Assembly (NCBI GenBank): GCA_028709085.1 | Contig: JAQVXQ010000003.1 | Coordinates: forward strand, 1-57,402 | Direction: 5' to 3' | DNA: 57,402 nucleotides | From: Salinivirgaceae bacterium | Lineage (GTDB): Bacteria > Bacteroidota > Bacteroidia > Bacteroidales > Salinivirgaceae | Shown: positions 1 to 57,402 of the stretch, piece by piece | How the letters are laid out: each line of letters opens with the position of its first letter | Numbering within the stretch: position 1 is the first letter of the stretch | Program-made: the position numbers and the translations under genes | The notes under the pieces: model-generated | Databases searched by the model: none | What the model was told of the DNA's origin: nothing | What the model saw: only the letters and a program-made list of their open reading frames with translations

Positions 1-1078
1 CAAAACAATCTTCAAGGCCTCCACCACCATCAAAGTCAGTTCCAATACCAACGTGGTCAATTCCTGCTACTTTAACCATATGATCGATATGATCAACCGC
101 ATCGGAAACGGTGGCTAATAAAGGCGGAAAATTTATGTCAATCTGATACCAATCTTCAAGACCTAACTTACGCTCCTCTTCGGCATAATTAGACCACTCG
201 GAGTGCTTTGCCCAAAAAGCCTTTATAGCACTATCACGTTCAGCGCTTTGCTGGTGTTCTTTCACATAATCACTCAATATGCACATTTGTACCACGCCGC
301 CATTTTTGGCTAAGGCTTTTAACATATCATCGTTTAAATTGCGCGGATGGTTGCATAAAGCCCGCGCACAAGAGTGTGAGGCAATTATTGGATGTTTACT
401 CAATTTCAAAACATCATAAAAAGCAGAATCGGATGCGTGCGAAACATCAATCATGATTCCCAATTGATTCATTCGCTCAACCACCTTTTCGCCAAAAGCC
501 GATAAACCATTAAACTCTGCACCATTTTGATCGGTCGATGAATCGGAAATGTCATTATTTTTGGTGTGAACAAGAGTAATATAACGAGCACCTAAGTCGT
601 AAAAGTGATTGATATTATCCAGATTGTCGCCGATGGGATATCCATTTTCTATTCCAAAATAGATTGCCCGCTTGCCTTTTCGCTCAAGGATATATCCGTG
701 CTCTGCGGTAGTGGCAATTTCGGCTTTTTCACTATTGAGTTCCACGGCTGTTTGCGATGCTTTGAAAATCTGTTCCGCTTTTGCAAAAGCACTAGCATAG
801 CCAACACTATCGCGTTCACCTTGTCCAATAAACACGGCGAAAAACACCGCATCTAAACCGCCTTTTTCCATACGAGGAATATCAATCTTGCCTTCTCCTT
901 TGCGTCCATCGTGTTCAATTCCAATATTAAAATCAGTATTAAAGAACTTTAGTGGAGTATCGGTATGTGAATCAATTGTAAACACATTATGATGAATTTC
1001 AGATGCCTTTTCTTCCATGGTCTGGCAGGATGAAAACAGGAGAACACCTGCTGAAAAGAGGGTGAAAATTTTATACAT
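1..1078 (-). CDS. Membrane dipeptidase (peptidase M19) lipoprotein, 3' end outside window
   Basis: A zinc dipeptidase of family M19, expected to hydrolyse dipeptides in the periplasm or at the outer surface. About 359 residues are in the window and the C-terminus lies beyond base 1. The start at 1078 gives a hydrophobic signal ending in a lipobox (LFSSC, Cys18), so the protein is probably lipid-anchored. The metal-site motifs of the family are visible: DSHTDTP near residue 37 (H38, D40), FGIENG with the bridging Glu, DVSHAS and SHSCARA with later His ligands, and the terminal GTDFDGGGG block. Expression is monocistronic as far as can be seen. A weak promoter box (TACCTTTA, 1101-1108 on the minus strand) lies 23 bases upstream. 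Family assignment is firm; the exact substrate is not determined. Confidence 0.93.
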   Translation of the reverse strand, partial: MYKIFTLFSAGVLLFSSCQTMEEKASEIHHNVFTIDSHTDTPLKFFNTDFNIGIEHDGRKGEGKIDIPRMEKGGLDAVFFAVFIGQGERDSVGYASAFAKAEQIFKASQTAVELNSEKAEIATTAEHGYILERKGKRAIYFGIENGYPIGDNLDNINHFYDLGARYITLVHTKNNDISDSSTDQNGAEFNGLSAFGEKVVERMNQLGIMIDVSHASDSAFYDVLKLSKHPIIASHSCARALCNHPRNLNDDMLKALAKNGGVVQMCILSDYVKEHQQSAERDSAIKAFWAKHSEWSNYAEEERKLGLEDWYQIDINFPPLLATVSDAVDHIDHMVKVAGIDHVGIGTDFDGGGGLEDCF

Positions 1079-1409
1079 ATCTATGGTTTTTATTTTGGCC
1101 TAAAGGTAAAAATAAATTATTGGGTTTTTACCGTATAACTGTTTTAACGTTCAATGTATTAGAAACAGGATTACAACGAAATAACGACAATCAAAATTAA
1201 AAAACATATAGAGAAAATTTAGCCCTGTCAACCTTTCTGCTAGTTGCGAAACAGGACTAAAGCCCTTTACTTCAACAAATTAACCAATCAGAGTCCACCT
1301 AGTATAATCGTAGGATAGAATTTTGCTTTTGCATATTTTACAGAAATAAAAACGGAAATACTATACAAAAAAGCAGATGCTCTAAAAACCATTTGTCGGT
1401 AGATTGTAA
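1079..1409. other. Divergent intergenic region
   Basis: This AT-rich spacer separates the dipeptidase (leftward) from the hypothetical gene at 1440 (rightward). It contains a 10-base imperfect inverted repeat (1219-1228 with 1251-1260, one mismatch that becomes a G:U pair in minus-strand RNA) without a following T-run. The only long reading frame here is a minus-strand frame at 1288-1626 that overlaps the neighbouring gene and lacks protein-like character. I see no RNA gene. Confidence 0.5.
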
Positions 1410-1431
1410 TATATTTGTGATCAAAATCACT
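1410..1431 (+). promoter_or_regulatory. Promoter -7 box overlapped by a CRP/FNR-like palindrome
   Basis: TATATTTG at 1410-1417 matches the Bacteroidota -7 consensus TAnnTTTG. A TTTG at 1392-1395 is present but only 14 bases away, closer than usual. Overlapping the box is TGTGA-N6-TCACT (1416-1431), which contains a perfect inverted repeat GTGAT/ATCAC with a 4-base spacer. This has the layout of a CRP/FNR-family operator, and its position on the transcription start would fit repression. The next ATG is at 1440, giving a leader of about 16 bases. Confidence 0.5.
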
Positions 1432-1439
1432 ATATAGAG

Positions 1440-2150
1440 ATGAAACACACGAAACTAAACACAAATTGGAACGCTGATCCAAATAATCCAGAACCAACGA
1501 TTTCACTGATTGAGAATGGAATAGAACTCTCCTTTTTATTAGATTCAACTGCGTTTGAGCATATCGACAAAGAGGATATGGGTAGTTTGGAGTTTCAAAA
1601 TGTGTTTGCCTACCGATTAGAGTCAACCAATAATGAAGACTCGTCTAGCAATCAATTTCGGTTTAAAAACGACCAATTGCCTCGGGGAGCGTTTTACGAA
1701 CTCGTAAACTCAAAATGGGACAGCAATTTCCCCAACGACAAAATCGTTGTAAATGAATCGATTAATAAAAAAGAGATACGCCATTTTGTCTTCTTCTTAG
1801 GGAATACTATATTTGAGTGTCTAGCAACAGATTATCAATTTAATTATAAAAACAACTTAATCGAGATTCTGGATGAGAAATATCCAAAGGGATATCTAAA
1901 TCATTACATCTCCATGTTTACTTCGCAGTTTAGCAAACCCACCATCGACAATTTTAAAATCTACACCGATTTGTACATACAAATGGAGAGCAAAAAGGAG
2001 TTTATTGATCTGAAAAACGAACTTAAAAACATTAAGAAAAATAACGATTTGAGTCTATATCTGAAATTCGCCAACAGATTTGAGATAATTGGCTTTGGGA
2101 TAAAACAACTCAATGATATGATTAAGGTGATTGAAAATCATAACATTTAA
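1440..2150 (+). CDS. Hypothetical cytosolic protein, 236 aa
   Basis: I do not recognise a named family, although the first ~145 residues resemble a common Bacteroidota family of unknown function (opening LNTNWNADPNNPEP, then a block with YRLESTN and LPRGAFYELVNSKW, then IRHFVFFLGNTIFECLA). There is no signal peptide or membrane segment, so it is probably cytosolic. Residues from about 165 to the end are helical, rich in Lys/Asn, and look like a separate domain. The start at 1440 is set by the promoter box ending at 1417. No partner gene is adjacent: lptB begins 161 bases downstream. The codon usage and a regulated-looking promoter support a real gene. Any link to immunity or toxin-antitoxin proteins would be speculation. 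Confidence 0.75.
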   Translation: MKHTKLNTNWNADPNNPEPTISLIENGIELSFLLDSTAFEHIDKEDMGSLEFQNVFAYRLESTNNEDSSSNQFRFKNDQLPRGAFYELVNSKWDSNFPNDKIVVNESINKKEIRHFVFFLGNTIFECLATDYQFNYKNNLIEILDEKYPKGYLNHYISMFTSQFSKPTIDNFKIYTDLYIQMESKKEFIDLKNELKNIKKNNDLSLYLKFANRFEIIGFGIKQLNDMIKVIENHNI

Positions 2151-2311
2151 AAAATATGGCAATAGTTCAATTGTCAATTATAAGGGGGGAACAAAAAAAG
2201 AGTCCATTTGCACGTCACAAATTTATGGACCTTTCAGGAAGGAAGGTTATAGCGATAAAAGATTTTGCGTATCTTTACCCACATTAATAAAAACAAAACA
2301 CATCTAAATTC

Positions 2312-3040
2312 ATGCGATTAAACGCGGTAAATTTAATTAAACGATACGGGAAAAGAACGGTTGTACGAGGCGTAAACGTGGAGGTTAACCAAGGGGAAAT
2401 TGTTGGTCTTCTGGGCCCTAACGGAGCTGGGAAAACCACCACATTCTACATGATCGTTGGACTTATAAAACCAAATTCAGGGAAAATATTTGTTGACAAC
2501 GAGGAGATTACAAACGAACCGGTCTATTTGCGAGCAAAACGGGGCGTGGGCTACTTGGCGCAAGAAGCTTCCGTATTTCGAAAGTTAAGTGTCGAGGACA
2601 ATATAACCGCCGTAATGGAGATGGCAGGCTACAGCAAAGAGTATCGACAAGATAAACTGGAGGACTTGCTTGATGAATTTGGACTGCAACGGATTCGAAA
2701 GAGCCTTGGGGTTCAACTGTCAGGTGGAGAACGTCGCAGAACTGAAATTGCACGCGCTCTAGCCATTGATCCAAAGTTTATTTTGCTCGACGAGCCTTTT
2801 GCAGGCGTTGATCCCATTGCAGTTCAGGACATACAAGAGATTGTATATAAACTAAAAGAGAAAAACATTGGGATATTAATCACCGACCACAATGTTCACG
2901 AAACGCTTAGTATTACCGACAGAGCTTACCTCCTATTCAACGGCTCGATTCTAAAAGCCGGAACCGCCGAAGAGCTTAGCCTCGACGAGCAAGTTCGCAA
3001 AGTATATTTAGGGGAAAACTTTGTCCTACGAAAAAAATAG
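2312..3040 (+). CDS. lptB: LPS export ABC transporter ATP-binding protein LptB
   Basis: LptB is the cytoplasmic ATPase that, with LptFG, extracts lipopolysaccharide from the inner membrane and pushes it along the Lpt bridge. The 242-residue length is typical. Walker A is GPNGAGKT (35-42), the Q-loop is YLAQEASVFRKL (about 81-92), the signature is LSGGE (136-140), Walker B is FILLDEP (157-162), and the H-loop His is in LITDHNVHET. RKLSVEDNI and the C-terminal EEL..DEQVRKVYLGE segment are characteristic of LptB rather than of other ABC ATPases. A promoter-like TATCTTTA lies at 2270-2277. The DUF5686 gene follows 34 bases later, so both may share a transcript and both concern the outer membrane. 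Confidence 0.96.
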   Translation: MRLNAVNLIKRYGKRTVVRGVNVEVNQGEIVGLLGPNGAGKTTTFYMIVGLIKPNSGKIFVDNEEITNEPVYLRAKRGVGYLAQEASVFRKLSVEDNITAVMEMAGYSKEYRQDKLEDLLDEFGLQRIRKSLGVQLSGGERRRTEIARALAIDPKFILLDEPFAGVDPIAVQDIQEIVYKLKEKNIGILITDHNVHETLSITDRAYLLFNGSILKAGTAEELSLDEQVRKVYLGENFVLRKK

Positions 3041-3074
3041 ATAACCTCCACAGATCATCAACGAACGATTTACA

Positions 3075-5555
3075 ATGAGGATTTTCATACTACTTCTTTT
3101 TCTTTTGTGTCAACTATCCTCCGTTGCCCAACTCACTAAAGTCAGAGGTCAAATAAAAGATGTCTCGACTGGTGAGGCTATGCCTTTCGTAAATATATCG
3201 TTCACAAACACCTCGATTGGTGTAATTTCCGATATTGAAGGAAATTATTACATTGAAACCCGAAACAAAGTAGACAGTATCGTATTCTCCTATGTTGGAT
3301 ATCAGAAAGAATCGAGGCCCATAAGGGCGAATGCGTTTCAAGAGATGTACATAAATTTGACCCCGCTCGCCATTTCACTTCAGGAAATTATTATTCGTCC
3401 CGAAAAAAACCCTGCACTGATACTCCTAGACTCGTTAAATAAATATAGAAAAGAGAATAATCCGGATAGATTGGAAAACTGGGAGTCGGAGATATACAAT
3501 AAAATGGAGTTTGACATCAGTAACATTGGTGATGATTTTAAAAATAATCGACTTTTAAAACAATTCAAATTCGTATTTGAGTACATGGACACGTCGGTCA
3601 TCAGCGGAAAAAACTACTTGCCCATTTTTATCACAGAAACCGTTTCAAATCTGCATTATCAGAAAAACCCAAAAAAAGAGAAAGAGATCATTAAAGCATC
3701 GAACATCAGTGGCGTAAAAGACGATCAATTATCCCAGTTTATGGGACAGATGTATCTGAAGGTCAATCCATACGACAATTTCATTCAGCTTTTCGGAAAA
3801 GGATTTGTGAGCCCAATTGCACGATTTGGTCCCCTTTATTACAAATATTATTTAATCGACAGTTCGTGTATCGACAATAAATGGTGCTATCAAATATCAT
3901 ACTTACCACGGCAAAAACAACAACCCACATTTTCAGGCGACTTTTGGATTCACGACACCACCTATGCCCTATGTAGAATAAATGCCCGAATAGCCCAAGA
4001 TGCCAACTTAAACTTTGTAAACGACTTGGTTTTCAGTCTCGACTACGAGCATGTAAACGACAGTATTTGGTTTGCAAAACTCGAAAACACGTTTATCGAT
4101 TTCAATATATCGGATCGCACCTCCGGAATATTTGGAAAAAAAACAACGTCATACAAAAATACCCGTTTTGATGTTTTGAGGGACGAAAAATTTTTCAATC
4201 CACAACTCGGACAAGAACTCATAACTCTGGATGGAATTAACGATTTAGCTCCCGACAAATGGGTGGAGATGCGGCATTTGAATTTGACCGAAAAAGAGAT
4301 TCAAATTTTCGACATGGTGGACAGCATTAAGCAAGTACCCATATTCAAAACATGGGTCGATGTAATTAACACGGTTATAAAGGGATATTATATAATTGGG
4401 CTGTTTGAAATCGGTCCTTATTATAAACTCTATAGTTTTAATGCCATTGAAGGAAATCGGTTTCGATTTGGAGGTAGAACCAGCAACGACCTGAGCAAGA
4501 AGGTGTTATTCACGGGTCATGTTGCCTACGGCGATAAAGATAAGCGGTGGAAGTTTGCGCAAGGCGGTCTTTACATGTTCAATAAAAACCCTCGACGCTC
4601 CGCCGGATGGGACATAAAACACGATATCGAACAACTGGGAATTAGCCAAAATGCCTTCACACAAGACAACATACTCGCCTCCTTTTTGCGCCGAACATAC
4701 AATAAAAAACTAACCCTTGTTGACGAAATTCAACTCTATATTGAACATGAATGGTATCAGGGATTATCAAACAAGGTTAACATTAAAAGTCGGCAAATAT
4801 GGGCAACACAATATGTTCCATTTATTGTTGATAATTTCAACGACAACACAATAAAAGAATTAAATGTTATTCCAACCACCGAAATCACAGTAAATACCCG
4901 TTACGCATACAACGAAAAGTTTATAATGGGCGAATTTGAACGGGTTAGTTTAGGCACCCATTATCCCATTTTCAACCTCGATTTAACGGCAGGAATTAAA
5001 GGTATTCTCAACAGTCAATACGATTATTATCGAATCCATGCCAGTATTGACCATGGTTTCAACATTAACCCAATAGGCCGATTCCGCTACATTCTCGACG
5101 GCAGTTTTTACATTGGAACAGCTCCCTATCCGTTACTTCAAATCCACGAAGGAAACGAAACCTACTCCTTCGATGACTATGCTTTTAACATGATGAATTA
5201 CTACGAATTTGCTTCCGATAAATATTTAAGTTTGCTAGTAGAGCATCATTTCGATGGATTCTTTTTCAATCGAGTGCCGTTTTTCAGGAAACTAAAATGG
5301 CGAGAGGTAGTTTCTGCAAAAAGTCTTATTGGTAGAGTAAGTGAAAAAAACCTGAATGCGATGCGTTTCCCCGATGGAATGCGCCAGCTAAGCAAACCCT
5401 ATGGCGAAGCAAGTATTGGAATTGAAAATATTTTCAGACTATTCCGAATCGATGCCATGTGGCGTTTATCGTACCTTTCGCAACCTGCGGGTTCGGAAAA
5501 TATGCCTACGATCCCCCGATTTGGCATTCGTGCCCAAATGAAATTTGAGTTTTAA
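3075..5555 (+). CDS. DUF5686 outer-membrane protein with carboxypeptidase-regulatory-like N-terminus
   Basis: A large exported protein of 826 residues. Residues 1-18 form a signal peptide (cleavage after SSVAQ is plausible). Residues about 20-105 are a carboxypeptidase-D regulatory-like beta-sandwich (VRGQIKDVSTGEAMPFVNI, then SDIEGNYYI and FSYVGYQKES), the fold used at the N-terminus of many Bacteroidota outer-membrane proteins. The remaining ~700 residues match the DUF5686 family in layout and end in beta-strand-like segments with a final aromatic (FGIRAQMKFEF), as in outer-membrane barrels. The function of the family is not established. It lies 34 bases behind lptB, which suggests a role in envelope building. 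It converges with the kinase gene, with 9 bases between the stops and no visible terminator. Confidence 0.85.
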   Translation: MRIFILLLFLLCQLSSVAQLTKVRGQIKDVSTGEAMPFVNISFTNTSIGVISDIEGNYYIETRNKVDSIVFSYVGYQKESRPIRANAFQEMYINLTPLAISLQEIIIRPEKNPALILLDSLNKYRKENNPDRLENWESEIYNKMEFDISNIGDDFKNNRLLKQFKFVFEYMDTSVISGKNYLPIFITETVSNLHYQKNPKKEKEIIKASNISGVKDDQLSQFMGQMYLKVNPYDNFIQLFGKGFVSPIARFGPLYYKYYLIDSSCIDNKWCYQISYLPRQKQQPTFSGDFWIHDTTYALCRINARIAQDANLNFVNDLVFSLDYEHVNDSIWFAKLENTFIDFNISDRTSGIFGKKTTSYKNTRFDVLRDEKFFNPQLGQELITLDGINDLAPDKWVEMRHLNLTEKEIQIFDMVDSIKQVPIFKTWVDVINTVIKGYYIIGLFEIGPYYKLYSFNAIEGNRFRFGGRTSNDLSKKVLFTGHVAYGDKDKRWKFAQGGLYMFNKNPRRSAGWDIKHDIEQLGISQNAFTQDNILASFLRRTYNKKLTLVDEIQLYIEHEWYQGLSNKVNIKSRQIWATQYVPFIVDNFNDNTIKELNVIPTTEITVNTRYAYNEKFIMGEFERVSLGTHYPIFNLDLTAGIKGILNSQYDYYRIHASIDHGFNINPIGRFRYILDGSFYIGTAPYPLLQIHEGNETYSFDDYAFNMMNYYEFASDKYLSLLVEHHFDGFFFNRVPFFRKLKWREVVSAKSLIGRVSEKNLNAMRFPDGMRQLSKPYGEASIGIENIFRLFRIDAMWRLSYLSQPAGSENMPTIPRFGIRAQMKFEF

Positions 5556-5564
5556 TATCTCCGC

Positions 5565-6905
5565 CTAAAATCGAATTGTAAAAATCGTTTTTCCGGGTTT
5601 GGATACCACGCCAATCGTTCCGCCTTGTGCCCGTATAAGTTGGCGCGATAGTGCCAGTCCAATGCCGGAACCTCCTTGGCGAGTGGTGAAAAATGGGATA
5701 AATATCTTGTCAATAACCTCGGGAAGGATTCCTAACCCATTATCCTCCACTTGTATTACCACGTTTCCAGTGGAATTAAAGTAGGCGCGCATCTTAATTT
5801 TGGGTTTCACTTCGCCATCGACCGCCTGTATTGCATTGTTGAGAAGGTTAATAATGACACGCTCCATCATCGATTCATCGGCAACAATTTCCATATCGGG
5901 AACACTGATATCCAATTTCAATTCGATGTTGTTTTCTCGAATATCGTTTTCATGCAACTTACACAACTCTCTCAAGAAACCTTCCACCTTAAATCGCTCG
6001 AACTTGGGTTGCGATGTTTTGGTCAAATTCCTGTAAGTCTCCACAAACTTAAGCAATCCGGCACTTCGTTTATGAATTGTGTTAATGGCCAGACGGATAT
6101 CGTCCACGTCATCGGGTAAGAATTCCGACTGATTCTGAAACATCCCTTTCAACGTCTCGGTGAGCGACGTTACTGGAGTAATGGAGTTCATTATTTCGTG
6201 CGTTAAAACCCGAATCAGTTTTTGCCACGACTCAATCTCCTGCTCTTCGAGTTCTGACTGGATATTCTGAATACTCACCACCTTAATAACTCCGGACTCT
6301 TGCTTTATTGTTTTGGCATTCACGGAGAGATAAAAAATCTCATCCTCCATTCGTATTTTTATTAACTTCTTTTTTCCATCCTTTAAATCAGAAACAACGT
6401 CAAACAAGGCTTTATCAATGGACTCTAATTGATTAACATTGGTAAAATCACGAAACCCAAAAAGCCGATTTATGGAATTATTGGATATGATTACTTGACC
6501 TCCGGGGCGGAATGCAACCAACCCAATTCCAATGTGTTGGATAATTGTTTTGTAAAAAAAACTTTGCTCTTCTTTATCTTGCTTAATTTCACGGAATTGC
6601 GATAAAATCTCGTCAAAAACGCTGCTTAATTCAGAAAATGCCTTCCCCTGTTCCTGCGAACTGAAATTATAGTTAAACTCCCCAAATCGGATGGCTTCAA
6701 AAAAGGAGGTAAGTTTTTGATTGGTAATACACACCAACTTGTAAACCCAATAGACCTGCAAGGGTATTGACAATAAAAGCAGAATGGCGGTGTAGATGAG
6801 TGAAGTTTTAAACCAAACCCACGAAAACAAAAATATTGTGCATGTCAACAAGGCTATTTGCATAACCATGCGAATCTCGAAACGTTTAAATACCATGTTT
6901 TTCAA
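5565..6905 (-). CDS. Membrane sensor histidine kinase, NtrB/NtrY-like
   Basis: A 446-residue inner-membrane kinase. Two membrane segments lie at about 13-33 and 37-57 with almost no periplasmic loop, so the signal is likely sensed inside the membrane or cytosol. A HAMP-like linker and a PAS region (about 115-215) follow. The H-box is LTHEIMNSITP with phospho-His236, the N-box is NLLNNAIQAV (353-362), the G1 box is EDNGLGI, the F-box is FIPFFTTR, and the G2 box is GGSGIGLAL. The H-box and short ATPase domain are of the NtrB/NtrY kind, which pairs with sigma-54 regulators. Its first 20 bases overlap the 3' end of the upstream response-regulator gene, so the two are translationally coupled and are almost certainly partners. 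Confidence 0.92.
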   Translation of the reverse strand: MKNMVFKRFEIRMVMQIALLTCTIFLFSWVWFKTSLIYTAILLLLSIPLQVYWVYKLVCITNQKLTSFFEAIRFGEFNYNFSSQEQGKAFSELSSVFDEILSQFREIKQDKEEQSFFYKTIIQHIGIGLVAFRPGGQVIISNNSINRLFGFRDFTNVNQLESIDKALFDVVSDLKDGKKKLIKIRMEDEIFYLSVNAKTIKQESGVIKVVSIQNIQSELEEQEIESWQKLIRVLTHEIMNSITPVTSLTETLKGMFQNQSEFLPDDVDDIRLAINTIHKRSAGLLKFVETYRNLTKTSQPKFERFKVEGFLRELCKLHENDIRENNIELKLDISVPDMEIVADESMMERVIINLLNNAIQAVDGEVKPKIKMRAYFNSTGNVVIQVEDNGLGILPEVIDKIFIPFFTTRQGGSGIGLALSRQLIRAQGGTIGVVSKPGKTIFTIRF

Positions 6906-8262
6906 TTCTACGATACAACGATGTACGGGTCAACCCCATTTGTTTTGCAGCAATAGATACATTTCCCTGCGTTTTTTCGAGCACCGATTTTATAACTCTT
7001 TTTTCAATCTCATCGAGATTATAGGTATCTAAATCCATGGCTGAACTTTTAGATTTTTTCGACGGATTCAAAATAAAATCGCTTGGCTCCAATGTATTTC
7101 CCTCACTCATAATAATTGCACGTTCAATGGCATGTTGCAACTCACGAATATTTCCGGGCCAGGTGTACATTTGCAACTCTTTCATGGCAGCAACACTTAT
7201 TTTCCGTATTCGTTTTTTATACTTTCGCAGATAAATATTAAAATAATGTTCCGCCAACAAAGGAATATCATCGGCGCGATCTCTGAGCGGTGGAATATGT
7301 ATTTCAACCGTATTGATTCGATATAGTAAATCCTGTCTAAACTCCGAATTATGAACCATTTCGTAGATATCAGAGTTGGTTGCACAGATTAAACGAATAT
7401 TGATATCGGTAGCTTGGGTGCTTCCCAAACGGACAACTTGCCGACGCTCGATGGCGGTCAAAAGTTTTGCTTGCAACGGAAGCGTCAAATTGCCAATCTC
7501 GTCTAAAAACAATGTTCCACCCGATGCTACTTCAAATCGTCCCTCCTTAGCCTGTTTAGCATCGGTAAAAGCTCCTCGTTCGTATCCAAAAAGTTCGCTC
7601 TCAAACAAGGTTTCGGGAATGGCACCCAAATCAACATTGATAAAGACATCCTCGCTGCGCAAACTACTTCGGTGAAGTGCTCGGGCAACAACCTCTTTTC
7701 CCGTTCCATTTTCACCAAGCACCAAAACACTGGCATCAGTTTTAGCCACTTTGCGAATATTCTCCATGACTTTTTTCATGGATGCCGACTCGCCAATAAA
7801 ATCCTTAAATGGAGTGTCGATACTTTCCGATATATGTTTCACAATATTTCGTTGCTGCGATGTTTCGTTCCGCGATTGTCGCAATCGAATTCCGGCCAAT
7901 ACGGTGGCAAGTATTTTTTCATTCTGCCACGGTTTCAGGATAAAATCAGCAGCTCCAGCCTTTATGGCTCGTACCGCTTTTTCGGTATTTCCATAAGCGG
8001 TAATAAATATAACAACAGCAGCCGGATCGATTTCCAATATTTTTTCGAGCCAAAACAAACCCTCCTGTCCACTTATGGCATCGTGTTTAAAATTCATATC
8101 CAGCAAAATGGCATCAAACTTATTTTTCAGAATATGGGTTTCAATATTTTCGGGGTTTGTCTCCGTAACCACCAAATCGACATGGGATTTAAGAAGTAGT
8201 TTTAATGAGATCAAGATATCTTCATTATCATCGACAACCAATATTTTTCCTTTTTCGTCCAT
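6886..8262 (-). CDS. Sigma-54-dependent response regulator, NtrC family
   Basis: A 458-residue transcription activator. The receiver has acidic residues D11/D12, phospho-acceptor D55 and K110. The AAA+ domain has Walker A GENGTGKE (183-190), Walker B LFLDEIG (251-257) and the sigma-54 contact loop GAFTDA (230-235), where the classical sequence is GAFTGA. The C-terminus carries a Fis-type helix-turn-helix (NVSIAAKQMGLTRTSLYRRI). It therefore hydrolyses ATP to open sigma-54 promoters when phosphorylated by the kinase encoded directly downstream. A 7/8 match to the ordinary promoter box (TAAGATTG, 8303-8310 minus) lies 40 bases upstream, and repeated 9-mers that could be self-binding sites lie further up. 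Its target genes cannot be read from the window. Confidence 0.94.
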   Translation of the reverse strand: MDEKGKILVVDDNEDILISLKLLLKSHVDLVVTETNPENIETHILKNKFDAILLDMNFKHDAISGQEGLFWLEKILEIDPAAVVIFITAYGNTEKAVRAIKAGAADFILKPWQNEKILATVLAGIRLRQSRNETSQQRNIVKHISESIDTPFKDFIGESASMKKVMENIRKVAKTDASVLVLGENGTGKEVVARALHRSSLRSEDVFINVDLGAIPETLFESELFGYERGAFTDAKQAKEGRFEVASGGTLFLDEIGNLTLPLQAKLLTAIERRQVVRLGSTQATDINIRLICATNSDIYEMVHNSEFRQDLLYRINTVEIHIPPLRDRADDIPLLAEHYFNIYLRKYKKRIRKISVAAMKELQMYTWPGNIRELQHAIERAIIMSEGNTLEPSDFILNPSKKSKSSAMDLDTYNLDEIEKRVIKSVLEKTQGNVSIAAKQMGLTRTSLYRRIEKHGI

Positions 8263-8697
8263 AATACTTTTTATTGAGTGCGGTTATTTTATTATCTGTT
8301 GCCAATCTTATTATTTATTGACTATACATTGATGTTCTTCAATTTCGGTGTGAAACATGTCCGCTTTATGTTTGAGACATTGAAATGAAAGGGCTTTTAA
8401 TCGTAGTTGGAAACTAGAACTATACAACATTCATTCTTCATTATGTCTCAAGAGGTAGAACAAAGGAACAAAACTCTCTCGATCAAGAATCTCTTTGCCA
8501 ATGTTTACAAATCGGATTTAAAATCAAGAAGTCCACCTAACGAATATCAATAATTGGATCAAATAACGACCTAAAGATAGGGCATTTGCATTAAAAAACA
8601 ATAGGATTATCGGCAATTCAGCGATAATCCTATTATACAAATTCGAATGTATATATCTCTATTTTATGAGAATCGGGGTATTTACAAGTACCTTTTA
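8263..8697. other. Intergenic region upstream of the response regulator with repeated 9-mers
   Basis: No gene is seen in this 435-base stretch. It holds TTGAGACAT at 8372-8380, its exact inverted copy at 8443-8451, and a 7/9 relative GTGAAACAT at 8350-8358. The first two forward copies are 22 bases apart, about two helical turns. These lie 88-190 bases upstream of the response regulator, where enhancer sites for an activator of this class would be expected. The right end contains the dnaJ terminator. I found no convincing -24/-12 sigma-54 promoter. Confidence 0.45.
8593..8634 (-). terminator. Rho-independent terminator of grpE-dnaJ
   Basis: A perfect 13-bp stem (arms 8600-8612 and 8622-8634, AATAGGATTATCG and its complement) encloses a 9-base loop. 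On the minus strand it is followed, after one G, by six T residues (8593-8598). It lies 64 bases after the dnaJ stop codon. Confidence 0.9.
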
Positions 8698-9843
8698 TTA
8701 TTTAAAATAGTCTTTCATTCGTTCGAAAATACTTTTACCACTATTGTCCTCTTGGGGAGCAAACGCTGCCGAATCGGATAATTTTTCAATAATTTTACGT
8801 TCCTCTTTTGATATTTCAGATGGAATCCAAATATTAACCTGTACGAGAATATCTCCACGACCGTATCCATTGATTTCGGGAACTCCTTTGCCTCGCAGAC
8901 GAAGAATTTTTCCGGATTGTGTTCCAGGTTCAATTTTAATTTTCGCTTTTCCATCGACAATGGGCACTTCGACGGTAGTTCCCAAAATAGCATTGGGAAT
9001 ACTAATAAAGAGGTTGTGAATTAGGTCGTTGCCATCTCTTATTAATTCTGGGTGTATCTCCTCTTCAATCAGCACATGCAAATCGCCATTCACTCCACCT
9101 CTACGTGCAGCATGGCCTTTGCCGGTAACGGTGAGTTGCATTCCCTCGGTAACTCCTGCAGGTATTTTTATGGTTACAACATCGTCCTCTTTAACAATTC
9201 CTTCGCCATGACATGAAGCACATTTGGATTTAATAATCCGTCCTTCGCCACCGCATGTTGGACATGCTGAGGCAGTTTGCATTTGTCCTAAAAAGGTATT
9301 TGCAATTCGCGTTACCCTACCGGCACCATTACATGTTGTACATGTTGAATAGCCATCGGATCCTTTTGCACCGGTTCCATCGCAGGCGTTACAGGATATA
9401 TATTTGTTAATTTTTATCTTTTTCTCAGCCCCATTTAACACTTCGGTGAGCGAAAGTTTAATTTTAACACGGATATTTCCACCTTTATTTACATGGCGCG
9501 AGTTTCCACGACCAAAACCTCCAAAACCTCCAAAAACACTATCGCCAAAGATATCGCCAAAGGAAGAGAAAATATCTTCCACGGTCATGCCACCTCCGGA
9601 ATATCCGCCGCCGCCGCCAGAGAATGCTTGATGTCCAAACTGGTCATATTTACGTCGTTTATCGTCGTTTGACAATATATCGTATGCTTCTGCAGCCTCT
9701 TTAAATTTCTCTTCGGCCTCTTTATCTCCCGGGTTACGGTCGGGATGAAATTTGAGTGCCATCTTTCGATATGATTTTTTTATCTCTTCCTTATCGGCCC
9801 CTTTGCTGACCCCCAATATTTCGTAATAGTCTCTTTTTGACAT
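8698..9843 (-). CDS. dnaJ: Chaperone protein DnaJ
   Basis: DnaJ (Hsp40) delivers unfolded clients to DnaK and stimulates its ATPase. The J-domain occupies residues 1-70 with the essential HPD at 33-35. A Gly/Phe-rich linker follows (about 72-115). The zinc-binding domain has four CxxCxGxG-type repeats ([32 protein letters not shown]). The C-terminal client-binding and dimerisation domains run to residue 381, the usual length for type I DnaJ. It follows grpE by 31 bases and shares its transcript. dnaK is not in this window. A strong hairpin terminator ends the unit. Confidence 0.98.
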
Positions 9844-9874
9844 CTTTAGTATATATGTTTTATTTAATGCAGAC

Positions 9875-10456
9875 CTATTCGCCTACCACAACTTTTGCAA
9901 ATCGTATAACTTTATCATTTAAGTAATAACCTTTGGTTATCACATCAACAATTCTTCCTTTCAACTCCTCGTTTGGGGCAGGAATTTTAGTAATGGCTTC
10001 GTGTTTATCGGTATCCAACTCCAGACTCATTGCATCAATGGCCACTACCCCCTTTTGTTTTAAAAATTCCAGAAATTTTCCATAAATTAGATTGACGCCA
10101 ACTTTCACACCTTCAATATCCTTAGCGGTATCAATGGTAGCAATTGCTCGTTCAAAATCGTCCACTACTGGAAGGATGTCGATGAGAATGTCCTGACCAG
10201 CGGATTTAATTAAATCGATTCGTTCTCTTAACGTTCTTTTTTTATAGTTGTCAAATTCAGCAACCAAGCGCACGTATTTATCATTTGCTTCGGCAACTTG
10301 TTGTTTCAACGCCTCCTCTACCGATAGCGTTTGCTCCAGGTCATCGTCTGTATTTTGGTAAGCATTATTCTCATTCGTAGATTCTCCCAAATTCACTTCT
10401 GTGTCAACGTTTTCCGAAGCAATTTCTTCGTTCTCTCTAATTTTCTTCTTAGCCAT
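9875..10456 (-). CDS. grpE: Nucleotide exchange factor GrpE
   Basis: GrpE releases ADP from DnaK to reset the chaperone cycle. The 193 residues have the family layout: an acidic, low-complexity N-terminus (about 1-45), a long coiled-coil helix ([21 protein letters not shown] begins here, split over about 50-110), and a beta-rich head ending [19 protein letters not shown], a hallmark of the family. It is first in the grpE-dnaJ unit. No CIRCE element (TTAGCACTC inverted repeat) is present upstream, so HrcA control is not supported. The upstream 219 bases contain only an imperfect promoter box (AAGATTTG, 10478-10485 minus). Confidence 0.97.
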
Positions 10457-10675
10457 ATTCTTAATATTCTAATTGTTCAAATCTTCAAACAAAACCCACT
10501 AAAAAAGCATATTCAAAGGAATCTGAATATGATTTACTGTGGTGTCTGCATATCTATTTTCATGCTTGGTTAACAAATTATTTGCCAAATGTCCAATTAT
10601 GAAGATTTGTCGCATAATCGTCTCTCCTTTGTGTCAAACTGGCATAGAAGCGGGTTTTCTTAAACAATTTCGTCA

Positions 10676-10861
10676 CTAATACTCAGGCATTATGATCCAT
10701 AATATTAAATAGATTAACCCTCCAGGAAATCCAGCACTCAAAATGGTGAGTAGTAAATAGGCCAATCGTGTAAGCGATGGATCCCACCCCAAATATTCGG
10801 CAATTCCACCGCAAACCCCTGCCAACAAACGATTGTTTGAACGTTTCAATTTTCGTCCCAT
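10676..10861 (-). CDS. PspC-domain small membrane protein
   Basis: A 61-residue protein that is essentially one PspC domain: KRSNNRLLAGVCGGIAEYLG followed by WDPSLTRL and a hydrophobic stretch (about residues 33-57) ending LILWIIMPEY. PspC proteins sit in the inner membrane and act in envelope-stress responses in other bacteria; stand-alone short versions are common in Bacteroidota and mostly unstudied. It lies between grpE and the divergent nucleotidase gene and seems to be a single-gene unit. No pspA/pspB homologue is nearby. Confidence 0.9.
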   Translation of the reverse strand: MGRKLKRSNNRLLAGVCGGIAEYLGWDPSLTRLAYLLLTILSAGFPGGLIYLILWIIMPEY

Positions 10862-11033
10862 AAGTTATACTTGTTAAAGATTCGATTCTTATTCAGGGGA
10901 CAAAACTAGTGGTTTTAAACCATTAATCCGAAATAGAATAACTTTAAAATGGAGGCAACAATAAAAGAGAGAAATAATTCATATATTTACGTTCAAGAGA
11001 ACGAATTCTATTTTTCACATTAACATTTCAACT

Positions 11034-12755
11034 ATGCGATTCATTAACATTACCACCCTACTTGTAAGCCTTATTTTGCTGCTCTCTTGCGGACAAAAAT
11101 CAAAAAAAATCGAATTGGTCGTCACTACCGATGTGCACGGAAAGATATTTTCTTACGACTATGCAAACGACAAACCATCCGAAAACAGCCTGTCAAAGGT
11201 CTCATTTCTAGTTGACTCACTCCGAAAGGAAAACAAGCAACTATTTATTTTCGATTGTGGCGATTTACTGCAAGGCACACCAGCCATTTATCATCAAAAC
11301 TATTTGCAAAACACAGAAAACCACCCCATAGTAGCAATCATGAAACACATTGGTTATAGCGCTTCTGTGGTTGGTAACCACGATATTGAATGTGGGCCGG
11401 AGATATACAATAGTCTGAATGAACAGTTCAATCATCCTTGGCTTGGAGCAAATATTGTAAACATAAAAACAGGGAAGCCTCATTTTAAACCCTATACTAT
11501 AATAAAGGATAATGGCCACAAAATTGCCATTCTTGGACTAATTACCCCAGGCATTCCTGGATGGCTACCGGCCAAATTATGGAAAGATCTTGAATTTGAA
11601 GATATGGTTGAGTCTGCATCAACATGGATGGCAACCATAAAAAAAGAGGAAAATCCCGACTTTATCATTGGATTATTTCATTCGGGATGGAATTCAACCT
11701 ACGGCGGCGTTGATTCATTGAGCGTTAAAAACGAGAACGCTTCGCTAACCGTGGCGCATGAAGTTGATGGTTTTAATCTTATTTTCATTGGACACGATCA
11801 CGATCGTCGGGTGTTTGATATACAGAATAAAAATAACAACCGGGTTGTGATTGTCGATGGTGGTTCTCATGCCAGAACTGTGGGTCGAGTTACCTTAAAT
11901 GTGTCGGCACAAAACGACTTAACCGTTGATACCGCATGGGTTGAAAACATCAGCAAACTGAGCAACAGTTCGACCTACGATTCTGTTTTTGCCAACGAAG
12001 GAGATAAAATTAAAACGTGGATTAACTCACCAGTATGCACCATTGACGAGTCCATTAATTGCAACGATGCTTTAGTTGCGCCCTCAACGTATATGAATCT
12101 AATTCACGAAATCCAACTGGCCGCTACCAATGCCGACATTTCATTTGCCACGCCGGTTAGCATTTATAATCGAACCTCATCGGATACCCTTAGGGAAAGC
12201 GATCTATTTAAACTTTACTCTTTTGAGAACAAACTTTACACCCTAAAAATGACTGGAAAAGAGATTCGATCATACCTTGAGTATTCCGTTCATTTATGGT
12301 TTAATAATGATTTTCCTAATTCTACGCTATTGCAATATCAGGACAAAAGCAAATCAAATAAATTAAGCCGGCCGTATTATAATTTCGCCTCTGCTGGAGG
12401 AGTCAAATACAACATCGATTTCAGACGAAAACCCGGAGACCGTATATATGGAATTAAACTAAACTCGGGCGAAAATTTATTACCCAACAAAAACTATTTA
12501 GTTGCTGTAAATAGTTATCAAGCCAATGGTGGCGGTGGACATCTGGAAATTGGAGCAGGAATTCCAAAACAGGAAATTGAACGTAGAACGGTTTCAATAT
12601 CCGAAGAGGAGGTTCGCACAATAATGCGAAGTTATCTGTTTAATCAAAAAGAGTATCGAGTAAACAAAACTCAAAATTGGACTTTACACCCATCGTCTTT
12701 GTGGAAAGAAAGTGCTGAAAAAGAGCTAAACGAATTTTTCAACAAATCCTATTAA
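11034..12755 (+). CDS. Lipoprotein 5'-nucleotidase / cyclic-nucleotide phosphodiesterase (UshA-like)
   Basis: A secreted metallophosphoesterase of 573 residues that should release phosphate from nucleotides or related compounds outside the inner membrane. The N-terminus is a lipoprotein signal (LLLSC, Cys19). Metal-binding motifs appear in order: TTDVHG (D33, H35), FDCGDLLQG (D74, D77), GNHDIE (N115, H116, D117) and GHDHD near residue 252. The second half is the 5'-nucleotidase C-terminal domain, with SFATPVSIYNR, the DLFKLYSFENKLYTLKMTG block and VAVNSYQANGGGG, which shapes the substrate pocket. An imperfect promoter box TATATTTA lies at 10982-10989. It appears monocistronic. Specificity among 5'-nucleotides, UDP-sugars and 2',3'-cyclic nucleotides is not resolvable here. 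Confidence 0.9.
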   Translation: MRFINITTLLVSLILLLSCGQKSKKIELVVTTDVHGKIFSYDYANDKPSENSLSKVSFLVDSLRKENKQLFIFDCGDLLQGTPAIYHQNYLQNTENHPIVAIMKHIGYSASVVGNHDIECGPEIYNSLNEQFNHPWLGANIVNIKTGKPHFKPYTIIKDNGHKIAILGLITPGIPGWLPAKLWKDLEFEDMVESASTWMATIKKEENPDFIIGLFHSGWNSTYGGVDSLSVKNENASLTVAHEVDGFNLIFIGHDHDRRVFDIQNKNNNRVVIVDGGSHARTVGRVTLNVSAQNDLTVDTAWVENISKLSNSSTYDSVFANEGDKIKTWINSPVCTIDESINCNDALVAPSTYMNLIHEIQLAATNADISFATPVSIYNRTSSDTLRESDLFKLYSFENKLYTLKMTGKEIRSYLEYSVHLWFNNDFPNSTLLQYQDKSKSNKLSRPYYNFASAGGVKYNIDFRRKPGDRIYGIKLNSGENLLPNKNYLVAVNSYQANGGGGHLEIGAGIPKQEIERRTVSISEEEVRTIMRSYLFNQKEYRVNKTQNWTLHPSSLWKESAEKELNEFFNKSY

Positions 12756-12846
12756 TTTGCAACAAAATTCAATTAACACGAAAGCAAGAGTACGAATTTT
12801 AAAATAGTAAATTTTACCCAATGTAAGAAGTTTGCTAAGGGAGTTA

Positions 12847-12854
12847 TATATTTG
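12847..12854 (+). promoter_or_regulatory. Promoter -7 box for the hybrid kinase
   Basis: TATATTTG matches TAnnTTTG exactly and ends 22 bases before the ATG at 12877. No TTTG is found at the standard 19-base spacing. Confidence 0.5.
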
Positions 12855-12876
12855 AGAATACAACAAAATAAAATAA

Positions 12877-15800
12877 ATGAGGATTCTGATTCTTAGCATA
12901 TTACTTATAATTGTTTCAACATTTGGAGGATTTTGTCACCAACAGCAAAAACTCGACTCCCTTTTGGCTGTTGTTGACACCCAATCTTTAAATGAAAAGA
13001 TATCCACACTACAATCTATTGCCATATTTTACATTGGAGTAAATCCAGACCTAACAGTAAAATATGCCCTTCTAGCAAAAGAGGTTGCAGAAACAACCAA
13101 TGCAGATACAGCAACGATTGCACAAACGTTGCATATACTTGGAACAGCATATTGGTACAAAAAAGATCTTGTGAAATCGTTGGAATACCTATTGAAAAGT
13201 CTTAAATATAGACAAGAGATTAATGATTTACATGGAATTTCGAAATCGCTGAATAACATTGCGATGATCTATCGAAACTCGAATCAAAAAGCAGAAGCGT
13301 TGGAGATGTACAGGCAATCGCTTGAGATTAAGAAGAAACTCAACGACACCATCGGGATGGCAGCTACTTACAACAATATAGGGAATGTATATATTAGTCT
13401 CAACCAACTACAAACCGCCCTGGAATACGCTCATAAAGCGGCTACTATCTGGGAGAGTTTAACAAATAAAACCGGATTATCGCTGTGCTACAACTCGATT
13501 GCTATTATTTATAGAGATTTAAAATATTACAACAAAGCGCTCGAATACCTTTTTAAAGCACAAACCATTGCCCGACAAGACGGAAACAAACTTGAACTTA
13601 CTGAATTTCTAATGAACATAGCGGATGTCTATGAAAAAACAGGGCAATATGGGCCGACTATAAAACATTACGATGAAGCCTTAGAATTAGCAATCGAACT
13701 AAAAGATCTAACCTCACAGCAAATAATACATAGCAAACTTTCCGGTTTTTATGACCGAACCGGTAATTACAAAAAAGCCTTTGAGCACCATAAAAAAGCC
13801 ACTACTTTAAAGGATTCCATAAACATCCAGGAGGCTAATCAAAAGTTATCCGAAATTAAACTTAAATACGAGAAGGAGAAAAATGAAAAGGAGATAGAAT
13901 CGCTAATACAACAAACTAACATTCAAAAGCTTAAGGTGTATGAAAGTCAGTCAAATTTCAATACACTGGCACTTATCACACTTCTTGTGTTGCTTTTAAT
14001 TATCTTAATTCTAAGTCGATATCGACTAAAGATAAAACACAATAAAATCCTTGACCAAAAAATACAAGAGCGAACAGCCTCTCTGCAACATGAGATTGCA
14101 GAACGAAAACGGATACAAGAAAAAGAGCTGAAAACTCGTGAACGATATAAGTACATCCTCAACACCCTTCCGCTAGGAATGATTCACTACGACGAAGAAG
14201 GTACAATTATAAGTGTTAATCCGGCATGGACTACCATGTTTGACGTATCGATGGACAGTGTAGAAAAACACAAAATTGACACTGCTATTGAAGACAAAGT
14301 CTTATTAAAATCACTTTATACAGCATTGGAAAAAAAATCGTACAACTACGATCACATCACTCTATTTAATAGTAAAACATCAACCCACCTAAATGTGTAC
14401 ATTTCAAGCTTATACTCTGAAACCGGAGGATTTCTCGGAGCATTTGGAATTTTTGAAGATATAACCACACAAGTTAAAGCCAAAGAAACACTTAAAATAA
14501 GCGAAACGCAATTTCGCGAACTTTCAGATAGCTTGCCAGAAATGATTTGCGAAATAGACACCGATGGGTTTTTAAAATACGCAAATAAAATAACGTTTGA
14601 CAAACTTGGGTACGACATCGATGTTTTATATCATAAATTTCATGTTTTAAATCTCTTTGCAAAGAAAGATCAACCCCAGCTCATTAGAATGTACTTCACA
14701 TTACAAGCCAATGTAGAATCTGAAATACAACAAGATATCACCATTGTTACTCAACGTGGCGAAGAACTTGAAGCCATTATAAAAGTAAATAATGTAATTA
14801 AAGAGGACAAAATTGTTGGTTTTCGAGGAATAATAATTGATATAACCGAACGCAAAAGGCAGGAGACTGAATTGCGTATAGCAAAGGAGAAGGCGGAAGA
14901 GGCCGATCATTTAAAATCGTCGTTTCTTACAAACATGAGTCACGAAATACGAACTCCAATGAATGGGATTTTAGGATTTAGTGAGCTTTTGCGCGACGAG
15001 GATTTAAACGAAGAGCAGAAGGAGAATTATTTGGATATCATTATTAAAAGCAGCAATCAACTATTGCAAATAATCGACGATGTTGTAAATGTATCAAGAA
15101 TTGAAGCGGGCGAGGTGGATATCATAAACCGACAAATCGATTTAAAACGGTTCTTTAACGAACTGCTTATTTTCTTCCGGGGATTTATCGCCTCCCAAGC
15201 TGAAAAGATCAATATCGAGGTTCACTACATGGTGCCGGACGAGAACTCGCTTATTCTTGTGGATCATTATCGATTACAACAAATTTTAAACAACCTGATA
15301 AACAACGCTATAAAATTCACAAAAGAAGGAGACATCGAATTAGGATGTTACCTCTCTCGGAACAACATGTTGAAGTTTTTTGTTAAGGATTCAGGAATAG
15401 GGATTGCCCCAAAAGATCACAAAATTATATTTGATCGATTCATACAAATGGACGAAACCCATTCCAAAAGACATGGTGGCACTGGACTTGGGCTCACCAT
15501 AAGCAAAGCATTAGTGGAACTTATGGGTGGCAAAATCTGGGTGGAAAGCGAAGTAAACAAAGGGGCTACATTCTATTTCACTATTCCTTATAATCAGGTA
15601 GAGACAAACTGCGACGATGCCTCTTCGTATGAAAACAGCAATTCAATACTTCCATCGTGGAATAGTAAAACCGTTTTAATAGTGGAAAACAACCCTCAAA
15701 TTGCAAAAGAAATTGAATCATACCTCAAGCCTACAAAAATAAACATTTTACATGCCGACAACAACATCCAAGCTATTGATGCAGTTGTACAAAATACAAA

Positions 15801-16029
15801 CCTCGATATGATTATTATCGACAATCAAACCGCCAAATTCTCCGATTACATGCTTATTAAACAGATTAAATTGAAGAATAGGCATGTACCCATCATTGTG
15901 CAATTATCGAACGCAACCATTGAAGAAAAAAATAGAATCTTAGAATCCGGTTGTCGCGACTACATAATAACCCCAATAAACAAGCTGGTACTGATAAGCA
16001 AAATGAATAAGATTTTTAACCCATCGTAA
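12877..16029 (+). CDS. TPR-PAS hybrid sensor histidine kinase with degenerate receiver
   Basis: A 1050-residue membrane kinase. A signal peptide (1-20) leads into a periplasmic array of tetratricopeptide repeats (about 40-330). A coiled coil and a membrane helix (about 362-383) follow. In the cytosol come two PAS domains (about 425-540 and 550-670), HisKA with SHEIRTPMNG (phospho-His about 689), and the ATPase boxes NNLINNAIKFT, VKDSGIGI, IFDRFIQ and HGGTGLGLTIS. The C-terminal ~120 residues have a receiver fold (KTVLIVENN from about 930). Its Asp (MIIIDNQ, about 982) is present, but the acidic pair is reduced to E-N and the conserved Lys (usually YxxKP) is Thr in YIITPIN. The receiver may not take phosphate normally. 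There is no adjacent response regulator. It ends 15 bases from the convergent selD stop. Confidence 0.92.
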   Translation: MRILILSILLIIVSTFGGFCHQQQKLDSLLAVVDTQSLNEKISTLQSIAIFYIGVNPDLTVKYALLAKEVAETTNADTATIAQTLHILGTAYWYKKDLVKSLEYLLKSLKYRQEINDLHGISKSLNNIAMIYRNSNQKAEALEMYRQSLEIKKKLNDTIGMAATYNNIGNVYISLNQLQTALEYAHKAATIWESLTNKTGLSLCYNSIAIIYRDLKYYNKALEYLFKAQTIARQDGNKLELTEFLMNIADVYEKTGQYGPTIKHYDEALELAIELKDLTSQQIIHSKLSGFYDRTGNYKKAFEHHKKATTLKDSINIQEANQKLSEIKLKYEKEKNEKEIESLIQQTNIQKLKVYESQSNFNTLALITLLVLLLIILILSRYRLKIKHNKILDQKIQERTASLQHEIAERKRIQEKELKTRERYKYILNTLPLGMIHYDEEGTIISVNPAWTTMFDVSMDSVEKHKIDTAIEDKVLLKSLYTALEKKSYNYDHITLFNSKTSTHLNVYISSLYSETGGFLGAFGIFEDITTQVKAKETLKISETQFRELSDSLPEMICEIDTDGFLKYANKITFDKLGYDIDVLYHKFHVLNLFAKKDQPQLIRMYFTLQANVESEIQQDITIVTQRGEELEAIIKVNNVIKEDKIVGFRGIIIDITERKRQETELRIAKEKAEEADHLKSSFLTNMSHEIRTPMNGILGFSELLRDEDLNEEQKENYLDIIIKSSNQLLQIIDDVVNVSRIEAGEVDIINRQIDLKRFFNELLIFFRGFIASQAEKINIEVHYMVPDENSLILVDHYRLQQILNNLINNAIKFTKEGDIELGCYLSRNNMLKFFVKDSGIGIAPKDHKIIFDRFIQMDETHSKRHGGTGLGLTISKALVELMGGKIWVESEVNKGATFYFTIPYNQVETNCDDASSYENSNSILPSWNSKTVLIVENNPQIAKEIESYLKPTKINILHADNNIQAIDAVVQNTNLDMIIIDNQTAKFSDYMLIKQIKLKNRHVPIIVQLSNATIEEKNRILESGCRDYIITPINKLVLISKMNKIFNPS

Positions 16030-16044
16030 ATACAAATCCAATCC

Positions 16045-17076
16045 CTAAATAACCGTAATTGCAACCTCCTTTTTCTCGGTCAAACAACCAATAACTATTG
16101 GATCGATTCCGTTTTCAGTCAACAGTTTTTCCACCTGAGCAACCGAACCGTGTTCAACCGCTATCAACAGTCCGCCACTGGTTTGTGGATCACAAAGAAG
16201 ATATTTATCGCGCTCGTTTTTCAACGTTACAAAATGTCCGTAACTATCCCAATTGCGATATGTGCCTCCGGGAATACATTTTTGGTCTAAATAGTATTGC
16301 ACATCAGGGAAAGTTGGGATTTTATCCAATTCAATTTCTGCCGACAAACCACTTCCATCGCACATCTCCGAGAGATGACCCAAAAGTCCAAATCCAGTTA
16401 CATCCGTCATTGCGGTAACTCCTTCAATATCAGCCAGTTTTTCGCCTATTGCATTTAGAACCGACATAGCATTGGGTGCTATATTTTCATGTTCAGCAAG
16501 GAGTTTTCCTTGTTTTTGTGCCGTAGTAAGAATGCCAACGCCCAGGGGTTTGGTTAAATACAATGTACATCCCACCGTTGCGGTATTGTTTCTTTTTAGT
16601 TTTTTCAAATCAACTCGACCGGTAACTGCCAATCCGAAAATGGGTTCGGGCGAATCAATACTATGACCTCCTGCCAATACAATGCCTGCTTCTTTGCACG
16701 TCTGACGACCACCTTCCAACACTTGTTGTGCTATTTCGGGTGACAATTTATCAACCGGCCATCCCAAAATAGCAATGGCAAGCAATGGTTTTCCGCCCAT
16801 GGCATAAATATCGCTAATGGCATTGGTGGCTGCAATTTTCCCAAAGGTAAAGGGATCATCGACAATGGGCATAAAAAAATCGGTGGTGCTGATTATTGCT
16901 GTTCCGTCGCCCAAATCATACACGGCAGCATCGTCACGACTGTCGTTTCCCACAAGCAAATTGGCATCGGGAAGAAAATTTATTTTGGTTTTTAAGATCG
17001 TGGTCAATACTTTAGGCGATATTTTACATCCGCATCCTGCACCATGACTGTATTGAGTAAGTTTTATGGTATTCAT
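16045..17076 (-). CDS. selD: Selenide, water dikinase SelD
   Basis: SelD makes selenophosphate from selenide and ATP, the selenium donor for selenocysteine and for 2-selenouridine. The 343-residue sequence has the diagnostic opening [19 protein letters not shown], in which Cys15 corresponds to the catalytic Cys17 of the E. coli enzyme. It is a normal Cys codon here, not an in-frame TGA, so the enzyme is not itself a selenoprotein. Other markers are DDAAVY, the [13 protein letters not shown] block, GGHSID and [11 protein letters not shown]. It starts 4 bases after the mnmH stop, so the two form an operon with mnmH first. Confidence 0.97.
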
Positions 17077-17080
17077 AATT

Positions 17081-18091
17081 TTATAGTTTTGCTACTGTTT
17101 TTGCATTTTCAATGTGATTAATTGTTGGGATCTCAATCCGAACAACACGCTCAGGAAGTCGCCCCGACATTCCTTTCAGATAAGACTTATCGTAATAATC
17201 TAGGGCTATTGAGGCTACCTCGTCAAACCGTTTCCCTTCCAAAGACTCAATTGCTCGCTTTTCATTTAAGCCCCCGAGTCTTTTTGCTATTCGATGAATC
17301 GATGCCGATAATTGCTCACAATCGCAGGAAGCATACTCATCAACCAGAAGCTTTACGCGCTCTTTTGCAGGAATATCAATAAAAAAGAGCTTTGCTTCAC
17401 GCATTTGATCAAAAAACGGTTTTGGAATTTTCACCGCCCCTATGGTAATACTTTCGTCCTCAATCCAAATAGGCTTTGTTTTATCAAGTTTTTCCAACTC
17501 GTGGTATAGGATATTCTCAAATTGCTCCACCGTTGGTTGTTGCCCTTGTCCAATGCCCCCAAAAGCGGATCCTTTGTGGTGCGCTAGCCCTTCGAGATCA
17601 ATTACCTGAATACCAATATTTTGCATTTCATGCAGTATGTGCGTTTTTCCGCTTCCGGTATATCCACCCAACACTTTTAAACAAAAAGGGTGTTCAAAAC
17701 TGGTAAGAATATAATTCCGATACGCCTTGTAGCCCCCCACCAGACGATGAACATGCTGAAATCCGTTGTCGGACAAATGTTCCGCAAAAGACTCGCTTCG
17801 CATTCCTCCGCGCCAACAGTGTACAATTACTTTTCCCGATGGTGCTACTTTTTTTGATTCTGAAATATACGATTCCAACTTGGGATTAACATATTTATAT
17901 CCCAGCGCAACGGCGGCCTCTTTCGAGTTTTGTTTATAAACCGTTCCCACATGAGCGCGTTCTTCATTCGTAAATAACGGAATACTGATTGCACCCGGAA
18001 TATGACCATGTTCAAATTCACCCGGCGATCGAACATCGATTATCGGTAAATTAATGAGCAAAAGATCATCAATCGTAATTTCTGACACCAT
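17081..18091 (-). CDS. mnmH: tRNA 2-selenouridine synthase MnmH
   Basis: MnmH (SelU, YbbB) replaces the sulfur of 2-thiouridine at the tRNA wobble position with selenium. I place the start at 18091 ([11 protein letters not shown]), giving 336 residues, because a promoter box at 18130-18137 would put transcription start near 18123 and because an upstream in-frame ATG at 18217 adds 42 residues that do not resemble the family. The rhodanese domain (about 8-125) has catalytic Cys92 in [10 protein letters not shown]. The second half is a P-loop domain with GGYTGSGKT (142-150). It is followed after 4 bases by selD, its selenophosphate supplier. Confidence 0.95.
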
Positions 18092-18129
18092 AATTATTAT
18101 ACTTTCTCCTTTGAGATTGATTGAATTTG

Positions 18130-18137
18130 CAAATTTA
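18130..18137 (-). promoter_or_regulatory. Promoter -7 box of mnmH-selD
   Basis: On the minus strand TAAATTTG matches TAnnTTTG exactly. Transcription would begin near 18123, 32 bases before the chosen mnmH start, and downstream of the longer alternative start. A TTTG at the -33 position is not seen. Confidence 0.45.
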
Positions 18138-18416
18138 GGTCTTGTAATCGGATTGTTAACATGGAATCTTCTGTTTTTTTGATTTATTAAACCCATTTTC
18201 CAAATATCAGAACTCAATAACGTACTCTAGCAAATGGCGATCTAAAAGTTGAATACATCCAATAACAAACATATTCTTACATTCCTGTTCCCTCCAAAAA
18301 ACGAATTATTGAAAAGTGCACACCTTCAGCACAAAACAACGAAAAAACCTCCAAAAAGAATCGTACTATGATTTTTGAAAAGTCTGTTTTCTTTCGCAGA
18401 TGACGTAAAAATATAA

Positions 18417-18424
18417 TAACTTTG
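18417..18424 (+). promoter_or_regulatory. Promoter -7 box of the CHU_C-domain gene
   Basis: TAACTTTG matches TAnnTTTG exactly, with an imperfect TTTC at 18392-18395 (21-base spacing). Transcription would start near 18431, so an in-frame ATG-like start at 18422 is excluded and the ATG at 18476 is favoured. Confidence 0.55.
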
Positions 18425-18475
18425 TCCCAATATCGTTTTGAGACTAAATTAACCCCAACGACGACACAAACTACT

Positions 18476-19894
18476 ATGCGACACCTTTCCGTTTTTTTAT
18501 TTTTAATTATAGCATTTTCCTCACAATCAACCATAAAAGCCCAAATTAAAATATTATCGGCCGACACGGTAATTGCAACTGCGTATAGTGAAACGACACT
18601 GCAAGATTCCATTTATATTTTCCAAGGCCCGGGAGCCAATGGATGGTCGATAAATATGAGTGCGCAAGGGGCCGATACTACCGGACTTCTCTCCGATTTT
18701 AAATGGGATCGATGGAACGCAAACTCAGCAAGCAATTGGGATAGCGTTAAATACGAAACACAAAAGGAGACCTCTACAATAACTACTGATATATCAGGGG
18801 GCTACAAACTTCATTTTGTCAACTCACGAATTGACACAACCTACTATTTTTGGTTCTATTCAAACAATCTGAATGTACGGTTACATCACAAAAAAGATTG
18901 CGAGGAAATTAAAATTCGAGGAATAAGCGGAGGATTGTCTTTCACCTACGCTGACATTCACGGTAGCGAGCCCTTTACACAGCATATAGTTGAAAATGGG
19001 CTAACCTACAATTGGCGTCTCGATTTCTTTAACGAAGAGTTTCAAGATTGGGAACCCTTGGAAGAACAACCAACATTTTCGCCAGTGGCTGCACCTCTAT
19101 TAGGTGCTCTAACAGAACACAAACTATATCGATTTGTGGTTATCCTTAAAGACAGCCTGGGGCACTACTCTTTGGATAGCATGATATATCAATCCATTGG
19201 CGTTGATGCAAACTTCACCGCTGCATACAACGACTCAATCATCGATCTGGATCAAGAGCAAATTGAGAAAGAGGCCCCTTTTAAAGTGCAATTTAAAAAT
19301 TTAAGCAAAAATGCGATTTCATACGAGTGGTCTTTTTGGAATCGAACCGAGTCACTATACGAAAATGGCGACACCATTTGGAAAACATTATACAACTTTG
19401 AACCTCTCGACTCCTTAGAGTATCGTGTTCCCGGAAGTTATACCGTAAAACTTAAAGCTTTTGGACGCCCCTTTATCGAAGATGGAATAGAACAAACCTG
19501 TATCGATTCACAAATAAATCGCATCAAAAACAGAGATTATATAAAAATTCTCTTTAGCTCCATTGGTAAATTCCCAAATGTAATAACGCCCACTCTTGGC
19601 TCATACGACAAGCCCCAATTTAACTTCCAATCCAATGATTCGAAAGAAGAAGGAACCGAACCCCTTTCTCTAAGAGAGATGGAGATTAAAATATATGACC
19701 GTGGAGGTCAAAAAGTATATGAATATCGTGGCGACGATGACGACTGGGAAGGTTGGAACGGAAAACGAAACAATACAGGGCGTTACGTAAAAGATGGAGT
19801 CTATTTTTGGGTCATTACAGCAACAGGATGGGACAATGTAGAATATCAACAACGCGGATTTGTTCATGTAATGGGAACCAAACAGTCCGATTAA
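18476..19894 (+). CDS. Secreted PKD-like protein with gliding-motility-type (CHU_C) C-terminal domain
   Basis: A secreted protein of 472 residues. The start at 18476 gives a clean signal peptide (RHLSVFLFLIIAFSS, cleavage near KAQ). Residues about 255-330 look like a PKD-type beta-sandwich (APFKVQFKNLSKNAISYEWSF, split around Phe-Lys). The last ~90 residues match the CHU_C family: MEIKIYDRGGQKVYEY, WNGKRNN, GRYVKDGVYFWVI. Such C-termini are known sorting signals for the type IX secretion system, so surface delivery is inferred. The middle region has no domain I recognise. The next gene, mutS2, has its own promoter beginning 8 bases after this stop, so no functional link is implied. Confidence 0.82.
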   Translation: MRHLSVFLFLIIAFSSQSTIKAQIKILSADTVIATAYSETTLQDSIYIFQGPGANGWSINMSAQGADTTGLLSDFKWDRWNANSASNWDSVKYETQKETSTITTDISGGYKLHFVNSRIDTTYYFWFYSNNLNVRLHHKKDCEEIKIRGISGGLSFTYADIHGSEPFTQHIVENGLTYNWRLDFFNEEFQDWEPLEEQPTFSPVAAPLLGALTEHKLYRFVVILKDSLGHYSLDSMIYQSIGVDANFTAAYNDSIIDLDQEQIEKEAPFKVQFKNLSKNAISYEWSFWNRTESLYENGDTIWKTLYNFEPLDSLEYRVPGSYTVKLKAFGRPFIEDGIEQTCIDSQINRIKNRDYIKILFSSIGKFPNVITPTLGSYDKPQFNFQSNDSKEEGTEPLSLREMEIKIYDRGGQKVYEYRGDDDDWEGWNGKRNNTGRYVKDGVYFWVITATGWDNVEYQQRGFVHVMGTKQSD

Positions 19895-19902
19895 TATTTC
19901 CC

Positions 19903-19933
19903 TTTGCAATTCGCAATATGCTGTTTACCTTTG
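19903..19933 (+). promoter_or_regulatory. Full Bacteroidota promoter for mutS2
   Basis: TTTG (19903-19906), a 19-base spacer, and TACCTTTG (19926-19933) match both consensus elements exactly. Transcription would begin near 19940, 12 bases before the GTG at 19952. The same 19-base geometry is found at the rpsL promoter in this window. Confidence 0.75.
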
Positions 19934-19951
19934 CACAAAATTGAACACACC

Positions 19952-22411
19952 GTGCTTTACCCCGACGATATAGAATTTAAACTAGGCTTTAGTGCCATAC
20001 GAAATCAAATAGCTGACCGATGCTTGTCGCCTCTTGGTGCTGAATTGACTGATAATATGGTCTTTATGACCGACATCAACGCCATAGAACTGGAACACAA
20101 TCGGACATTTGAATTTGTAAAGATTATCCAAAACGGACTCGATTTCCCAAGCGACAACTTTTTCGACCTACGTCCCGTCTTTTCAAGAATCAGACCGCAG
20201 GGAACCTACCCAATTCCCGAAGAGGTTTTAACCATGAAATTGTCGCTCCGAACACTGAAAACCATTGCACTATTTTTTAAATCGGACGAGAAAAAACAAC
20301 AATTTCCGCACCTTTCCGAAACGGCATCAAAACTCAAACTCTACCCTTTTGTTTTCGATTTAACCGACAAAATAGTAGGAAAAACAGCAACCATTCGCGA
20401 TAACGCTTCGCCCGAACTTGCTCGAATACGCAGAGCCATCAGCGATAAGCAACAACAGGTTTCAAAAGTAGTTGCCCAACTTTTCAGACAGGCACAAAGC
20501 GGAGGCTGGGCCGATCCAGACTCACAACCCGTAATTCGCGACGGCAGATTGATGATTCCAATTTTAGCCCCTTTTAAACGGCAAATACGCGGAATAATAC
20601 ACGATGAATCAACCACCGGGAAAACAGTTTTTATTGAACCCGGACAAGCGGTTGAGATAAATAACGCCATTCGCGAAGATATTGCCGAGGAGAAACGCGA
20701 AATCAGACGAATCCTGATTGCTTTTGCCGATGAGATACGACCCTATCTTGCCGACCTGTCGGAAGCATACGCCATTCTTGGAATATTTGATTTTACAAGA
20801 GCAAAATCACTATTATCCATCTCACTCAATGCCAACAAGATAACCATTATCGACGAACCAATTATTGAGCTAGAAGATGCTGTAAATCCCATTCTCTATC
20901 TAAATTTTAAGTCGGAACAGAAAACGGTTGTTCCATTAAACATTACACTCATTCCCGAAGAGCGAATCCTATTAATTAGTGGACCCAATGCCGGCGGAAA
21001 ATCGGTGGCTCTAAAGTCAGTTGGAATACTCCAATACATGATGCAGTGCGGCATTCCCATATCGGCACGCGATAGTTCACGACTGGGAATCTTCAAAAGC
21101 ATTTTTATTAATATTGGCGATGACCAAAGCATCGACAACGACCTATCGACCTACAGCTCGCATCTGCTCCACATGAAACAGACATTGCGCCACTGCGACA
21201 ATCGCTCTTTGGTGCTTATTGATGAGTTTGGAAGTGGAACCGAGCCGGTAATTGGTGGCGCCATTGCGGAAGCTATCCTCGACAAACTAAACGAGAGCCA
21301 CGTTTTTGGAGTAATAACAACTCACTACAGCAACTTAAAACACTACGCATCCCAAACTCCAGGCATTGCCAATGGCGCAATGATGTTCGATACGGCCAAA
21401 ATTGAACCCACCTTTAAACTGGAACAAGGGAAACCCGGCGGTTCGTTTGCCATCGAAATTGCCCATAAAATTGGATTGCCCACCGACGTTATTAACGATG
21501 CCAAAAACAGAGCCGGAGAAGATACCGCCAACTTCGATAAACACCTGCGCGAAATTCTGCGCGATAAAAAATATTACGAAGATAAACGCGATCAAATTCG
21601 CCGACAGGAAAAGCGTTTGGAAGAGGTGATTCAAAAACAGTTACAGTTTTTGGACGAAGCGCAGAAGACAAAATCGGAAATTAAAAAACAATCGCGCGAC
21701 GAAGCTGAAAAGTTTTTGGCCGAAGTGAATAAGCGTGTCGAAAGTGCAATTAGAGAGATTCGTGAATCGCAAGCCGACAAAGAAAAAACATCCGCAATTC
21801 GGAAAGATTTGGAGTCACTACGACAGGATATTAAAAATGGCAAAAAATCGAAAAGCGACACCATTGATTTACAGATTGAAAACGTCCATAGAGTTGCCCG
21901 AAAGCACAATATAGCAACAAAAAAAGATCAAGAAGAGAGCAAACCCAAAGTGCTCGAAAAGGGCGATTACGTGAAAATTGTTGGACAAACCACCATTGGA
22001 CAAATAATTGAGATTTCGGCAAAAATAGCCGCTGTGGCTTTTGGCGATTTTATTACCACCGTGTCACCCAAAAAACTGGAGTATTTAAGCAACAACCAAG
22101 CCCGAAAAGAACTTCGTGGCAGTCAGAAATCGCAGTTCAACAGCGAGATGTCAAAAAAGCGAATCTCCTTCAGACCCCATATTGATGTGCGCGGGAAATT
22201 TGCCGATGAAGCCATAATGCTGATTGGCGAATTTATTGATAGCGCCATTATGGTTGATGCCAAGGAGTTGAAAATATTGCATGGACGTGGCAGCGGAATT
22301 TTGCGCCAAGTAATTCGAGAATATCTAAAAACCGTACACCAAGTTCAAAGCGTTGCCGATGAGCATATTGAACAAGGAGGCGATGGAATATCGGTGGTAA
22401 AACTACACTAA
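19952..22411 (+). CDS. mutS2: Endonuclease MutS2 (Smr-domain MutS paralogue)
   Basis: MutS2 is a MutS-type ATPase with a C-terminal Smr nuclease, implicated in limiting recombination and, in some bacteria, in splitting collided ribosomes. I start it at GTG 19952 (V-LYPDDIEFKLGF), giving 819 residues, because the promoter overlaps the region upstream. A TTG-initiated reading from 19904 would add 16 residues encoded by promoter DNA. Walker A is GPNAGGKS (about 344-351), Walker B is LVLIDEFGSGTEP (about 420), a long coiled coil spans about 500-660, and the Smr domain (about 737-819) has IDVRGKFADEA and HGRGSGILRQ. MutS mismatch-recognition domain I is absent, as expected of MutS2. Confidence 0.95.
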   Translation: MLYPDDIEFKLGFSAIRNQIADRCLSPLGAELTDNMVFMTDINAIELEHNRTFEFVKIIQNGLDFPSDNFFDLRPVFSRIRPQGTYPIPEEVLTMKLSLRTLKTIALFFKSDEKKQQFPHLSETASKLKLYPFVFDLTDKIVGKTATIRDNASPELARIRRAISDKQQQVSKVVAQLFRQAQSGGWADPDSQPVIRDGRLMIPILAPFKRQIRGIIHDESTTGKTVFIEPGQAVEINNAIREDIAEEKREIRRILIAFADEIRPYLADLSEAYAILGIFDFTRAKSLLSISLNANKITIIDEPIIELEDAVNPILYLNFKSEQKTVVPLNITLIPEERILLISGPNAGGKSVALKSVGILQYMMQCGIPISARDSSRLGIFKSIFINIGDDQSIDNDLSTYSSHLLHMKQTLRHCDNRSLVLIDEFGSGTEPVIGGAIAEAILDKLNESHVFGVITTHYSNLKHYASQTPGIANGAMMFDTAKIEPTFKLEQGKPGGSFAIEIAHKIGLPTDVINDAKNRAGEDTANFDKHLREILRDKKYYEDKRDQIRRQEKRLEEVIQKQLQFLDEAQKTKSEIKKQSRDEAEKFLAEVNKRVESAIREIRESQADKEKTSAIRKDLESLRQDIKNGKKSKSDTIDLQIENVHRVARKHNIATKKDQEESKPKVLEKGDYVKIVGQTTIGQIIEISAKIAAVAFGDFITTVSPKKLEYLSNNQARKELRGSQKSQFNSEMSKKRISFRPHIDVRGKFADEAIMLIGEFIDSAIMVDAKELKILHGRGSGILRQVIREYLKTVHQVQSVADEHIEQGGDGISVVKLH

Positions 22412-22863
22412 TAAAACAACACTTTATTTTTAGAACCGATTGCTTTGCTGCGAGTAAAATCGTTATTGCAAACGCTCCGCTCGTGGCAAACTGCCAAAAT
22501 CTCCGCCGCCGTAGGTGGCAAATAGCGATAGAAATCGTCAATTGAAATGAATCCATCGCTCCGTAGGTGCGACATGTTTTCATATTTTGTTTATTGCACA
22601 CCAAACCACGTGCGTATCCATTTTCACCATCGTTTTTCCTATCACTCTTTGCCCACGATGTTGGCGATGAGAGAATATTAATATCTTTCGCCATGAAATA
22701 GCACCAGATTGCTTCTCTAAGCCCGCAATAACACAATCTATAATAGAACAATCACAAAATAAACAACCATTAAACCAAAACATTTTTGCTTTTTTGGACT
22801 TATTATGCAATCAAAACCCTAATTTTGGTTAATTTGTAAAAAACGATACTAAACTCCATAAAA
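22412..22863. other. Intergenic region after mutS2
   Basis: No gene is supported in these 452 bases. The left half holds a repeat-like fragment (see the separate entry). The right half is AT-rich and should contain the promoter of the proline dehydrogenase gene; the nearest candidate is TTAATTTG at about 22829-22836, one base off the consensus. A minus-strand frame covering 22248-22751 overlaps mutS2 and reads like translated repeat DNA. Confidence 0.45.
22441..22580. repeat. Possible remnant of a Bacteroidota intergenic repeat
   Basis: This stretch is more GC-rich than its surroundings. It contains the 9-mer CCGTAGGTG twice in the same orientation (22509-22517 and 22561-22569, 52 bases apart). 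The second copy continues as CGACATG after a CATCGCT lead-in. Phrases of this type recur in intergenic repeats of many Bacteroidota genomes as I remember them. No other copy lies in this window, so repeat status is an inference. Confidence 0.35.
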
Positions 22864-24042
22864 ATGCAGAAAATAGATTTCACAAACACAGAAATTGCGT
22901 TTAACGATAAAACCAACGGTGACCTTGCGTGGGCAAAACATCTTTTCACCATCATCAAAAGTCCGTTGATGGTAAAAACAGGGAAACATTTACTGAACAT
23001 AGCACTCACAATCCGATTTCCCATTAGATGGATTGTAAAACCGACACTATATCGCCATTTTGTTGGGGGAGAAACCATTGATAAATGTCTGCCCAGAGTC
23101 GAGAAATTAAGCAACTCGAAGGTGAAATCCATACTAGACTATTCCGTAGAGGGCGCCGATTCGGAGAAAGCTTTTAATGCTGTTTTTGACGAAATAGTCC
23201 GGACAATTGAAATTACGGCACAAAATCCAAATGTCGAATTTGCTGTTTTCAAGCCAACAGCACTGGTGTTTCCCGACATATTAAAAAAAAGTGGGTTCGA
23301 CAACGTTGACCTATCGGAGTTAGAGACAAAAGGACTCGATAATTTTATTTCACGTGTCGATCAACTCTGCCAAATAGCACACGATAGGGATGTGAAATTA
23401 CTAATCGATGCCGAAGATGTTTGGTATCAACAAAGCATCGACAATGTGGTAGTTGCCATGATGAAAAAATACAACGGCAAAAAGCCCATCGTTTGGAATA
23501 CATGGCAAATGTATCGCACCGACCGCTTGCAGAACCTCGACGAAACATTTCAGAATGCGCGGAACGACAACTATTTTGTTGGGGTGAAATTTGTCCGTGG
23601 AGCCTATATGGAAAAAGAACGAAAACGAGCAATTACAGGTAAATACCCCTCTCCGATTCATCCAAACAAAGAAGCAACCGATAAAGCATATGATGATGGA
23701 TTAACATTGGCAATGGAAAATATCGATATTTGTGAGATTTTTAACGGAACACATAACGAAAATAGTGTTCAACTCTTAGTAAACCGCATTGAAAACAAAA
23801 AGCTTGAACCCAATGATTCCCGAATTTGGTTTTCACAGCTGTATGGAATGAGCGATCATATTTCGTACAATCTAGCACATGCCGGATACAACGTTGTTAA
23901 ATATATTCCTTACGGACCGGTTCGAAGTGTTGCTCCATACCTGATTCGAAGAGCCGAAGAAAACACATCCATTAAAGGACAAACCAATAGGGAATTATCC
24001 CTACTTTTACAAGAACTTAAACGTCGCAAAAAAGAATTATGA
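22864..24042 (+). CDS. Proline dehydrogenase
   Basis: This FAD enzyme oxidises proline to pyrroline-5-carboxylate, the first step of proline catabolism, and passes electrons to quinones. The 392 residues form the PRODH beta/alpha barrel: FKPTALVF, LLIDAEDVWYQQ, NTWQMYRTDRLQNL, VGVKFVRGAYMEKER (with the flavin- and substrate-binding Lys/Arg), GTHNENS, QLYGMSDHIS and, at the end, KYIPYGPVRSVAPYLIRRAEEN, where the paired Arg residues bind the substrate carboxylate. The domain is monofunctional: no DNA-binding or P5C dehydrogenase part as in PutA. No P5C dehydrogenase gene is nearby. Its stop overlaps the next start as ATGA, implying coupled translation. Confidence 0.95.
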   Translation: MQKIDFTNTEIAFNDKTNGDLAWAKHLFTIIKSPLMVKTGKHLLNIALTIRFPIRWIVKPTLYRHFVGGETIDKCLPRVEKLSNSKVKSILDYSVEGADSEKAFNAVFDEIVRTIEITAQNPNVEFAVFKPTALVFPDILKKSGFDNVDLSELETKGLDNFISRVDQLCQIAHDRDVKLLIDAEDVWYQQSIDNVVVAMMKKYNGKKPIVWNTWQMYRTDRLQNLDETFQNARNDNYFVGVKFVRGAYMEKERKRAITGKYPSPIHPNKEATDKAYDDGLTLAMENIDICEIFNGTHNENSVQLLVNRIENKKLEPNDSRIWFSQLYGMSDHISYNLAHAGYNVVKYIPYGPVRSVAPYLIRRAEENTSIKGQTNRELSLLLQELKRRKKEL

Positions 24043-24512
24043 TTATAGAAAACACTAAGCAAGCGAGCAAAATAAAACTCTTTTTCATGTTAATTCCGGT
24101 TGTCTTTACGGCATCGATACTCGCATTATTACTTTTAGAGATTCCCAACTATTTTTGGCATGTTGTTGCACTTGGCACATTTATGGTTATAATGTTTGTG
24201 GTTTTAAGTTTACTGCAATTCAACTACATTCATTTTGAACAGACACCACAAAAAATCCTATTTCGTTTTTACGGTATTGGGCCATTAAACAAGAAATACC
24301 AAACATTTAAAATAAATCCACCGCTTTTTATTACCCACAAAATAGAGCGGGACATTTTTGGACTTGTTCCAAAGCTATATCTCTATGTATCAATAAAAAA
24401 CGAAATCGCAAAATATCCTCCCATTAGCATTACAGGGCTCTCTAAGAATCAGCGTCAACAATTGATTAATGCCCTTACTGCATTGGAAACGATGAACAAA
24501 AAGAGAACATAG
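24039..24512 (+). CDS. Small two-helix membrane protein coupled to proline dehydrogenase
   Basis: A 157-residue protein I cannot name. Two membrane helices (about 13-32 and 38-60) form a hairpin with both ends inside, followed by a ~95-residue soluble part with alternating strands (NYIHFEQTPQKILFRFYG, VPKLYLYVSIKN) and a final helix (KNQRQQLINALTALE), a layout resembling membrane-anchored PH-like domains. The start codon overlaps the stop of the proline dehydrogenase gene (ATGA), so the two are made together. A role in anchoring or controlling proline oxidation at the membrane is an inference from that coupling only. Confidence 0.75.
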   Translation: MIIENTKQASKIKLFFMLIPVVFTASILALLLLEIPNYFWHVVALGTFMVIMFVVLSLLQFNYIHFEQTPQKILFRFYGIGPLNKKYQTFKINPPLFITHKIERDIFGLVPKLYLYVSIKNEIAKYPPISITGLSKNQRQQLINALTALETMNKKRT

Positions 24513-24665
24513 TAATCTATTTGTAATTGACGATAACGATTTCCTTTTGACGACCACCCGAAGAACGACCAATCTTGAATCATCAAAAAAACAAGATTAA
24601 TTGATTCAACAGTACTACATCAATATTTTTTTCATACAGCTCAAATTTGACTAAAACAGGAGATT

Positions 24666-25367
24666 ATGACCGAAAACATAACACAAGACATTTCCATACT
24701 CTACGAAGACGAGTTCCTGATTTTTGTCAATAAACCCAACAATATGGCCATTCATCGAAGCCAAGGGATGCCCCACGATGAACCCGTCTTACTCAGTTGT
24801 TTGGGAAAGCAAATAGAAACCGAACTTTTCAACGTTCACCGACTCGATGCTAAAACCTCGGGTGTGGTTTTATTGGCCAAAGAACGCAAAATTGCAAATC
24901 AGCTAACCTCCGCATTCGAAAGACACGAAGTAGAGAAAAAATATATTGCCCTTGTACGCGGAAAACTCCCCGAAACAGGCATTTTCGATACTACTGTACA
25001 AAAACAAGCCAAAGGCCGACAAGTTCAAGCAGAAACTCGTTATAAACGACTGGAACTTTTCACCTCCAACATCTCCTACAAAACATTTGAAAACATTGAG
25101 CTTAGTTTAGCCGAAATAGAACCAATAACCGGCCGATGGCACCAAATCCGACAACATTTTTGTTACAATCGGTTCGATATTATTGGCGACAACAACCATG
25201 GCGACCGAACTTTAAATCACATTATTGAAGAACGAATTAACCATAAGCAACTCTATTTGCACGCTCAAACATTGGAGATTAAGCATCCTATAAATGAGCA
25301 TATTATAAAAATAACAACTCCAATTCCAGAGATTTTTAACGAAACAATTAAAATTTTAAATTGTTAA
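24666..25367 (+). CDS. truC: tRNA pseudouridine synthase, TruC/RluA family
   Basis: An RluA-family pseudouridine synthase of 233 residues without an S4 domain, the size and form of TruC, which modifies U65 of certain tRNAs in E. coli. The opening ILYEDEFLIFVNKPNNMAIH and the catalytic motif NVHRLDAKTSG (Asp61) are clear, followed by VRGKLPETG and the RNA-binding RWHQIRQHF block. TruC is favoured over RluC/RluD because of length and the HRS-type residue run after the first strand (AIHRSQGM), but target assignment is from family similarity. It lies 153 bases after the membrane-protein gene and seems independent. Confidence 0.88.
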   Translation: MTENITQDISILYEDEFLIFVNKPNNMAIHRSQGMPHDEPVLLSCLGKQIETELFNVHRLDAKTSGVVLLAKERKIANQLTSAFERHEVEKKYIALVRGKLPETGIFDTTVQKQAKGRQVQAETRYKRLELFTSNISYKTFENIELSLAEIEPITGRWHQIRQHFCYNRFDIIGDNNHGDRTLNHIIEERINHKQLYLHAQTLEIKHPINEHIIKITTPIPEIFNETIKILNC

Positions 25368-25413
25368 CACATTAGACTATTCCATAGCAAATCCTGCATT
25401 AAAAACACACCAA

Positions 25414-26604
25414 ATGATACGCTTAACAATTGGATTCCAGATAATGCTCTCCTGCGCACTTTTCGTAAACACGATAACAGCGCAAACCAACGACAGCAAA
25501 AAGGCTGACATGGTATCGGAAATCTTCAAAAACCGATCACTTCTTAAAGAGAATATACTAGATGAAAACACACTAAACATCGAAAAACTTTACCAAACTC
25601 TTGAATCACAATCCAATAGAAGCAGTTTTAGCGCGCTTAATTATCGTGAACAAATATTAATTTTAGCGTGGTTGAAAAAATACGACCAACTGATTGAAAA
25701 AGCACTGACAATTACCAGTGAACAGGAAAAAGAGGAACGTGTACTGAAACTTTCGGTAAGCGATTTTTTAGAGGAAACGCTTATTCATCAAACAACACAA
25801 AGGATAGGCGATATTGTTGAAAACATAAAACAAACATCGCTAAATGATAATGAGAAACTGTTTGCTGAAATAGCATTAAAATGGATTTTAAAAGAAAATA
25901 AGAGAGACGGGATCAATCAGGCGACAATCAATGAACTAAGTAAAGAGTATCTCGAGCAATTTCCGAAAGGCGAACATGCAACCGTAATAAAAACAACATT
26001 CCAAAATAACGACAAAACAGGAGATTATGGATATAGTGCCATGATTGGCGCAGGAGTAAATCTATCCGACAAAAAAAACAACGATGTTTTCACTTCGCCG
26101 GGATTACTCACCATCGATTTCGACTATCACATAAAAAGGTACGGTTTTGGAGTTAGCGCAATGACCTATATTACAAAAACAGCCACAGCCTTACCGCTCA
26201 ACGATACAGAACTATGGAACGAAAACAGTGCTACAAATCACCTCGTTTTATCGTTGCATGGCGCTTATAAACCGTGGCAAACGGATAAAAACACCTTGAT
26301 TATCCGCGCTGGATATCAAAGCGGTTGGATTATTCCCATAGGAAACGATGCCGTTAACAATCCCGCGCTTGACAATTATTCGGTTAAGATGTACGGCATA
26401 CGACTATCGACAGCAATCAGTCATGTTTTTAAACAACGAACCATTTCTACATTAGATCCCGATCGCCAAAATATCTCACAATATGGCATCCAACTGCAAT
26501 ATTCCATGGGCATAAATCAATACAGCAAAGAAATAAAAGGAGTATCACTGAGTCACTCCATAACTTTTGGATTCTATTTGGGCGGATTTAACAAACAAAG
26601 TTAA
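25414..26604 (+). CDS. Exported protein: helical N-terminal part plus putative outer-membrane barrel
   Basis: I do not recognise this 396-residue protein. Residues 1-23 are a signal peptide (cleavage after TITAQ is plausible). Residues about 25-195 are strongly helical and charged (KTSLNDNEKLFAEIALKWIL region). From about 205 the sequence changes to alternating hydrophobic strands separated by polar turns (YGYSAMIGAGVNL, LTIDFDYHIKRYGFGVSAM, HLVLSLHGAYKPW, TLIIRAGYQSGW, YGIQLQYSMGI, HSITFGFYLGGF), the pattern of an 8- to 10-stranded outer-membrane barrel. A periplasmic helical domain hung from a small barrel is the likely structure. It starts 46 bases after truC and may be cotranscribed with it. 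Confidence 0.75.
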   Translation: MIRLTIGFQIMLSCALFVNTITAQTNDSKKADMVSEIFKNRSLLKENILDENTLNIEKLYQTLESQSNRSSFSALNYREQILILAWLKKYDQLIEKALTITSEQEKEERVLKLSVSDFLEETLIHQTTQRIGDIVENIKQTSLNDNEKLFAEIALKWILKENKRDGINQATINELSKEYLEQFPKGEHATVIKTTFQNNDKTGDYGYSAMIGAGVNLSDKKNNDVFTSPGLLTIDFDYHIKRYGFGVSAMTYITKTATALPLNDTELWNENSATNHLVLSLHGAYKPWQTDKNTLIIRAGYQSGWIIPIGNDAVNNPALDNYSVKMYGIRLSTAISHVFKQRTISTLDPDRQNISQYGIQLQYSMGINQYSKEIKGVSLSHSITFGFYLGGFNKQS

Positions 26605-26765
26605 CCTACGATCATACTCCCAACATGCTTATTTTCAATACAAAATCATCGAATTAATAAAAGGGTTGTTTACCTAGGACATTTCTAGATCTCTCAATCA
26701 ATACTTTTATCAGATCGAGGAACAAATAAAAAAGAATGAGAAATTCATTTCCAACATATATTGCT

Positions 26766-26773
26766 TAGTTTTG
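26766..26773 (+). promoter_or_regulatory. Promoter -7 box of the TPR protein gene
   Basis: TAGTTTTG matches TAnnTTTG exactly and puts transcription start near 26780, compatible with translation from 26808 or from the second in-frame ATG at 26841. The -33 element is not clear. Confidence 0.45.
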
Positions 26774-26807
26774 TTTTCAACAAAGCAAGTACAACACTCA
26801 TTAATAT

Positions 26808-28289
26808 ATGCAAATAAGAGCGCGAAAAATCACTTCCAAAATGATTTCAAATAAAGGGGGAAACCAACCTACAAAACTCCGTGGAATCGTCTCTGTTCTT
26901 TGCATCATGGCACTTCTTCTTGGATTAAAGCCAACCGCCGCTGCACAAACATGGCAATATCCTAAGACCCTAGACTCAAAAATTGAGCGCGTTTTAAATT
27001 TGGAGTTTAACCTTACATTGAATCCCGAAGAGCCCATAAACAGCCCAATAACCACACTCGATAATATTCCGGTGAGCCTGCAAATTATGATTACGACCCT
27101 TTTAACAGGAACCAAAGAACGCCTTGCGTGGGCAACAAAGGAAAATGAAAAACTAATATCCGATCTTGTGAAAACAGAAGAGAAATCTGCCATATGGAAT
27201 TACGTTTATATCCGTCTGTTAGTCAATAAGACCATGCTTCACACCATGCAAAGTGAATATTTGTCGGCCTTTTGGACATTTTACAAAACCCACAATTTAC
27301 TCTCAGCATCAATAAAAAAGCACCCTAACCTAGTTCCATTGCACACCTTAGCCGATCTTTTCAACAAAGGAGTAGAAATCTCCAGTGAATATGACCCAAT
27401 GCTTAAACTCCTGTTACCCAATGCCATAAAAACAGACTCAATCCTTTTAAAGCAAAACTGGTCGGTTTCAGAAAAACCACTTTTCGACGCATTTTACTTG
27501 TTTTTTATAAAAGATTACGACCCATTGAATCCATGCCCAACTCCAAAAACCAAAGTCGAACAACTTGTTTACACCATCTATTTTCTAAATACACACAACC
27601 CATCAAAAATTGCCGAAATTGAGAAGTCTGCCCAATTCAAACACGCTCCCATCGACAATTTTATTCAAGGATGGAGTTCCCTTACCACCGGAAACTACGC
27701 GCAAGCCCGACAATATTTAAATGCACATTTGGAGGAGAAAAACACGGTACTCTACAAAAGAAGTTCTCTACTTGGATTTTACTTTATGGACATTATTGAA
27801 AATAAAAAGCCTAGCAAATCCAAGCATCAAGAACAACTTCAGCAACTACCCAAAAGCAACGCTTGGCGCGACAGAATGGCCGAAAAAGAGTTGACAGTGC
27901 AACACAATCCACAACTTTTAAAAGCTCGTTTACTATGCGATGGTCAAAAATATGAAGAAGCCCTATCGATCTTAACATCAATGAATAGCAAAACTATTGA
28001 AACCGACAATTTGCTCGAATTCCACTATCGAAAAGGACGGATTTTATTCCTACAAAAAAAGTACAACCAAGCGTTAGCTGAATATCAAAATGCACTTAAC
28101 CCAACAATTGCAACAAAAAGCTATTATAAACCACAAGCAGCATTCGACTGTGGCGAAATATATCGAGAAAGAAAAGATAGCACAAATGCGGTAAAGCACT
28201 ACAAATTAAGTCTTGAACAAGCCAACAAAGCCAACAGAAACGATATTGCTGTAAAAGCAAATGCAGCTCTCCGTGCGTTTAAAAACTAA
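26808..28289 (+). CDS. Exported TPR-repeat protein of unknown function
   Basis: A 493-residue helical protein. The N-terminus (11 polar residues, then MISNKGGNQPTK and a hydrophobic core GIVSVLCIMALLLGL, ending PTAAAQ) is a signal peptide; translation could equally begin at 26841. The body is helical, and residues from about 365 onward are recognisable tetratricopeptide-like pairs: CDGQKYEEALSILT, YRKGRILFLQKKYNQALAEY, AFDCGEIYRERKDSTNAVKHYKLSLEQA. The earlier part (about 50-360) is probably degenerate repeats. Such proteins usually scaffold complexes in the periplasm. The preceding exported barrel gene is 203 bases upstream. No enzymatic motif is seen. Confidence 0.82.
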   Translation: MQIRARKITSKMISNKGGNQPTKLRGIVSVLCIMALLLGLKPTAAAQTWQYPKTLDSKIERVLNLEFNLTLNPEEPINSPITTLDNIPVSLQIMITTLLTGTKERLAWATKENEKLISDLVKTEEKSAIWNYVYIRLLVNKTMLHTMQSEYLSAFWTFYKTHNLLSASIKKHPNLVPLHTLADLFNKGVEISSEYDPMLKLLLPNAIKTDSILLKQNWSVSEKPLFDAFYLFFIKDYDPLNPCPTPKTKVEQLVYTIYFLNTHNPSKIAEIEKSAQFKHAPIDNFIQGWSSLTTGNYAQARQYLNAHLEEKNTVLYKRSSLLGFYFMDIIENKKPSKSKHQEQLQQLPKSNAWRDRMAEKELTVQHNPQLLKARLLCDGQKYEEALSILTSMNSKTIETDNLLEFHYRKGRILFLQKKYNQALAEYQNALNPTIATKSYYKPQAAFDCGEIYRERKDSTNAVKHYKLSLEQANKANRNDIAVKANAALRAFKN

Positions 28290-28301
28290 AAACGAATCGC
28301 A

Positions 28302-28335
28302 TTTGTAACGTTTGAGGAAATTATTCGTATATTTG
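28302..28335 (+). promoter_or_regulatory. Promoter of the candidate small RNA
   Basis: TATATTTG (28328-28335) matches TAnnTTTG exactly. TTTG elements occur at 28302-28305 (22-base spacing) and 28311-28314 (13-base spacing), neither at the 19 bases seen in the best promoters of this window. Start of transcription is predicted near 28342. Confidence 0.55.
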
Positions 28336-28341
28336 CCTAGG

Positions 28342-28432
28342 TTTTAAGTATCAACAGATTTATTTCTGTTGACATGGTTTTAAGGGTTAATAACGGTACG
28401 AGAGGAAATAACATTTCCTCTCGTTACTTTTT
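28342..28432 (+). ncRNA. Candidate small RNA, about 91 nt, two hairpins and terminator
   Basis: Directly after a promoter box the sequence forms two perfect hairpins. The first has an 8-bp stem (28351-28358 with 28365-28372, TCAACAGA/TCTGTTGA) and a TTTATT loop. The second has a 12-bp stem (28398-28409 with 28413-28424, ACGAGAGGAAAT and complement), a 3-base loop and a five-T run (28428-28432), a typical terminator. GGTTTTAAG occurs twice, before and after the first hairpin (28340-28348, 28376-28384), and a 25-base unpaired linker joins the two. There is no convincing open reading frame, and the next gene starts 600 bases later, so it is not a leader of mce. Alternatively the second hairpin is only the terminator of the preceding TPR gene. 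I do not recognise it as 6S, tmRNA, SRP or RNase P RNA. Confidence 0.5.
28398..28432 (+). terminator. Rho-independent terminator after the small RNA
   Basis: A 12-bp perfect stem with AAC loop is followed, after TAC, by five T residues. It would also stop read-through from the TPR gene that ends at 28289. Confidence 0.8.
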
Positions 28433-28927
28433 CATGGAAGTTTGAGTTTTCATCTTCTCCATCAAATCCATACAGATGTTTACTAAGGCTCTCAAAATAC
28501 ATTATTCTACGCACCAAAATAAAATTCAACCATCATACTTTCGAAAATAATGATTCCTTAGTGTCACCCACTCTTTTAAATGCTTCGTGAACAGTTCCTT
28601 CAAAAACACGTTGATTAAATTACGACCACAAAAAAGAGAATCACAAAAATTCGCCTACCTAATTCTTTTCCAAACAAAAATATCATCGCTATTTAATATT
28701 ATATTCAAAAACGCATTTATGCAATTCAAATAGGATTTAACTTCACATACACAAAACAATGATCGTGTGTGCTTCGGCTTTTCAATTTCCTTTTTTTACG
28801 TTCATCGACAACCGATAAATACACATTGTTCTCAATTAAAGGCAAACTAATTCACAAAAGGAAATACAACATTGTTTAATAACATGTTTTTTTCAATAAA
28901 AATGGCGGTAAACCCAAATGAGTTGGC
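28433..28927. other. Long AT-rich intergenic region before mce
   Basis: No reading frame of convincing length, tRNA or further terminator is seen in these ~495 bases. A short ACACA/TGTGT pairing near 28750 is too weak to call. A minus-strand TATTTTTG near 28673 matches the promoter box but has nothing recognisable behind it. Confidence 0.4.
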
Positions 28928-28935
28928 TAATTTTG
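28928..28935 (+). promoter_or_regulatory. Promoter -7 box of the mce-mmd operon
   Basis: TAATTTTG matches TAnnTTTG and is followed by GCAC. Transcription would begin near 28942, leaving a 5' leader of about 99 bases before the mce ATG. No -33 TTTG is seen and the leader holds no clear hairpin. Confidence 0.5.
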
Positions 28936-29040
28936 CACAAGAATTTTGAAAATCAATTAAAACATTAATTCTGAACGAAAACACATCGTAATCGTCAAGA
29001 AAAACATTGAAATTTTTCAAACTTAATAAAACACAAATAT

Positions 29041-29442
29041 ATGAACCCTACCCACATTGAACACATCGGCATCGCGGTAAAGAGTCTCGACGAGGCAATA
29101 CCGTTTTTCAGCAAAATGCTCGGACAAGAGTGTTATGCTGTTGAAGAGGTTAAAGAGCAAAAAGTAAAGACGGCTTTCTTTAAAGTTGGACAGACAAAAA
29201 TCGAATTATTGGAATCGACCGATCCAGAAGGACCTATCGGGAAATTCATCGAGAAAAAAGGCGAGGGAATTCATCATCTTGCATTTGCTGTCCCTGATGT
29301 AAATCAGGCGTTAAAAGAAGCCGAAGAGATGGGAATTAAAACCATTGACAAAGAAGGCAGAAAAGGTGCTGAGGGATTAAAAATCGGTTTTTTACATCCC
29401 AAATCAACATACGGTATTTTAACCGAGCTTTGTAGCAAATAA
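29041..29442 (+). CDS. mce: Methylmalonyl-CoA epimerase
   Basis: This metal enzyme interconverts (R)- and (S)-methylmalonyl-CoA. The 133 residues form two glyoxalase/VOC half-modules: HIEHIGIAVKSLDEAIPFF at the start and GEGIHHLAFAVPD in the middle. Likely metal ligands are His8, His79 and Glu129 (ILTELC). Length and the terminal KSTYGILTEL are standard for the family. It is first in a five-gene operon with the subunits of methylmalonyl-CoA decarboxylase, whose substrate it supplies in the correct stereoisomer. In propionate-forming Bacteroidota it follows methylmalonyl-CoA mutase, which is not in this window. Confidence 0.96.
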   Translation: MNPTHIEHIGIAVKSLDEAIPFFSKMLGQECYAVEEVKEQKVKTAFFKVGQTKIELLESTDPEGPIGKFIEKKGEGIHHLAFAVPDVNQALKEAEEMGIKTIDKEGRKGAEGLKIGFLHPKSTYGILTELCSK

Positions 29443-29485
29443 CTATGAATTGTAGGTATAATAACAAGTTAATATCCTTCATCCA

Positions 29486-31045
29486 ATGACAAATCAAGAT
29501 AAAATCAAAGAACTGATTGATTTAAGAGCCCAAGCCAAATTAGGCGGTGGCATCAAACGAATTGAATCACAACACGCTAAAGGCAAAATGACGGCTCGTG
29601 AACGCATCGAAAAACTCCTCGACGACGGTTCGTTTGAAGAGTACGACATGTTTGTAACGCACCGATGTACCAATTTTGGCCTTGAAAAGCAAAAATTTAT
29701 GGGCGACGGCGTAGTAACCGGTCAAGGAACCATCGATGGACGTATTGTTTTTGTTTTCTCACAAGACTTTACCGTTTTTGGAGGTTCACTATCCGAAACC
29801 TTTGCATTGAAAATATGTAAAGTTATGGATATGGCCATGAAAGTAGGCGCACCTGTAATTGGCATCAACGATTCAGGAGGTGCTCGTATTCAGGAAGGCG
29901 TTACTTCGCTTGCCGGGTATGCCGAAATTTTCCAACGCAACATTATGGCATCGGGAGTTATTCCACAAATCTCTGCTATTTTCGGACCATGCGCAGGAGG
30001 AGCCGTTTATTCACCTGCCCTAACCGATTTTATTTTAATGACCGAAGAGAACAGCTATATGTTTGTTACCGGTCCCAAAGTTGTGAAAACGGTTACAGGA
30101 GAAGACATTACCGTAGCTGACCTTGGTGGTGCCGATGTTCACTCAACAAAATCAGGGGTTGCCCATTTTAAAGTTGAAAACGAAGAAGAGGGAATTTTAA
30201 TTATTCGTAAATTAATGTCCTACCTTCCACAAAACAATTTAGAAGAGCCACCAGTAACAGACTGCAACGATCCTATTAATCGTTTGGAGGATTCTCTAAA
30301 TACAATTATCCCAGATAATCCCAACTTACCATACGATATTACCGATGTAATTCACAGTTTGGTTGACCACGGCGAGTTTTTAGAAGTGCATCGCAACTTT
30401 GCTAAAAATATGGTGGTTGGATTTGCTAAAATGAATGGTTTCCCCATTGCTATTATTGCAAATCAACCCAGTTATTTGGCAGGAGTATTAGATATTGGCG
30501 CATCAAGAAAAGCAGCACGTTTTGTACGTTTTGCTGACGCATTCAATATTCCAATCCTAACGCTAGTTGACGTTCCCGGTTTCCTTCCAGGAAGTGGCCA
30601 GGAATATGGCGGAATTATTATACACGGAGCAAAACTGCTTTACGCATATGGCGAAGCAACAGTGCCAAAAATCACAATAACCTTACGTAAATCGTATGGT
30701 GGAGCCCACGACGTTATGAGTTGTAAACAATTACGCGGAGACTTAAATTACGCATGGCCAACCTCTGAAATTGCTGTAATGGGTGCTAAAGGAGCCATTG
30801 AGGTTCTTGAAAGTAAAGCCATTAGTGCATTTACAGATATGGATGAAAAAGCAAAATTCATGAATGAAAAAGAACTTGAATATCGTGAAAAATTTGCCAA
30901 TCCTTACCAAGCAGCGTCATACGGTTATATTGACGATGTTATTGAGCCCAGAAATACTCGATTTAGAGTTATCCGAGGATTCGAAATGCTTCAAACAAAG
31001 AAGGTTTCCAACCCACCAAAAAAACATGGTAACATTCCACTTTAA
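29486..31045 (+). CDS. mmdA: Methylmalonyl-CoA decarboxylase alpha subunit (carboxyltransferase)
   Basis: The 519-residue carboxyltransferase moves the carboxyl group of (S)-methylmalonyl-CoA onto the biotin of the carrier subunit, giving propionyl-CoA. It belongs to the acyl-CoA carboxylase beta family, with the two crotonase-like halves and CoA-site glycines in [36 protein letters not shown] and, in the second half, [16 protein letters not shown] and [10 protein letters not shown]. Sequence alone does not separate it from propionyl-CoA carboxylase beta. The downstream OadG-like, biotin-carrier and sodium-pump genes, and no biotin carboxylase gene, decide for the decarboxylase. Confidence 0.93.
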
Positions 31046-31060
31046 TAAAACAGGTATATT

Positions 31061-31423
31061 ATGACATCAGTACTCGACGCAATAGCTTCGCAAGGAGGTT
31101 GGGCAGTAGCAATAGTGGGAACAGTAGTTGTCTTTTTGGCACTCTATTTTCTCTCATTGTTATTCAAGTTCATCCCGTATGTAATGGAGCTTAGTTTACG
31201 CTATAAACTGCGGAAACAAGGAAAATTAGATATTACTAGCGAAAAAAATCTTTCTATCGACGGAGACACCAATGCTGCCATAGCCATGGCAATATACATG
31301 ATGCTCGACGATAATCACGATGAAGAGAGTAATATCATCACCATTAAAAGGCTCTCCAGAAGGTACTCTCCATGGAGCAGTAAGATTTACAATGTGATGA
31401 ATTTGCCGGGAAGAAGTATTTAA
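31061..31423 (+). CDS. mmdD: OadG-like delta subunit of methylmalonyl-CoA decarboxylase
   Basis: A 120-residue membrane-anchored assembly subunit. One membrane helix (about 14-39, WAVAIVGTVVVFLALYFLS begins it) is followed by a soluble tail with a charged stretch and the conserved-looking IAMAIYMMLDDN helix. In related pumps this subunit ties the carboxyltransferase and biotin carrier to the membrane beta subunit. It lies 15 bases after mmdA. Low sequence conservation is usual for the family, so size, topology and position carry the assignment. Confidence 0.85.
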   Translation: MTSVLDAIASQGGWAVAIVGTVVVFLALYFLSLLFKFIPYVMELSLRYKLRKQGKLDITSEKNLSIDGDTNAAIAMAIYMMLDDNHDEESNIITIKRLSRRYSPWSSKIYNVMNLPGRSI

Positions 31424-31484
31424 TCGGCAAATGATATTTAGAAACAATAATAAATAAAGAGCATTTAATAAAACTCAACTAGGT

Positions 31485-31910
31485 ATGAAGAATTATTCAT
31501 TTACCATAAAAGGACAGAAATACGATGTCCACATAAAAGATTTCGAAGACAACATTGCTAACATTGAAGTAAATGGTACTAGCTATGACGTAGAAGTAAT
31601 CTCAGAAGTAAAGAAAACTAAAACACCAACTTTGGTTCGTAAGCCTGTACAAAACAAACCGGGCGAAGGAACTATTAAAAAGTCGGCTGGATCAGGGGGC
31701 TATACACTATTGGCGCCACTTCCAGGCAGCATTTTCAAAATTGAGGTTAAGGTTGGTGACACCGTTACCAAAGGTCAAACTTTGTTGGTCATGGAAGCGA
31801 TGAAGATGGAAAACAACATCCAATCGGAGAAAGACGGTGTAGTTAAAGAGATCAAAGTAAATATCGGAGACTCAGTTCTTCAAAACGATGCATTATTAGT
31901 CATTGAGTAA
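31485..31910 (+). CDS. mmdC: Biotin carboxyl carrier (gamma) subunit
   Basis: A 141-residue biotin carrier. The C-terminal ~70 residues are a biotinyl domain with biotinylation motif EAMKMEN (Lys107). They are preceded by a Lys/Pro/Gly-rich flexible linker (about 43-72) and an N-terminal beta-rich part (about 1-42, YSFTIKGQKYDVHIKDF). The biotin swings between the carboxyltransferase and the sodium pump. It lies 61 bases after mmdD and 39 before the beta-subunit gene. Confidence 0.95.
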   Translation: MKNYSFTIKGQKYDVHIKDFEDNIANIEVNGTSYDVEVISEVKKTKTPTLVRKPVQNKPGEGTIKKSAGSGGYTLLAPLPGSIFKIEVKVGDTVTKGQTLLVMEAMKMENNIQSEKDGVVKEIKVNIGDSVLQNDALLVIE

Positions 31911-31949
31911 ACCCCAACAAAAAGGTTTACAACTAAATGTGATAATATT

Positions 31950-33599
31950 ATGACAAAAAAAATATTGTTAATCATTACACTTTTTGCATCGTTTTTATCG
32001 TTCACAAACGCTGAAACGATTGGCAAGAAAATGCTAATAGACGGAAAATGGCTCAACAGTTCGGAAGGCTATTATCCTACTCCATTGGCAGGAGACACAG
32101 CAAAAGCTGAAGTTCTACCTGTATCGCGATACAAATACCTTACTTTTAAAGCCGACAACCAATTTTACTTGGACTCGGCAAAAGTTCGATATACAGGAGT
32201 TTATGAGATCATAGACAATAAAGTTGTTTTAACGTTCAACGTTCAAAAACTTACTCGACTTTTAAAAAACACCGATGCTAACGACAGAAGCGGTAGTCAT
32301 AAAGCGGAATATTTTGAATTGGATCTTGGAATAAGAGAGGGTTTAATTGACAACAATGGTATCTTAATATTAGATGGATTAGAGTATAAAAACTACTCCG
32401 AATCCATTGCTGGAGTGATCAATTTCTATGAATTTAGTGGTTTTGCCAATGCTACTCGTGGCAACTTAATCATGATTATTATAGGATTGATTTTTGTTTA
32501 TCTTGGCATTAAATACGACTATGAGCCCCTTCTTTTAATTCCAATTGGGATTGGTATTTTACTGGGAAACATACCCATGTATCAGGCAATCGACTTTAAC
32601 CTCGGGTTAGGAGTATATGAGCCTGGAAGTGTGCTAAACATTCTCTATCAAGGAGTTATTCAGGGATGGTATCCACCGCTGATCTTCTTGGGAATTGGAG
32701 CAATGACCGATTTCTCATCCCTCATTTCCAATCCACGCTTAATGCTTTTAGGAGCCGCTGCACAAATTGGAATATTTATAACGTTTTTAGGTGCCTTAAT
32801 TTTAGGCTTTGCCCCCGCAGAAGCAGGTGCAATTGGTATTATTGGTGGAGCCGATGGTCCCACAGCGATTTTCCTCTCCTCAAAACTAGCCAATGGAACC
32901 AACATTCTGGGATATGACGCAAACGGAATAGCCATCGTGGTTAAAAATCTAATTGGACCTATTGCCATTGCAGCCTATTCATACATGGCTCTTGTACCGG
33001 TTATCCAGCCTCCTGTGATCAACTTACTTACAACAAAAAAAGAGCGCAAAATCAAAATGAAGTCGCCTCGTACGGTGTCAAAACTTGAAAAGATATTATT
33101 TCCAATTATTGGATTATTAGTAACGCTTTTCATTGCACCATCGGCACTTCCACTACTCGGTATGCTATTCTTTGGAAACTTACTCAAAGAGAGTGGTGTT
33201 ACAAAACGACTAGCAACAACCGCAAGCAATGCGCTTATTGACACGATAACAATGCTGTTAGGAATCACTGTTGGTGCTTCAACACAAGCCGATGTGTTTT
33301 TAACAAAGGACTCAATCCTGATCTTTATCTTAGGAGCAGCTTCATTTGTTGTGGCTACAGCCTGCGGAGTGATTTTTGCAAAAATCATGAATTGGGCATC
33401 TTCAAAGGACAATCCAATTAATCCAATGATTGGTGCAGCCGGAGTATCGGCAGTTCCTGACAGTGCTCGCGTAGTTCAAGGATTAGGGTTAAAAGCCGAC
33501 CCAACAAACCACCTTCTAATGCATGCAATGGCTCCAAACGTTTCCGGAGTTATTGGTTCAGCAGTAGCTGCGGGTATCTTATTAAGCTTTTTACTATAA
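31950..33599 (+). CDS. mmdB: Sodium-pumping decarboxylase beta subunit with extra N-terminal periplasmic domain
   Basis: The membrane subunit decarboxylates carboxybiotin and exports sodium. The pump core begins near residue 171 (NLIMIIIGLIFVYLGIKYDYEPLLLIPIGIG, shown only in part here by its key glycines) and holds the signature GGADGPTAIF, with Asp302 corresponding to the essential Asp203 of the Klebsiella oxaloacetate decarboxylase beta subunit. The total of 549 residues is well above the usual 380-430. The excess is an N-terminal signal peptide (1-21) plus about 145 residues with beta-strand character, including LIDGKWLNSSEG and TGVYEIIDNKVVLTFNV, reminiscent of small lipocalin-like domains. 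That part should lie in the periplasm. It is the last gene of the operon and a hairpin terminator follows. Confidence 0.92.
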   Translation: MTKKILLIITLFASFLSFTNAETIGKKMLIDGKWLNSSEGYYPTPLAGDTAKAEVLPVSRYKYLTFKADNQFYLDSAKVRYTGVYEIIDNKVVLTFNVQKLTRLLKNTDANDRSGSHKAEYFELDLGIREGLIDNNGILILDGLEYKNYSESIAGVINFYEFSGFANATRGNLIMIIIGLIFVYLGIKYDYEPLLLIPIGIGILLGNIPMYQAIDFNLGLGVYEPGSVLNILYQGVIQGWYPPLIFLGIGAMTDFSSLISNPRLMLLGAAAQIGIFITFLGALILGFAPAEAGAIGIIGGADGPTAIFLSSKLANGTNILGYDANGIAIVVKNLIGPIAIAAYSYMALVPVIQPPVINLLTTKKERKIKMKSPRTVSKLEKILFPIIGLLVTLFIAPSALPLLGMLFFGNLLKESGVTKRLATTASNALIDTITMLLGITVGASTQADVFLTKDSILIFILGAASFVVATACGVIFAKIMNWASSKDNPINPMIGAAGVSAVPDSARVVQGLGLKADPTNHLLMHAMAPNVSGVIGSAVAAGILLSFLL

Positions 33600-33612
33600 G
33601 ATTTTAGAATCT

Positions 33613-33650
33613 AAAAAAAAGGTGTTGAAATAATTTCAACACCTTTTTTT
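33613..33650 (+). terminator. Rho-independent terminator of the mce-mmd operon
   Basis: A perfect 10-bp stem (GGTGTTGAAA, 33621-33630, with 33634-33643) has a 3-base loop, is followed by seven T residues, and is preceded by eight A residues. It can act in both directions, but no minus-strand gene reaches it closely. Confidence 0.92.
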
Positions 33651-33909
33651 ATTTTCAGAATCGTTGTTGTGCGAAGAATTATTAGGAATGCATACTGAAA
33701 TTTTCGTAGCGTTCTGAAAACTATGGAACTATTTTCACTCCATTAGTTGCTACCACTCAGTGGAGCGGATATAACTCCTCCAAATAAAAAAGGAAGATTC
33801 GTCTTTAACGCTAAGCCTTGATATAAGTATATTGTAAAAAACCCATAATCAGGTTAGGAGAAAAATGTGAAAATATAGCGAGCAACAATGTCTCAGAATC
33901 GAAACATAG
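33651..33909. other. Intergenic region between convergent units
   Basis: This separates the mmdB terminator from the 3' end of the SpoIIE-domain gene. It includes a short palindrome CCACTCAGTGG near 33752-33762 but no T-run, repeat pair or credible frame. I see nothing else in it. Confidence 0.4.
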
Positions 33910-36900
33910 CTACGACATCCGTAAACCAATAACCAAAATATCATCGATTTGCTCATTCTCTCCTCGCCATCGCTCAAAATTATTTTCCAACATCGCTTGT
34001 TGAAGATCCATATTGTCGGATTTGAAATTTGACAGAAACTCTTTAAATCGAGCTTTTTTAAATTTCTGCTCATCAACGCCTCCAAACTGATCAACATACC
34101 CATCGGTAAACATGTAAAAAACATCATCTATATCATAGGTAAGTTCGTGATTGGTAAATCTATATCCATTAGTGACATCAGAAATTCCTACCGGCATTCT
34201 ATCGGCTTTGATTTCGCGTAAAACTCCGGCTTTAACATGATAGAGTGAATTTATAGCACCTGCATATTGAACTGTACGAACATTTTTGTCGAAAACACAG
34301 AGGGAAAGATCCATCCCTTCGGCTAAAAAATATTCTTCATGATGGTTTTTAAAAAGCGAACACACTTTAAAATCGAGCATTTGAAGAATGTCTCCCGGGC
34401 GATCCATACTGTTTTGCACTATTATTTCCTGAAGCAACTTTACGCCAATAACTGACATTAAAGCACCGGGAACACCATGTCCTGTGCAGTCAACGGCAGC
34501 AATACAGAACCGATTATCGCCAAAATCATGAACCCAATAAAAGTCTCCACTTACAATATCTTTTGGTTTGTATAGAACAAAGGAATCGGGGAATATTGCA
34601 CGAACTTTAAGTTCATCGGGAAATAGGGCGCGTTGAATACGATGAGCATAACGCATGCTATCCGTCATATTGCGATTAAGAATTGCCAAAGTATCTTTCT
34701 GGCGGGCAACCTCTTTTGCTGCTCCCTCCTTCTCTCGAAGAATCATATTTATACGCCGTAGCTTTCTTGTTCTGATCTCAAAAAAACGCCAAAACAATAA
34801 AAGCACAATCAAACCGTAAACAATATAAGCCCAATATGTTACATACCATGCTGGTGTCACAATGAGTTTAATTTGTCGAACATTAGTACTCCAAATTTGA
34901 TCCGAGTTAGAGCCATTTATATACAGATTATACTTCCCCGCCGATAAATTTAAAAAGGATACAAAATTTTGATTCCCAATATCAACCCACTCTTCATTGT
35001 CAAAACGATATCTATATCTGTTTTTTCCGGGACTAGTTAAATCCACAGATGAAAATGATATTTTTACCATAAATTCTGAAGGATGAATGGTTATCGACTC
35101 AATATCAGTTTCATCTATTTTCCTAATACCGCTCTTTCCTGTAATCTCGACGCCGGAAAACACCATTTTAGGATCAAATTTACTTTTCTGAATTTTTGCA
35201 GGATCAAAAGAAGAGATTCCTCCCTGTGTACCAAAGATTAGCCTCCCGTCGGAAAAATGAATGCTTGCACCGAGATTAAACTCCATGCTATTTAATCCGT
35301 CCTCCTTTTCAAATTGCATGGTAATACTATCTTTTGGGGAATAACTGTATAATCCAAAGTCGGTTCCCAACCACAAACGCCCCATAGAATCCTCTTCAAT
35401 GGAAAATATCACTTTACTCTGCAATTCTTCAACTTTGATAAACTGCTCCGGTATTTTGAAAGCATGATCAAAATAGAACAAACCTGAAGTTGTTCCAATC
35501 CACATACGGCCGTTCGAATCAATATGTAATATATATATGGTGTTAATATTAATTCCCTGTCGGTGATCATCTCCAATCTGTAAATATTTTATTTCTTTAT
35601 TTCGAAGGTCGTATCGCAACAATCCTTGCGTAACTGCCAGATACAAAATTGTATCATTTCCAACAATATCAATAACATGTTTTTGGCCTATCTTTAAAAA
35701 GGAATCGATCTCTTTTACAAAGCCCGATTGCTTATTGATTTTATCAATATGATATAGGCCTAAATCGGTTGCTAAATAAAAATCATCGCCAATAGAAAGC
35801 GTCCGATACAACGAAAAGTCTTTAAATTCAACAATCTCTCCAAGATATGGGTAAAGCGTTAGGGGATCAATTAAATTATTTTGATGATCTAAAAAAAAAT
35901 GGCCCGAATATGTAAACACCCAAATATTAGAATCCAACTCTGTAATATATGTTACTCTATTTGAATATAATCCATTGGAAACCTGATCTATATTGATATA
36001 CGAATAATTGGTAGAGTCAAGATCATATGTCATTAAACCAAAGCTATAACCGCCAGCTATAATTCGATTATCATCGATTTTAAGCGCCATGGTTTGATTA
36101 TCGAAAACAACATCTTCAAATTCAACCGTAGGGATAATAGTCTTAATATCAGATGGTCGCATATCAAACTGTACCAGTCCACCGCCATCAGTCCCAATCC
36201 ACATCGTTTTATTGTTGTCGAGAAAAGCACTGAGTATTCCTATTTTTAATGCACGAGCCTTGACATCTTCAGTTTGAGAATAGGGTGTAAAATCATTATT
36301 CATAAATATACTTACCCCAGTTCCACTAATTCCATATAGAATTCCATCCCTTTTATGTAAAAAATCAATGGATTCATTATTTTTATAAGCCGTTTGATCT
36401 TTAAAATCAGCCGATATAACAATATGGGCCCCTTTTAATAAAACAACAACTCGATTATCTTCAAGAACTTCTACATTAATTACTTTGCGATCGTTCAATT
36501 GGTTTAACTTAATGGAAATCACCTTATCATTTTTAATGACTCGCAATGAATCTGAAGAGACAAAAATCAAATCGCCGGCCCCATTCAACGCCAGTTTGGT
36601 CTGATCAATTATTGAATTATCGCTATCAAAGTGAAAGTTTTTAGAGGTATTATTCGATATGTCAAATTTTGTAATATAGCTATAGGTTTGGATCCATGCG
36701 ACGTTCTTAGAATCAATTATCAATCCTATAACGCGACTCTCAGGTAATAAAAATCGTCCTTTTTCCATGGTTATCGCTTCGATATACTCTTTGTTGTGAT
36801 CAATGATATTAACACCTAGACGAGTACCAACCCAAATACAACCTGAAGTATCGGAAGCTATACTACTTATAAACCCATCAATAAGGGAAGCAGGATCAGA

Positions 36901-37104
36901 ATAACGGTAATTATAATGTTTAAATCGGTATCCATTGTAGCAATTTAATCCATTTTGAGTTCCTACCCAAACCAATCCATAATTGTCGACGTGAAGACTA
37001 TTTACAACACTTTGACTTAATCCTTCATCGACACTAAAAACAGATACTCTTTGAGCAAATCCGAAAAGGGGAATCAGAATTATGGATAAGAATAGTAAAC
37101 GCAT
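33910..37104 (-). CDS. Two-component-propeller sensor with SpoIIE phosphatase output
   Basis: A 1064-residue inner-membrane signalling protein. After a signal peptide (1-17) come two seven-bladed propeller-type regions made of Reg_prop repeats (WVGTQNGLNCYN, WVGTRLGVNI, WIGTDGGGLVQF, WIGTTSGLFYF, WLGTDFGLYSY), then a Y_Y_Y domain (NRYRYRFDNEEW, about 690-750) and a membrane helix (about 755-778). A coiled coil leads to a PP2C/SpoIIE-type phosphatase: PKDIVSGDFYW, AAVDCTGHGVPGALMS with metal-binding Asp and Gly, and MFTDGYVDQFGG. Bacteroidota usually attach kinases or DNA-binding domains to this sensor; a Ser/Thr phosphatase suggests control of an anti-sigma or anti-anti-sigma partner, none of which is adjacent. 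It follows ubiD by 136 bases. Confidence 0.92.
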   Translation of the reverse strand: MRLLFLSIILIPLFGFAQRVSVFSVDEGLSQSVVNSLHVDNYGLVWVGTQNGLNCYNGYRFKHYNYRYSDPASLIDGFISSIASDTSGCIWVGTRLGVNIIDHNKEYIEAITMEKGRFLLPESRVIGLIIDSKNVAWIQTYSYITKFDISNNTSKNFHFDSDNSIIDQTKLALNGAGDLIFVSSDSLRVIKNDKVISIKLNQLNDRKVINVEVLEDNRVVVLLKGAHIVISADFKDQTAYKNNESIDFLHKRDGILYGISGTGVSIFMNNDFTPYSQTEDVKARALKIGILSAFLDNNKTMWIGTDGGGLVQFDMRPSDIKTIIPTVEFEDVVFDNQTMALKIDDNRIIAGGYSFGLMTYDLDSTNYSYINIDQVSNGLYSNRVTYITELDSNIWVFTYSGHFFLDHQNNLIDPLTLYPYLGEIVEFKDFSLYRTLSIGDDFYLATDLGLYHIDKINKQSGFVKEIDSFLKIGQKHVIDIVGNDTILYLAVTQGLLRYDLRNKEIKYLQIGDDHRQGININTIYILHIDSNGRMWIGTTSGLFYFDHAFKIPEQFIKVEELQSKVIFSIEEDSMGRLWLGTDFGLYSYSPKDSITMQFEKEDGLNSMEFNLGASIHFSDGRLIFGTQGGISSFDPAKIQKSKFDPKMVFSGVEITGKSGIRKIDETDIESITIHPSEFMVKISFSSVDLTSPGKNRYRYRFDNEEWVDIGNQNFVSFLNLSAGKYNLYINGSNSDQIWSTNVRQIKLIVTPAWYVTYWAYIVYGLIVLLLFWRFFEIRTRKLRRINMILREKEGAAKEVARQKDTLAILNRNMTDSMRYAHRIQRALFPDELKVRAIFPDSFVLYKPKDIVSGDFYWVHDFGDNRFCIAAVDCTGHGVPGALMSVIGVKLLQEIIVQNSMDRPGDILQMLDFKVCSLFKNHHEEYFLAEGMDLSLCVFDKNVRTVQYAGAINSLYHVKAGVLREIKADRMPVGISDVTNGYRFTNHELTYDIDDVFYMFTDGYVDQFGGVDEQKFKKARFKEFLSNFKSDNMDLQQAMLENNFERWRGENEQIDDILVIGLRMS

Positions 37105-37240
37105 CTTATATCTATTTGGTAAAAAAAATCAGATAGGTGAAATTACGAAAAAAAAACGATTCGTAAAGGAATAATAAACCTTAAAATATATAATACAGGG
37201 ATTAAAAGTATATTTATAGCAGACGAAAACCATAAAATCA

Positions 37241-39013
37241 TCAATTTTCCAATTCGGCACGATCACCCAAAACCAAACTTTCCACCTCCAATGTTGGAGA
37301 CTTAATAAAGGGGACTTGAAATAATATAGGCCACTTTTGATTGACTTTTTGAATGGTTTTTTTATCCATGGCAATCACGTTGGGCCAATTCCTATTGTGT
37401 TTTTTCCGCCGACCATCAACCACAATTACGAACAAACCGTCTTGTTCTAGAACAAAGATGTCTCTCTGCGGATCAGTGTTATTTAAGATATACCAAAGTT
37501 GCAATTCAGGTCGGATATCCTTCATTTCTGGTTCCAAACAGATCACACATCCCTTGTTTATACTGTTGCCTTTAATAAAAGCGTCAACATCTATTTTCTC
37601 ATAAGAGCGTTCATATAAATAGTTAAAAGAGAATTCGTCATTGCTTGCAATATCAAGCTGTGCTGTACAATCGATACACACTTTGCCTCCCATTCCAGCT
37701 ACATTTGTCGAATGGTCAAGAACATCGATGGGTCCTTTACTCAACATAATCTGACTACTGGAGACAAGGTTTTTCACTATTATTTTAATAAGTGCGTTGT
37801 AATCGCGCAAATCAACATCTGAATCAAAAACGATCAATGCCTTATTAAACATCATTTGTCCTGCTCCCCAAAATGCCTGAGCCACCTTAAAAGCTTGTCC
37901 TTCGTATTGCTTTTTTATGGAGACCAATACTAAATTGTGAGCAACACCCCATATTGGCATATGCATATCAATCACTTCAGGAGCAATAGACAACGAAATA
38001 AGTGGTGTAAATAAACGCTCTGTGGCAGTGGAAATGTACGCATCTTCCATTGGAGGGATTCCAACTATTGTGGTCGGATAAACTGCGTTTTTTCGATGCG
38101 AAATAACCGTAACATGCATTTTAGGATACAAATCGGCCAGCGAATAAAAGCCAGTGTGGTCGCCAAAAGGTCCTTCCGTTACAAGAGGCTCTTTGGGATC
38201 GATATATCCTTCAATAACAAAATCAACATCTTCGGGAATCCACAGATCATTGGTTAAACATTTCACTAGTTTCACTGCTTTATTACGAAGAAATCCAGCC
38301 AACAAATACTCATCAATATTTTCGGGAAGAGGTGCTGTTGCAGAGAATGTATATGCTGGATCTCCCCCGAGCGTAACCGCGATTGGCATTTTTAATCCCA
38401 ATTTCTTATACGATTCAAAGTGAGTAGCCCCTGTTTTATGTTTATGCCAATGCATTCCCGTTGTATATCGATCAAATACTTGCATTCGATACATCCCTAC
38501 GTTTGATATTCCTGTAGTAGGGTCCACCGTATGAACCGATGGAAGCGTAATAAAAGGACCTCCATCCAAAGGCCAACACTGCAAAATTGGTAGCGCTTCC
38601 AGATCGACTACCTCAAGAACCTCTTCCTGACATTTGCCCTTTCCAACGGTTTTTTTGGGCATCCAACGAGCGATCTGTGCAAGTTTAGGGATTTTCTTTA
38701 ATTTGCCCATAAAGCCTTGTGGTTTAACAAGCAGAGAATCTACAATTCGATTTATATTTATGGTTAAATCGTCTAAACTATCTAAATTTAAAGCAAAAGC
38801 CATTCGTCGATCCGATCCTAAGGCGTTAATTAGAACCGGAAAATCGGTTCCCGTATTCGTAAAAAGTAGGGCTTTGTTATAATCTGCCGATTTACTAAAA
38901 CGATCTACAATTTCAGTAATTTCTAGCCTAACATCCACTGGTTCGGTAATTACAATGATTTCATGTGCAGAAATCAATTTATCAATAAATTCGGAAAGAG
39001 AAGTATATGCCAT
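37241..39013 (-). CDS. UbiD-family decarboxylase
   Basis: A 590-residue prenylated-FMN-dependent decarboxylase of the UbiD family. Recognisable parts are the N-terminal segment SLSEFIDKL and ITEIVDR, the cofactor-site region MHWHKHKTGATHF, the LGGDPAYTFSATAPLP block, and the catalytic-site GPFGDHTGFYS. In Bacteroidota members of this size are usually assigned to menaquinone biosynthesis; the sequence cannot confirm the substrate. No UbiX flavin prenyltransferase or men/mqn gene is adjacent. A terminator separates it from upstream eno, and the SpoIIE-domain gene follows on the same strand. Confidence 0.88.
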   Translation of the reverse strand: MAYTSLSEFIDKLISAHEIIVITEPVDVRLEITEIVDRFSKSADYNKALLFTNTGTDFPVLINALGSDRRMAFALNLDSLDDLTININRIVDSLLVKPQGFMGKLKKIPKLAQIARWMPKKTVGKGKCQEEVLEVVDLEALPILQCWPLDGGPFITLPSVHTVDPTTGISNVGMYRMQVFDRYTTGMHWHKHKTGATHFESYKKLGLKMPIAVTLGGDPAYTFSATAPLPENIDEYLLAGFLRNKAVKLVKCLTNDLWIPEDVDFVIEGYIDPKEPLVTEGPFGDHTGFYSLADLYPKMHVTVISHRKNAVYPTTIVGIPPMEDAYISTATERLFTPLISLSIAPEVIDMHMPIWGVAHNLVLVSIKKQYEGQAFKVAQAFWGAGQMMFNKALIVFDSDVDLRDYNALIKIIVKNLVSSSQIMLSKGPIDVLDHSTNVAGMGGKVCIDCTAQLDIASNDEFSFNYLYERSYEKIDVDAFIKGNSINKGCVICLEPEMKDIRPELQLWYILNNTDPQRDIFVLEQDGLFVIVVDGRRKKHNRNWPNVIAMDKKTIQKVNQKWPILFQVPFIKSPTLEVESLVLGDRAELEN

Positions 39014-39027
39014 AATAGATGTAAATT

Positions 39028-39059
39028 AAAAAAGGCTGTCTGCAATGAACAGACAGCCT
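39028..39059 (-). terminator. Rho-independent terminator of eno
   Basis: A perfect 10-bp stem (AGGCTGTCTG, 39033-39042, with 39050-39059) and 7-base loop is followed on the minus strand by five to six T residues. It lies 19 bases past the eno stop. Confidence 0.93.
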
Positions 39060-39078
39060 AAATATAGGATTATTATAC

Positions 39079-40440
<1,362 letters not shown>

Positions 40441-40470
40441 TTAATCAAGAAAAAAACTTGATTTTATGAA

Positions 40471-40959
40471 CTATTCGGCAGTTTCGTCAGCAACCTCAGT
40501 TGTAGTTACATCAGCCACAGTAGCTGTTGTTTCAACCTTCTTGCTTCTACTACGTCTTGTAGTTTTTTTCTCAGGTGCCTTATCTTTTATCACATCGTGC
40601 TCAAAGAAATCTACTAATTCGATTATAGCCATATCTGCGTTATCGCCAGGGCGACTTCCAGTTTTAAGAATACGTGTGTATCCGCCTGGCCGGCTTCCAA
40701 CTTTAGCAGCTACTTCTCTAAAAAGCTCAGTTACACTGTCTTTATTTTGGAGGTAACTAAAAACAATACGTCGCGAGTGTGTTGAATCAACTTTTGATTT
40801 TGTAATCAATGGCTCAACGTAAGAGCGCAATGCTTTTGCTTTTGCTACAGTAGTAGAAATTCTTTTATGTAAGATAAGAGACGATGCCATGTTAGACAGC
40901 ATCGCATTTCTATGCGAGCTTGTGCGTCCTAAATGATTGAATCCTTTATTATGTCTCAT
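40471..40959 (-). CDS. rplQ: Large-subunit ribosomal protein L17
   Basis: L17 binds 23S rRNA near the tunnel exit. The conserved core is [17 protein letters not shown] and [21 protein letters not shown]. At 162 residues it is about 35 longer than the E. coli protein; the extra C-terminus is rich in Lys, Thr and Glu ([11 protein letters not shown] then an acidic tail), as is common in this phylum. It is the last gene of the joined cluster, 6 bases after rpoA, and is followed by the operon terminator. Confidence 0.98.
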
Positions 40960-40965
40960 TGCTTA

Positions 40966-41958
40966 TTATTCCTTGTCAAGTTTATACTTACTGATATCCA
41001 TTCCGAAAGATAATTTTAGTGATGTTAGGAACTCATCGAGCTCAGTAAGAGATTTCTTACCAAAATTACGGAATTTCAACAGATCATTTTTATTATAAGT
41101 TACAAGATCTCCAAGAGATTCAACATCGGCTGCTTTCAGACAATTCAGTGCACGAACGGATAAATCCATATCCGATAACCGTGATTTTAAAAGTTGTCTC
41201 ATATGCAATACTTCCTCATCGAACTCTTCAACGCCGTAACTTTCACTCGTTTCAAGCGAGATTTTTTCATCAGAAAAGAGAGCAAAATGGTGAATAAGTA
41301 TTTTCGCTGCCTCTTTCAATGCGTCTTTTGGGTGGATTGAACCATCGGTTTTAATTTCAAAAAGAACTTTTTCATAGTCCGTTTTTTGTTCAACGCGAAA
41401 GTTTTCAACATCGTATTTAACATTTACAATGGGAGTAAAAATTGAATCGATAGCAATAACGCCAATTTCACTCAAAGGATTTCTATTCTCTTCCGCGGGT
41501 ACATATCCACGACCTTTGTTTATATTAATTACCATTTGCAATTTAACGTCTTTAGTCATATTGCAAATTAAATGCTCTTGATTTAAAACTTGAAAACTAG
41601 AGAGATTTTTATTCAAGTCTCCAGCCATGAATTTTTCTTTCCCAAAAATCGTCAAATTAATTGTTTCCTCATTAATCTCTGGTACGATTTGTTTAAAACG
41701 TATTTGTTTTAGATTAAGAATAATTTCGGTTACATCTTCGATAATTCCAGGAATGCTTGAAAATTCGTGATCAACACCCTCAATTTTAACGCTGGTTATG
41801 GCAAAGCCTTCTAGCGATGAGAGTAAAATCCGTCGGAGAGCATTGCCAATGGTTACACCATATCCGGGCTCCAACGGACGGAATTCAAATTTGCCGACAG
41901 AATTATCGGCCTCAATCATAATTACCTTATCAGGTTTTTGAAAAGCTAGAATCGCCAT
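40966..41958 (-). CDS. rpoA: RNA polymerase alpha subunit
   Basis: The alpha subunit dimerises to seed RNA polymerase assembly and contacts activators and upstream DNA. The 330 residues hold the N-terminal domain ([34 protein letters not shown]) and the C-terminal domain ([35 protein letters not shown]). Length and motifs are standard. It lies between rpsD and rplQ, the usual alpha-operon order. Confidence 0.99.
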
Positions 41959-41969
41959 ATACCATTTTT

Positions 41970-42578
41970 TTACTTAGAATACAATTCAACAATTAATTGC
42001 TCTTTGATGTTCTCAGGAATATCTTCGCGTTGTGGAACACTTAGGAATTTTCCTGTTTTAGTGGCATTATCCCACTCAATCCAAGAGTATTTACTTACTT
42101 TGTTGCTCTCAATACTTTCAGTAATAACTTCTAAAGATTTAGAACGTTCACGTACACCAATTACATCACCAGGTTTAACATTACATGAAGCAATATTCAC
42201 AACTGCTCCATTTACAGTAATGTGACGGTGTCCTATTAATTGACGTGCGCCAGCTCGTGTTGGTGAAATACCCATACGATAAACAACATTATCTAATCTT
42301 GACTCAAGATACTGAAGCAGGATAACACCAGTTACACCTTTGTTACTATCTGCTTTTTTAAAGTAATTTGAAAATTGTTTTTCTAATATACCGTAAGTAT
42401 ACTTCACTTTTTGTTTCTCGTTGAGCTGAACTCCATACTCTGATTGCTTTCTACGTTTGCGATTAGCACCGTGCATCCCAGGAGGATAATTCTTACGCTC
42501 ATAGTATTTGTCAGCGCCGTAGATCGGTTCTCCGAAACGGCGTGCAATTTTTGTTTTAGGGCCAATGTATTTTGCCAT
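41970..42578 (-). CDS. rpsD: Small-subunit ribosomal protein S4
   Basis: S4 is a primary 16S rRNA binder that nucleates the body of the 30S subunit and can repress the alpha operon in other bacteria. The 202-residue protein begins [17 protein letters not shown] and contains the S4 RNA-binding domain ([20 protein letters not shown], then HITVNG). The N-terminal cysteines of zinc-binding S4 forms are missing, so this is the zinc-free type. Confidence 0.99.
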
Positions 42579-42606
42579 TGTTTTTTTTCCTTTTTAATAG
42601 GGTAAA

Positions 42607-42996
42607 TTAAACTCTTCTTCGTTTTGGTGGACGACAACCATTGTGCGGTAGCGGTGTAACGTCAACAATCTCGGTAACTTCAATTCCTTGGTTATGAAGT
42701 GTTCGAATTGCAGACTCTCGCCCGGCTCCTGGTCCTTTTACGTAAACCTTAACTTTGCGCAGTCCTGATTCATAGGCTACGGTAGCGCAATTTTGCGTTG
42801 CCATTTGTGCTGCATACGGAGTGTTTTTCTTCGACCCTTTAAATCCCATTTTTCCAGACGAAGCCCAGGAAATAACATCACCATTTCCATTCGTAAGTGT
42901 AATAATAATATTATTAAACGATGAATGAACGTGTGCTTGTCCAACTGGTTCGACCTTAACCACTCTTTTACGAGTGCTTTTTGACTTTTGTGCCAT
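42607..42996 (-). CDS. rpsK: Small-subunit ribosomal protein S11
   Basis: S11 lines the mRNA exit channel on the platform of the 30S subunit. The 129 residues include [33 protein letters not shown] and the C-terminal [16 protein letters not shown]. It sits between rpsM and rpsD with a 17-base gap on the upstream side. Confidence 0.99.
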
Positions 42997-43013
42997 AATT
43001 TAACAATCTCTAA

Positions 43014-43391
43014 TTATTTAGTCGCTTTCTTCTTGTTTGCCACGGTCTTACGTTTTCCTTTACGTGTACGTGCATTATTTTGGGTATTCTGACCTCTAAC
43101 GGGTAACCCAATACGGTGACGAATTCCTCGGTAACAACCGATATCCATCAATCGCTTTATATTCATTTGAACTTCTGAACGTAATTCTCCTTCGAGTCTG
43201 TACGATTCTCCCAACAACTGACGTATTGCAGCTATTTGATCATCTGTCCAATCTTTAACCTTAATATTTCGGTCAATATTAGCTTCCGCTAAAACTTTGT
43301 TGGCTATACTAGTTCCAACTCCGAAGATATAGGTCAATGCTACTTCGCCGCGTTTGTTTTTTGGTAAATCAACGCCTACTATTCTTGCCAT
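43014..43391 (-). CDS. rpsM: Small-subunit ribosomal protein S13
   Basis: S13 sits in the 30S head and touches the P-site tRNA and L5 across the subunit bridge. The 125 residues include [24 protein letters not shown], here split by its key GVDLP motif, then [23 protein letters not shown] in the tail and a Lys-rich end. An internal promoter box lies 31 bases upstream, in the 43-base gap after rpmJ, the widest gap within the cluster. Confidence 0.99.
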
Positions 43392-43421
43392 AAAATCTCG
43401 TTTGCTTTAATAAAAGGTTTG

Positions 43422-43429
43422 CAAAGTTA
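43422..43429 (-). promoter_or_regulatory. Internal promoter -7 box before rpsM
   Basis: On the minus strand TAACTTTG, followed by CAAACC, matches TAnnTTTG. It occupies the longest intergenic gap of the cluster and would start transcripts near 43415, giving rpsM-rpsK-rpsD-rpoA-rplQ an additional promoter. A -33 TTTG is not seen. Confidence 0.45.
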
Positions 43430-43434
43430 ATAAA

Positions 43435-43551
43435 TTATCCCTGACGTTGTTTAAACTTAGGGTTTTTTTTGTTGATTATGTAAATGCGTCCCTTGCGACG
43501 GACTATTTTGCAGTCCGCGCTACGCTTTTTAACTGAGGCTCTTACCTTCAT
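43435..43551 (-). CDS. rpmJ: Large-subunit ribosomal protein L36 (zinc-free form)
   Basis: A 38-residue protein starting [17 protein letters not shown] and ending KFKQRQG. It has the L36 opening and size but only one Cys, so it cannot bind zinc through the usual CCCH set. It lies between infA (5-base gap) and rpsM, the standard place. L36 helps fold 23S rRNA late in assembly. Confidence 0.96.
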
Positions 43552-43556
43552 CTTAT

Positions 43557-43778
43557 TTAGTTTTTATATCGGAAAACAATTCTTCCTTTAGTTAAATCAT
43601 AAGGAGACATTTCCACTTTTACCTTATCGCCGGGTAAAATTTTTATGTAATGCATCCTCATTTTTCCGCTGATATGCGCGGTAATCATGTGACCGTTTTC
43701 TAGCTCAACTCGAAACATGGCATTTGATAACGCCTCAACAATTGTTCCATCTTGCTCAATACTTGCTTGCTTTGCCAT
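43557..43778 (-). CDS. infA: Translation initiation factor IF-1
   Basis: IF-1 occupies the 30S A site during initiation. The 73 residues form a single OB-fold: [20 protein letters not shown], shown by its key GTIVEALPN-like stretch, then [25 protein letters not shown] in which the RM-H-IKI-GD pattern is diagnostic, and [11 protein letters not shown]. It follows secY directly (20-base gap); a map gene, common at this point in Bacteroidota, is absent. Confidence 0.99.
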
Positions 43779-43798
43779 ATCTGCTTTTAAACTAATTA

Positions 43799-45127
43799 CT
43801 ATACCGATCGCCGTCCTTTTACTTTTCCAGTTTTTAACAAACCATCATAGTGACGCATCAGTAAATGACTCTCTATTTGTTGCAGAGTGTCTAAAACAAC
43901 TCCTACCATAATCAATAGAGAAGTTCCTCCATAAAAGTGAGCAAATTGATTATTCACACCAGCTATCATAGCAAAAGCTGGAAGAATTGCAATTAAAGCA
44001 AGGAAAATTGATCCCGGTAACGTAATTCTTGACATAATTGTATCAAGAAACTCTGCCGTCTTCTTACCTGGTTTTACTCCTGGAATAAATCCACCATTAC
44101 GTTTCATATCTTCGGCCATTTGAATCGGATTGATTGTAATAGCAGTGTAAAAATAGGTAAACCCAATGATTAATAGAGCAAAAGTCAGATTATACGCTAA
44201 ACTTGTAAAGTCGGTAAATGATGCTGCGAATCCGGTTAATGTCTCTGATGAAGAGAAACCAAGTAATATAACAGGGATGAACATTAATGCTTGTGCAAAG
44301 ATAATAGGCATTACACCTGATGCATTAATTTTCAAAGGGATATACTGACGCACACCACCATACTGTTTATTACCAACGATTCGTTTTGCATACTGTACAG
44401 GTACTTTACGCGTACCTTGAACAAGTAGAATTGCTAAAATTACTACAACTGCTAACATTATCATCTCCACTAGGAAGATAACTAATCCTCCACCTAGTTC
44501 TTCTACGCGTGAAATAAATTCCGCAAATAAAGCGAAAGGTAATCGCGCAATAATACCAATCATAATAATTAATGATATTCCATTCCCTATACCGCGATCG
44601 GTAATTTTTTCACCAATCCACATTACGAACATCGTACCGGCAGTTAAAATTACCACACTTGTTATCGTAAACAATGATCCTCCAATAATAAAAGCATCTC
44701 CAGGCAATGTTGCATGTAAGTTAGCAAGATATGCAGGCGCTTGTAATACTAGGATTACTAAGGTAAGATAACGAGTTAATTGATTAATTTTCCGACGTCC
44801 ACTTTCACCTTCACGTTGTAAACGCTGAAAGTAAGGTACAGCCATTCCTAATAGCTGAATTACGATGGATGCTGAGATATAGGGCATAATACCCAAAGCT
44901 AGTACAGATGCATTTGAAAACGCACCTCCTGAAAACATATCCAATAGACCTAATACACCACCGGCTGTTTGCTCTGAAAGAGAGGTCAACTTCGTGGGAT
45001 CTATTCCTGGAAGCACGATGTGTGCTCCCAAGCGATAGATTAATAATAAGCCTAATGTTGTCAATATTCGGTTCCGAAGATCTTCAATCTTCCAGATATT
45101 TTTGAGTGTATCTATTAACCGCTTCAT
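43799..45127 (-). CDS. secY: Protein translocase subunit SecY
   Basis: SecY is the pore of the Sec translocon for export and membrane insertion. The 442 residues have ten membrane segments, with an amphipathic N-terminus ([19 protein letters not shown], here as its key residues), plug-region sequence [23 protein letters not shown] shortened to its GGAFSN and GIMPYIS cores, the cytosolic loop [10 protein letters not shown], and [12 protein letters not shown] between late helices. It overlaps nothing and is 3 bases after rplO, as expected in the spc operon. Confidence 0.99.
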
Positions 45128-45130
45128 TGA

Positions 45131-45577
45131 TTATAATATTATAACGTTTCCGGCTTGTGCTTCGATTGCAGCTTGAGCTGATTTAGAAAAAGCGTGTGCT
45201 TTAACCTCTAGCTTCATACTTAAAGTGCCATTTCCAAGAATTTTAACAAAATCTTGCTTAGAAGCTAACCCATGCTCTACCAATGTTGTTACATCAATAA
45301 AAGATGTGCTTAATCTCTCTGCTAATGTTTGAATAACATCAAGATTTATAGCTTTATATTCTTTTCGATTTGGATTTGTGAACCCAAATTTAGGAACACG
45401 TCTTTGAAGTGGCATTTGACCGCCTTCGAATCCAATTTTTTTAGAATATCCTGATCTAGATTTTGCACCGTTCATTCCACGTGTGGATTGACCACCGTGA
45501 CCTGAACCTTCACCGCGACCAACTCGCTTTCGATTGCGTGTTGCTCCTTTAGCCGGTTTTAAATTGCTGAGATCCAT
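45131..45577 (-). CDS. rplO: Large-subunit ribosomal protein L15
   Basis: L15 is a late-assembling 50S protein that penetrates the rRNA core with its N-terminal extension. The 148 residues begin MDLSNLKPAKGATRNRKRVG and contain the Gly-rich GRGEGSGHGGQSTRG stretch. The C-terminal globular part ends AAIEAQAGNVIIL. It is immediately upstream of secY. Confidence 0.99.
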   Translation of the reverse strand: MDLSNLKPAKGATRNRKRVGRGEGSGHGGQSTRGMNGAKSRSGYSKKIGFEGGQMPLQRRVPKFGFTNPNRKEYKAINLDVIQTLAERLSTSFIDVTTLVEHGLASKQDFVKILGNGTLSMKLEVKAHAFSKSAQAAIEAQAGNVIIL

Positions 45578-45584
45578 AATATCT

Positions 45585-45770
45585 TTATTTGTTTGTTTCT
45601 GTAATAGTAACCAAGTGTCTTACTTTTTCAATCATCCCTTTAATCTCTGGTTGATTCTCATGTTCAACAGTATGGTTGATTTTCCTCAAACCAAGAGCGA
45701 CCAAGGTTCTTTTTTGTCTGACAGTACTTCCTATACTGCTACGAACTTGCGTAATCTGAATTTTAGTCAT
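45585..45770 (-). CDS. rpmD: Large-subunit ribosomal protein L30
   Basis: A 61-residue L30 (MTKIQITQVRSSIGS, then ALGLRKINHTVEHEN, MIEKVRHLVTI), a short beta-alpha protein at the surface of the 50S. It is slightly shorter than many but complete. Position between rpsE and rplO is standard. Confidence 0.98.
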   Translation of the reverse strand: MTKIQITQVRSSIGSTVRQKRTLVALGLRKINHTVEHENQPEIKGMIEKVRHLVTITETNK

Positions 45771-45782
45771 AACTCTGTTTTC

Positions 45783-46295
45783 TTATCCGTTAAAAACTTT
45801 TTCCAAATCAACTCCACGCTCAGTAGCAACGGTATATGCATCTCGCAATTGCATTAAAGCATCCATAGTAGCTTTTACCACGTTATGTGGATTACTTGAT
45901 CCTTTTGATTTAGCAAGCACGTCGTGTATACCAACACTATCAAGCACAGCACGCATAGCACCTCCGGCTACAACACCTGTACCTGATGAGGCGGGTTTGA
46001 TTAGTACTTTAGCACCTCCATATTTTCCTAGTGCTTCATGAGGTAGGGTTCTATTAATAATAGGCACCTTGATAAGATTTTTCTTAGCATCCTCGAGAGC
46101 TTTGGAGATAGCAGTAGTAACTTCACCGGCTTTTCCTAGTCCATGTCCTACGATTCCACCTTCATTACCAACAACAACAATTGCTGAGAAAGTGAAAGTA
46201 CGTCCACCTTTTGTAACCTTAGTAACTCGATTAATGGAAACTAATCGATCTTTTAACTCTAGGTCACTGGTTTTTATCTTTCTAATTCCTGACAT
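45783..46295 (-). CDS. rpsE: Small-subunit ribosomal protein S5
   Basis: S5 lies at the mRNA entry side and influences decoding accuracy; changes in its first loop give spectinomycin resistance in other bacteria. The 170 residues show the double-stranded RNA-binding fold [20 protein letters not shown] (key parts KVTKGGR and FSA), the [17 protein letters not shown] loop, and [19 protein letters not shown] in the second domain, represented by GGAMRAV. No deviation is evident. Confidence 0.99.
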
Positions 46296-46301
46296 AACTG
46301 A

Positions 46302-46661
46302 TTAAAATTTAAGTCCTCCTTCACGAGCACCATCAGCCAAAGATTTTACTCTTCCGTGATAAAGGTATCCGTTACGGTCAAATTTAACGTTAGTAATTCC
46401 TTTCTCAATTGCTCGTTGAGCAACAAGTTTTCCTACAAGGGTTGCAATTTCTGATTTAGAAATTCCCTTTTTCTCTGCTACTTCTTTACATAATGAAGAA
46501 GCTGCAACGAGTGTTTGTCCATTAATGTCATCAATAACTTGAACACTAATATTAGCGTTACTTCTGAAAACACTTAATCTAGGACTACTCTCTGTACCAC
46601 GTATTGTTTTATTAATACGGTACTTTATACGTTGTCTACGCTCTAATTTACTTAGTGACAT
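46302..46661 (-). CDS. rplR: Large-subunit ribosomal protein L18
   Basis: L18 binds 5S rRNA together with L5 and L25 at the central protuberance. The 119 residues run from [19 protein letters not shown] through [17 protein letters not shown] to the C-terminal [23 protein letters not shown], of which [14 protein letters not shown] is the family signature. It has a 6-base gap to rpsE. Confidence 0.99.
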
Positions 46662-46681
46662 AATTCATCCTTCTTTTAAAA

Positions 46682-47242
46682 TTACTTACCTTTAGATGCT
46701 GATTTACCAGCTTTTCTGCGAACCTCTTCACCTAAGAAACGAACTCCTTTACCTTTGTAAGGTTCGGGTTTTCTTAGTGACCGGATCTTAGCAGCTACAT
46801 GACCGATTAATTGTTTGTCGGTACTAAATAAAGTAACTTTTGGATTACTTTTCTTGTCGCTTTTTGCTTCAACAGTGACCTCTATTGGTAATTCAAGAAA
46901 GATATTGTGAGAATATCCTAAATTTAATTCCAACATTTGACCTTTTGCTTCTGCACGAAATCCAACACCCACTAATTCGAGTACGATTGTATATCCTGTA
47001 GAAACACCAACAACCATATTATTGATCAGTGATCTATAAAGACCATGCAAAGCTCTATGCCTTTTGTTGTCAGTTGGTCTACTTACTACGACAGCGTCCT
47101 TTTCAACAGTTACTTGAATATCTTTATCCACAACTTGCTGAAGCTGCCCCTTCGGACCTTTAACAGTTACGTTATTTGCACTATCAACACTAACGTTAAC
47201 TCCGGCCGGAATATTTATCGGTAATTTACCTATCCGTGACAT
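46682..47242 (-). CDS. rplF: Large-subunit ribosomal protein L6
   Basis: L6 lies near the factor-binding stalk base. I start it at 47242 (MSRIGKLPINIPAGV), the family's normal beginning, for 186 residues; an in-frame ATG at 47269 would overlap the end of rpsH and add a non-family leader. Two related domains follow, with GVSTGYTIVLELVGVGFRA and the conserved EPYKGKGVRFLGEEVRRKAGKS near the end, given here by its EPYKGKGVR core. Confidence 0.98.
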   Translation of the reverse strand: MSRIGKLPINIPAGVNVSVDSANNVTVKGPKGQLQQVVDKDIQVTVEKDAVVVSRPTDNKRHRALHGLYRSLINNMVVGVSTGYTIVLELVGVGFRAEAKGQMLELNLGYSHNIFLELPIEVTVEAKSDKKSNPKVTLFSTDKQLIGHVAAKIRSLRKPEPYKGKGVRFLGEEVRRKAGKSASKGK

Positions 47243-47253
47243 TTTAATCTGTT

Positions 47254-47649
47254 TTAATAAACGTAACAAATTACTTCACCGCCTACGTTTTGCCGACGGG
47301 CTTCTTTATCTGTAATCACACCGTGTGAGGTAGATACGATTGCTACACCAAGTCCGTTTAAGACGCGAGGCATCTCTGTTGAACTTGAGTATTTTCTCAA
47401 TCCTGGTCTACTTACACGTTTAATCCCTTTGATAACTGGCTGTTTAGTAGCTGGGTTATATTTTAAAGCAATTTTAATAGTGCGATTTACATCTTCGCTC
47501 TCGTCAAATTTATAATTTAAAATATATCCTTGATCAAAAAGGATCTTAGTAATCGCTTTGCGCATATTTGAAGACGGAACTTCCAACACTTTGTGTCGTG
47601 CCATAGAGGCGTTCCGTATTCTTGTCAAAAAATCGCCAATTACATCCAT
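47254..47649 (-). CDS. rpsH: Small-subunit ribosomal protein S8
   Basis: S8 binds the central domain of 16S rRNA and represses the spc operon in E. coli. The 131 residues begin MDVIGDFLTRIRNASMARH and end with the expected KEARRQNVGGEVICYVY. It is 11 bases upstream of rplF and 21 after rpsN. Confidence 0.99.
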   Translation of the reverse strand: MDVIGDFLTRIRNASMARHKVLEVPSSNMRKAITKILFDQGYILNYKFDESEDVNRTIKIALKYNPATKQPVIKGIKRVSRPGLRKYSSSTEMPRVLNGLGVAIVSTSHGVITDKEARRQNVGGEVICYVY

Positions 47650-47670
47650 TGTTTGTACATCATTTAAGTT

Positions 47671-47940
47671 TTACCAACTTGCTTTTTTAACTCCAGGAAT
47701 TAATCCCTGATTTGCCATCTCTCTGAAACATATTCGACTGATACCAAATTGACGCATATATCCTTTAGGACGTCCGGTTAATTGGCAACGGTTATGTAAA
47801 CGCACAGGGGAAGCATTTTTGGGTAATTTCTGTAACCCTTCATAATCTCCTGCGGCTTTCAGCTCTGCTCGTTTGGCAGCATATTTCTCGACTAGCTTCA
47901 CACGTTTTCTTTCACGTGCTTTCATTGATTCTTTAGCCAT
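47671..47940 (-). CDS. rpsN: Small-subunit ribosomal protein S14 (zinc-free form)
   Basis: The 89-residue long form of S14, part of the 30S head. It has [20 protein letters not shown] and the closing [11 protein letters not shown] but lacks the two CxxC pairs of the short zinc form. Gaps to rplE (3 bases) and rpsH are short, so it is co-transcribed. Confidence 0.99.
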
Positions 47941-47943
47941 GAC

Positions 47944-48501
47944 TTAATTCTTTTTCACGTTTTTAAATGGAATACCAAAAGACCGTAGAAGAGCAAATGC
48001 TTCTTCGTCCGTATTAGCGGTAGTAACAAAGGTGATATCCATACCCATAATGTTATTGATTTTATCAATATCAATTTCGGGGAAGATAATTTGCTCAGTT
48101 ATTCCTAGAGTATAATTACCTCTTCCATCTAATTTATTCGCTACTCCTTGAAAGTCGCGGATGCGTGGCAATGCCACACTAATCAAACGCTCTAAAAACT
48201 CGTACATTTTCTCTCTGCGCAGTGTAACTTTAGTTCCAATCGGCATCTTTCGACGGAGTTTAAAGTTTGAAATGTCTTTTTTAGAAATAGTTGGAACAGC
48301 TTTCTGTCCAGCTATGGTCGTCATTTCGATTACTGCACTATCGATCAATTTACGATCTCCTGTTGCTTTCCCTACACCTTGGTTAAGGACAATTTTTGTT
48401 AAACGAGGCACTTGCATCACAGTTTTATACTGAAATTCCTTCATAAGAATTTGTATAATTTCCTCGTTATACTTAGTTTTTAAGTTTGGAACGTACGCCA
48501 T
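47944..48501 (-). CDS. rplE: Large-subunit ribosomal protein L5
   Basis: L5 binds 5S rRNA and contacts the P-site tRNA. The 185 residues include [31 protein letters not shown] and [18 protein letters not shown], followed by the [12 protein letters not shown] motif. It begins 2 bases after the rplX stop, which suggests coupled translation. Confidence 0.99.
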
Positions 48502-48503
48502 CG

Positions 48504-48824
48504 TTAAATCTCCTCTCCCGATTTTTTATAAAATCTAACTAATTTCCCTTCAGCATTTCTCATTCGTCCTACTCTTGAAGGTTTACCTGATTTAGGTTCT
48601 TCTGGTAGGAGATTGGAAATGTGGATAGATCCCTCTTGTTTAATAATACCACCGTTAGGATACTGTGCATTGGGCTTAGTGTGTTTCGAGACCATGTTAA
48701 CGCCTTCTACAATTGCGCGTTCTTTTTTTGTATCGATTTCGAGAACTTTACCTTTTTGGCCTCTGGAGTTTCCAGAGAGCACAATAACGGCATCGCCCTT
48801 TTTGATATGTAATTTCTTTCGCAT
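48504..48824 (-). CDS. rplX: Large-subunit ribosomal protein L24
   Basis: L24 initiates 50S assembly by binding the 5' end of 23S rRNA. The 106 residues start with a KOW motif ([20 protein letters not shown]) and contain [10 protein letters not shown] and GKPSRVGRM. It lies between rplN and rplE in standard order. Confidence 0.99.
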
Positions 48825-48842
48825 TTTACTAATGTTTCGCGG

Positions 48843-49208
48843 TTACAATACTTCGGGAGCCAAAGATACGATTTTCATATATTTCTCGCGCAATTCTCTG
48901 GCTACCGGTCCAAAAATACGGGTTCCTTTAATTTCGCCCGTTTGGCTTAACAGCACACATGCATTGTCATCAAAACGAATATAAGATCCGTCAGGGCGTC
49001 GAATCTCTTTACGAGTTCTAACGACTACTGCTTTAGAAACAGCCCCTTTCTTTACTTCGCCTGAAGCGACAGCACTTTTCACTGATACGACAATAACGTC
49101 GCCAATGGTTGCATACTTCTTACTAGAGCCTCCTAGAACACTTATACAAAGTACTTCTTTAGCTCCGCTGTTATCAGCAACTCCTAATCTAGATTCAGTT
49201 TGTATCAT
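48843..49208 (-). CDS. rplN: Large-subunit ribosomal protein L14
   Basis: L14 forms intersubunit bridges and is where the silencing factor RsfS docks. The 121 residues begin [19 protein letters not shown] and show [22 protein letters not shown], the family's central strand, here by its [11 protein letters not shown] core, ending with [15 protein letters not shown]. It starts 2 bases after rpsQ. Confidence 0.99.
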
Positions 49209-49210
49209 GG

Positions 49211-49471
49211 TTACTTCGCTCTTTCAATAATTTCTACTAATCTCCAGTTCTTTGATTTGCTCAAAGGGCGTGTTTCCATAATTCGCACGATATCGCCAAT
49301 ATTGCATTCATCGTTTTCATCATGAGCTTTCAATTTTGTGGTCGCTTTAAGATACTTCCCATAAATAGGGTGTTTTACTCTTCTCTCTATTGCTACTAAA
49401 ATTGATTTATTCATTTTATTGCTGACCACTACGCCTGTTCTTTCCTTACGGAGGTTACGCTTGTTTTCCAT
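49211..49471 (-). CDS. rpsQ: Small-subunit ribosomal protein S17
   Basis: S17 is an early-binding OB-fold protein of the 30S body. The 86 residues include [29 protein letters not shown] and the [19 protein letters not shown] stretch, which is the family signature. It is 8 bases downstream of rpmC. Confidence 0.99.
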
Positions 49472-49479
49472 TTGACAAA

Positions 49480-49680
49480 TTAATTGATTGTTGTTAATTC
49501 TCGTTGTCGCAATTCGGTCATCAATCGTGCAATATCCTTCTTTAATGCAGGAATTTGCATAGGGTTGTCTAACGGTGATACTGCATGATTGATACGCAGT
49601 TGTGTTAACGTCGTTTTGAGATCCTTAATCCGTTCTCTCAAATCTTTATCGTTTAATTCACGTACTTCTGACATTTTCAT
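49480..49680 (-). CDS. rpmC: Large-subunit ribosomal protein L29
   Basis: A 66-residue two-helix protein near the tunnel exit, where signal recognition particle and trigger factor dock. [19 protein letters not shown] and the second helix [19 protein letters not shown] are typical. It sits between rplP and rpsQ. Confidence 0.98.
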
Positions 49681-49691
49681 GACTGATTGTT

Positions 49692-50114
49692 TTAAGATTT
49701 GTTATAGTCGTGACGTACGATAAAGCGCGTCTTAACTGGTAGTTTTTGCGCAGCTAAACGCAAGGCTTCTTTTGCAACTTCCAAAGATACTCCTTCTGCT
49801 TCAATAATGATGCGTCCTGGAGTAACTGGAGCCACAAATCCTTCTGGGGCTCCTTTTCCTTTACCCATTCGAACCTCTGCAGGTTTTTTGGTAATTGGTT
49901 TATCTGGAAAAATTCGGATCCAAATTTGACCTTGACGTTGCATATAACGAGTTACTGCAATCCTTGCTGCTTCAATCTGACGTCCGTCGATCCAACTCGT
50001 TTCAAGAGTTTTAATTCCGAATGAGCCAAAAGCTAATTGATTGCCTCGCTGGGCGTTTCCTCTCATTCGTCCTTTTTGTTGACGACGAAACTTTGTTTTC
50101 TTAGGTTGTAACAT
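49692..50114 (-). CDS. rplP: Large-subunit ribosomal protein L16
   Basis: L16 helps shape the tRNA-accommodation corridor of the 50S. The 140 residues begin [19 protein letters not shown] and include [20 protein letters not shown] and [17 protein letters not shown]. It lies 25 bases after rpsC, the widest gap of the S10 section. Confidence 0.99.
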
Positions 50115-50139
50115 TCTCTTTTCTCCCTAATTTTTAAGG

Positions 50140-50847
50140 TTATTTCCGTTTTTTACGGAATCCGCGTGAAGGTTTAGCTCCTGGAGCACTAGACTGACCC
50201 ACATTGGGAGATAAGTCTCTTTTCGCGAATACTTCACCTTTAAAGATCCATACTTTAATTCCCATAAGCCCAAATTTAGTAAGGGCTTCTGCCAAATTAT
50301 AGTCTATATCGGCACGTAGAGTATGCAATGGTATTCGTCCCTCTTTATAAGTTTCAGAACGAGCCATCTCAGCACCTCCGACACGACCAGACAATGTAAT
50401 TTTAACACCTTTAGCACCAACTCGCATGCTAGAGGCGATTGCAGTTTTTATTGCACGACGATAAGACACACGTCCTTCAAGCTGACGGGCTACGTTGCTT
50501 CCGACTAGAGCAGCATCTAACTCTGGTCTTTTAATCTCAAAGATATTGATTTGAACGTCCTTACCTGTAAGTTTTTTCAATTCTTCTTTAAGCTTATCAA
50601 CTTCCTGTCCGCCTTTACCAATAATTATACCAGGTCTTGCAGTATGAATAGTAACTGTAATAAGTTTCAATGTTCTTTCGATAACAATTCTAGAAACACT
50701 AGCTTTCACTAATCGTGTTTGCAGGTATGTACGAATTTTCTTGTCTTCTACGAGCTTATCGGCGTAATTATTTCCACCGTACCAATTGGAATCCCATCCT
50801 CGGATGATTCCTAGGCGATTTCCTATAGGATTTGTCTTTTGTCCCAT
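50140..50847 (-). CDS. rpsC: Small-subunit ribosomal protein S3
   Basis: S3 forms part of the mRNA entry helicase site. The 235 residues begin [20 protein letters not shown], include the KH domain with [18 protein letters not shown], and the C-terminal domain [20 protein letters not shown] plus [15 protein letters not shown] short basic tail ([11 protein letters not shown]) ends it. Confidence 0.99.
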
Positions 50848-50853
50848 TTAATA

Positions 50854-51261
50854 TTAGTTTTCGGTTGTGTTAAGATTGCCCAAAACAATTGTTACATGGT
50901 TTGAACGCTTACGTATTCTGTATGCTCGTCCTTGTGGAGCGGGTCTCAGTCGTTTCATCATTCTAGCTGAATCAACATAAGCCTCTTTAACATACAAACC
51001 TGCTTCTTCAATTCTCGCACCTTGGTTTTTATTTTGCCAATTTGAAACGGCAGATAAAAGTAGTTTTTCAACTCTTTTTGCCGCTTCTTTTTGAGTAAAA
51101 TGCAAAATATCAAGGGCTTTATTAACATCTTTACCTCGAATTAAATCAACTACTAGTCTCATTTTACGTGGTGAAGTTGGGCAATTATTAAGGCTAGCAA
51201 AAGCTTTATGCTTATTTGCCTCTTTTCTTTCTTGTGCTTTTAAACGTTTTCTTGCACCCAT
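50854..51261 (-). CDS. rplV: Large-subunit ribosomal protein L22
   Basis: L22 reaches into the peptide exit tunnel through a long beta-hairpin that lines the macrolide-binding constriction. The 135 residues show NNCPTSPRKMRLVVDLIRGK, the hairpin YVDSARMMKRLRPAPQGRAYRIRKR by its key MKRLRPAPQGRA, and HVTIVL. A slightly extended N-terminus (ARKRLKAQERKEANK) precedes the core. Confidence 0.99.
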   Translation of the reverse strand: MGARKRLKAQERKEANKHKAFASLNNCPTSPRKMRLVVDLIRGKDVNKALDILHFTQKEAAKRVEKLLLSAVSNWQNKNQGARIEEAGLYVKEAYVDSARMMKRLRPAPQGRAYRIRKRSNHVTIVLGNLNTTEN

Positions 51262-51280
51262 TGTTCCTCAGTTTTTCCGG

Positions 51281-51550
51281 TTATTTATTCTTTTTCCCAC
51301 CATGTCCTCTGAAGATACGAGTAGGCGCAAACTCTCCTAGTTTATGTCCTACCATATTTTCTGTAATGTACACAGGTATAAACTTATTACCATTGTGAAC
51401 GGCAACAGTATGACCAACAAAGTCAGGAGAAATCATTGATGCACGCGACCAACTTTTAACAACTTGTTTTTTGTTGGCTGTGTTCATATCAAGAATTTTC
51501 TTCTCGAGTTTGATATCAATATAAGGTCCTTTTTTTAGTGAACGGCTCAT
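51281..51550 (-). CDS. rpsS: Small-subunit ribosomal protein S19
   Basis: S19 lies in the 30S head, close to S13 and the A-site finger of the 50S. The 89 residues begin [19 protein letters not shown] and include the family signature [12 protein letters not shown]-type stretch (here [19 protein letters not shown]) and [16 protein letters not shown]. No deviation from the family is evident. Confidence 0.99.
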
Positions 51551-51571
51551 AATCTCTTTAGTTTTTGTGAT

Positions 51572-52396
51572 CTATTTTTTTCTACGCTCCAAAATGTACC
51601 GACTCGAAGCTTTCTTCTTATCACGAGTTCTATAGCCTTTAGCTGGAAGACCTTTGCGTGATCGTGGATGACCACCGCTAGCGCGACCTTCACCACCACC
51701 CATTGGGTGATCTACAGGGTTCATTGCTACGCCACGTACTCTTGGTCGAAGACCTTTCCATCGGCTACGTCCTGCTTTACCTGATACCTGCTGAGCATGG
51801 TCAGGATTGCCTACAGTGCCAATAGTAGCTCTACATGTAATAAGAACTAAACGTGTTTCTCCTGATGGTAATCTAAGAATCGCATATTTACCGTCACGGC
51901 TTGTTAATTGTGCATAAGTTCCTGCGCTTCGTGCCATACTGGCACCTTTACCAGGGGTCAATTCAATGTTGTGAATAATTGTTCCTAAAGGAATTTCTGA
52001 CAAATAAAGAGTATTTCCGATTTCAGGACTTACCCCTCGACCAGACTCTACTGTTTGTCCAACTTGGATTCCATTGGGAGCAATAATATACCGTTTTTCG
52101 CCATCGGCGTAAACAAGAAGAGCGATACGAGCTGATCGGTTTGGATCATATTCGATTGTCTTCACAACAGCCGTCATATTTTCTTTTTCACGTTTAAAGT
52201 CAATAATACGGTACTGTTTCTTATGGCCTCCACCTCTATTTCTCACTGTCATCTTTCCGGAGTTATTTCTTCCGCCGGATTTCTTGAGGCTTTCTAACAG
52301 TGATTTCTCAGGTGTGTTTGTGGTAATCATATCAAAATTACTTACCACTTTGTGTCGTTGTCCCGGTGTTACCGGATTTAGTTTTCGTACACCCAT
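51572..52396 (-). CDS. rplB: Large-subunit ribosomal protein L2
   Basis: L2 is a core 50S protein needed for subunit joining and peptidyl transfer. The 274 residues contain the repeat [19 protein letters not shown], the GAGRSR-like [11 protein letters not shown], and the [20 protein letters not shown] segment that carries the conserved histidine close to the peptidyl-transferase centre. It follows rplW by 9 bases. Confidence 0.99.
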
Positions 52397-52405
52397 TGTT
52401 GTTAA

Positions 52406-52696
52406 TTAAATATTGCTGTAAAAATCAATTTTTTCACCTTCTTTCAAAGTGACAATTGCTTTTTTATAAGCACTTGTTCGTCCGTCAATGACGCCACTTT
52501 TGGTGTTTCTAACTCTTTTCTTACCACCATATAGATTCGTATTTACACTGACAACTTTTACATTGTATAGTGATTCTACAGCAGCTCGAATTTCAGGTTT
52601 TGTTGCCTTTTTATGAACAATAAACCCGAATCGATTGAGTTTCTCACCTAGTTCAGTCATCCTTTCGGTGATTAGTGGTTTAATAATAATATCCAT
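52406..52696 (-). CDS. rplW: Large-subunit ribosomal protein L23
   Basis: L23 stands at the tunnel exit and is the docking site for trigger factor and SRP. The 96 residues begin MDIIIKPLITERMTELGEKL, followed by the KATKPEIRAAVESLYNVKV signature. The glutamate-containing docking region is not distinguishable by eye. Confidence 0.98.
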   Translation of the reverse strand: MDIIIKPLITERMTELGEKLNRFGFIVHKKATKPEIRAAVESLYNVKVVSVNTNLYGGKKRVRNTKSGVIDGRTSAYKKAIVTLKEGEKIDFYSNI

Positions 52697-52707
52697 TTTA
52701 CTAGGTC

Positions 52708-53340
52708 TTATTGTTGGTTAAATTGTTGTTCTAAATTCTGCAAACTACTTTCAGTAAAAACAAGTGCTTTTGCATTTAGTATATTGTAAGCAATTAAACC
52801 GTTATTGGTAACAACTTTGGCTTTATGAAGATTCCTCGCTGAGTGGATTACATTTAAATCTACTTCTGGCAACACTAACATAGTTTTCACATCGCTAATT
52901 TTTAAATTGTTTAAAAATGCGACGTAAGCTTTGGTTTTAGGTGCTTCAAAAGTGAAATCTTCTATCACAATTATTTCATTTTTCAACGCTTTGTATGTCA
53001 GTGTTGAAAGTCGAGCCAATCTTTTTACCTTTTTGTTCAATTTAAATCTATAGTCTCGTGGTTGTGGTCCAAAAATTCGGCCACCTCCTCTAAACAATGG
53101 AGATTTAATGCTTCCAGCACGAGCGCCACCAGTACCTTTTTGTCGTTTAATCTTTCTGGTGCTGCCGGCTATTTCGTTTCTCTCTTTTGATTTGTGAGTA
53201 CCCTGTCTTTGGTTGGCAAGATATTGTTTCACGTCTAAATAGATAGCGTGATCATTGGGCTCTATTCCAAAAACAGTATCACTTAACTGAACCTTTCGTC
53301 CGGTATCTTTCCCTTCGATGTTATAAATACTTAGTTCCAT
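52708..53340 (-). CDS. rplD: Large-subunit ribosomal protein L4
   Basis: L4 extends into the exit tunnel and in E. coli represses the S10 operon. The 210 residues contain the tunnel loop [22 protein letters not shown] (key parts [10 protein letters not shown] and RGGG), [20 protein letters not shown] and a C-terminal Rossmann-like half. Its ATG overlaps the TAA of rplC by one base (TAATG), which is the only overlap in the cluster and implies re-initiation. Confidence 0.99.
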
Positions 53341-53957
53341 TAGTCTTCCATAATTAAGTATGATCCTTTAGCTCCAGGTACAGAACCTTTTACCAAAATG
53401 AGATTGCTTTCAGGTATTATTTTCACAATTGGAAGGTCGATAACCTTAACTCGTTTCCCTCCCATTCGTCCAGCCATTCTCATTCCTTTAAATACACGTG
53501 AAGGGTAAGAAGAAGCTCCAATTGATCCTGGTGCTCTCAGACGGTTTTTCTGGCCGTGAGTTGTACCTCCGACGCCTTGAAATCCATGACGTTTAACTAC
53601 GCCTTGAAATCCTTTTCCTTTAGATATTCCAACGACGTCAATCCATACGGATTCGGTGAAAACATCTACAGTTACTACATCGCCTTGTTTGTATCCTTTT
53701 TCGTCGTCGTTAAATTCAACGAGTTTTCGCAAAGGATTAACTCCAGCTTTCTTAAAATGTCCAAGCATAGGTTTGGTGACGTTTTTCTCCGTCCTCTCCT
53801 GATAACCTAGCTGATACGCGCTATAACCGTCTTTTTCAACAGTCTTAACTTGTGTGACAACACAAGGGCCCGCTTCGATAACAGTGCATGGGATGTTTTT
53901 CCCCTCGGCACTAAATACCGATGTCATTCCTACTTTTCTTCCAATTAGTCCTGCCAT
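53340..53957 (-). CDS. rplC: Large-subunit ribosomal protein L3
   Basis: L3 is an early assembler that reaches the peptidyl-transferase centre. The 205 residues begin [19 protein letters not shown] and include [19 protein letters not shown] and the tip [19 protein letters not shown]. In the loop before that tip the sequence is [12 protein letters not shown], so the glutamine methylated by PrmB in E. coli L3 (SIGQNQ) is absent. Confidence 0.99.
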
Positions 53958-53972
53958 TTTTGTTTGTGTTTA

Positions 53973-54278
53973 TCAGACTTTGATTTCTACTTCAACTCCA
54001 CTTGGCAACTCAAGTTTCATTAGTGCATCGATTGTTTTTGCTGTTGAGCTATAAATGTCTAAAAGACGTTTGTGTGAACTCAACTCGAATTGCTCACGAG
54101 ACTTTTTATTGACAAATGTTGATCGTAAAACAGTAAATATACGCTTGTGCGTTGGTAGTGGAATGGGTCCACTCACAATAGCACCAGTCACTTTTACTGT
54201 CTTCACAATCTTTTCTGCCGACTTATCGACCAAATTATGGTCATAAGATTTCAGTTTAATACGAATTTTTTGGCTCAT
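53973..54278 (-). CDS. rpsJ: Small-subunit ribosomal protein S10
   Basis: S10 (NusE) belongs to the 30S head and also joins NusB and NusG in transcription antitermination. The 101 residues contain [20 protein letters not shown] and [29 protein letters not shown] by its key PLPTHKR. It follows fusA by only 9 bases, so the str and S10 units are fused. Confidence 0.99.
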
Positions 54279-54287
54279 AATAGTTTG

Positions 54288-56396
54288 TTATAACAGATCT
54301 GTTCTTCCTTTAACATCTTCAAGCACACTGATTGCAATATTCTTCGGAACTGGAGCATAATGTGAAAACTCCATTGCATGCGATGCTCTTCCCGATGATA
54401 ATGTACGCAATACAGTAATATACCCAAATTTTTCAGATAATGGCACTGCGGCTTTAATTACCCGCGCTCCATTTCGCTCTTCCATTCCTGAAATATTACC
54501 ACGACGTTTATTAAAGTCACCAATAATATCCCCCATATACTCTTCTGGGGTTGTAACTTCGGCCGCCATAATTGGTTCTAGCAATATTGGTTTTGCTTTT
54601 GCTGCTGCAGCTCTGAATGCCATTTTAGCACAAAGCTCAAACGATAATTGATCAGAGTCAACTGCGTGGAATGACCCATCGATCAAAACCACTTTTAAGC
54701 TATCAAGAGGATAACCGGCCAAAGGTCCGTTTAGCATTGCCTCTTTAAAACCTTTTTCAACTGAAGGAATGTATTCTCGAGGAATATTACCTCCTTTAAT
54801 TTGATCAACAAACTGAAGTCCAATGACTCCTTCGTCTGCTGGTCCTATTTCTACACTAATATCAGCGAATTTACCGCGACCACCACTTTGCTTTTTAAAC
54901 ACTTCGCGATGCGTTACAGTTTGTTGTATTGCTTCTTTATATTTAACCATTGGAGCGCCTTGGTTACATTCAACTTTGAATTCACGCTTCAATCGGTCGA
55001 TTATAATTTCAAGGTGCAACTCTCCCATTCCACTAAGTACAACTTGACCTGTATCTGAATCGGTATATACGATCAAAGTAGGGTCTTCTTCGATTAGTTT
55101 CACAAGAGCATGATCCATTTTCTCATTATCGGTTTGAGTTTTAGGCTCAATTGCTATGGCTATAACAGGCTGTGGAAACTCCATTTTCTCAAGAATAATC
55201 GGATTGTTTGCGTCACACAATGTGTCGCCTGTTCTTATATTCTTAAATCCAATGCCTGCACAAATATCTCCAGCTTCAATTTCATCCATTGCATTCTGCT
55301 TGTTGGCGTGCATTTGGAATAATCTGGAAATTCGCTCTTTTTTACCTGTTCTGGTATTATAGACGGACATACCGGCTTTTAATACTCCAGAATAGACTCT
55401 TATATAACACAAACGACCTACGAAAGGGTCAGTTGCAATTTTAAATGCTAATGCTGATAGAGGTTCATTTACATCCGGTTGACGACTTATTACTTTCTCA
55501 TTATCGTCAATATCGATACCCATAACTGCATCAATATCCATTGGACTTGGCAAATAGGCACATACAGCATCTAATAAACGTTGTATTCCTTTGTTTTTAA
55601 ACGATGCACCACACATTACAGGAACCATTACTTGGGAAACCGTTGCTTTACGTAATGCTTCTTTCATTTCATCGGCGGTAATTGGGTTTTCCTCATCAAA
55701 GAAACGCTCCAAAATAGTGTCGTCGGCCTCAGCAATTGCTTCAACTAAAATCTGGCGATATTCTTCAACCTGATCTGTCATATCGGCAGGGATTTCAACA
55801 TACTTATAGTGTGTTCCATCCGCTTCCTCATACCACACAATGGCTTTATTTTCAACTAAATCGACGACGCCTTCAAAATTAGCTTCCGATCCGATTGGGA
55901 TTTGAATTGCTACAGCGTTTGCTTTTAATCGATCACGCATTTGTTGAACAACAGAAAAGAAGTCCGCTCCTGTTCTATCCATTTTATTTACAAATGCTAT
56001 TCTAGGAACTTTATATTTATCAGCTTGACGCCATACTGTTTCTGATTGTGGCTCAACGCCTCCTACAGCACAATAGACGGCGATTGCTCCATCGAGAACA
56101 CGTAACGAACGCTCTACTTCGACAGTAAAGTCAACGTGTCCTGGAGTATCGATAATATTAATCTTATAACTCGTGTCTTTATATTTCCAAAATGCAGTTG
56201 TTGCGGCCGAAGATATTGTAATACCTCTTTCTTGTTCTTGCGCCATCCAATCCATTGTGGCTGCTCCATCGTGCACTTCACCAATTCGGTGTGTTTTTCC
56301 CGTATAGAATAAAATCCTCTCGGATGTTGTTGTTTTCCCGGCATCAATGTGAGCCATGATACCAATATTACGGGTTAATTCAAGTTTTGAACTCAT
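54288..56396 (-). CDS. fusA: Elongation factor G
   Basis: EF-G drives translocation with GTP and, with RRF, recycles ribosomes. The 702 residues give the five-domain protein. The GTPase motifs are AHIDAGKTT (15-23), RGITI of switch I, DTPGHVDF of switch II and [10 protein letters not shown]. Domain IV includes the GGRGKFADI and [19 protein letters not shown] region (key part [10 protein letters not shown]). No second fusA copy is visible in the window. It is the third gene of the str section. Confidence 0.99.
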
Positions 56397-56420
56397 TGTT
56401 TATTATATTCTTTCTTAGGA

Positions 56421-56900
56421 TTAAAACCTGAAGTGTGAGAATGCTTTATTAGCATCAGCCATTCGGTGTGTGTCTTCTTTCTTTTTATATGCTCCACCTT
56501 CATTGTTGTAGGCAGCAAGCACTTCTGCAGCAAGTTTATCGGCCATTGAACGACCACTGCGCTTTCGTGCATATAGAATCAAGTTTTTTACGCTTATGGC
56601 GACTTTTCTTGATTCTCGTATTTCCATTGGTATTTGAAAGGTTGCCCCTCCAACGCGTCTACTCTTTACCTCTACGGCAGGAGTAATATTCTCTAGTGCT
56701 TTTTTCCAGATATCAAGAGCTGGGATCTCAACGGCAGTTCCTTTTTTCTTCTCTACGATATCTAAAGCATCATAAAAGATGGTATAAGCTGTGTTTTTCT
56801 TACCAGCTTCCATCAAATCGTTAACGAACCGAGTTACATGAGTGTCATTAAACTTTGGGTCCGGCAACAAAACTCTTTTTTTAGGTGTGGATTTTCTCAT
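56421..56900 (-). CDS. rpsG: Small-subunit ribosomal protein S7
   Basis: S7 nucleates 30S head assembly and in E. coli represses the str operon. The 159 residues begin [19 protein letters not shown] and show [19 protein letters not shown], the family signature, plus [30 protein letters not shown] by its [14 protein letters not shown] end. It has a 14-base gap to rpsL. Confidence 0.99.
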
Positions 56901-56914
56901 CGTTTCTTATTTTA

Positions 56915-57298
56915 TTATTTTTTCGTTGCTTTGGGCCTTTTCGTTCCATACTTAGAACGTCTTTGTGTACGACCTTCTACACCTGATGTATCCAATGCTC
57001 CACGCACGATATGATATCTCACCCCTGGAAGGTCTTTAATACGACCACCACGTATAAGAACAATAGAGTGCTCTTGCAAATTGTGCCCTTCACCTGGAAT
57101 ATAGGCGTTTACTTCTTTGCCATTTGTTAGGCGGACTCTGGCAACTTTTCTCATTGCCGAGTTTGGTTTTTTAGGCGTTGTTGTATAAACACGAGTACAC
57201 ACTCCACGACGTTGTGGACAAGATCCTAAGGCTGGTGCCTTACTGGTCTTCTCTATACTCTTGCGCCCCTTACGAACTAATTGTTGTATTGTTGGCAT
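56915..57298 (-). CDS. rpsL: Small-subunit ribosomal protein S12
   Basis: S12 sits at the decoding centre and governs accuracy. The 127 residues contain [20 protein letters not shown] and [14 protein letters not shown]. Lys43 and Lys88, the positions whose change gives streptomycin resistance in other bacteria (E. coli Lys42 and Lys87), are both the ordinary lysine, so the sequence is of the sensitive type. It opens the cluster directly behind a full promoter. Confidence 0.99.
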
Positions 57299-57342
57299 AC
57301 TTTCGTTTTTATAAGATATTATTACCCTGATAAATCGGACTG

Positions 57343-57373
57343 CAAAAGTAGAAACTTTTTTATTAATTACAAA
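57343..57373 (-). promoter_or_regulatory. Promoter of the str-S10-spc-alpha cluster
   Basis: On the minus strand TTTG (57370-57373), a 19-base spacer and TACTTTTG (57343-57350) match both Bacteroidota elements exactly. Transcription would begin near 57336, leaving a 5' leader of about 38 bases before the rpsL ATG. No hairpin was seen in that leader. Confidence 0.75.
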
Positions 57374-57402
57374 ACTTCTGTCTTTTTTTTACTGATATAA
57401 AG

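Follow-up and report, generated by a model that had tools for sequence, protein, structure and literature searches.

In Bacteroidota, the role of Shine-Dalgarno sequences is taken over by an A-rich translation-enhancer region. This phylum offers few trans-acting sRNAs for which targets are known, and the literature that we found covers gut Bacteroides and fish-pathogenic Flavobacterium. FopS of B. thetaiotaomicron (Rfam RF04319) represses translation and binds RbpB (PMC11697453). Blocked initiation was experimentally shown for FopS and proposed for GibS (PMC11697453, PMC7366714), and initiation in Bacteroidota is reportedly favoured by an adenine-rich stretch at -11 to -15 (PMC7366714). In Flavobacterium, some target mRNAs of the sRNA Rfp18 reach full abundance only when it is present (PMC9723704). 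Our literature search returned no papers on sRNAs of Salinivirga or Marinilabiliales, nor any containing GGUUUUAAGGG.

Here we describe a locus in a stretch of 57,402 nt from a Salinivirgaceae bacterium (the whole stretch is referred to as the window). With a probability of about 0.82, this locus encodes a free-standing, trans-acting antisense sRNA of ~90 nt that represses translation of a small envelope-protein regulon without Hfq. A sequence-only reading had proposed a free-standing small RNA with a consensus promoter box, two perfect hairpins, a T-run after the second of them, and the motif GGTTTTAAG on both sides of the first; all these elements are in place (Table 1). The box TATATTTG is a Bacteroidota -7 promoter box, and the promoter conforms to the consensus TTTG / TAnnTTTG published for this phylum (PMC7366714). 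The start of the transcript was placed 6-8 nt past the -7 box, and its end was deduced from the T-run. As claimed in that reading, there is no reading frame (no ORF of at least 60 aa crosses the locus), and the distance to the next gene, given there as about 600 bases, is ~610 nt from the unit. Neither tRNA nor tmRNA was found, and a search of the window against Rfam at the gathering threshold gave no match. Relaxed Rfam searches returned, apart from FopS, just scattered sub-threshold matches; those to MIR1886 and SpF39 correspond to a plain hairpin and are probably due to chance. A 111-nt stretch folds at -33.4 kcal/mol, compared to -18.3 +/- 3.0 kcal/mol for shuffled sequences (z = -5), and none of the 200 shuffles equalled it.

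Table 1. Features of the sRNA locus and its surroundings (positions in the window).
Feature	Position	Strand	Basis or remark
Stop of TPR-type gene (left neighbour)	28289		
Candidate -33 element, TTTG	28302-28305	+	Spacer of 22 nt to the -7 box; kept in homologues, spacer 19-22 nt
Another TTTG	28311-28314		Too near the -7 box for a -33 role
-7 box, TATATTTG	28328-28335	+	Sequence; TAnnTTTG also in homologues
First GGTTTTAAG copy	28340-28348	+	Further copy of the seed core, specific to the lineage
Predicted sRNA transcript, ~90 nt	28341-28432	+	Start and end inferred; homologues by covariance model
5' hairpin (hairpin 1), 8 bp, loop 6	28351-28372	+	Folding; covarying
Single-stranded seed, CATGGTTTTAAGGGTTAATAAC	28373-28394	+	19 of its nt (ATGGTTTTAAGGGTTAATA) do not vary across the 14 genomes
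Second GGTTTTAAG copy	28376-28384		Core of the invariant seed
Hairpin 2, 12 bp, loop 3	28398-28424		CTTTTT directly after
Intrinsic terminator (hairpin 2 and T-run)	28398-28432	+	Covarying 12-bp stem
Start of next gene	29041		

Homologues of the sRNA occur in 13 further genomes belonging to three families, i.e., the window's own family (f1, NCBI Salinivirgaceae), f19, and f90 with one genome; the sample per family is small, and many genomes in it were assembled from metagenomes. Four homologues were found within the window's family by DNA search. An exact scan of named genomes for CATGGTTTTAAGGGTTAAT yielded 11 stretches, mostly from records named Salinivirgaceae, Marinilabiliales or Bacteroidetes, and family f19 is represented by seven of the named records and one further genome (G796). 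The covariance-model scores are 94-114 bits for the f1 relatives and 48-59 bits for the f19 members. The f90 genome (G346) was recognised through seed, promoter and hairpins; the other weak covariance-model matches in the order and phylum mostly lacked the seed and were dismissed as chance hairpins. Two exact seed matches (L066 and L072) were rejected, both being without hairpins. The sRNA was not found in G001, nor in the large genus g164 of f19, and viral contigs contained no exact seed match. The window's own genome (G000) carries a single copy, and each f19 genome with the sRNA has one exact seed match, a second one in G793 being a target site.

The promoter box, the 5' hairpin, the invariant ATGGTTTTAAGGGTTAATA and the terminator with its T-run are common to all 14 genomes. 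The covariance-model search suggested in the sequence-only reading recovered homologues, with changes on both sides in both helices: 7 of 14 pairs are affected, and none of 500 shuffles was as high. In the 14-sequence alignment, 90% of the cells are paired, a share that 0 of 500 shuffles reached, versus 44-63% if the partner is slid. The conservation of GGTTTTAAG, another check named there, can be answered for its second copy, which lies in the invariant seed and is more than a linker: the seed sits between both hairpins and is the complement of mRNA sites. The idea of two equivalent single-stranded segments stood in the window's genus only, as the first copy is identical in G002, degenerate in G003-G005 and absent in f19; the general feature is therefore the second copy. 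In f19, the promoter is located directly before the hairpin, so that the RNA would be ~60-70 nt long there, without the 5' segment bearing the first GGTTTTAAG.

It is an evenly balanced question whether this RNA belongs to the FopS family through common ancestry, having arisen within one gene lineage by loss of 6 seed nt and gain of a 5' hairpin; this question concerns its ancestry rather than its mechanism. The Rfam FopS model aligns end to end, with seeds and terminators in register, but its scores of 17.8 bits (window 28366-28433) and 19.5 bits (L069) are far under the curated cut-off of 56. Both RNAs appear to have the seed core CATGGT...TTTAAGG(G)TTAATAA. The alignment of the Rfam FopS consensus (R1' seed) with the window's seed (TCATGGT------TTTAAGGGTTAATAA / TCATGGTATTAGATTTAA-GGTTAATAA) contains 21 identities with one 6-nt and one 1-nt gap, the window's seed missing 6 nt and having one G added. 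With this consensus as query, an equally good alignment was obtained in 1 of 20000 mononucleotide shuffles, 4 of 20000 dinucleotide shuffles and none of 114758 window 23-mers; with the 70% consensus of the FopS paper, however, shuffled sequences did as well far more often (413 and 1007 of 20000), which makes the alignment weak. The distribution of the two RNAs appears complementary, as no FopS was found in the f1 genomes or in the searched f19 and f90 genomes with the sRNA. Against common descent, FopS loci of the order have the promoter directly before a single-stranded seed that is followed by the terminator hairpin alone, whereas a covarying 5' hairpin precedes the seed here; furthermore, FopS is a multicopy paralogous family (14 copies in B. 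thetaiotaomicron), while the window's sRNA is present once. Convergence is plausible as well, since each of the seeds reflects a motif, TTAACC(C)TTAAA, that is much alike in both sets of targets. In the order as a whole, FopS exceeds the cut-off in 75 of 393 genomes from many families, with at most 12 matches per genome.

Target sites were located by pattern search. The seed complement CCTTAAAACC (often GTTATTAACCCTTAAAACC) lies 7-8 nt ahead of the ATG of ~37 genuine genes in 13 sRNA-bearing genomes; such counts are inflated by related sequences, several targets being paralogues of one 115-aa family. In the f1 genomes, exact AACCCTTAAAACC occurs 21 times (five of these are the sRNA genes), compared to three times for the reversed control, and 10 of the 16 sites outside the sRNA genes end 6-8 nt ahead of an ORF's ATG. 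The f19 and f90 genomes form an independent set, in which 8 of 21 such sites end 7-8 nt ahead of ATG. The pattern CCTTAAAACC-N4-10-ATG was found 82 times in the 13 genomes, versus 39 for reversed controls; the spacings from 4 to 10 are represented by 5, 5, 9, 21, 28, 9 and 5 matches, with a sharp peak at 7-8 that is absent in relatives without the RNA (60% versus 34% at this spacing, p = 2.7e-4). These relatives show a mild preference for spacing 7 as well (31 of 147), as would be expected if A-rich sequence is favoured there anyway. Real ORFs follow ~48 of 84 distinct sites in the sRNA-bearing genomes (37 of them at spacing 7-8) but only 5 of 34 sites in control genomes without the RNA. In addition, the bases upstream of the site core are complementary to the remaining seed. 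A conserved seed and target sites above controls, as characteristic of a trans-acting base-pairing sRNA, are therefore both present.

The predicted targets are mostly exported or outer-membrane proteins: an unnamed secreted family of 115-118 aa, OMP_b-brl_2, OMP_b-brl_3/plug receptors, OEP (TolC type), HlyD, MacB/FtsX, LolA-like proteins, flavodoxins, DUF116, DUF4097, a Por-secretion protein and DUF5916. A hydrophobic N-terminal segment is found in 37 of 46 targets, compared to 41 of 94 background ORFs (p = 5e-5). The 115-118-aa family occurs in many genomes and has no Pfam match and several paralogues per genome, often with a target site (e.g., L032:1227-1574 on the minus strand, L116, L124, L130, L145 and others). 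Targets are few in the window's own genus. Its own genome has two clear sites: a near-perfect duplex of 28 nt is predicted with the leader of a 115-aa gene (G000:C89:1583-1611, -37.5 kcal/mol), and a second duplex with an OMP_b-brl_2 gene (G000:C166, -20.1 kcal/mol), while eight gene starts of the window, used as controls, gave -6.7 to -10.5 kcal/mol. In G002, no convincing target site was found; its sole CCTTAAAACC-N-ATG match is not a gene start.

Very probably, the sRNA thus switches off or tunes the translation of dozens of envelope-protein genes. It would be transcribed from a primary-sigma-type promoter, capped by the 5' hairpin and ended by the intrinsic terminator. The single-stranded linker would serve as seed and pair with GUUAUUAACCCUUAAAACC-type sites, the last base of which lies 7-8 nt before AUG, in a small set of mRNAs, most of which encode exported or outer-membrane proteins. 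The AAAA of the site would cover about -10 to -14, adjoining or on the A-rich translation-enhancer region, so that the pairing is expected to block ribosome loading and to repress translation. The action would be Hfq-independent; Hfq was not found in any of the 11 sRNA-bearing genomes searched.

The same pairing could instead activate or stabilise the targets, or work mainly via 3'UTR sites, but we regard this as improbable. Rfp18 provides a precedent, and exact sites do occur 3-16 nt past stop codons as well, mostly ahead of terminators, in f19 genomes; nevertheless, the ribosome-binding stretch predominates as site position, and it is there that GibS and FopS exert repression (PMC7366714, PMC11697453). 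Examples of AACCCTTAAAACC past stop codons, mostly just ahead of a terminator, are L124:1501, L107(-):1501, L103:1501, L111:1501 and L120(-):287; in L124, the site is located between two paralogous target genes. In L104:1470-1530 (G785:C1:7821), AACCCTTAAAACC occupies the loop of a hairpin with 11 bp that lies 39 nt past a stop codon, possibly as a sponge.

It is very unlikely that the RNA works by way of a short peptide (MVLRVN...) or serves as a protein decoy. The invariant stretch does hold an ATG-initiated frame (ATG GTT TTA AGG GTT AAT) that is open in all homologues, but not a single synonymous change occurs across 14 divergent genomes, which implies that the constraint acts on nucleotides, and insertions of 1-2 nt in G002 and L075 disturb the frame downstream. 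As a decoy, the RNA would have to present the mRNA sites in their own sense, whereas the invariant stretch is their complement.

The neighbours of the unit, named by reading their sequences, vary. In the window, it follows a TPR-type gene; in G002, it is flanked by superoxide-dismutase-like and aspartate-carbamoyltransferase-like genes, in G003-G005 a different long gene precedes it, in most f19 genomes it lies between aspartokinase-like and MurF-like genes, and in G346 the setting is yet another one. Although the terminator lies ~110 nt past the TPR stop codon and probably ends the TPR mRNA too, the view that it is merely the terminator of this gene next to a chance promoter-like box can practically be discarded, as the whole unit, with promoter box and seed conserved, is kept beside other genes and is often convergent to its neighbour. 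The sequence-only reading had named retention of hairpin 2 alone after the TPR gene as evidence against an independent RNA; the opposite was found. At the sequence level, the unit has its own promoter, its own terminator and independence of its neighbours, as a trans-acting base-pairing sRNA should, and this conservation, the covarying hairpin and terminator, and the seed with its mRNA sites support the free-standing sRNA proposed there.

Comparative genomics alone has thus revealed, in further families, a conserved seed whose matching regulon extends over several genomes, with a link to FopS. This provides a testable system for Hfq-free sRNA action on mRNAs without Shine-Dalgarno sequences and for joint change of seed and targets. 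Tentatively, and at somewhat less than even odds, the sRNA occupies the niche of FopS in families that lack it, its seed and mRNA sites (CCTTAAAACC-N7-8-ATG) having been re-tuned together; the additional 3'UTR sites, including the one in a hairpin loop, may be sponges or dual-end sites, and the sRNA and its regulon would have evolved jointly across families, in a phylum that has no Hfq.

Among the described systems, Rfp18 of F. psychrophilum (PMC9723704) resembles the window's sRNA by description, being a conserved Bacteroidota sRNA that pairs with several predicted secreted-protein targets via one region; however, this region is in its third stem-loop, and the targets are metalloproteases and an adhesin. 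GibS of B. thetaiotaomicron (PMC7366714) is likewise trans-encoded and targets translation initiation regions through a long AT-rich seed, but it is ~145 nt long and differs in its two seeds (R1 and R2), its stationary-phase promoter motif and its architecture. FopS (PMC11697453) is similar in its small size (65-70 nt), primary-sigma promoter and the order of a conserved single-stranded seed and a terminator, and its targets are chiefly outer-membrane proteins, bound at the translation initiation region, as here judging from complementarity; its target sites reach the start codon, whereas those of the window's sRNA end 7-8 nt before it. The window's sRNA probably works like FopS of Bacteroides and may be its divergent relative.
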